From: Nitratiruptor sp.
GTDB lineage: Bacteria > Campylobacterota > Campylobacteria > Campylobacterales > Nitratiruptoraceae
Reading direction: 5' to 3'
Assembly (NCBI GenBank): GCA_015494535.1
Contig: WGBC01000038.1
Location: forward strand, 1 to 40,404
DNA length: 40,404 nt
In this document: piece by piece, positions 1 through 40,404 of the stretch
Position numbering within the stretch: position 1 is the first letter of the stretch
Layout: each line of letters opens with the position of its first letter
Notes under the pieces: model-generated
Databases searched by the model: none
What the model was told of the DNA's origin: nothing
What the model saw: only the letters and a program-made list of their open reading frames with translations
Made by a program: the position numbers and the translations under genes

Positions 1-1
1 A

Positions 2-346
2 CTACTTGCTATGCTCTTTGGCATATTCAGGCGTACAGAAAATTCCACAGTGGCATTTGCCTTCTTCTGGGATCTCTTTCTCGATTGCAGGCTTACATGG
101 GCAGATCCTGTCATCTGCGCTTTTGAACTTACCATCCTCTTCTATCACCATGAAGCAGGGGCAAAATCTCTTGCCGTACATGAGTTTGTGCCGCGCCAAT
201 CCCATGATGACGCCTTCGTTCACATCTTCGTTAGGGTTGTAGACCCAACCAAACTGCTTGCATACTTTATCGGTAAATTTCTTGGTTTTTTCAAGCTCCT
301 CCAAAAACTCCTGGCTGCTCATATCTATTTCTCTTCGTACGGCCAT
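2..346 (-). CDS. ferredoxin-thioredoxin reductase catalytic-subunit-like protein
   Basis: Cys pattern CPC...CPC...CHCGIFC typical of FTR catalytic chain; ORF given to 352 but ATG at 344-346 follows GAAGGAG. Confidence 0.85.
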   Translation of the reverse strand: MAVRREIDMSSQEFLEELEKTKKFTDKVCKQFGWVYNPNEDVNEGVIMGLARHKLMYGKRFCPCFMVIEEDGKFKSADDRICPCKPAIEKEIPEEGKCHCGIFCTPEYAKEHSK

Positions 347-407
347 TGTCACTCCTTCGGTTTTTTCAATATTACCAATTTTAATTTTTAAATTTCGTTA
401 AACCTCG

Positions 408-1043
408 CTACTCTACTCCACTTTTAGAATCGATAAAGTAACAGTTCTCAAGCTCCTCTTTGGAACCATCTTTGTAAAAACGCGTAATTATCTGTTTCTT
501 GCCTCGTTTGATGGGCGCTACGATGATGCCATTTTCTGCCAATTGATCGAAAAAACGATTGGGAATTTCCGCAATAGCTGCAGAAAAGAGTATGCGATCA
601 TAAGGTGCAAACTCTCTCCATCCAAGCATCCCGTCCGCGTAACGCACATGGATATTGGTAATACCAAGCTCGCGGAAGCGAAGCTTCGCCTCAATCACCA
701 AGCGTTCAATTCTCTCTACGCTAAAGACGCGCCTGACAATTTTGGAGAGTATCGCCGCCTGATAGCCGCTGCCGCAGCCAATTTCCAAAACGCTATCTGC
801 GGTGATGGGCTCTAGAAACTGCGTCATTTTGGCTACCGTCAAAGGAGAGCTTATCCATTGATTGGAGGCGATGGGCAGGGCGTCGAGTTTGTAGGCGTGG
901 TGCTTGAGGCCGGGTGGGACGAAGATCTCGCGGGGAATCTCGCTAAAAGCTTTTTTTATTTTAGGATCCAGAGGGAAGTTTTTGTCAATATTTTCTGCCA
1001 TCTTCTGGCACTTTTGCATTTCTAATTTTTGTAAGTAGATCAT
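408..1043 (-). CDS. pcm: protein-L-isoaspartate O-methyltransferase
   Basis: VLEIGCGSGYQAAILSKI SAM motif, QWISSPLTVAKMTQ, PCMT family layout. Confidence 0.9.
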   Translation of the reverse strand: MIYLQKLEMQKCQKMAENIDKNFPLDPKIKKAFSEIPREIFVPPGLKHHAYKLDALPIASNQWISSPLTVAKMTQFLEPITADSVLEIGCGSGYQAAILSKIVRRVFSVERIERLVIEAKLRFRELGITNIHVRYADGMLGWREFAPYDRILFSAAIAEIPNRFFDQLAENGIIVAPIKRGKKQIITRFYKDGSKEELENCYFIDSKSGVE

Positions 1044-1750
1044 AGCCCGATATCCATATAGCGGCGCATCTTTTTGATATCTTGCAGATCTACCTCTTTG
1101 TTAAGGAGACTTTTACGATCATCCCTGTAAGGCACGCCAAAAGGATCGATGATGGCACTGCTTTTTGCCATGTCGTCGTTGGCGCTATCGCTAGCAATCA
1201 CGAAGCATTGATGCATAAGTGCCAAAGTTTCAGTAAACTGTTCAAAGTGGCGTTTGCGAAGCTTCCCCCACATGGCTGGTACGAGAATGATGTCTGCGCC
1301 CTTGAGGCGTTGCCAAATCTCGATGAAGCGCAGCTCAAAACATATTAAAAGCCCAAAGCGCAGCCCCTCGATCTCAAAAAGTTTGATATCTTCCATTGAA
1401 CCAGCACTAAAATAGTCCGTCTCGCCGCCAAATTTAAAAAGTTTCACTTTTGGCTGTTCGTAGATGAGCTCTTCTTTGTAGAGTACTTTTGCAAAATTGT
1501 AGAATCGATCGCCTCTTTTTTCTATCTGGGTGTAGCAGATGATGCGCTCTTTAGATAGTGGTAGCAACTCTTCGAGGGCGTGAGCGCTAAACTGAGCTGC
1601 CTCTTCAAAGCGCTCATATGCAAAACCGGTGAGCACTACTTCTGGAGCTACGACGATATCGCCGCTTTTTTCGATGAGTTTCTTGAGGTGGCGCAGGTTT
1701 TCTTTAAAATTTTGGCCGGTTTTGCACTGAATCGCACTAAAAGTCATCAA
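1040..1750 (-). CDS. carbon-nitrogen hydrolase (nitrilase superfamily)
   Basis: [28 protein letters not shown] catalytic Glu/Lys/Cys pattern; overlaps pcm by 4 bp. Confidence 0.85.
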
Positions 1751-2762
1751 AATCGAGACTTCCTTTGGAGTAGTTGGTCACATTGCCCTCGAAAAAGTTT
1801 GTCTTTTGATCGTTAAATTTGGCAAAATCATCCACCCATTTGATTGGATGCTCCACATTGTACATAGGATCTAACCCCACGCGCTGCAATCTATCGTCCG
1901 CTAAGTATTTGATGTATTGCTCGATGATTTCATCAGTAAGTCCCAAAATTTGACCTTGGGTGATGTATTTGCCCCAGCTGCTCTCTAATTCCACCGCTCC
2001 TTCGAACATTTTGTATACATCATCAATGAGATCTTTGGTAAAAAGCTCTGGGCGCTCTTTGCGCACGGTATTGATCATGTTTTGGAAAATGAGCAGGTGC
2101 GTTACTTCATCTCTTTGGATGAAGCGAATCATCTGCGCGCTTCCTAGCATCTTGCCGCTTCTTGCCAAGGTATACATATAGGTAAAGCCGCTGTAGAAGT
2201 AGATTCCTTCTAAGATTTGGTTTGCGAACATTGCCTTGACGATGTTTTCGTCGCTTGGATTTGCAGCTAAGTCTTCATACACTTTTGCGATGTAGTCGTT
2301 TTTCTGTTTGAGTTTGAGATCTTCTCGCCAAAGCTCGTAGATTTCGTCGGTATTTTGGCTGATGCTATCTACCATAACCGCATAGCTTTGCGAATGTAGT
2401 GCCTCTTCGAATGCTTGGCGCACGAGGATAAGGTTGATTTCAGGTGCTGTTATGTAGGGGTTAACATTGTCGATAAGATTGTTGGTCTGCAAGCTATCCA
2501 TGAATATGAGCTGCGCCAAAACTTTATCGTATGCCAGTTTCTCCGCGTCGGTGAGCAGCTTATAATCTCTAGCATCTTGGGTCATATCCACCTCTTTGGG
2601 AAACCAAGTGTTGGCTAGCATCATCTCCCAGAGGTTGTACGCCCATTGGTATTTGATCTTATTGAGCTCGAAAATCCCTGTCGGATCGCCACCAAACACT
2701 TTGCGCTCGTTTACGTTCTCATGAGACTCTGGATTGTAGATCTTTTTTCTGTGATGTATCAT
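1737..2762 (-). CDS. nrdB: ribonucleoside-diphosphate reductase beta subunit, class Ia-like
   Basis: [10 protein letters not shown] (Tyr radical position retained), [10 protein letters not shown] metal ligands. Confidence 0.95.
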
Positions 2763-2855
2763 GGCATCCTCCTCAAGGACTCTATACAGCTTTTTGAAAA
2801 CTTTATAGAGCCCTCTGGTAAAATTGGGATACTATTTTAGCATAAAGGAAAATCG

Positions 2856-3350
2856 ATGCGATTTGCTACCACGTTTGGGGCATCCAAGATAGATCATGAC
2901 GATCCGGCTTTTGAGGAAGGCATAGCCCTTGGTAAGCTTTTGGTGCGAAAGGGCTATGGGGTGAAGTGCGGTGGATATGGCGGATTGATGGAAGCTGTGA
3001 GCATAGGCGTCAAAGAAGCAGGAGGGTATTGCGTTGGTATCACGCTGGAGCACTTTGATGCGTTAAGAGAGCAAAATCCCTATCTGAGCAAAAAAGTGGT
3101 AGCCAAGAGTCTTTTTGAAAGGTTAGAGCTGCTCATTGAGGGAAGCGAAATCTTCGTAGCGCAAAAGGGAAGTATCGGCACGCTCAATGAGATATTCATG
3201 GTGGCGTCACTCAAGTACTCTGGTCTCATGCCAGACATTCGTATTTTTTTGTTAGGTGGCGAATACCAAGAGTTTAACTGCTTTGATGCAAGTTTTAAGA
3301 GTGTAGTGGAGTTTTGTGAGAGCTTGGAGGAGTTAGAGAGGCTTCTTTAG
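2856..3350 (+). CDS. LOG / TIGR00725-like nucleotide-binding protein
   Basis: GYGVKCGGYGGLMEAVSIGVKEAGG; degenerate PGGxGTxxE motif (KGSIGTLNE). Confidence 0.75.
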   Translation: MRFATTFGASKIDHDDPAFEEGIALGKLLVRKGYGVKCGGYGGLMEAVSIGVKEAGGYCVGITLEHFDALREQNPYLSKKVVAKSLFERLELLIEGSEIFVAQKGSIGTLNEIFMVASLKYSGLMPDIRIFLLGGEYQEFNCFDASFKSVVEFCESLEELERLL

Positions 3351-3728
3351 CCCCTTAACCCACTCCTCCATGCTCGCATTTGCCGCCGGGTTTGGCGCTT
3401 CGATGAAGCTGATGATAAATTTGTCGCTAAATTCCGCAACGCCTATGCTTCTTGGGCGCACTGACAATACTTCCGCTTTTGGCAACTCTTTGCCAAAGCA
3501 AAAGATGATATTTTTGGCGTCGATGATATTTGGATCGATTTTGCCCTCTTCAAGAGATTTTGTGTGGCTATAATGATCGAAAATAGAGATAAATGTAGCT
3601 ACAGGATGAGACTCGATCTTTTCTTTAAGATATGCAATGATGGCATCGGTATTTTTATAGTCAGTTTCATCTTTGTTAAGCTCCAAGACAAAAACCGGAT
3701 ATTTTTCCATTAGTGTAATTGTCTTCAA
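3333..3728 (-). CDS. conserved hypothetical protein (Campylobacterota-like)
   Basis: ORF track starts at 3752; TTG at 3728 is preceded by AAAAAAGGAG with 6-nt spacing; no recognised domain. Confidence 0.6.
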   Translation of the reverse strand: MKTITLMEKYPVFVLELNKDETDYKNTDAIIAYLKEKIESHPVATFISIFDHYSHTKSLEEGKIDPNIIDAKNIIFCFGKELPKAEVLSVRPRSIGVAEFSDKFIISFIEAPNPAANASMEEWVKGLKKPL

Positions 3729-3797
3729 CTTCTGCTCCTTTTTTGCCCCCAATTATAAAAGATTATACGTTTGATAAATCTTAATTATTTATGCTGT

Positions 3798-4166
3798 CTA
3801 TGCGGGCTCAAATTCCAAACAGATCCCATTGATGCAGTAGCGAAGACCCGTAGGCGCTGGGCCATCTTCGAATACGTGGCCAAGGTGTGCTTTGCATTTG
3901 GCGCAGTGCACCTCCGTGCGCACCATCCCATGGGAGGTGTCGATTTGCTCTTCTATGGCGCTTTTGTCGATTGGGGCATAAAAGCTTGGCCAACCCGTAC
4001 CTGAATCAAACTTCGTTTCAGAAGAAAAGAGTGGCGTTTTGCAGCATTTGCAGCGATATTTGCCAGGACGCTTTTCGCTATAGAGTGGACTGGTGAAAGC
4101 TGGCTCGGTGCCATGCTCGAACATCACGTAGTATTCGAACGGTGAGAGCTTATCCTTGCACTTCAT
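3798..4166 (-). CDS. msrB: peptide-methionine (R)-S-oxide reductase
   Basis: [41 protein letters not shown]. Confidence 0.95.
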
Positions 4167-4692
4167 GCTTTACTCCTAACTCTTTTGCGCTTTGTATGTA
4201 GATTGAGAAATCCTTTTGTGAATGGGTAACACATAGCACTTGCATCTCGTAGTATGCGCACTTTTGTAAAAAATTATCAATCGCTCTAAGTGCCACTTTG
4301 CTAGCTTCCTCTATGGGGTAGCCGTATGCCCCGGTGGAGATGGATGGAAAAGCGATGGATACAAGCCCGTAGCTTCTGGCGATGCAGAGGCTATTTTCGT
4401 AGCAGTGCCAAAGGATTGTGGCTTCATCATGCTTGCCATCTTTGTAGATGGGGCCTACCGTGTGGATCACCCATGTGGCTGGCAGATTGTAGCCGTGGGT
4501 GATTTTGGCCTCACCTGGTTTCGCCCCACCAAGGGTGGAGCACTCTTCTTTGAGCTTTGGCCCGGCTGCTCTATGTATCGCTCCATCCACGCCGCCTCCT
4601 CCAAGAAGTGAAGAGTTTGCGGCATTGACTATGGCATCCACTTTGAGTTTGGTAATGTCGCCTTGCATGATGATTATTGACATCCAAGGCAC
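4150..4692 (-). CDS. macro domain protein (O-acetyl-ADP-ribose deacetylase family)
   Basis: [39 protein letters not shown]. Confidence 0.93.
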
Positions 4693-7043
4693 TCCATGCT
4701 TCTATCGGCTACATCTTCGCTCACTTCTGGAGATTGGCTGCGTAGGTAGTAGGTGGATTTGAGCCCCAGTTTCCATGCAAGTGAATAGATCTCATGCAGA
4801 TACTTCCCGCTTGCACGATCGAGGCGGATGAAGATATTGACGCTTTGTCCTTGATCGATCCACTTTTGTCTGACAGCAGCGGCTTTGATGAGCACTCTTT
4901 GATCCAGTTCATAAGCGGGGGTGTAGTACTGCCATGTTTCAGCGCTTAAGTTTGGCACTACTACAGGAATGAGCCCAGAGAGGTTCTCTTCGAACCATTT
5001 GCGCTTATAGACTGGCTCAATCGTCTGGGTAGTGCCGGTAAGGATCGAAATCGAGCTTGTAGGCGCTATCGCCATGAGGTAGCCGTTGCGCATGCCGTCG
5101 CGTTTCACCTTTTCTCGTAGCTCGTTCCAATCATATATATAGCCAAAGAGCCCTCCTCTCTCAGGCGTGAGTTTTTTGGCCTCTTTGTTGGCGGTATCGA
5201 TTGGCAAAATCCCTTGGCTCCATTTGGAGCCCTCAAAAAGCGGGTAGCGCCCTTTTTCAACTGCAAGATTGGAAGAGGCGCGAATGGCATTGTAACTGAT
5301 CATCTCCATGATTTCGTCGATTTTTTGAAAATGCTCATCGCTTCCCCACCTGATCTTGGATTCTGCTAGCATCTGGGCTTCGCCCATGACGCCAAGGCCT
5401 ATTGATCTTGTCTGTAAGTTTGTCTTTTTGACTTTTTCAAGCGGATAGAAGTTGAGATCAATCACGTTATCGAGCATTCTAATTGCAATCGGCACAACCC
5501 TCTCTATATCCTCTTTTGTATTAACTTTACTTAGATTGATGCTTGCGAGATTGCATACCGCCGTAAGACCATCAACTTTCTCTTTTTCGACGATGAAGAC
5601 TTTTTTGCCATCGATGCTATCGAGACTTGTGATCTTTTTGGCTTTTTTGACGATACCTCCATCGATTTTCACGTCCTCTTCTTCATCGAAGTAGCTTTTG
5701 CTTCCATCTTCAAACTTAACTTTTACTTTGTAGTAGTTTGGTTCGGTGTTTTGGAAAATCTCTGTACAGAGATTGGAGCTTCTGATGATGCCTGCATGGG
5801 CGTTGGGATTGCACTTGTTGGCGTTGTCTTTGAAACATAGAAACGGGTTGCCCGTCTCAAAGTAGCTACGAAGGATCATTTTCCAAAGCTCTTTTGCTTT
5901 GACATGCTCTTTGGTGATGTCTTCGCGCTTCTCATACTCGATATAGCGCTTCTCAAACTCTTCGCCCCACAGCTCGGTAAGATCCGGCGTTTCGTATGGA
6001 TCAAAGAGCGTCCAGATGCCATCTTCCTCGACCCGCTTCATAAAAAGATCGTTTATCCAAAGGGCTGGAAAGAGATCATGTGCGCGCCTGCGCTCTTCAC
6101 CGCTATTTTTTTTCAGATCGATAAAATCGCGAATATCGATATGCCATGGCTCGATATAGACTGCAATGGCTCCTTTTCTGGTTCCTAACTGGTCTACCGC
6201 AATGGCGATGTCGTTGGTGATTTTCAAAAATGGAATGATACCGCCCGCTGCATGCTTATGCCCATCTATGTAGCTGCCCATGCCACGCACCTTGCTCCAA
6301 TCCCATCCTATGCCACCGCCAAATTTGCTCAAAAGCGCCATCTCTTTGTAGCTATCGAAGATTCCTTCGATATTGTCCGGCGTGCTGCCAATATAGCAAG
6401 AGCTTAGCTGGTGGCGGGTGGTTCTAGCGTTTGAGAGCGTAGGGGTAGCAACCATTACTTCAAATTTGCTAATAACGTCATAGAATCGTTTCGCCCAGGT
6501 TTGCGAATCCAGCTCGTTTTGCGCCAAAAACATGGCTACCGCCATGAAGAGTTGCTGGGGTAGTTCGATTGGATTGTTATTGCGATCTTTGAGCAGATAA
6601 CGATCATAAAGCGTGCGGATGCCAAGGTAGGTAAACTGCAGATCCCTTTCTGGCTTGATGTAGTCGTTGAGATCATCGAGATCATATTTTTCTTTGAGTC
6701 CTGGAAGAATACGTCCCTCTTTCTCACCTCTTTCAAAATACTCCCTTAGATGCCTATAGCCCGTAAAGCCGCTCACTTTGTGGTAGAGATCATAAAGAAA
6801 TAGTCTTGCTGCCACGAATGTCCAGTTGGGCCTATCGACATCAATTTTATCTACTGCGGTGCGGATGAGTGTTTGCTGGATCTCTGTAGTGGTGATGCCA
6901 TCGCGAAACTGGATCTTCGCATCGACTTCAAGCTCGCTTTGGCTCACACCCTCCAAGCCTTCGCATGCAGCTCTTGTATATTTTTGGATTTTTGAGATAT
7001 CTAAGGGCTCTACCCTACCATTGCGTTTAATTACCTTGATCAT
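4674..7043 (-). CDS. nrdA: ribonucleoside-diphosphate reductase alpha subunit
   Basis: N-terminal ATP-cone, [18 protein letters not shown]-terminal redox Cys pair ECLGCQ. Confidence 0.97.
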
Positions 7044-8395
7044 CGATCGTCACCTCCAAAAACTCGCGCAAAGATCCTATCTACATTTTTTGTATAGTAG
7101 TCGTAGTTGAAAAACTCTCTAATCTCATCTTGGGCGATCTTTTGGGTTAGTTCTTTGTCTTCTAGGAGATACTGCAAAAAGAGGCTCTCACCCTTTTCAT
7201 TGATGGGGGGCTCTCCTTCTTGGATTTGCTCCCACACTTTCATAGCGTTTCTTTGCACGATTTTGTAGGCATCTTCTCTGCTCACTCCTCTTTTGGTAAG
7301 CTCCAATAGCACCCTTTGGCTAAAGACGAGCCCACCAGTGAGATTGAGATTTTTCATCATATTTTTTGGATAGACTACGAGGTTGGCTATGACGTTGTTG
7401 AGGCGATGCAGGGCAAAATCAAGCGTCACGAAGCCATCTGGCAGAATGAATCGCTCTACGCTAGAGTGGCTGATATCCCTCTCATGCCACAATGCTACGT
7501 TTTCTAGTGCTGGCATGGCCATGCTGCGGATTTGCCTTGCAAGTCCCGTGAGGTTTTCGCTTAGCACGGGATTGCGTTTGTGCGGCATCGCGGAGCTTCC
7601 TTTTTGTCCTTTGCTAAAGTACTCTTCTGCTTCATACACTTCTGTACGCTGGAAGTGGCGGATATTGACTGCGATCTTTTCTATTGTTGAAGCAATCAGC
7701 GCAAACGTAGTAAAGAGCCTTGCGTAACGATCGCGTTGCACTACTTGATTGGATACGGGGGCAGGTTTAAGCCCTAGCTCTTCGCATACATACTCCTCCA
7801 ATTCCATTGGTGCGTGTGCGAAATTGCCCATTGCGCCACTCACTTTGCCAACACTTATTACTTCCATCGTCTCTTCGAGGTTTTTGAGGTGCCTTGCAAA
7901 CTCATCGTACCAGACAGCGAGCACCAAACCAAATGTGATGGGCTCGCCATGAATGCCGTGACTGCGTCCCACCATCAAGGTCATTTTGTGCTCAAATGCT
8001 CTTTTTTTGATGGATTCCATCACCATCTTTACATCTTCGATGATGATTTTGAGGCTATCTCGCATCTGCAAAGCCACAGCGGTATCGATGGTATCAGAGC
8101 TTGTCATCCCATAGTGCACCCAACGAGACTCTGGTCCCAAGCTTTCCGCTACACTTGTCAGAAACGCTATCACGTCGTGCTTCGTCTCTTTTTCGATCTC
8201 TTCTATGCGCTTAATGTCGAACTTTGCGTTTTTGAGGATCTTTTCCATGTCCTCTTTAGGGATAAGCCCCAAGCGATTCCATGCTTTGACCGCTGCAAGT
8301 TCCACATCCAGCCACGCCTGGTATTTGGCTTGCATACTCCAGCGATCCGCCATCTCTTTTCGTGCATATCTCTCTACCATTGCTACCCTTTTCAA
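7040..8395 (-). CDS. purB: adenylosuccinate lyase
   Basis: signature GSSAMPHKRNPV; HYGMTSSDTIDTA. Confidence 0.97.
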   Translation of the reverse strand: MKRVAMVERYARKEMADRWSMQAKYQAWLDVELAAVKAWNRLGLIPKEDMEKILKNAKFDIKRIEEIEKETKHDVIAFLTSVAESLGPESRWVHYGMTSSDTIDTAVALQMRDSLKIIIEDVKMVMESIKKRAFEHKMTLMVGRSHGIHGEPITFGLVLAVWYDEFARHLKNLEETMEVISVGKVSGAMGNFAHAPMELEEYVCEELGLKPAPVSNQVVQRDRYARLFTTFALIASTIEKIAVNIRHFQRTEVYEAEEYFSKGQKGSSAMPHKRNPVLSENLTGLARQIRSMAMPALENVALWHERDISHSSVERFILPDGFVTLDFALHRLNNVIANLVVYPKNMMKNLNLTGGLVFSQRVLLELTKRGVSREDAYKIVQRNAMKVWEQIQEGEPPINEKGESLFLQYLLEDKELTQKIAQDEIREFFNYDYYTKNVDRIFARVFGGDDR

Positions 8396-8411
8396 AAATC
8401 TTCGCTCTTAC

Positions 8412-8417
8412 TATAAT
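8412..8417 (+). promoter_or_regulatory. candidate -10 element (TATAAT) upstream of the pseudouridine synthase gene
   Basis: TATAAT in the divergent purB / pseudouridine synthase gap. Confidence 0.5.
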
Positions 8418-8467
8418 TACTCTTATGGTATCAAAACAAAACTTTAAACATCCTCAAAAGGAGAAAC

Positions 8468-9391
8468 TTGCCATTCATTACAAAAACTCTTGTTCCAACG
8501 AAACCTATCAAGCTCTTTTTGCTTCTCATGCGAAGCTTGGGAATCGGGCAAAACAGTGCACAAAAGCTGATCGATAGTGGCAGAGTCTTGCAAGATGGCA
8601 AAGTGATAAACGACAAGGCGGCAGTGGTTGACAAGGCGGTAGATGTGATCGTTTTCGAGCCGGCCTCGCAGGGTCTCAAACCGCTCTTCGTGGCCAAGGA
8701 TTTCGCCATCTTCGACAAGCCAAGCGGCATCATGGTGCATCCTCGCAATAGGAAAAGCGGCTATACACTCATCGACGAGGCGCGCCATTTTTTTGGTCAA
8801 GAGGCCAATATCACTCATCGTATCGACAAAGAGACGAGCGGATTGGTGCTAGTGAGCAGGCACAAAGAGGCTGAGATACAAATCAAACAGATGTTCGAGC
8901 ACAAAAAGATCCAAAAAAGCTATCTCGCATTGGTGCGAGGAATTGTGGAAAAAGAGCTCTTCATCGATGCTCCGATTGCTAAAAATCGCGACTACAGCAG
9001 CGTCAAACTCAAAGTTTTGATCGACGAAAAGGGAAAAAGCGCTCAAACCATCATCAAGCCGCTGCGCCATTACGAGGATATGACGCTCGTGGAAGCCATT
9101 CCTCTTACAGGCAGACAACATCAAATAAGAGCCCATCTGTTTCACGTGAAACATCCAATCGTTGGTGATCCTATCTATGGAGTGCCTACAGATGTGGCTA
9201 TTGCATATCTCGATGGGAAACTGAGCGAAAATGAACGCCTTCGATACACAAAAGCTCCAAGGCTCATGTTGCACGCATACTCGTTGCGTTTTGGCTACAA
9301 TGATACGACGTACCATATCGTATCGAAGCAGGATTTCGTAGGGTTGTGCGAAGAGTCAGCCAATCACGAAGTCGATCTCTTTGCCCTCTAA
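8468..9391 (+). CDS. RluA-family pseudouridine synthase (S4 + catalytic domain)
   Basis: THRIDKETSGLVLVSRHKEA, GRQHQIRAHLFHVKHPIVGDPIYG; TTG start with AAAAGGAG SD. Confidence 0.92.
   Translation: MPFITKTLVPTKPIKLFLLLMRSLGIGQNSAQKLIDSGRVLQDGKVINDKAAVVDKAVDVIVFEPASQGLKPLFVAKDFAIFDKPSGIMVHPRNRKSGYTLIDEARHFFGQEANITHRIDKETSGLVLVSRHKEAEIQIKQMFEHKKIQKSYLALVRGIVEKELFIDAPIAKNRDYSSVKLKVLIDEKGKSAQTIIKPLRHYEDMTLVEAIPLTGRQHQIRAHLFHVKHPIVGDPIYGVPTDVAIAYLDGKLSENERLRYTKAPRLMLHAYSLRFGYNDTTYHIVSKQDFVGLCEESANHEVDLFAL
9138..9153. promoter_or_regulatory. parS: parS-like site (perfect TGTTTCACGTGAAACA)
   Basis: exact 16-bp palindrome identical to the canonical bacterial chromosomal parS consensus. Confidence 0.85.
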
Positions 9392-10294
9392 GAAGTTTTT
9401 CATGTTGCGCAGCGAGATAGTGCGTATGCGTCCAAGCGCCTCTTTGGTGTAGTATGCCATGTGTGGCGTATAGAGGATGTTAGGTTTTTGGATAAAGGAG
9501 AGAAAGTGTTGCGGTTTTGTGCGAAGCAACTCCTTTTCGTTTTCTATTACATCAAGGCCCAGTGCGTAAATGCTGTCAGATAGATACTCAAGCACCTCTT
9601 GGGCGATGATTTCACCACGTGCGATATTGATGATGCTTGCATCATTCTTGATGTGCTTAGCACTATCTCGATCGAGCATATGGTAGGTATCGGGTGTAAG
9701 TGGCACTGCAAACAGGATGAAATCCGCATTATCTAAGACTTCGGGATAGTTGCATTTTTTGATTTCCAATGCCTTACAAAACTCATCGTCAAAGTGTCTC
9801 GTATAGGCTTGTATCTGCATGCCGAAACTTTTGGCAATGGTAGCCACTTGCTTGCCGATACTGCCAAGCCCGATAATTGCGATAGTTTTGCCAAAAAGTT
9901 CATATCCCAAAAGATCTTTATAATGAAAATCTCCCTCTTTTGTTCTTTGAATGGCTTTGTAGGTTTTGCGAGAGATATTGAGTATGAGAGAAAACGCAAA
10001 CTCCGCTACTGCATATTTGGCATAGCCTTGAACATTGGAGACTATGATGCCTCTTTTCTTGCACGCTTCTATATCGATGTGATCGTATCCGGTGGATCTG
10101 GTCTGGATATAGCGAAGTTTTGGGAGCCTCTCCAACACATCTTGGGTGACGCGGGATCGGATGAAGATGGAGATCGCTTCGTATTCTTTGGGCTCTTTAA
10201 GAGCGTGGTTAATGTCTGTTGCGAAAATTTCCGCTGGAAGCGAAGAGAAAACCTTCGCACACTCCTTGTCAGCTTCGAAGATGGCTATTTTCAT
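9356..10294 (-). CDS. D-2-hydroxyacid dehydrogenase (NAD-dependent)
   Basis: IGLGSIGKQVA Rossmann motif, NIARGEII, LYTPHMAYYTKEA. Confidence 0.93.
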   Translation of the reverse strand: MKIAIFEADKECAKVFSSLPAEIFATDINHALKEPKEYEAISIFIRSRVTQDVLERLPKLRYIQTRSTGYDHIDIEACKKRGIIVSNVQGYAKYAVAEFAFSLILNISRKTYKAIQRTKEGDFHYKDLLGYELFGKTIAIIGLGSIGKQVATIAKSFGMQIQAYTRHFDDEFCKALEIKKCNYPEVLDNADFILFAVPLTPDTYHMLDRDSAKHIKNDASIINIARGEIIAQEVLEYLSDSIYALGLDVIENEKELLRTKPQHFLSFIQKPNILYTPHMAYYTKEALGRIRTISLRNMKNFLEGKEIDFVIG

Positions 10295-10389
10295 TTTTTC
10301 CCTTTGAACGTCACTACAATAAAACCTATCACGCCAACAAGTACGGTCCCTGCAATGATAAGCAACATCGCATTGTCAAGTGTTGTCAT
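10291..10389 (-). CDS. small single-TM protein, 32 aa ([32 protein letters not shown])
   Basis: translated by hand; ATG overlaps end of upstream small ORF, TGA overlaps dehydrogenase ATG; not in the ORF track. Confidence 0.65.
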   Translation of the reverse strand: MTTLDNAMLLIIAGTVLVGVIGFIVVTFKGKK

Positions 10390-10498
10390 CCTCTTCATGC
10401 TCCATATTGATTTTTACGAAAGCCACCACCATGAAAATAACAGAGATGACGAGTACCATAGCCATGATGAGCTCGTAGTTCTTAAATGGCACATCCAC
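10376..10498 (-). CDS. small single-TM protein, 40 aa ([40 protein letters not shown])
   Basis: GTG start inside rlmN 3' end preceded by AAGGAG with 7-nt spacing; hydrophobic core; not in the ORF track. Confidence 0.65.
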
Positions 10499-11552
10499 TG
10501 CTCTTCTCCTTGAGTTGCCCGCAGGCTGCGCTTATATCGAGGCCTTTGGATTCTCGTATGGTACATAATATACCATGATCGAGTAAATAGCGCTGAAACT
10601 TCTCCACCCTCTCAGGTTCAGGCCTTTGAAAAGGAGATCCAGGATATGGATTGAAGTAGATGAGATTGACCTTGGCTTTGATGCCGTGCAGCAGTTTGAC
10701 CAATTTTTTAGCGGCTTTTATATCGTCGTTGAGATCTTTTATCACCAGATACTCAAACATCACCCTCTTTCGCTGATCGATCGGGAACTCTTTGACTGCT
10801 TGGATGACGCTTTCGATGTTGTAGGCTTTGTTGATGGGCATTAGTTTTTGGCGAAGCTCATCGTCTACCGCATGGAGGCTGATTGCCAAAAGCACTCCCA
10901 AATTCATTTCACCAAGTTTCTTGATCTTTGGTGCCAGACCGCTTGTAGATATGGTTTGGCGCCTAGGAGATATGGAGAGCCCAAACTCGTCGGAAAAGAT
11001 CTTGATGGCTTTCGCCACGTTTTCTAGATTGTCTAGCGGTTCGCCCATGCCCATGTAGACGATATTGACGCGCCTGTTTGCAGGGATTTTGTTTTGTTCG
11101 TAAATGGCGAGTACCTGTCCAACGATTTCACCTGGCGTGAGATTGCGAACGAAACCCCCCTTTGCTGTGAGGCAAAACTCGCACCCTACCTTGCAGCCAA
11201 CTTGCGAGGAGACGCAGATGGTGTATTTTGCCTCCTTGACGATGTTGCCCTCTTCGTCGCGCTCCTCTTTTTTCATCGGTAGCAGTACCGCCTCGATAGT
11301 GTGGCCGTCTTGCAAGCCAAAGAGATACTTCTTGCTGCCATCTTTGCTGATCTCTTCTTTTATGATTTTTGGTACCCCTATCGTGAAATCCTCTTGCAGT
11401 TTCGTACGCAGATCTTTTGGGATGTTGCTCATCTTCGCAAAATCGTCCACCCTCTTTTGGTAGATCCACTGAAATAGCTGCTTTGCACGAAAAGATGGCT
11501 TGATATTCTCACTCAACTCTTCACGCGTAAGATCAAGAATGTTTCTTCTCAA
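10482..11552 (-). CDS. rlmN: dual-specificity 23S rRNA/tRNA adenine C2-methyltransferase
   Basis: radical [33 protein letters not shown]. Confidence 0.97.
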
Positions 11553-12078
11553 AAAATCTGCTCCTTATGTAATCTTCTAGTTTTTGCATCGCTTTTTTGT
11601 AGTTGTTTCTATATGCTTCGTGTGCATTTTCGTCGCAATAGTTCGTGATGACAAAGATACCTCCAGCGGGTATTGCAAACTCTTTTGCCACCTGCATGAG
11701 CGCGAAAAACTCCATATTCTCCGCACCGATTTGCAGCTTTTGCATCAGCGGCCAATATTTTTTGGATGTGGTGATATAATTGGAGGAGTTTATCAATGTT
11801 TCATGTGAAACGTTGAGTCCCTCGTTCGTGATCACATTCTCTATGGGCGTATAGGAGTGTTTGTCCAAGAAGCTCAGCTCTATCTGCGTGGCACCTCTGC
11901 TCTGCACAATCTCGAAGAGTTTGTGCTCTCCATAGCTGCCGGCACTTCCAATGAAAAGCAAAAATTCGGGTTTATCAAAAAGGCAGAGCCTCGTGACGTT
12001 TATGGTGCTTTCGATGAGTCCTATGCCAATAGGGTGAGCGAAATCAAACTGCTCAGTCTTTCCTGCGCAAACTATCAT
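11533..12078 (-). CDS. phosphorylase superfamily protein (purine phosphorylase / MTA-SAH nucleosidase-like)
   Basis: [36 protein letters not shown]. Confidence 0.75.
11797..11812. promoter_or_regulatory. parS: parS-like site, 14/16 (TGTTTCATGTGAAACG)
   Basis: two mismatches to TGTTTCACGTGAAACA. Confidence 0.5.
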
Positions 12079-12839
12079 AGGCGAACCGGTATCCCTTCGT
12101 TTTTGAGATAGTGCTTGAGCTCTATTATGTCGATCTCTTTGTAGTGAAAGATGGAGGCTGCCAGGGCGGCGTCAGCTTCTCCGATGGTAAAAGCCTCTTT
12201 GATATGCTCCATCGTTCCAGCCCCTCCACTGGCTATCACTGGAATATCGACGGCTTCGCTGATAGCGCGAGTGAGTCCCAAATCGTAGCCAGCTTTCGTG
12301 CCATCAGCGTCCATACTGGTGAGCAAAATCTCCCCAGCGCCCCTATCGTAGACCTCTTTCGCCCAAGCAATGGCGTCCTTGCCGCTATCATAGCGCCCTC
12401 CCGCAGTGAAAACATGCCAGCCATCACCTACCCTCTTGGCGTCGATTGCAACCACGATGCATTGGCTACCGAAGCGTTTGGCGCTCTCGTCTATGAACTC
12501 TGGTTGCTTGACCGCTGCGGAGTTGATGCTCACTTTGTCGCAACCCACATTGAGAAGACTGTAGATATCCTCCAGTTTCCTGATCCCGCCGCCTACTGTT
12601 AGGGGAATGAAGACCTCCTTTGCCACCTCTTCTACGATATGGACTATCGTATCTCTATCCTCATAGGTGGCCGTGATGTCCAAAAAAGTGATCTCATCCG
12701 CCCCCTCTTCGTTGTAGCGTTTGGCTACTTCTACGGGATCGCCTGCATCTTTGAGCCCTACGAAATTGACGCCTTTGACAACGCGCCCTTTGTTTACATC
12801 AAGGCAAGGAATTATCCTCTTGGCGAAAAACTCCCGCAT
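12075..12839 (-). CDS. hisF: imidazole glycerol phosphate synthase cyclase subunit
   Basis: [44 protein letters not shown]. Confidence 0.97.
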
Positions 12840-12875
12840 TCACTCCCCTTAGATTTTTTGCTATTATACAATATT

Positions 12876-13535
12876 ATGAAAAGTGACCAGTTTTTAAAGA
12901 TTTTGGCGATTCTGGAGCAAGAATGCCCCAAATGGCAAGCCCCTGCCACGATGTTCGCCAAGCACTATGGCTATGAGCGTACGCCTTATACTATTTTGAT
13001 CTCTGCACTGCTGAGCTCACGCACTAAAGACGAGACCGCCTACGCGGCTGCTCATAGGCTCTTTGCGATTGCGAGAAGGCCTCAAGAGATGGTGAATGTT
13101 TCACGTGAAACTATCGAGCAAGCGATCTATCCTGTGGGCTTTTACAAGCAAAAAGCGCGTTTCATTCTCGCTCTTTCCCGGAAACTTTTGCACGATTTTA
13201 ATGGCCAAGTACCAGATAGCTTGGATGAGCTCGTGAAGCTTCCCGGCGTAGGTGTGAAGGTGGCCAAAATTGTGCTAGAAAAAGCTTTTTGCAAGCCCTA
13301 CATCGCGGTGGATGCGCATATCGCAAGACTATGCAGGCTTTGGGGAATAGCAGATAATGCCAAGGAGTGCGACAAAAAACTGCAAGAGCTAGTGCCGGAT
13401 AACAAGAAGAGAGGATGCAACCAGACTTTGGTCTCTTTTGGGCAGGCAATCTGCAGAGTCAAAAAGCCGCTTTGCCACATCTGCCCCATCAAGGAGAGAC
13501 TAGGAAGTTTCGGTATAGTATGCCAGGAGTATTGA
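12876..13535 (+). CDS. nth: endonuclease III
   Basis: LPGVGVKVAKIVLEKAF, VDAHIARLCRLWGIA, FeS-like CNQTL..CRVKKPLCHICPI; upstream extension in the ORF track is antisense to hisF. Confidence 0.92.
   Translation: MKSDQFLKILAILEQECPKWQAPATMFAKHYGYERTPYTILISALLSSRTKDETAYAAAHRLFAIARRPQEMVNVSRETIEQAIYPVGFYKQKARFILALSRKLLHDFNGQVPDSLDELVKLPGVGVKVAKIVLEKAFCKPYIAVDAHIARLCRLWGIADNAKECDKKLQELVPDNKKRGCNQTLVSFGQAICRVKKPLCHICPIKERLGSFGIVCQEY
13097..13112. promoter_or_regulatory. parS: parS-like site, 15/16 (TGTTTCACGTGAAACT)
   Basis: one terminal mismatch to TGTTTCACGTGAAACA. Confidence 0.75.
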
Positions 13536-13560
13536 CATATTTATCAAAAAGCGTTATATT
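13532..13560 (+). promoter_or_regulatory. sigma-70-type promoter of rsmA: TTGACA-N17-TATATT
   Basis: consensus -35 with 17-bp spacing to TATATT; -35 overlaps nth stop codon. Confidence 0.7.
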
Positions 13561-13602
13561 TTAGCAGTTTTTCAGTAAACTTAAGCTAATATAAGGTTAA
13601 TT

Positions 13603-14424
13603 TTGCAAGTTCGAGCGAAGAAAAAATTTGGCCAAAATTTCTTGAAAGATCGGTCGGTTTTAGAGAAGATCATCCAATCGATGCCCAAGAGTGACAATGT
13701 TGTCGCCGAGATTGGGCCTGGATTAGGTGATTTGACGCAAGAGCTATTGAAGATTAAAGATGTGATAGCTTTTGAGATCGATACGTCTCTATGCCATCTG
13801 TTGCGCAAAAAGTTTGCCAAAGAGATTGAAAGCAAAAGATTGCAACTTATCTGCACAGATGTCATAGAGCATTGGAAGCAAAATCTTCTGGATAGAAGAT
13901 ATGATCTCGTAGCCAACCTACCCTATTACGTAGCTACCAATATAGTGATCAAGGCCTTGATGGACGAGAATTGCGACACTATCTTGGTGATGCTACAAAA
14001 AGAGGTGGCGAAGAAATTTAGTGCGCAAGAGGGGGAGCGAGAGTTTTCTGCACTCAGCGTTTTGGCTCGAAGCGCGGGGGATGTGAGGATAGTTTGCAGT
14101 GTAAAACCTGAAGCGTTCACTCCACCGCCAAAAGTCGATTCTGCGGTATTATTGATAAAAAAGCAAAAAAGCCTAAGCGATCCAGAATTTATGGAATTTT
14201 TGAAAAGGGCTTTTTCGCAACCCCGCAAAAGGCTTCTCAAAAACCTCTCAACGCACTATCCAAAAGAGATCGTAGAAGAGATCTTCTCTACCCTTGGGAT
14301 TGCTTCCAATATTCGACCTCACGAAGCTAGCACATCTATCTATCACCAAATATATGCACAGTTAAAGGAGAAGATAGATGCAGCAACAAAAGCAATCCCA
14401 GCCTCAGCCCCAACAACAAAGTAG
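13603..14424 (+). CDS. rsmA: 16S rRNA dimethyladenosine transferase
   Basis: KKKFGQNFLKDRSV, VAEIGPGLGDLTQELL, VANLPYYVATNI; TTG start. Confidence 0.95.
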   Translation: MQVRAKKKFGQNFLKDRSVLEKIIQSMPKSDNVVAEIGPGLGDLTQELLKIKDVIAFEIDTSLCHLLRKKFAKEIESKRLQLICTDVIEHWKQNLLDRRYDLVANLPYYVATNIVIKALMDENCDTILVMLQKEVAKKFSAQEGEREFSALSVLARSAGDVRIVCSVKPEAFTPPPKVDSAVLLIKKQKSLSDPEFMEFLKRAFSQPRKRLLKNLSTHYPKEIVEEIFSTLGIASNIRPHEASTSIYHQIYAQLKEKIDAATKAIPASAPTTK

Positions 14425-16204
14425 GAACCAGCAAAAAAGCCAGCAAAAGCGCTACAACGGCGGAGTCTATAAAGATATAAAAAAGGCGATCGCAGCTAAT
14501 GAGCGGATGCAGCAATCGCGCCTCACCCCAAAAATCAACACCAAAACCAATGCAAAAGTGCGCATCACGCCCTTAGGAGGATTAGGAGAGATAGGGGGCA
14601 ACATCACCGTCTTTGAGACAGAAAAAAGCGCAATAGTTGTAGATGTGGGGATGAGCTTCCCTACGGAGGATATGCATGGCGTCGATATCTTGATACCAGA
14701 TTTTAGCTACTTAAGAGAAATAAAGCACAAAATCCACGGTATCGTCATCACGCACGCCCATGAGGATCATATTGGAGCGGTGCCCTACCTTTTCAAAGAG
14801 ATGCAATTTCCAATATATGGCACGCCGCTGCCTCTAGGCATGATTGCCAATAAGTTCGACGAACATGGACTCCGCCAACACAAAAGCTATTTTCGCTACG
14901 TGGAGAAGAGAAAGCCCATAAAAATAGGCGATTTTGAGGTGGAGTGGATGCATATCACCCACTCTATCATCGATGCCTCCTCTTTGGCCATCACCACGGA
15001 AGCTGGCACTATCATACATACGGGGGATTTTAAAATCGATCACACCCCAATCGATGGTTATCCGGCGGATTTGCACAGGCTTGCCTATTATGGAGAGAGA
15101 GGGGTGCTTCTTTTGATGAGCGACTCCACCAACTCCCACAATCCCGGCATCACCAAATCGGAAGCAAGCGTTGGCCCAACATTTGATCTGCTCTTTTCCA
15201 GAGCCAAAGGAAGAGTACTCATGAGCACCTTTTCCTCCAACATCCATAGGGTCTACCAAGCCATCGAACACGGCATCAAATACAATAGAAAAGTCTGCAT
15301 CATCGGCAGATCCATGGAAAAAAACCTCGATATCGCCATGGAGCTTGGCTATGTGAAGCTGCCGCAAAACATTTTCATCGAGCCGCACGAGCTTGGAAAA
15401 TACAGGGATGACGAGATTTTGATAGTGACCACCGGCAGCCAAGGCGAGGCGATGAGCGCTTTGTATCGTATGGCCACCAACGAGCACCGCCACGTAAAAA
15501 TCAAGCCAAGCGATACCATCATCCTCTCGGCCAAGGCGATTCCTGGCAATGAGCGTAGCGTCTCGAGCCTCATCAACTTCATCCAAAAGTGCGGAGCGAC
15601 CGTGGCGTATCAGGATTTTAGCGAGATTCACGTATCGGGACACGCCGCCCAAGAGGAGCAAAAGCTCATGATTCGCCTTACGAAGCCAAAATTTTTCCTA
15701 CCTGTTCATGGTGAATACAATCACCTCATGAAGCACAAAGATACCGCGGTCAAATGTGGCATTCCCGAACGTAATATCTACCTCATGAGCGATGGGGATC
15801 AGATAGAGGTGACGCCAAAATATATGAAGAAAGTCAAAAGCGTGCGCACAGGCAAAGCCTACATCGACAATCAACTTGGAGAAGAGATTGAGAGCGACGT
15901 GGTGATTGACAGGCAAAAGATGGCGACGGAGGGAATCGTCATCATCATTGCGCAGATTTCCAAAGATACTAAGAAGTTTATCAGCAAGCCAAAAGTGAGC
16001 AGCTTCGGGCTCGTGGCAGACAGGAAGGACAAAGAGTTCGAGCAAGAGATCAGCACTCTTTTAGAGCAGTTTTTGATGAACAAGCCAGAGCTTGTGGATG
16101 CGCCCAAAAAGCTAGAAAACGACTTTAGGCAGGTGGTGCGTAAACATATCTTTAGAAAGTACAAAAAGTATCCCACTATTGTGCCGACGCTTTTTATCAT
16201 GTAG
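14378..16204 (+). CDS. rnj: ribonuclease J
   Basis: HAHEDHIGAVPYL metallo-beta-lactamase/beta-CASP layout, VSGHAAQEEQKLMIRLTKPKFFLPVHGEYNHL; Gln-rich N-terminus. Confidence 0.95.
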   Translation: MQQQKQSQPQPQQQSRNQQKSQQKRYNGGVYKDIKKAIAANERMQQSRLTPKINTKTNAKVRITPLGGLGEIGGNITVFETEKSAIVVDVGMSFPTEDMHGVDILIPDFSYLREIKHKIHGIVITHAHEDHIGAVPYLFKEMQFPIYGTPLPLGMIANKFDEHGLRQHKSYFRYVEKRKPIKIGDFEVEWMHITHSIIDASSLAITTEAGTIIHTGDFKIDHTPIDGYPADLHRLAYYGERGVLLLMSDSTNSHNPGITKSEASVGPTFDLLFSRAKGRVLMSTFSSNIHRVYQAIEHGIKYNRKVCIIGRSMEKNLDIAMELGYVKLPQNIFIEPHELGKYRDDEILIVTTGSQGEAMSALYRMATNEHRHVKIKPSDTIILSAKAIPGNERSVSSLINFIQKCGATVAYQDFSEIHVSGHAAQEEQKLMIRLTKPKFFLPVHGEYNHLMKHKDTAVKCGIPERNIYLMSDGDQIEVTPKYMKKVKSVRTGKAYIDNQLGEEIESDVVIDRQKMATEGIVIIIAQISKDTKKFISKPKVSSFGLVADRKDKEFEQEISTLLEQFLMNKPELVDAPKKLENDFRQVVRKHIFRKYKKYPTIVPTLFIM

Positions 16205-16212
16205 GATAGGAG

Positions 16213-17175
16213 ATGGATTTTAGAAAAATCGCAAAAGAGGTCCTAGAGATCGAGGCTGAGGCGCTGCACGAGGCGCAAAGCCGCATAGATGAAAATATCA
16301 ATAAGGCTGTAGAGATTATTTACAATCTCAAAGGTAAGCTCATAGTCACAGGCGTGGGCAAGAGCGGACTTGTAGGGACAAAGATGGCTGCTACGTTCGC
16401 TTCCACGGGAACGCCAAGCTTCTTCATTCACCCTACCGAAGCTTTGCATGGTGATCTTGGTATGATTGGCAAGGATGATGGAGTTTTGGCTATCAGTTAC
16501 AGCGGAGAGAGCGAGGAGCTTATCAAGATTCTACCCCACATCAAGCGCTTCGATATCCCACTTATTGGCATGAGCAGCAAGAAGGACTCAACACTTGGGC
16601 GTTATAGCGACGTGTTTATATCAATAGCGGTGCCAAGGGAGGCTTGCCCTTTGCAAGCGGCTCCTACGGCTTCCACGACACTGACGATGGCGCTAGGCGA
16701 TGCTTTGGCTGTGTGCTTGATGAAAAAGAGAAATTTTCAAGTAAGCGATTTTGCCTCTTTTCATCCTGGAGGAAGTCTTGGCAGAAGGCTCTTCATCAAA
16801 GTCAAAGATCTCATGCGAACCGCCGATTTGCCGGTAATTCATGAGGATACGCCCCTTAAAGAGGCGATAGTGGTGATGAGCGAGGGAAAGCTTGGCAACG
16901 TGATCATTACCGATAAACAAAACCACGTCAAAGCGGTGCTCAGTGATGGGGATTTGCGCCGAGCGCTCATGCGAGAGGATTTTGATCTAAGCCAAAAGGC
17001 TATCGATTATGCCACGCTTGCCCCAAAAACGATCCAAGATGATGCCATTTTGGCAAGCGAAGCGCTCAAAATCATAGAGGATCACAAAATCCAGATGCTC
17101 ATCATAGTAGGTGAAGACCAAAAATTGCGAGGAGTGCTGCATATTCACGATCTCGTAGAGGCAGGGATACGATGA
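16213..17175 (+). CDS. kdsD: arabinose-5-phosphate isomerase (SIS + CBS domains)
   Basis: VTGVGKSGLVGTKMAATFASTGTPSFFIHPTEALHGDLGMI, FHPGGSLGRRL. Confidence 0.94.
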   Translation: MDFRKIAKEVLEIEAEALHEAQSRIDENINKAVEIIYNLKGKLIVTGVGKSGLVGTKMAATFASTGTPSFFIHPTEALHGDLGMIGKDDGVLAISYSGESEELIKILPHIKRFDIPLIGMSSKKDSTLGRYSDVFISIAVPREACPLQAAPTASTTLTMALGDALAVCLMKKRNFQVSDFASFHPGGSLGRRLFIKVKDLMRTADLPVIHEDTPLKEAIVVMSEGKLGNVIITDKQNHVKAVLSDGDLRRALMREDFDLSQKAIDYATLAPKTIQDDAILASEALKIIEDHKIQMLIIVGEDQKLRGVLHIHDLVEAGIR

Positions 17176-17942
17176 GGCTCAACAAATATATATCCCACAA
17201 CACCACATATTCACGGCGCGAAGCCGACAGACTCATTGAGCAAGGTCTAGTGAAAGTTGGCAACAAGGTGGTCAAAGAGCCCTACTACGACGTGAAGCAA
17301 AACGATAAAGTCTATGTCAAGGGCAAGCTTATCAAGCCAAAGGCTGGCTACACCGTCATAGTCTACAACAAGCCAAAGGGCGAACTGGTCACCAAGAAGG
17401 ATCCCAGAGGCAGGAAGACCATCTACGATACGCTCCCTAGTAAATTTCGCCACTTTATCCCCGTTGGCAGGCTCGATTTTGCAAGCGAGGGGCTTTTGCT
17501 GCTGACAGATTCGCCTAAAGTAGCCAAAGCCTTGATGGAGGGGGATTTGCCTAGAGTTTATAATGTCAAAATCAAAGGCGAAGTGACTCCCCAGATGGAA
17601 GAGGCGATGCGAGAGGGGCTGGAGCTTGCAGATGCAAGGGCTGGCGGGCATGAAAAAAGCGATATTGTCGCTATGGAGTTTGCGCCATTTTTCGCCTACC
17701 GAATCGACAAAAACGCCCCCACCTACTCCAAGCTCAAGGTGGCTTTGACTGAAGGGAAAAACAGAGAGATTCGCAGATTTTTTGCCCATTTTGGCAAAGA
17801 TGTGCTAAACTTAAAGAGAGTGGAATATGGCTGGATCAAGCTCAATGCTTTGCCAACAGGCAAAACCAGGTATCTAAGCAAAAAAGAGTATGCGAAACTA
17901 CGAGAATTTTTAAAGGAATTTTATGACAAGAGTGAAGCTTAG
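17172..17942 (+). CDS. RsuA/RluB-family pseudouridine synthase
   Basis: S4 domain start MRLNKYISH, VGRLDFASEGLLLLT, EGKNREIRRFFAHFG. Confidence 0.93.
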   Translation: MRLNKYISHNTTYSRREADRLIEQGLVKVGNKVVKEPYYDVKQNDKVYVKGKLIKPKAGYTVIVYNKPKGELVTKKDPRGRKTIYDTLPSKFRHFIPVGRLDFASEGLLLLTDSPKVAKALMEGDLPRVYNVKIKGEVTPQMEEAMREGLELADARAGGHEKSDIVAMEFAPFFAYRIDKNAPTYSKLKVALTEGKNREIRRFFAHFGKDVLNLKRVEYGWIKLNALPTGKTRYLSKKEYAKLREFLKEFYDKSEA

Positions 17943-18310
17943 CACAAACCATAAGAGCGAGATGATCGAAATCACCGAGATTGTCAAAGAGGAGGTAATC
18001 AAAAGCGGCGTTACCAATGGTACCTGCATCGTCTACTCTCCTCATACCACTACGGGAGTGTTGCTGTTTGAAAATGTGGATCCTGGATTGCAGCGAGACT
18101 TCTTAGCTCATATGAGTCGCTTGGTGCCAAAAAGCGATCGTTACGCCCATGGCGAGAATGCGGATGCCCACCTTAAATCCGCCCTCACTGGCAACAGCAT
18201 AGCTATCCCCGTAGTGGAAGCGAAATTGATGTTAGGTGAGTGGCAGGGAATCTTCTTTTGTGAATACGATGGGCCACGGGAGAGTCGAGAGTTTTTTGTC
18301 AAAGTAGTCA

Positions 18311-18318
<8 letters not shown>
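17923..18318 (+). CDS. YjbQ family (UPF0047) protein
   Basis: YSPHTTTGVLLFENVDPG, NADAHLKSALTGNSIAIPV, GEWQGIFFCEYDGPR. Confidence 0.92.
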
Positions 18319-19818
<1,500 letters not shown>

Positions 19819-19827
19819 CTAAGCTCC

Positions 19828-21111
19828 TTATTTAATGTTGAATCCTCTCTCACCATGTACCGCTTCATCAAGTCCCATAACTTCAGTCTCTTCATCGACT
19901 CTACCACCACCAGTAAGGAGGCTAGATACGAAGTAGACGATTGCAGTCACAACGCCGGTGAAAATCATAGTAACCGCTACAGATTCAAGTTGCACGAGCA
20001 TCTGTGCTGCTCTGTCACCATGATCTTTGAGAGGGCTTCCATCCCAAGCAAGGTTTTGCAATGCAAAAAGACCGGTCGCCAACGCTCCCCAAAGACCTGC
20101 TAGGAAGTGTACGCCAAAGGCATCGAGGCTATCGTCGTATTTGAAAACTTTTTTGAGCCACGCAACGCCCCAGAAACCAAATACGCTACCGCCAATTCCA
20201 ATGATGAGAGCTCCCAAAACGTCCACGAAACCAGCCGCTGGAGTAATAGCAACAAGCCCAGCTACTGCACCAGTTGCCGCACCAAGAAGTGTTGGTTTTT
20301 TGTAGACGATCCATTCAATAAGTACCCAAGTAAGAGCGCCGATTGCGGCTGCGAAGTTCGTCATCAAAAGTGCGCTACCAGCTACGCCATCCGCTGCAAA
20401 TTCGCTTCCCGCGTTGAAGCCGAACCATCCAAACCATAGCAGCGCCGCACCAAGGGCTGTAAGGATAATAGAAGATGGGTGCATAGCCTCTTTTGGATAG
20501 CCTCTTCTTTTGCCAAGCATCAAAGCCATCACAAGCCCAGCAAGACCACCGTTCATATGGACAACCGTACCACCTGCAAAATCCAAAGCGCCGTCGTTGT
20601 ACAAGAATCCGCCGCCCCATACCATATGAGTAATCGGTACGTAGACAAATGTCACCCATAGCACGGTAAAGACTACCCACGTGGAGAACTTCATTCTCTC
20701 AATTACTGAGCCACTCGCAATCGCTACTGTAATAGCCGCGAACGTTCCTTGGAATGCGATAAAAACAAATTCAGGATATGTACCGCTTAGGCTATCTGCA
20801 GTGACGCCCTTGAGAAAGATCTTGCTCAAATCCCCAATAATTGCGCCGTCGCCGCTAAACGCCAAAGAGTAGCCCCAAAGTACCCATACGATCGAACCGA
20901 TTACATAAGCGATGAAAACCATCATATAGGTATTGAGTACATTTTTGGCTCTCGTCATACCGCCATAAAAAAGCGCTAGTCCTGCTGGCGTCATGAGCAT
21001 AACAAATGCCGTAGCCACAATCATCCATGCCGTATCACCGCTGTTAAGCTTATCCTCTGCTAGCGCAAGAGTCGGCAACAAGGCAAGTAGTGCCATCAAC
21101 CATTTTCTCAT
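19828..21111 (-). CDS. amt: ammonium transporter
   Basis: ALFYGGMTRAKNVLN, FAGGTVVHMNGGLAGLV, signal sequence. Confidence 0.96.
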   Translation of the reverse strand: MRKWLMALLALLPTLALAEDKLNSGDTAWMIVATAFVMLMTPAGLALFYGGMTRAKNVLNTYMMVFIAYVIGSIVWVLWGYSLAFSGDGAIIGDLSKIFLKGVTADSLSGTYPEFVFIAFQGTFAAITVAIASGSVIERMKFSTWVVFTVLWVTFVYVPITHMVWGGGFLYNDGALDFAGGTVVHMNGGLAGLVMALMLGKRRGYPKEAMHPSSIILTALGAALLWFGWFGFNAGSEFAADGVAGSALLMTNFAAAIGALTWVLIEWIVYKKPTLLGAATGAVAGLVAITPAAGFVDVLGALIIGIGGSVFGFWGVAWLKKVFKYDDSLDAFGVHFLAGLWGALATGLFALQNLAWDGSPLKDHGDRAAQMLVQLESVAVTMIFTGVVTAIVYFVSSLLTGGGRVDEETEVMGLDEAVHGERGFNIK

Positions 21112-21141
21112 AGAGACTCCTTTTCAAGTTTTGTCGCTCAA

Positions 21142-21147
21142 ATTGTA
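21142..21147 (-). promoter_or_regulatory. candidate -10 (TACAAT) for amt-glnB
   Basis: TACAAT on minus strand about 30 bp upstream of the amt ATG. Confidence 0.4.
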
Positions 21148-21170
21148 GCTTATTAAAAAAAATAATATTG

Positions 21171-21176
21171 TATAAT
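21171..21176 (+). promoter_or_regulatory. candidate -10 (TATAAT) for the degenerate activator gene
   Basis: TATAAT 23 bp upstream of ATG with AAGGAG SD. Confidence 0.5.
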
Positions 21177-21198
21177 TTTTGTACAAAAAGGAGCATAT

Positions 21199-21912
21199 AT
21201 GAAACGTTTTATAGCGAAGTCGCCACAAACCATCAAAGCCATGAACGTGATGCGCGTATCGGCGAATCTGCCGGTTAATATCATGATTATAGGTGAAATT
21301 GGTACGGGCAAAGAGACGCTGGTCAACACGGTGCTACCTACCATCGCAAAAGTCAACGCTAACGATATCAAAGAGATAGAGGCGGATATGAAGAGCCTTT
21401 TCATTCGCGATTTTGAAAATATCACCGATGTGATAGCTTTCATGAAAAAGCACGAGGATAAGAGAATCATTGCGGCTTCCACGGAGTATAGAAGCATCTA
21501 TGACGAGTTTTTTCCGGTTATTATTACCATCCCGCCACTCTCGCAGCGCCCAGAGGATCTCGAAACGCTGAAGCGCCTCTATATCCAAAGGGTCAAAGAG
21601 GAGTTTGAATTGGAGAGTTTTGACGAGGATTTTGAGATAGATTTGAGCAAGAATGCCTTGTCTTTGAAGCGATCCATTTACGAGAGGGCGCTTTTTGAAA
21701 TGATCGATGAGAAACGGATAATGAAACTTTTGGAGGAGTATTTGGTGGAAAAGGTGGAAATGGGGTATAAAGATCTGCTCTATCTTTTCGAGATACCGCT
21801 GCTTAGAGCCGCCAAGAGAAAATATAAAAGCGCGCTTGCCATGTCAAAAGCGCTGCAGCTCAATCGCGCTACGCTCACTACAAAGCTTAAAAAGTACGAG
21901 GCTAAAGTATAA
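21199..21912 (+). CDS. degenerate sigma-54-activator-like AAA+ protein with Fis-type HTH
   Basis: GEIGTGKETL, RIIAAST, IPPLSQRPEDLETL, C-terminal KSALAMSKALQLNRATLTTKLKKY; no GAFTGA, no receiver domain. Confidence 0.7.
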   Translation: MKRFIAKSPQTIKAMNVMRVSANLPVNIMIIGEIGTGKETLVNTVLPTIAKVNANDIKEIEADMKSLFIRDFENITDVIAFMKKHEDKRIIAASTEYRSIYDEFFPVIITIPPLSQRPEDLETLKRLYIQRVKEEFELESFDEDFEIDLSKNALSLKRSIYERALFEMIDEKRIMKLLEEYLVEKVEMGYKDLLYLFEIPLLRAAKRKYKSALAMSKALQLNRATLTTKLKKYEAKV

Positions 21913-22564
21913 AGGGTAACTCGATAACGAGGCTATCTTTTTCGAATGTGAGGATGAACTCCTCATCCTCTATACGCAGCTGCTCGATCTCTTTGCATTT
22001 GATGGTGATGATGACTACCTGATACTTCTTACCGTCTATCTTGATGCTTCTTCCTGTGGCGATACTCACTTTGATAAATATCTCCTCGCTGCTACGCAAT
22101 GCTTTAAAGATTTTGTTGAGCAGCTGCAAAAAGCGGTTGATGTTGAGCTTGAATTCGGGAATGGAAACGTCATATTCTGTGGTGAGTTTCGTCTTTTCAT
22201 CTAGATTGGTGGTGATGGCGATGTCCAAAAGGGTGAAAATATTTGCTGGTTGGAGATTTTCTTGGATAGTGTGCAGTTTTTTGCTACAGACGTTTTTGTG
22301 TAAAATCAACCCTATGCGATCGCTATCTTTGTAGCCTACGGTAATGGCGCAAAAGCTGGAGTGCCCTATATCAAAATGCAAAAAGGAGTGCTTGAAGCCA
22401 AAACTCATGGAGGCATGGGAGATGGCAAGGTTAAAAAGATCGTCTTTTTTGGATATTGAGAGGATATACTCCCCCTCTTTGTTGTACTCCAATATCTCAC
22501 CCTCGGAGTTGAACAGGATATAGGGGTTGAGGCTGTTTTCTATAAACTCTTTGTATAAATCCAT
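21902..22564 (-). CDS. PAS-like protein with vestigial histidine-kinase-like C-terminus
   Basis: NSLNPYILFNSEGEILEYNKEGEYIL PAS-like; no H-box or G-boxes seen. Confidence 0.55.
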   Translation of the reverse strand: MDLYKEFIENSLNPYILFNSEGEILEYNKEGEYILSISKKDDLFNLAISHASMSFGFKHSFLHFDIGHSSFCAITVGYKDSDRIGLILHKNVCSKKLHTIQENLQPANIFTLLDIAITTNLDEKTKLTTEYDVSIPEFKLNINRFLQLLNKIFKALRSSEEIFIKVSIATGRSIKIDGKKYQVVIITIKCKEIEQLRIEDEEFILTFEKDSLVIELPFIL

Positions 22565-22576
22565 AGCTACATTATA

Positions 22577-23044
22577 CTACACTTTTGCCCAACCGTGCAT
22601 CTTTTTTGCGCTCAATGCTAAGCCATCAGCGTACTCTATGGGGTTAATGGCGACGAAGTTGAGACTTTCGAGCAAAGTTATAAGCTCTTCGATGTCGTTT
22701 TGTTCGCAAAAGATTAAAATATCCGCAGCGTTTTTCATCATGCGGTAGTTTTTCCTTAGAAACTCCTCCAAATTTTGCAGTTTTTTCCAAGGGTAGTTGA
22801 CAAAAATGGTATCAAACTGCATGGAGCGAAGGTTGTAGCGCTCTTTATTTTCATCAAGCAGGCGCACTTTTGTACCAATCTCTTTTATCTCTTCATATAT
22901 TGGCTCCGTGAGGGCGGCAATTTCGAGGTAGTGTCCCTGCTGGTGGCAAAAGTTGGCCAAGCTTTGCGAGCTTTGTAAGCCATTGCTAAACTGAAAGACT
23001 CTCACGCCGGGTAGCTTTGGTATGACTACAAATAGCTCCTCCAT
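22577..23044 (-). CDS. putative methyltransferase-like conserved protein
   Basis: FDTIFVNYPWKKLQN motif-IV-like; start chosen at MEELF (ATG overlapping upstream TGA). Confidence 0.5.
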   Translation of the reverse strand: MEELFVVIPKLPGVRVFQFSNGLQSSQSLANFCHQQGHYLEIAALTEPIYEEIKEIGTKVRLLDENKERYNLRSMQFDTIFVNYPWKKLQNLEEFLRKNYRMMKNAADILIFCEQNDIEELITLLESLNFVAINPIEYADGLALSAKKMHGWAKV

Positions 23045-23712
23045 CACTCCTCCATCCAAATTATTGAGGCAAACCTGCCAGTTTTTTTGTCTCTTCTATA
23101 TGAGTAGTAATCGCTGCTGCAGCAGGTGCAAATATTGTAATCTCTTATAGATTCTACCCTATTTTGCTCAAGTTGCTCATAAATAATCGCTTTAATATCT
23201 AGATATCTGCCTCTTTTTATGAAACGATTGGGATATTGCGAAGCAAGTTCAAGGCTCACTTCATAGCAGCAGCTATGGATTCCAGGTGATATGATAGCCG
23301 ATATATTTGTTGCACCATAACGATTGCGCATAAGGTGCATAGCCTTTGCCACTATCTGCTTGGTAGCACCCATTCTGCCTGCATGAAGTGCCGCTATTAC
23401 TTTGGCATTATTATCATAGAGTAAAACCCCAAAGCAGTCTGCGCTCATAATCGCTAGAGGCAAAGAGAACTGTGTGGTGATGAGACCATCGCAAGAGGGC
23501 GGGACTATGAAATCATTTATCTCCACAATCATATCGCCATGGACTTGATTGGCAAATTGCGCATTTGTGATACCTGCTTTTTTATAGAGTATTTGGCGGT
23601 TGCGCTTCACGTCCAAAGCGCTATCGCCAACATGCATAGCGATATTGAGCCAGTTATAGGGAGGTTTGCTCACGCCTCCATAGCGATCGCTAATAAAATG
23701 TTTAATCCTCAT
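23044..23712 (-). CDS. pgeF: polyphenol oxidase / laccase-domain family protein (PgeF/YfiH)
   Basis: SADCFGVLLYDNNAKVIAALHAGRMGATKQI, ISPGIHSCCYEV. Confidence 0.9.
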   Translation of the reverse strand: MRIKHFISDRYGGVSKPPYNWLNIAMHVGDSALDVKRNRQILYKKAGITNAQFANQVHGDMIVEINDFIVPPSCDGLITTQFSLPLAIMSADCFGVLLYDNNAKVIAALHAGRMGATKQIVAKAMHLMRNRYGATNISAIISPGIHSCCYEVSLELASQYPNRFIKRGRYLDIKAIIYEQLEQNRVESIRDYNICTCCSSDYYSYRRDKKTGRFASIIWMEE

Positions 23713-24943
23713 ACAGATACACCTTTGCCGTAGGAATGTAGCGATTCTCAAAAGCTTTATAGTTCGATTCTAGCTTAATAGTGATCCATCCATCTTTGGG
23801 ATAGAGAAGAAGTTGTTTTTTGAGATCATAGAGTTTTTTATTTATGGGGAGTTTGATATATGTATCTTTGTGCAAAGCGGGAGCGAGGATCACGAAGCCC
23901 TTTTGGAAAAAGCGAAAGTAGTAGCTATCAAACTTTTGCATGGATGAGAGCGCAAGACCTAAATTGTAAAAATATATATCTTCCTCTTCCAAAGCGTGAT
24001 TGAAGGGCACTTCCGTATAGCTATAAAAGCCTCCAAGTTTCGCCAAGACATAGTTGTAGTAGATTATATCTTTTGGCTTTTTTGCCAAGATTTTCCCCTT
24101 TTGGATGGCAAAATCGGGTGCGGCGTAGTTCATGTAGATCATCTCTTTGAAGCCGTAGCGCTTTTTGTATGAGTGAAAAAGATCAAAATAGCTCAACACC
24201 TCGTCCAATGGCTGCAAAATAGTAGTGGGAATAAAGGTGGTGGTACCATCAATCGTGGCCATCGCGTGGCTATCTTCAACGCCGCTTAGATAACTCTCGC
24301 ACATGTCGTAATTGGTTGCATTTAAGAGCTCGGGGTTGCGATAGGCTTGGTTGGTGACAATTAGCAGTCCAGCATTGCGTAGGGCTTGAAAGAGCTTTTT
24401 GAGGCATTGATGGTAGGGTATTTGGTGGCGATGCCGAAATTCTTGCTTGATGTTTGCAAAATCCTTTTCTTCCAAAAAGAGATCGTTTGCCCAATCAAAA
24501 AAGTAACCCTTAATATGTAGCTCTTTTGCTTTTTGGATGAGATAGGCTATACGTTTTTGCAAAAGCTCTTCATTGCACATATCGTAGTAGAAGTCGTTAT
24601 GGTGCAAAGGCGTTCTGTTTAGAAGCGTATTGGGATGTGTACGTACCCACTGCAAGAAGCTGCTGTTTTCATCTGTATAGAATCCTGCAGCCCACTCGTA
24701 GGCTATCGCTGTGGGAGGCAGCGACTTTGTTTCTTGCAGATCCGATAGTCCGCCATATTCCACGATAGCGAATTTTTTGGCAAAGTCTCTGTTTTTTCGC
24801 CAAGGAGCGGAGGTGGCGTAGAGGGGTTTGTTTGTGGCTTTTGGCGGGGGAGATTTTTTGGCAATGTATGTATCTTTTGTTGCTTGCTGCAATGAAAACC
24901 CTTGTAAAAGAAGAGGTAAAAGTAGCGTGATGAAAACTCTCAT
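23702..24943 (-). CDS. exported putative glycoside-hydrolase-like (TIM-barrel, GH114/TM1410-like) protein
   Basis: signal peptide MRVFITLLLPLLLQGFS; IKGYFFDWANDLFL and GLLIVTNQAYRNPELLNATNYDMCESYLSG resemble TM1410/GH114 barrel strands. Confidence 0.5.
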   Translation of the reverse strand: MRVFITLLLPLLLQGFSLQQATKDTYIAKKSPPPKATNKPLYATSAPWRKNRDFAKKFAIVEYGGLSDLQETKSLPPTAIAYEWAAGFYTDENSSFLQWVRTHPNTLLNRTPLHHNDFYYDMCNEELLQKRIAYLIQKAKELHIKGYFFDWANDLFLEEKDFANIKQEFRHRHQIPYHQCLKKLFQALRNAGLLIVTNQAYRNPELLNATNYDMCESYLSGVEDSHAMATIDGTTTFIPTTILQPLDEVLSYFDLFHSYKKRYGFKEMIYMNYAAPDFAIQKGKILAKKPKDIIYYNYVLAKLGGFYSYTEVPFNHALEEEDIYFYNLGLALSSMQKFDSYYFRFFQKGFVILAPALHKDTYIKLPINKKLYDLKKQLLLYPKDGWITIKLESNYKAFENRYIPTAKVYLYED

Positions 24944-25383
24944 AACTCTTTGGAATCGAGCAGTATCGTCACTGGTCCATCGTTGATGATGCAAACCTCC
25001 ATCATCGCCCCAAATTCGCCTGTTTGCACGTTGATGTATTCTGCAAGTTTTGCCACGAACGCTTCATAGAGCGCTTTTGCCTCCTTTGGCGACATTGCTT
25101 GTGTGAAATCTGGCCTATTGCCCCTTTTGCAGTTGGCCGCTAGAGTAAATTGGCTCACCACCAAAATCTCTCCACCAACTTGTACAATATTTTTGTCAAA
25201 TTTTCCCTCTTCGTTGGGAAAGATGCGAAGGTTGAGGATCTTTTTGATGAGTTTGTCTATGTCTTGTAGGCTATCTTCTTGCATTACTCCAAGCAAAATA
25301 TTGTAGCCTTTGGCGATTCTTGCTACCTCTTTGCCATCGATCCTCACCCACGATTTGCTCACTCGCTGTAACACTGCCTTCAT
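24940..25383 (-). CDS. dtd: D-aminoacyl-tRNA deacylase
   Basis: MKAVLQRVSKSWVRIDG, LVVSQFTLAANCKRGNRPDFTQAM, NDGPVTILLDS. Confidence 0.96.
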   Translation of the reverse strand: MKAVLQRVSKSWVRIDGKEVARIAKGYNILLGVMQEDSLQDIDKLIKKILNLRIFPNEEGKFDKNIVQVGGEILVVSQFTLAANCKRGNRPDFTQAMSPKEAKALYEAFVAKLAEYINVQTGEFGAMMEVCIINDGPVTILLDSKEL

Positions 25384-25429
25384 ACGCCTCCTTTTGTGTT
25401 ATTATATAGAAAAAAGGAGGCACAAGAGT

Positions 25430-26056
25430 ATGGTTTTTAGTGATAGGTTTGAAGCTGGCGAGCTCTTGGCCCAAAAGCTGCAAGAGTATGCGAACGATGC
25501 TGATACGATCGTCATAGCGTTGCCAAGAGGAGGCGTACCCGTAGGGTATGTGATAGCAAAACAGCTACGTTTGCCACTTGATATTTTTTTTGTCAAGAAG
25601 ATCCCCTCCCCTTACAATCCAGAAGCGGCTATCGGGGCGATTAGCGAGAGTGGGCAGGAGTATATCAACGAGCGAGCGGTAATGATGCTCAATGTCTCTC
25701 GCCACTACATCGATGAGCAAAAAGCAAAAATCTTGCAAAAAATTGCCCAAAAGCGCGCTTTGTACAACAAGCCTCGCATGAATGTGCGTGGCAAGAGGGT
25801 GATCCTCGTAGATGACGGGATAGCTACGGGAGCGAGCATGTATCTAGCGGCAAAAGCCTTGAGGGAAGAGGGGGCGAAAGAGGTGATAATTGCAGTGCCA
25901 GTGGCGCCGCCAGATAGTTTGGCGCTTCTCAGGGAAGTAGCCGATAAGGTGGTGGTAGTGGACGTGCCAGCAGATTTCATGGCGGTAGGGCAATTCTATC
26001 GCGATTTTCATCAGTTAGAAGACACGGAGGTTATGGAGCTGTTGCAGGCTATTTGA
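25430..26056 (+). CDS. phosphoribosyltransferase family protein
   Basis: VIALPRGGVPVGYVIAKQL, VILVDDGIATGASM PRPP motif; ATG at 25430 after AAAAAGGAGG. Confidence 0.88.
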   Translation: MVFSDRFEAGELLAQKLQEYANDADTIVIALPRGGVPVGYVIAKQLRLPLDIFFVKKIPSPYNPEAAIGAISESGQEYINERAVMMLNVSRHYIDEQKAKILQKIAQKRALYNKPRMNVRGKRVILVDDGIATGASMYLAAKALREEGAKEVIIAVPVAPPDSLALLREVADKVVVVDVPADFMAVGQFYRDFHQLEDTEVMELLQAI

Positions 26057-26798
26057 TACCGCGCAGCTTGAGGCTTAATAGTCCCAGATACTCATGTAGT
26101 GCAGCATAGCTAGCGCTCAAATTGTCCATGCGGGGCAAAATCTCCCAAAATGAAGGGAATTTATCGAGCAAGTAATCGCATTTGCTTGGCATTATGTCAA
26201 ATCCATAATAACGAAAAAGTGCAAAGCTGCGGGGCATATGGTAGGCTGAAGTGACAAGGATGATGCTGGGAACTTCTATGTTGAAGTTGCTGAAGAGCTC
26301 TTTTGTGAATTTCGCGTTTTCATAGGTATCTTTGCTTTTGCCCTCGATAACGAAACAGCCCTTTTGCAGGCGATCGCATTCTCGAAGAGGTAAATGAAAG
26401 GTTTGGATGAGGGTCAGCAGGGTTTTTCTTGCATATTCGTTCTCGTAGCCGCTGTAGATGAGTGGCAGATCTTTTTGTATAGCAATCCTTAGTCCCCAAA
26501 GCAACCTTTTTGTGCCAGATCTGCTAAGAGCCAGATAGGGCTCTTCGCTGACACGTCCTCCACCCAACACAACTACTGCGATAGGCTCTTTTTTGGATGA
26601 AGCAAATTTCATCTTTTCCAAAGGATTGACAAGCGTCTTCGCGCCAATGTAGCTTGAAAGCAGCCAAATGAAAAGGGCTAGAGCCAAAAGAGGTTTTCTG
26701 GCCTGGCGTAAAAATATAGCGCCAAGAAAAAGTAGCGTTATGAAGAGTCCCGGAGGGAGTAAAAAGGCGTTGACAAGTTTAGAGACGATGAAAATCAA
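26049..26798 (-). CDS. YdcF/ElyC (DUF218) family membrane protein
   Basis: AVVVLGGGRVSEEPY, SKDTYENAKFTKELF, LVTSAYHMPRSFALF. Confidence 0.9.
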   Translation of the reverse strand: MIFIVSKLVNAFLLPPGLFITLLFLGAIFLRQARKPLLALALFIWLLSSYIGAKTLVNPLEKMKFASSKKEPIAVVVLGGGRVSEEPYLALSRSGTKRLLWGLRIAIQKDLPLIYSGYENEYARKTLLTLIQTFHLPLRECDRLQKGCFVIEGKSKDTYENAKFTKELFSNFNIEVPSIILVTSAYHMPRSFALFRYYGFDIMPSKCDYLLDKFPSFWEILPRMDNLSASYAALHEYLGLLSLKLRGIK

Positions 26799-27787
26799 GC
26801 CAACACTACCCTCCCATTTCCTTTTTTTAGCGTGCCAATCACATAAGCATCGCTTTGGGCCAAAACTTCCTGTGCGTTCTTTTCATCCACGATCAAAATC
26901 ATCCCTACGCCCATATTAAATGTTTTATACATCTCCTCTTCATCCACATATTTTGCGATAAAATCAAAAATTGGCAAAGTTTTGATGCTCTTTTTCTCTA
27001 TGTAGGCATCAAGATTTTGAGGAAGTACGCGTGGTAAGTTTTCAATAATACCGCCTCCGGTGATATGGGCTAGGGCTTTAATATGGGATTGGAGCTTTTT
27101 GAATGTTTTAACATAGATGCGGGTAGGCTCAAGCAAGACGTCGATGAGCCTTTTGCCCTCAAACTCTGCGTCAAGATCCATGCCAAGCTTTTCGAAGAAA
27201 AGTTTTCGCACAAGCGAGTAACCATTAGAGTGGATGCCGCTAGATGGTAGGGCTATAAGGAGATCTCCTTCTTGCAAAGATGGTCTGTTTTGGAGGATCT
27301 CTTTTTCGGCAATACCTACCGCAAAGCCAGCTAAATCAAAATCCCCCTCTTTATACATCCCTGGCATCTCTGCGGTTTCACCCCCAATGAGGGCGCATTC
27401 GGCCTCTTCGCATCCTTTGGCTATGCCTTTGATGACCTCTTTTGCTTCCTCTACCTCTAACTTCGCAGTAGCATAGTAGTCAAGAAAAAAGAGAGGCTCG
27501 GCGAAACTGCATATAAGGTCATTCACGCACATGGCCACCAAATCGATGCCAACAGTATCAAACTTCTTGGCTTCAATTGCGAGCTTGAGTTTCGTGCCTA
27601 CCCCATCGGTTGCACCAAAGAGCACAGGGTTTTTGTAGTCGCTTGGCAGTTCAAAGCCCCCTGCAAACCCACCGATATCGCTTAGTACATGTTTGTTGAA
27701 AGTAGCTTTGACGAAAGGCTTTATCTCCTCTACGAGCCTCGCGCCCGCATCTATATCGACACCACTATCTTTGTAGCTCAAACTCAT
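26795..27787 (-). CDS. purM: phosphoribosylformylglycinamidine cyclo-ligase
   Basis: YKDSGVDIDAGARLVEEIK, ALIGGETAEMPGMY, HITGGGIIENLPRVL. Confidence 0.97.
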   Translation of the reverse strand: MSLSYKDSGVDIDAGARLVEEIKPFVKATFNKHVLSDIGGFAGGFELPSDYKNPVLFGATDGVGTKLKLAIEAKKFDTVGIDLVAMCVNDLICSFAEPLFFLDYYATAKLEVEEAKEVIKGIAKGCEEAECALIGGETAEMPGMYKEGDFDLAGFAVGIAEKEILQNRPSLQEGDLLIALPSSGIHSNGYSLVRKLFFEKLGMDLDAEFEGKRLIDVLLEPTRIYVKTFKKLQSHIKALAHITGGGIIENLPRVLPQNLDAYIEKKSIKTLPIFDFIAKYVDEEEMYKTFNMGVGMILIVDEKNAQEVLAQSDAYVIGTLKKGNGRVVLA

Positions 27788-28005
27788 TTATTATCCCAAT
27801 CGCACTTGCCAAAGATTTTGTTGAAAAACCAAAGACTTGGACAAAAGTTTGTAAATGCAAATATGAGCAGCATGATGATGATGAACGTTTGCAAGACCAC
27901 CGCAATTTTGAACATCAGCGGATCTTTCATTCCCATTGCAAAAAGATACATGATAAATCCAAGCATGATAGCCATCAAGATTCTTTGTGCTTTATCGCCG
28001 CACAT
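27784..28005 (-). CDS. small membrane protein, DUF2892 (YgaP-TM-like)
   Basis: two hydrophobic segments and FTNFCPSLWFFNKIFG. Confidence 0.7.
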   Translation of the reverse strand: MCGDKAQRILMAIMLGFIMYLFAMGMKDPLMFKIAVVLQTFIIIMLLIFAFTNFCPSLWFFNKIFGKCDWDNK

Positions 28006-28098
28006 TTTCCCTCCTTTTTTTGTTTAATTATATCATTTATGGCTTCATTCAAGAAATTGTGTTAAAATCAGACAAAATTTATCTGAAATGGAGCTTCT

Positions 28099-28938
28099 AT
28101 GTGGTTTGAGGAGATTCACAACGACTTTTTCAAACAGGGCGTTAAGGTAGAGAAGAAGCTTTTTGAGACAAAAAGCAAATATCAGCACATCGAAGTGTAT
28201 GAGAGCAAGGAGTTTGGGCGCATTTTGGTGATCGATGGACACGGGATGCTGTGCGAGAAAGATGAGTTTATCTATCATGAGATGATGGCACACGTGCCTG
28301 TGTGTACTCACAAAGAGCCTAAAAGAGCGCTTGTTATAGGTGGTGGCGATGGCGGCGTGGCTAAGGAGCTTTTGAGGCATCCCGAGATAGAAGTGGATAT
28401 GGTAGAGATTGACGAAGAGGTGGTAAAAGTAAGCCAAGAGTTTTTTCCTACCATCGGCGATTGGGACAATCCAAGGCTAAGTCTCTTTATAGAGGATGGG
28501 ATAGAGTTTGTCAAAAATGCCGAGTCAAAAAGTTATGATTTGGTGCTTGTGGATTCCACAGATCCTGAAGGGCCTGCAGAGGGGCTGTTTAATCGTAACT
28601 TCTATGCCAATGTTTTTAGAATCCTCAAAGACGATGGCATCGTGGTGGCCCAAGGTGAGAGCTGGTGGATCGATATGCCTTTGCACAAAGAGATCATGAG
28701 TGTGATTGGCGAGTTTTTCAAGATCGTGATGCCCTATCGCTTTGAGATGTATATGTATCCGGGATGTAACTGGAACTTTATATTAGGCAGCAAACTTTAT
28801 CATCCAACAGCCGATATGATTTTGCAAAGAGCGGACTTAATCGATGGGCTTAAATACTATAACTCCGATATTCACAAAGCAAGCTTCGTCTTGCCAAATT
28901 ATGTAAAAAAAGAGTTAGGGGATCTCTATAAGTGGTAA
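28099..28938 (+). CDS. speE: spermidine synthase
   Basis: LVIGGGDGGVAKELLRHPEIEVDMVEIDEEVV, VLVDSTDPEGPAEGLF. Confidence 0.95.
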   Translation: MWFEEIHNDFFKQGVKVEKKLFETKSKYQHIEVYESKEFGRILVIDGHGMLCEKDEFIYHEMMAHVPVCTHKEPKRALVIGGGDGGVAKELLRHPEIEVDMVEIDEEVVKVSQEFFPTIGDWDNPRLSLFIEDGIEFVKNAESKSYDLVLVDSTDPEGPAEGLFNRNFYANVFRILKDDGIVVAQGESWWIDMPLHKEIMSVIGEFFKIVMPYRFEMYMYPGCNWNFILGSKLYHPTADMILQRADLIDGLKYYNSDIHKASFVLPNYVKKELGDLYKW

Positions 28939-29537
28939 GCCTGCCTCACGCCATCGCTCTCACCGGCTCCATAGCCACTGGCAAAAGTACGGTGTGCAAC
29001 CTACTCAAACTTTTTGGACTCCGCATTATCGATGCGGATGAGATTGCCCATAAAATATTGGATCAAGAGGCCAACGAAATTGCCAGGCTCTTTGGCAAGG
29101 AGTATGTGGTAGATGGTAAGGTAGATCGAAAAAGGCTTGGCAAACGCATATTTGGCTCCAAAGAGGATCGATTGAAGCTTGAAAAGCTGCTCCATCCAAA
29201 GATAAAGCAAGCCATTTTGCAAGAGGCAAAGCATCAAGAGCGCTTTAAAGTGCCATATATCGTAGATATTCCTCTCTTTTTTGAAACGAGAAACTATCCA
29301 GAAATTACCAAAGTGGCGGTAGTCTATGCCCCAAAAGATTTACAGTTGCAGCGCCTTACCAAAAGAGAGCGTCTCAGTCAAGAGGAGGCGAAAAAGCGCA
29401 TAGATCTGCAGATCGATATAGAAGAAAAAAGAACATGGGCAGATTATGTGATTGATAATAGCAAGGATCTGAAACATTTGCAAAACGAAGTGGAGAAGTT
29501 TGTAGAAAGGCTAAAAGATGAGTATGCACTTGGTTAA
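28932..29537 (+). CDS. coaE: dephospho-CoA kinase
   Basis: IALTGSIATGKSTVCNLL, IIDADEIAHKIL, VDIPLFFE; GTG start. Confidence 0.95.
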   Translation: MVSLPHAIALTGSIATGKSTVCNLLKLFGLRIIDADEIAHKILDQEANEIARLFGKEYVVDGKVDRKRLGKRIFGSKEDRLKLEKLLHPKIKQAILQEAKHQERFKVPYIVDIPLFFETRNYPEITKVAVVYAPKDLQLQRLTKRERLSQEEAKKRIDLQIDIEEKRTWADYVIDNSKDLKHLQNEVEKFVERLKDEYALG

Positions 29538-30276
29538 GTATAGCGCCAGTGGTAACGATTTCGTGATTTCTCATACCTTTATGAAAAAAGATAGAAGTGA
29601 ACTTGCCAAGTGGCTCTGCCACAGGCACGAGGGTATAGGTGCAGATGGTTTAATCGTATTGTTACCTCACGCAACGCTCGATTTTGAGTGGCAATTTTAC
29701 AATGCGGATGGCTCGGAGGCTGCAATGTGTGGCAACGGCAGCAGGGCTGCGGCGCACTATGCATATACTTATGGGCTTGCACCTGCAAAAATGAGGTTTC
29801 TGACGCTTGCTGGAGAGATTGAGGCGAGTGTCGAGGGCGATGTGGTGGAATCGCAGCTTACGGAGCACAAAATTTTGCAAAAAAATTTACAGGAGTATGG
29901 GCGTAATTGGTGGCTTATCGATACGGGCGTGCCACACCTTGTAACGTTTGTAGAAGATTTGAAACAATTCGATAAAAATGTAGCTAAAAACCTCAGAGAT
30001 AAATACAATGCTAACGTAAATTATGCTATAATCCGCGATTTGAAAAGCATAGGTGTCCGCACCTTTGAAAGAGGCGTCGAAGATGAGACGCTTGCATGCG
30101 GTACGGGGATGGCTGCATGTTTCATAAGGGCTTTGGAAGAGAAGAGAGTCCAGAACGAAGCGAAGCTCTATCCCAAAAGTGGCGAAGAGTTATCGATTCG
30201 CTACGCTGATGATAGGCTCTACTTCAAAGGAAGAGTCAAAAAGATTTTTGCAACATGCAAGGAGGAGATTGTTTGA
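29518..30276 (+). CDS. dapF: diaminopimelate epimerase
   Basis: YSASGNDFVI, NADGSEAAMCGNGSRAAAHY, DETLACGTGMAA. Confidence 0.96.
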   Translation: MSMHLVKYSASGNDFVISHTFMKKDRSELAKWLCHRHEGIGADGLIVLLPHATLDFEWQFYNADGSEAAMCGNGSRAAAHYAYTYGLAPAKMRFLTLAGEIEASVEGDVVESQLTEHKILQKNLQEYGRNWWLIDTGVPHLVTFVEDLKQFDKNVAKNLRDKYNANVNYAIIRDLKSIGVRTFERGVEDETLACGTGMAACFIRALEEKRVQNEAKLYPKSGEELSIRYADDRLYFKGRVKKIFATCKEEIV

Positions 30277-30977
30277 AAAGGTTGATCGTATTGCTATCGC
30301 TGCTCGTGGCATTTGCACACAGCATGGATAGACTTCCAGGGTGGTACTACGCCATAAAAGATGTTTCATTGCAAAAGAAGAGTTTTTTCAAGATTTTAAA
30401 GCCGCTAGTTGAAAAAGAGAATCAAAAGATTGCCCAAGAGCGGGAGTTTGTCAAGAGATTTTTCCAAGAGTATCGGAAAAATCCTATCGTAACAGACGAG
30501 CTTGTCGAAATATTGGCAAAACTAGCGAAAAAATACAGAATCAAAGAGCTTTACAACGAAGAAGAGTATCTCAAAAAAATAGATACCATCCCCGTTTCGC
30601 TTGTATTGGCGCAAGCAGCGCTAGAGAGTGGATGGGGAAAAAGCCGCTTCGCCAAAGAGGCGAACAATCTCTTTGGGGAATGGACGTTTGGCAAACATGG
30701 GCTAGTACCCAAAAAAAGAGCCCCGGGCAAAAAGCATAAAATTAGAATATTTAAAACGGTGGAGGACTCCATAGCTTCTTACATGCTCAATCTCAATAGG
30801 CACGGAGCCTACCGAGAGTTTCGCATGGCAAGATTTGTGGCTAGAAAAAACAACCAAAAATTTGATGGTCTGCAAGCTGCGATGACCATGCAGCGCTACT
30901 CTGAGCTTGGCAAAAAATATAACCATCTCGTATCCACAATCATCCGCAAGAACAGACTTCACAAATTTGAGGGGTAA
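30273..30977 (+). CDS. exported Bax-like glucosaminidase (peptidoglycan hydrolase)
   Basis: IPVSLVLAQAALESGWGKSRFAKEANNLFGEWTF; TTG start with AAGGAGG; signal peptide. Confidence 0.85.
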   Translation: MKRLIVLLSLLVAFAHSMDRLPGWYYAIKDVSLQKKSFFKILKPLVEKENQKIAQEREFVKRFFQEYRKNPIVTDELVEILAKLAKKYRIKELYNEEEYLKKIDTIPVSLVLAQAALESGWGKSRFAKEANNLFGEWTFGKHGLVPKKRAPGKKHKIRIFKTVEDSIASYMLNLNRHGAYREFRMARFVARKNNQKFDGLQAAMTMQRYSELGKKYNHLVSTIIRKNRLHKFEG

Positions 30978-30984
30978 CCCCCTC
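30969..30984 (+). terminator. stem-loop GAGGGG-TAAC-CCCCTC followed by T-rich tract; stop codon in loop
   Basis: 6-bp perfect stem, 4-nt loop, downstream TTCTTGCTTTAAAATTTTT. Confidence 0.6.
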
Positions 30985-31099
30985 TTCTTGCTTTAAAATT
31001 TTTCTCTCTTTTCGATAATTATTGTGATGAATCAATATAAGGAAAAGGGAATGGGTTTTTAATTTGTTCTATTGTAGAAAGGCGGGCAGAAATCCCCAT

Positions 31100-32167
31100 T
31101 TATAACCCCGCTTCTTTTATCTTTTGTGCTTGGTAGTGAGCGATGAGGGGTTCGATGATTTGATCCAGATCGCCGCTTTGCATGATCTCATCAAGCTTGT
31201 AAAGAGTCAGACCTATACGGTGGTCGGTGATGCGGTTTTGAGGATAGTTGTATGTGCGAATGCGCTCGCTCCTATCGCCGCTGCCTACTTGTTCCTTGCG
31301 ATCTTTGGCTAAAGCTTCTTGCTGCTCTCGCATCATCTTTTCATAGATTCTGGCTTTGAGCACCTTCATCGCTTTTTCTTTGTTTTTATGCTGTGATTTT
31401 TCATCTTGCATCGATACCACGATGCCGGTAGGAATATGGGTGATGCGCACAGCACTATCTGTGGTATTGACCGATTGCCCGCCACATCCGCTTGATCGAT
31501 AGACATCGATTTTAAGATCGTTTGGATTGATCTCTACATCCACATCGTCTACCTCTGGCATAATGGCAACCGTCACAGCGGATGTGTGGATACGCCCTTG
31601 CGACTCGGTTTGTGGCACTCGTTGGACTCTGTGGGTGCCCGCTTCATATTTGAGCCTGCTATAGACTACTTGGCCCTTGATTTTGGCGATAATTTCTTTG
31701 TAGCCGCCAGTATCGCTCTCGTTGGAGCTGACTATCTCGACTTTCCAGCCCTTTTTCTCCGCGTAGCGCGCATAGGTACGAAAGAGATCCGCAGCGAAAA
31801 GCGCAGCCTCCTCACCCCCCGTGCCCGCACGGATTTCGAGATATATATCTTTTTCGTCGTTGGGATCTTTTGGGATGAGCAGGAGTTTGATCTCCTCTTC
31901 AAGCTGCTCTTTTTTAGGCTCAAGCTCCTTGAGCTCCTCCTTGGCAAGCTCTCCAAGCTCCTCATCTTCTATCAAGGCTTTGTTCTCTTCAATTGCTTTG
32001 AGAACCTCTTCATACTCGCGTGCTTTTTGCACGATTGGCTCGATTTCTGACTGCTCTTTGCTAAGCTCAGTCATTTTTTTGATGTCTTGCGTGATCTCAG
32101 GGGAGCTAAGAAGCTTATTGATCTCTTCGTAGCGCTGGATGAAAGGTTTGAGTTTTTCTTGCAGCAT
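31100..32167 (-). CDS. prfA: peptide chain release factor 1
   Basis: [40 protein letters not shown] (GGQ); ATG at 32167 (TTG 32173 possible). Confidence 0.97.
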
Positions 32168-32173
32168 AGGCAA

Positions 32174-32191
32174 AGGCTGCTTATGCAGCCT
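32174..32191 (-). other. stem-loop AGGCTGC-ATAA-GCAGCCT containing the rpsT stop codon in its loop
   Basis: perfect 7-bp stem with 4-nt loop read directly. Confidence 0.7.
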
Positions 32192-32453
32192 CGTTCATGG
32201 AGTTGATGAGTTTGTGCAGCTTGGAGACTTTTCTTGCTGCATTGTTCTTCTTGATGATCCCCTTGCTGACGAACTCATGAATTCTTTTGTTTGCAACTTT
32301 AAACGCTTCTAGGGCTTTCTCTTTATCGCCTGCAGCGACTGCCTCTTTTACCGCTTTAATAATGTTTTTCATTCTTGTTCGGTAAAATCTGTTTCTTTCA
32401 GTTCTCTTTTTTGTCTGGCGAATTCTTTTAAGAGCCGATTTGTGATTTGCCAT
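32181..32453 (-). CDS. rpsT: 30S ribosomal protein S20
   Basis: [33 protein letters not shown]. Confidence 0.97.
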
Positions 32454-32509
32454 CGCTTTTAATCCTTTTTAAATTAATTTTAGGCTAAAATACTATCCAA
32501 AAAAATATT

Positions 32510-32535
32510 AAAGTTTCTTTAAATTTAGAAACTTT
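32510..32535. repeat. inverted repeat AAAGTTTC-N10-GAAACTTT in glmM leader
   Basis: 8-bp perfect arms. Confidence 0.6.
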
Positions 32536-32555
32536 TAAGCTTTTGGAGTAGGGGT

Positions 32556-33893
32556 ATGAAACTCTTTGGAACGGATGGAGTGCGTGGAAAAGCGGGGGAG
32601 AAACTAACAGCGATGCTCGCTATGCGATTAGCCATGGCTGCGGGCATCTACTTTCGCAAACACAGCAAAACAAATAAGATTTTAGTAGGCAAAGACACCA
32701 GACGAAGCGGCTACATGATCGAAAACGCTTTGGTGAGCGGCTTGACTGCCGTTGGTTACAACGTTATCCAAATTGGTCCCATGCCTACGCCAGCAGTGGC
32801 TTTCTTGACCGAGGATATGCGCTGTGATGCCGGTATTATGATAAGCGCGAGTCACAACCCATACTACGATAACGGTATCAAGTTTTTCGATAGCTATGGC
32901 GACAAGCTGCAGCCAAAAGATGAAGAGGCGATTGAGAAGATCTTTTTTGACGAGGAGATGATTGAAGAGAATCAAAGAACGGAAAAGGAGATAGGATCCT
33001 CTAAACGTATAGATGATGTAATAGGGCGTTATATCGTGCATTTGAAAAACTCTTTTCCCAAAGATCTCACGCTCAACAACCTTCGCATCGTTGTAGATAC
33101 CGCCAATGGCGCGGGTTACAAAGTGGCTCCTACAGTCTTTCGGGAGTTAGGCGCTGAAGTGATAGTCATTAACAACGAGCCAAACGGCTTCAATATCAAC
33201 TACAAATGCGGCGCGATACATCCAGAGGAGCTTGCGCAACATGTAAAAACCTATAGAGCGGATATTGGCTTTGCGCTCGATGGGGATGCGGATAGGCTCG
33301 TGGTGGTGGATGAAAAGGGAGAGATTGTGGATGGGGATCACCTTTTGGGGGCAATCGCAATCTATCTAAAAAGAGCTAACCAGCTTAAAAATGGCGCCAT
33401 TGCCGCAACCGTCATGAGCAACCAGGGGTTAGAGGAGTTTTTGAAAAGCGAAGGCATTGCGCTAATGCGAACTGCGGTTGGAGATAAGTATGTGCTCGAT
33501 GAGATGAAGAGCAGGGGGCTCAATTTTGGAGGAGAGCAGAGCGGTCATGTAATCTTTGGCGATTATGCCAAGACGGGTGATGGAATAGCAACCGCTTTGC
33601 AGATTACCGCTTTGATATTGCGATCCAATAAGCCAGCTAGCGAAGTGCTTCGCCCATTTAAGCTCTATCCAAGCAGAATGGAGAACATCTCTATCAAGAA
33701 AAAGATTCCCCTTGAAGAGATTGAAGGATTTGATGCAATCCAAGAAGAACTCAAAAAGCGATCCTTGCGATCGCTCATTCGCTATTCCGGTACGGAGAAT
33801 AAACTGCGCATCTTGCTAGAAGGCAAAGAGGAAAAACTTCTAGAGACAAGTATGCGAGAATTGGTAGAGTTTTTCCAAGACAAGCTTGGCTGA
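32556..33893 (+). CDS. glmM: phosphoglucosamine mutase
   Basis: [37 protein letters not shown]. Confidence 0.97.
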
Positions 33894-34333
33894 TGAGAAG
33901 TTTGTTGATATTTTTTTTGATGGGGGTGGGGGTCTTTTTAATCGATAGAGCCCTTAAAGATCTCTTTTTGCAAGGATTTTTTTGGGAGAGTAAATGTATC
34001 ACTCTTGGCTATACCCTCAACAAAGGGGTGGCCTTTAGTATGCTAAGTTTTTTGGATCATAAACTTAAATGGATATTAAGTGCTCTGATAGCTGGAGTTT
34101 TCGTCTATTTGATAAGAGAACAGATTGTGCATCGCCACCCCATCCTTAGCGCTATGCTCACGGGCGCGGCTCTTGGCAATCTCTATGATCGTTTCGTTTA
34201 TGGCGGCGTAATCGACTACTTTTATTGGCATTGTGGATTTGATTTTGCCATATTCAATTTTGCCGACGTTATCATCGATCTTGCAGTGGCCGGGTTCATA
34301 TATTTACATTTTCGAAAAAAAGAGGTAAAATAA
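33893..34333 (+). CDS. lspA: lipoprotein signal peptidase
   Basis: four hydrophobic segments, NKGVAFSML, ALGNLYDRFVYGGVIDYF, FNFADVIID. Confidence 0.95.
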   Translation: MRSLLIFFLMGVGVFLIDRALKDLFLQGFFWESKCITLGYTLNKGVAFSMLSFLDHKLKWILSALIAGVFVYLIREQIVHRHPILSAMLTGAALGNLYDRFVYGGVIDYFYWHCGFDFAIFNFADVIIDLAVAGFIYLHFRKKEVK

Positions 34334-34344
34334 CGCCATAGTTT

Positions 34345-34419
34345 GGTCGCGTAGCTCAGGGGTAGAGCACTACGTTGACATCGTAGTGGTCAGAGGTTCG
34401 AATCCTCTCGCGACCACCA
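34345..34419 (+). tRNA. tRNA-Val (anticodon GAC)
   Basis: GGTCGCG acceptor pairs with CGCGACC; anticodon loop TTGACAT; T arm AGAGGTTCGAATCCTCT; encoded CCA. Confidence 0.95.
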
Positions 34420-34462
34420 TTGGTATATCGGTGTAATGAGTGCACTATATCGATATACCAAT
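34419..34462. repeat. 12-bp perfect inverted repeat ATTGGTATATCG / CGATATACCAAT in thrS leader
   Basis: arms 34419-34430 and 34451-34462, 20-nt loop, ends just before the thrS SD. Confidence 0.85.
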
Positions 34463-34477
34463 AGAAAAAGGAGCTTT

Positions 34478-36316
34478 TTGGATCCAATCGCAATAGAGCA
34501 CCAAAACGAAATTATCGATCTGCAAACCGCAAAAGCTAAAAATATCGATATCGAATCTGCAAAAAAAATCTATCCTGAAGACAACCCAAAAGCATTAGAA
34601 GTCATCCGCCACTCCGCAGCGCACCTTATGGCGCAAGCTATCAAAGAGCTCTATCCAGATGCGCAATTTTTCGTGGGGCCCGTGGTAGAGAATGGCTTTT
34701 ACTATGATTTTCGCACCAAAGAAAAAATCAGCGAAGAGGACCTGCCAAAGATTGAAAAGAAGATGAAAGAGCTTGCCAAGAAGAAGTTGGCGATCGAGCG
34801 CTACGAGGTGAGCAAAAAGGAGGCAATAGAGAAATTTAAAGATGACGATCTCAAGCAAGAGGTCTTAAAAAACATCCCCTCAGATACCGTCTCCATCTAC
34901 CAGCAGGGTGATTGGGAGGATCTGTGTCGCGGCCCACACGTGCCAAATACCCGCTATCTGCAAAACTTTAAATTGCTGCGCGTAGCCGGAGCCTATCTTG
35001 GTGGTGATGAGAGCAAAGAGATGCTTACGCGCATCTATGGGACTGCATTTGCCACCAAGCAGGCGCTCAAAGAATATCTCACGATGCTAGAAGAGGCCAA
35101 AAAAAGAGATCACAGAAAACTTGGGAGTGAGCTTGAACTCTTTATGTTCAGTGAAGAGGTGGGGGCGGGATTGCCTCTATGGCTGCCAAAGGGAGCGAGG
35201 CTTCGAAGTCGCCTAGAAGCGCTGCTTTTTGAGGCGCATCGCAAGAGAGGCTATGAGCCGGTACGCGGTCCGGAGATTCTCAAATCAGATCTTTGGAAAA
35301 AGAGCGGGCACTATCAAAACTACAAAGAGAATATGTATTTCACCGAAATTTGCGATGATGAGAAGAAGGAGCACTGCGTAGAGTATGGCATCAAGCCCAT
35401 GAACTGCGTAGGCCACATCATGATCTACAAAGCTAAAAAGAGAAGCTACAAAGAGCTGCCTCTCAAGTTTTTCGAATATGGCGTAGTGCATCGTCACGAA
35501 AAGAGTGGTGTGCTACACGGCCTCTTTCGCGTGCGTGAATTTACTCAAGACGATGCCCATATTTTCTGTATGCCAGAGCAGATTAAAGATGTGGTGATTG
35601 AGGTGCTTGGCTTTGTGGATGAGATCATGCGAAGCTTCGATTTTAGCTACGAGATGGAGATTTCCACCAAGCCCAAAAAAGCGATAGGTGATGACGCTAT
35701 CTGGGAGATTGCCACAAACGCCCTCAAAGAAGCCCTTGACGAAAATGGGCACAAATATGGCATCGATGAGGGTGGCGGCGCTTTCTATGGGCCAAAGATA
35801 GATATAAAAATTACTGATGCGATTGGAAGAAAATGGCAGTGTGGCACTATTCAGGTAGATTTCAATTTGCCTGAGCGGTTTGAGCTGGAGTTTACCGATA
35901 GCGACAATACCGCCAAACGCCCGGTTATGATCCATAGAGCGATTTTAGGATCATTTGAGCGCTTTATCGGTATTTTGATAGAGCATTATGCAGGAGAATT
36001 CCCATTCTTCATAGCTCCTACGCAGATAATTTTCGTACCAATCGCCAGCTCGCATGTAGCGTATGCCAAAGAGTTGCAGGCGAAACTGCAAGCAATTGGG
36101 GTGGAGAGCGAAATCTATGATCAAAATGAAAGCCTCAACAAACGCATCCGCAATGCCGAGAAGCAAAAAGTGCCAATGGTTGCTATCATTGGCGACAAAG
36201 AGGTAGAGTCAAAAAGCGTGGCTATAAGGGATAGAAGAGAAAAAATTCAGTATAATTTGGATGAGCAAGAGTTTTTTAATAAAATAAAGGAGAAACTAAG
36301 TGAGGTACGCTTTTGA
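34478..36316 (+). CDS. thrS: threonyl-tRNA synthetase
   Basis: [46 protein letters not shown] start after AAAAAGGAG preferred to 34436 in the ORF track. Confidence 0.95.
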
Positions 36317-36849
36317 GTAAGAAAAAAGAGCAAAGGGTGCTGCTAAACGAGGAGATCAGGGCACCGCAGGTTCGATGTATCGGTGATGATGGCACGCAGT
36401 ATGGGATAATTAGCCGAGACGAGGCATTGGATATCGCTGAAGAGAAGGGTTTGGATCTGGTCCTCATAGCTCCCGATGCCAAACCACCAGTTTGCAAAAT
36501 AATGGATTATGGCAAATTCAAATACCAGCAAGAGAAAAAGAAAAAAGAGGCCAAAAAGAAACAGACCAAAATAGAGGTCAAAGAGATCAAGCTCTCCGTC
36601 AAAATTGCCCAAAACGACATAGATTACAAAGTCAAACACGCCAGAGAATTTTTGGAAAAAGGCAAACACGTGAAGTTTCGCGTATTTTTGCGAGGGCGCG
36701 AGATGGCACATCCGGAAGCTGGCGTAGAGGTGCTTGAAAAGATCATTCCCCTCATAGAAGATATTGGCGAAGTGGAGAAAAAGCCTCACCAAGAGGGGCG
36801 CTATATCAATATGATGGTTGTGCCCAAAAAAGAGGAGAAAAAGAAGTAA
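36313..36849 (+). CDS. infC: translation initiation factor IF-3 (TTG start)
   Basis: [43 protein letters not shown]. Confidence 0.97.
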
Positions 36850-36855
36850 AGATTG

Positions 36856-36891
36856 GAGTCATTGATCCAAATTCGGCACGATCAATGACTC
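36856..36891 (+). ncRNA. 12-bp hairpin GAGTCATTGATC / GATCAATGACTC in infC-rpmI intergenic region (candidate cis-regulatory RNA)
   Basis: perfect arms 36856-36867 and 36880-36891 with 12-nt loop. Confidence 0.6.
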
Positions 36892-36971
36892 ATTTGTGCG
36901 CAGATGCTCCTACGATCCGTGGCGATTTTCTTTTCTAACCTGCAATTTTAATCAAATCTTTAACCTTTCTT

Positions 36972-36980
36972 TGCTACACT
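36972..36980 (+). promoter_or_regulatory. candidate extended -10 (TGCTACACT) upstream of rpmI
   Basis: TGnTAnnnT-like element 31 bp upstream of the rpmI ATG. Confidence 0.4.
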
Positions 36981-37011
36981 ACCCTCCTTAAAATATGCAA
37001 AGGGAGTAGCC

Positions 37012-37206
37012 ATGCCAAAGATGAAAACACACAAAGGGGCTGCTAAACGCTTCAAAAAGACCAAAAACAAGGTAAAAAGAGGAAGCGCCTTTAGAAGCCA
37101 CATCCTAACAAAGAAGAGTCCAAAAACCAAAAGACATCTTCGCTCTCCTCACTACGTAAGCAAAGTGGATGAGCCAAGAGTCATCGAGTTGATATCTACA
37201 TACTAA
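37012..37206 (+). CDS. rpmI: 50S ribosomal protein L35
   Basis: [17 protein letters not shown]. Confidence 0.97.
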
Positions 37207-37218
37207 GATAGCGACTCC

Positions 37219-37247
37219 ACCCATCAGGGTCAAGTCCACGCAAGTGG
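37219..37247 (+). ncRNA. tandem mini-hairpins (ACCC-ATCA-GGGT; CCAC-GCAA-GTGG) in rpmI-rplT intercistronic leader
   Basis: two 4-bp perfect stems with 4-nt loops, second a GNRA tetraloop. Confidence 0.45.
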
Positions 37248-37280
37248 CACCTACAATAAACAAAGGTAAAGGGAGAAACA

Positions 37281-37631
37281 ATGAGAGTAAAAACAGGCGT
37301 AGTTAGAAGAAGAAGACACAAAAAGATCCTCAAGCTTGCAAAAGGGTTCTACAGCGGCAGACGCAAGCATTTTAGAAAAGCGAAAGAGCAGCTAGAGAGA
37401 AGTTTAGTTTATGCATATCGTGATCGTAAGCAGAAAAAGAGAGATTTTAGAAAACTTTGGATCACGAGAATCAATGCAGCATGCAGACTCAATGATATTA
37501 GTTATTCACGATTTATTCATGGGCTTAAAAAAGCTGGCATCGAGCTTGATAGAAAAATCTTGGCAGATATGGCTATGCATGAACCAGAAGCTTTTGCAAA
37601 AGTAGTAGAGAAGGCGAAAGCGGCTCTATAA
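37281..37631 (+). CDS. rplT: 50S ribosomal protein L20
   Basis: [37 protein letters not shown]. Confidence 0.97.
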
Positions 37632-37634
37632 TTG

Positions 37635-37667
37635 AATAACCTCCGGTTTTGGAGGTTATTGCTTTTT
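37635..37667 (+). terminator. Rho-independent terminator of rplT (AATAACCTCC-GGTTTT-GGAGGTTATT-GCTTTTT)
   Basis: 10-bp perfect stem, 6-nt loop, T-tract. Confidence 0.9.
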
Positions 37668-38768
37668 AAATATCTCCTCTTTGTAAATTTTGTCTACTTT
37701 CCCACCATTTTCAGTCACTTCCCAGTTCGTAATGAGATGTGCATCAATGGTTTTTGCCGTATTGAACGCTGAGTTGTCGTTGCTAGAGCCATTAATATTG
37801 CAATCTTTGAGATCGCTATAGTACCATGCAGGGCATGTAGTGCGTATGAAATAGGGATCGCAAGGCCCATCTCCCCAGTCTTCCATCACTTTTTCAAGTT
37901 TATCGTTTTCAAATTTATTAATCGTAATTGGCAAGATAGAAGTGTAGTACTCGTAGCAGTCGATGGTTTTGTTGTTGTATTTTCCTTGGATATGCACCAC
38001 GCCCTGTGCGTAATCGTATGTGGATGTGCCTTGTCCGCTGTTTTCATCAAATGTGAAGCTCACTTTTTCACTCTTGCGAATGTTAGTAATGGTGATGGAG
38101 TCTGTTTTGAGCTCCCATTTCGTGCTTGCGTCGAATTTGCAGTTATACGCGATATTGCCGCTATACCATGAGCTGGCTTTCATATAGAGCGTCCCGAAGC
38201 CTCTTTCATCTTCACATTGGAATTTTTGTTCATATGCTGCGGCATGGGTAAATCGTATTTTTTTGCCGTTATCAATGATAGTATAGGCTATATTGCTTAG
38301 TGGATCCGCTTTGCCATCGCCATTTTCATCCAAGTAGTCGAAATTGTGATTGGCGTCGGCACCCATGAGTTTGTATGCTTTGCCTACGCTTGCATATATC
38401 CAAGAAAAGGCGTTCGAGCCTTGAAGTGTGAAATCCTCTGGAAAATTGATGAGCGCGAAGTAGCCACTAGGCTTGTTGAGATTGAGATCGCTAGGAATAT
38501 TAGAGAGTTCTAGCCATCCAAAGGGATCTCTGTCGGTTGGTGTTTTTCCCATGAGACGAAAAGCTTTGTGTTTCTCATCATTGGTAATATAGATCCAATC
38601 ATTACGATCTATTTTGTTGTCGTGGTTGAAGTCATACATATAAAAGAGCCCATATATATCAAACTCTTTGCTTGTGAGGTAGTTTTTGAGATTTTGAATA
38701 TATGATGGCGAAGCACTCATGGCAAAGGTGAGCGAAAGAGATCCAAATAGGAGTAGGGCTGCTCGCAT
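37656..38768 (-). CDS. exported protein of unknown function with EF-hand-like Ca-binding loops
   Basis: signal peptide MRAALLLFGSLSLTFA; DFNHDNKIDRND and DENGDGKAD loops. Confidence 0.65.
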   Translation of the reverse strand: MRAALLLFGSLSLTFAMSASPSYIQNLKNYLTSKEFDIYGLFYMYDFNHDNKIDRNDWIYITNDEKHKAFRLMGKTPTDRDPFGWLELSNIPSDLNLNKPSGYFALINFPEDFTLQGSNAFSWIYASVGKAYKLMGADANHNFDYLDENGDGKADPLSNIAYTIIDNGKKIRFTHAAAYEQKFQCEDERGFGTLYMKASSWYSGNIAYNCKFDASTKWELKTDSITITNIRKSEKVSFTFDENSGQGTSTYDYAQGVVHIQGKYNNKTIDCYEYYTSILPITINKFENDKLEKVMEDWGDGPCDPYFIRTTCPAWYYSDLKDCNINGSSNDNSAFNTAKTIDAHLITNWEVTENGGKVDKIYKEEIFKKQ

Positions 38769-38793
38769 GTATTTTCCTTTTTGGCTAATTATA

Positions 38794-39216
38794 CTACATT
38801 TGCTCTTTACACTTTTTGGCAAAAGAGTAGATGCGATTCAAAAACGCCTCCATTCCCTGAAGTCTCGTAGGGGACAAAATCTTGTCGAAGCCTAGTTCAT
38901 ATAGTTGCTTGGGATCAAACGAGAGTATCTCATCTGGAGTGCGATCGTTGAAAATTTTAAGCATCAACGGAATCATCCCTTTTGCCATAGATGAAGTGCC
39001 TTCTACAGTGAAATGGACTTTACCATCTTTGCACTCCTCTAACATCCAAGCGTCACTCGCACAGCCATGGATCTTGGTTTTGTCGTTTTTGAGTTCATCT
39101 GGCACTTTCATATCGTTCTCTTCGCCAAGTTCGATAATATATTCCACGATAGCGTTTGGATCGCCTAATAAGTTGAAATCCTCTTTGATTTGCTGTAAAG
39201 CCTCTTGCATAGTCAT
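38794..39216 (-). CDS. sufE: SufE family Fe-S cluster assembly sulfur acceptor
   Basis: HGCASDAWMLEE, SMAKGMIPLMLKIFNDRTPDEIL. Confidence 0.9.
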   Translation of the reverse strand: MTMQEALQQIKEDFNLLGDPNAIVEYIIELGEENDMKVPDELKNDKTKIHGCASDAWMLEECKDGKVHFTVEGTSSMAKGMIPLMLKIFNDRTPDEILSFDPKQLYELGFDKILSPTRLQGMEAFLNRIYSFAKKCKEQM

Positions 39217-39293
39217 AGTTACTCCTTTTTTTCTTTATCCTACCCAAATAAGATAAAATTACTCTTAATTATATTTCGTACCAAGATTAGGAT

Positions 39294-39299
39294 ATAATA
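39294..39299 (+). promoter_or_regulatory. candidate -10 (TATAAT) for the small-ORF/sirtuin operon
   Basis: TATAAT in the gap divergent from sufE, 18 bp before ATG. Confidence 0.45.
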
Positions 39300-39317
39300 C
39301 GCAAAAAAGGAGTAGGT

Positions 39318-39539
39318 ATGGCTCATCATAAACATCACGAAAAATTGGAAAAAATCAAAGAGGCGATACAAAGCAGCCCCGAGCTTAGCGAAGAAGAGAA
39401 ATCCAACGCAATTGCGCATATTGAAGAGTGGTATACCGAAGATCAGGCAGATAGATATTTTTGGGATATGGTGAAGAAAAAACTTCTTGAAATTAGTGCC
39501 AAAATTGAGCCAATTTTGGCGGAGGTAGGATTGTTATGA
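39318..39539 (+). CDS. small hypothetical helical protein
   Basis: ORF with AAAAAAGGAG SD; stop overlaps next ATG. Confidence 0.65.
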   Translation: MAHHKHHEKLEKIKEAIQSSPELSEEEKSNAIAHIEEWYTEDQADRYFWDMVKKKLLEISAKIEPILAEVGLL

Positions 39540-39796
39540 TAAAAAAAAGCGTACAAACTACACAAACTGGTGTCAAAATAGATTTTAAAAATGTGAAGCT
39601 AGAGACTATTACTACAATGGTGCAAAACTGTGCCGAAGGCAAGTGTGAGTGCATGAGCGATGAGACGAAGAAAAAGATACAAAATATGCAAGTTATGGGG
39701 CAAGATGGTGAAGTGGAATTGCACTTAGAAGGAGAAGTGAGTAAAGAGGAGATTGAAGCTGCTTTGCAGCGTTCAAAAGTACTCAATAAAGATTGA
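39536..39796 (+). CDS. small hypothetical protein with CAEGKCEC motif
   Basis: ATGA coupling to both neighbours. Confidence 0.65.
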   Translation: MIKKSVQTTQTGVKIDFKNVKLETITTMVQNCAEGKCECMSDETKKKIQNMQVMGQDGEVELHLEGEVSKEEIEAALQRSKVLNKD

Positions 39797-40404
39797 TGCG
39801 CTATTACATCCTTAGTGGAGCGGGGCTCAGTGCCGATAGCGGCGTGCCCACCTTTCGAGATGGCGGTCTTTGGGATGATGTGAGCATCGAGGAGGTAGCC
39901 ACCCATGAGGCTTGGCTAAAGAGTCTGGCCAAAGTGATAGCATTTTTCGACGCAAGGCGTCAGGAGTTAGCACGCTATCAGCCAAATAGTATGCATAAAT
40001 TCCTTGCTACGCTGCCAGATGCCGTGCATCTGACGCAAAATGTGGATGATTTGTGCGAGAGGGCTGGTGGCAAGCCAATCCATCTGCATGGCAAACTCAC
40101 TGAAATTCGCTGCGAAACATGCCAAAAGACCTACGATATAGGCTACAATCCGCAGCCAAAAAAGTGCAAGTTTTGTGGTGGTGAGATGCTACGCCCCAAT
40201 GTGGTGCTCTTTGGCGAGATGGCGCCAAACTATCGCCACCTCTATACGATCGAGGCGGATATTTTCATTGCCATCGGTACAAGTGGGGCTGTGATCGACA
40301 TAGCGGATATTGCCTCCCATTACCCTATCTCTATCCTCATTGATCCAAAAAGAAGAAAGAGAGTAACGATGTTTGGGGAGTTTGATGAATATATCGATGA
40401 ATAT
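39796..40404 (+). CDS. cobB: SIR2 family NAD-dependent protein deacylase, CobB-like (3' end beyond window)
   Basis: hand translation MRYYILSGAGLSADSGVPTFRDGGLWDD..., TQNVDDL, CETC...CKFC zinc motif, RPNVVLFGE; not in the ORF track because it has no stop inside the window. Confidence 0.93.
   Translation, partial: MRYYILSGAGLSADSGVPTFRDGGLWDDVSIEEVATHEAWLKSLAKVIAFFDARRQELARYQPNSMHKFLATLPDAVHLTQNVDDLCERAGGKPIHLHGKLTEIRCETCQKTYDIGYNPQPKKCKFCGGEMLRPNVVLFGEMAPNYRHLYTIEADIFIAIGTSGAVIDIADIASHYPISILIDPKRRKRVTMFGEFDEYIDEY

Follow-up and report, generated by a model that had tools for sequence, protein, structure and literature searches.

A compact, degenerate NtrC-type protein and a PAS-GHKL partner as predicted sigma-70-based regulators of nitrogen assimilation in Campylobacterales

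The results point to a 237-aa protein, here termed c0, as the DNA-binding member of a two-protein system for control of nitrogen assimilation that is independent of sigma-54 and conserved in Campylobacterales. c0 would activate its targets via sigma-70 promoters and be gated by a second protein, c1; we put the probability of this reading at roughly three in four. The c0 gene lies in the window (that is, the whole 40,404-nucleotide stretch of Nitratiruptor sp. DNA that was analysed), divergent from amt-glnB, as a preliminary description of the sequence had stated; the partner c1, the operator, the sigma-70 phasing and the nitrogen regulon were absent from that description. The reading builds on what was observed of protein anatomy, co-occurrence, operator, promoter phasing and regulon content. 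According to the proposed mechanism, a c0 dimer would bind a 19-bp palindrome through its Fis-type helix-turn-helix (HTH) at sites centred about −52 or −42 at amt, glnB and glnA and, in some genomes, at nitrate-transport and nitrite-reductase genes; c0 would activate RNA polymerase by contact, without a GAFTGA loop and probably without ATP hydrolysis; c0 of the window would, in addition, repress itself via a site over its own −10 element; c1, an NtrB/NifL-type PAS + GHKL pseudo-kinase, would gate c0 by direct binding, not by phosphotransfer; and c1 would most likely relay PII (GlnB), a PAS-bound signal, or both.

Table 1. Features of the window that bear on the proposed c0-c1 system
Feature	Position	Strand	Basis
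glnB, PII signal protein, predicted target in amt operon, candidate input to c1	19480..19818	-	ORF
amt, ammonium transporter, predicted target	19828..21111	-	ORF + operator
Predicted −10 element of amt, TACAAT; lies 20 bp from the end of the operator, whose centre is near −42	21142..21147	-	inferred from sequence
Predicted operator TTGTATAATTTTTGTACAA, genus variant of TTGATTAA-N3-TTAATCAA	21168..21186		sequence scans
Predicted c0 −10 element TATAAT inside operator	21171..21176	+	inferred from sequence
c0, compact degenerate NtrC-type AAA+ and C-terminal Fis-type HTH regulator	21199..21912	+	ORF, Pfam, AlphaFold, profile, PDB matches
Fis-type HTH of c0, residues 187-234 (N222, R223, T225 invariant in 46 homologues)	21757..21900	+	Pfam + alignment
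c1, PAS + degenerate NtrB-like GHKL domain, 220 aa, convergent with c0	21902..22564	-	AlphaFold, Foldseek, profile, alignment

The c0 protein has the anatomy of a sigma-54 activator in which enzymatic and sigma-54-contacting parts are missing. It contains the Walker A motif, the sensor-I-like strand, the PPLSQRPEDL segment and the C-terminal Fis-type HTH, typical of bEBPs, that the preliminary description had named. In Pfam, PF00158 matches residues 5-47, which corresponds to no more than positions 1-44 of the sigma-54-activator domain, while HTH_50 matches residues 187-234; hits to septin, FtsK and EF-Tu were set aside as weak, generic P-loop matches. An AlphaFold model computed with a 46-row alignment has a mean pLDDT of 94.1, and its best PDB matches are the AAA+ domains of sigma-54 activators (NtrC1, NtrX, NtrC4, ZraR and PspF), bearing out the AAA+ descent first proposed from motifs. 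Residues G32, G37, N152, Y190, S211, N222, R223 and T225 are invariant in the c0 family, and Walker A is conserved (G32 and G37 in 46/46 homologues, K38 in 43/46); Walker A being kept, ATP sensing by c0 is conceivable. A receiver domain with a phospho-Asp is absent from c0, the AAA+ domain beginning by residue 3 in both Pfam and AlphaFold. The 46 homologues do not conserve the DE pair of Walker B (residue 70 is E, K, R or T, among others, and residue 71 is D, N or H, among others); 'IRDFEN', considered as a catalytic Walker B, was rejected because its positions are variable across homologues. The arginine finger is likewise not kept: the window c0 has E103, and the position is E in 19, K in 10 and R in 9 of 46 homologues. 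A GAFTGA-like string occurs in none of the 46 homologues, and the c0 profile matches the solved Aquifex NtrC1 in two blocks flanking the L1 region; the blocks are separated by about 89 chain residues in NtrC1 vs. about 43 profile positions in c0, which indicates a deletion of roughly 45 residues including the L1 loop. The three absences proposed at the outset (GAFTGA, receiver and clear Walker B) are confirmed.

The loss of AAA+ catalytic motifs could also be read as the mark of a decaying, pseudogene-like relic without function; we consider the chance of this negligible, since 52 of the 60 genomes surveyed, from 18 families, have an open frame with invariant residues, a recurrence far above what chance would give. 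Named genera with homologues include Sulfurimonas, Sulfurovum, Sulfurospirillum, Sulfuricurvum and Hydrogenimonas. With c0 conserved across most of the order, the earlier label of 'relic' is misleading. Partial matches in sphingomonads (25-27% identity) were not counted as members. The AAA+ fold and activator-type Fis HTH would also suit an ordinary sigma-54 activator whose L1 loop is cryptic or displaced. Against this stand the deletion of the L1 region in all 46 members, the fixed spacing of operators to TATAAT elements described below, and the distribution of rpoN, which was not found in 29 of the 60 genomes surveyed, 25 of which carry c0; in those 25 genomes this explanation is already refuted, and overall we judge it very improbable. 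In the window's family, none of the 22 genomes has rpoN and all keep c0 (the window's own genome being 79% complete), a pattern that supports the sigma-54-independent DNA-binding role that had been suggested for c0. Nitratiruptor has been reported to have replaced its flagella, and RpoN and FlgRS to have been lost in Nitratiruptor and Arcobacter (PMC9321776); the window's family carries flagellins of a weaker-matching type, consistent with that replacement and loss.

The genomes that carry c0 share a candidate operator. In c0-positive genomes, a palindrome of the form TTGATTAA-N3-TTAATCAA is found 5′ of amt, glnB, glnA, nitrate-transporter and nitrite-reductase genes. This is the form seen in families outside the window's genus; the genus has the arm type TTGTATAA/TTGCTCAA, with TTGTATAA-AAA-TTATACAA in the amt-c0 intergenic region. 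Outside the genus, a match of at least 14/16 occurs in 31 of 58 amt/glnB/glnA upstream regions of c0-positive genomes vs. 2 of 698 other upstream regions, both of which are intergenic regions held in common with amt or glnB, and in none of 14 regions of c0-negative genomes. Counted by family, the operator is present in 13/16 c0-positive and 0/5 c0-negative families, genome relatedness being handled in these counts by family grouping alone. Near-perfect matches genome-wide also mark NarK-like transporters and nitrite reductases in c0-positive genomes; in c0-negative genomes they fall within genes or beside unrelated genes. A genus-wide scan places the palindrome also 5′ of glnB2-amt2 and glnA, with a matching site in every glnA upstream region obtained, mostly 70-90 bp before the start codon; the glnB2 promoters of the genus have a weak, poorly phased match. 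The strict TTGTATAAAAATTATACAA scan with 3 mismatches yields many chance hits, as its control columns show, and leads from it were limited to nitrogen genes or to at most 2 mismatches.

Two other accounts of the palindrome were rejected. Operators of FNR/Crp type have the form TTGAT-N4-ATCAA, and the spacing here is N9. Conservation merely as the −10 element of c0 is insufficient, the palindrome being present also in front of glnA and of amt genes that lie at a distance from c0. Separately, one genome (G036; L302 / L074) has a perfect operator that glnB shares with a divergent gene; the latter encodes a cysteine-rich protein of 115 aa resembling the catalytic subunit of ferredoxin-thioredoxin reductase.

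The operators are phased to promoters. A TATAAT-like hexamer, not used in choosing the sites, starts exactly 30 or 31 bp past the palindrome at 46 of 57 promoters, representing 15 of 16 families; the mean for other offsets is 1.6 of 57 promoters, and the 30/31-bp phasing is seen at 0/14 in c0-negative genomes. Within the window's genus, most sites are spaced by 20 bp (13 of 16 at amt, 8 of 12 at glnA) and three at each gene by 31 bp; the two spacings differ by one helical turn. The jump between them occurs within the genus at both amt and glnA (members such as G001, G003, G008 and G011 differing from the rest). These spacings predict an operator centred near −52 or −42 relative to a sigma-70 start site, a placement as expected of an activator acting from a fixed helix face.

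The position of the operator in the window raises the alternative that c0 is a repressor of nitrogen genes that is released under nitrogen limitation. There the operator covers the predicted −10 element of c0 itself, from which negative autoregulation of c0 is predicted, and such self-repression is plausible. At target genes, however, the sites lie at a fixed helical phase 5′ of the −10 element, with variants one turn apart, an arrangement typical of activation, and we regard repression of the regulon as improbable.

The geometry of the palindrome, taken with co-occurrence and adjacency, makes c0 the best candidate for its binder. Sites carry G(−7) and C(+7) in 44/45 cases and T(−8) and A(+8) in 45/45, giving a Fis-type site: that is, a 15-bp AT-rich core with G/C at ±7. 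In Fis, Arg85 contacts the guanines at ±7 of the site (PMC4784862). The c0 HTH has the corresponding N-R-x-T recognition helix, invariant in 46/46 members; unlike Fis, c0 carries an AAA+ domain and is predicted to act at few specific operators. Co-occurrence and adjacency point the same way. In about half of the genomes c0 and c1 are adjacent, often beside amt-glnB, as in the window's genus and other families (e.g. f7, f16 and f18), and in two families the operator is located between amt and c0. A distant family (f12; G032, loci L245 and L246) has TTGTATA-type operator arms like those of the window's genus, together with an altered recognition helix (NRITLRKKL), hinting at co-variation of operator and HTH.

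Since binding by c0 is inferred, a further alternative has to be weighed: the palindrome may be a real nitrogen operator bound by an unlinked Fis-type or other factor, with c0 and c1 acting elsewhere, for example in the cell envelope or fatty-acid synthesis (slyD-c0-fabD) or in sigma-70 control (rpoD-c1). The synteny that the preliminary description had proposed to compare lends this some weight: in about half of the genomes c0 is unlinked to the regulon and lies between slyD and fabD of an atp-tol-pal cluster, with c1 right after rpoD. Yet the operator, its phasing, c0 and c1 vanish together in five families; the linked pair adjoins amt-glnB, with the operator between amt and c0 in the two families noted above; the site geometry is of Fis type; and c0 is the only PF00158-type protein besides Clp ATPases found in the window's genome. 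We therefore regard binding by another factor as unlikely, and prefer c0 as the binder. The cluster around unlinked c0 (atpG-atpD-atpC-tolQ/R/A/B-pal-cpoB-slyD-c0-fabD-mtnN-ttcA) is conserved in about half of the families (e.g. loci L060 and L065), and c1 is directly 3′ of rpoD, the gene for the major sigma factor, in 16 of the 20 loci in which it is separated from c0 (L143-L160).

The partner c1 resembles a sensor kinase that lacks the parts required for phosphotransfer. It consists of a PAS domain and a C-terminal part folded like a histidine-kinase GHKL domain (AlphaFold pLDDT 88.7), with no DHp domain between them in the model; H-box and DxGxG box are absent from the alignment, and no histidine column is common to more than 8 of 20 c1 proteins. 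Foldseek searches return histidine kinases, with the NtrB (NRII) catalytic domain (1r62) as best stand-alone GHKL fold match (TM 0.57 on target) and NifL-NifA lower down. By sequence, c1 has two kinase matches with E < 1, both weak, to ZraS and NtrB, with which it has a YDxSxPE segment in common; the one to the NtrB catalytic domain has an E of 0.37, so that the assignment rests mainly on fold. c1 was detected in 51 of 60 genomes; the others are the 8 that are without c0 and one draft genome in which c0 is present (G020). The two are thus present or absent jointly in 59/60 genomes, also where unlinked, and this joint retention without linkage argues for joint function.

The genomic context of the pair fits an input from PII. 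Canonical GlnB and Amt are found in every c0-positive genome; among the c0-negative genomes, 5/8 lack canonical GlnB and 4/8 lack an intact Amt, and loss or change of GlnB or Amt in most of these genomes is as a PII input would have it. The link of GlnB to c0 and c1 consists of this co-occurrence and of adjacency. The regulon, comprising glnA, amt and glnB as in NtrB-NtrC systems, is that of a nitrogen-control system at the level of operator predictions.

Each part of the proposed system has known relatives. The GAFTGA-less NtrC of Caulobacter and Rhodobacter capsulatus acts at sigma-70 promoters (PMC10274813). c0 is like this unconventional NtrC in its NtrC-type AAA+ domain and Fis HTH, its loss of GAFTGA, a nitrogen regulon that includes glnA and, as predicted for c0, sigma-70 promoters; it differs in that the unconventional NtrC keeps a receiver and is phosphorylated by a true NtrB kinase, whereas c0 has no receiver and its partner is a pseudo-kinase, and in that NtrC of Caulobacter reportedly depends on binding and hydrolysing ATP, whereas c0 is without Walker B and has a much larger deletion (PMC10274813). 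The PAS-GHKL protein NifL of Azotobacter controls NifA by binding to it, no phosphotransfer being involved, and receives an input from PII (GlnK) (PMC9866876). c1 has the same domain make-up (PAS + GHKL) and would, in our proposal, bind c0 directly; its structure match to NifL-NifA (PDB 9qq6) is weak. NifL keeps its H-domain and nucleotide-binding motifs, whereas c1 has one PAS and no DHp, and NifA, unlike c0, is a full sigma-54 activator. Compared to NtrB, c1 is without DHp/H-box and without the DxGxG box. The known NtrBC-like pair of the phylum, FlgS-FlgR, controls flagella and needs RpoN, FlgR being a true sigma-54 activator, unlike c0 and c1.

A survey of proteobacterial regulons excluded the epsilonproteobacteria, orthologues of the target regulators, NtrC among them, being absent (PMC5343134), which left ammonium assimilation in these bacteria of vents, sediments and the gut without an assigned regulator. 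We lean, by a small measure, towards the broader proposal that catalytically dead NtrC and NtrB descendants provide order-wide, phosphorylation-free, sigma-70-based nitrogen control, PII-gated via the PAS-GHKL pseudo-kinase, and so fill the NtrC gap in Campylobacterota. We found no description of the c0-c1 pair, its operator or its regulon in the openly licensed literature. The parts are of known kinds; what we propose as new is the way they are combined, with nitrogen control via sigma-70 exerted by two partners that are both enzymatically dead. If true, this would show clearly how an enhancer-binding protein and its kinase can both shed their enzymatic parts and stay paired while exchanging sigma-54 promoters for sigma-70 promoters. 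The proposal can be tested directly on the pair, its operator and its regulon.

Two further observations concern c1. One genome with the c0-c1 pair encodes a second, divergent c1 paralogue (G052:C91:6102-6776, locus L162; E 3.7e-47). In the window, a 160-aa protein without significant Pfam match is encoded at 22577-23059 (-), and its position beside c1 is conserved in the genus.
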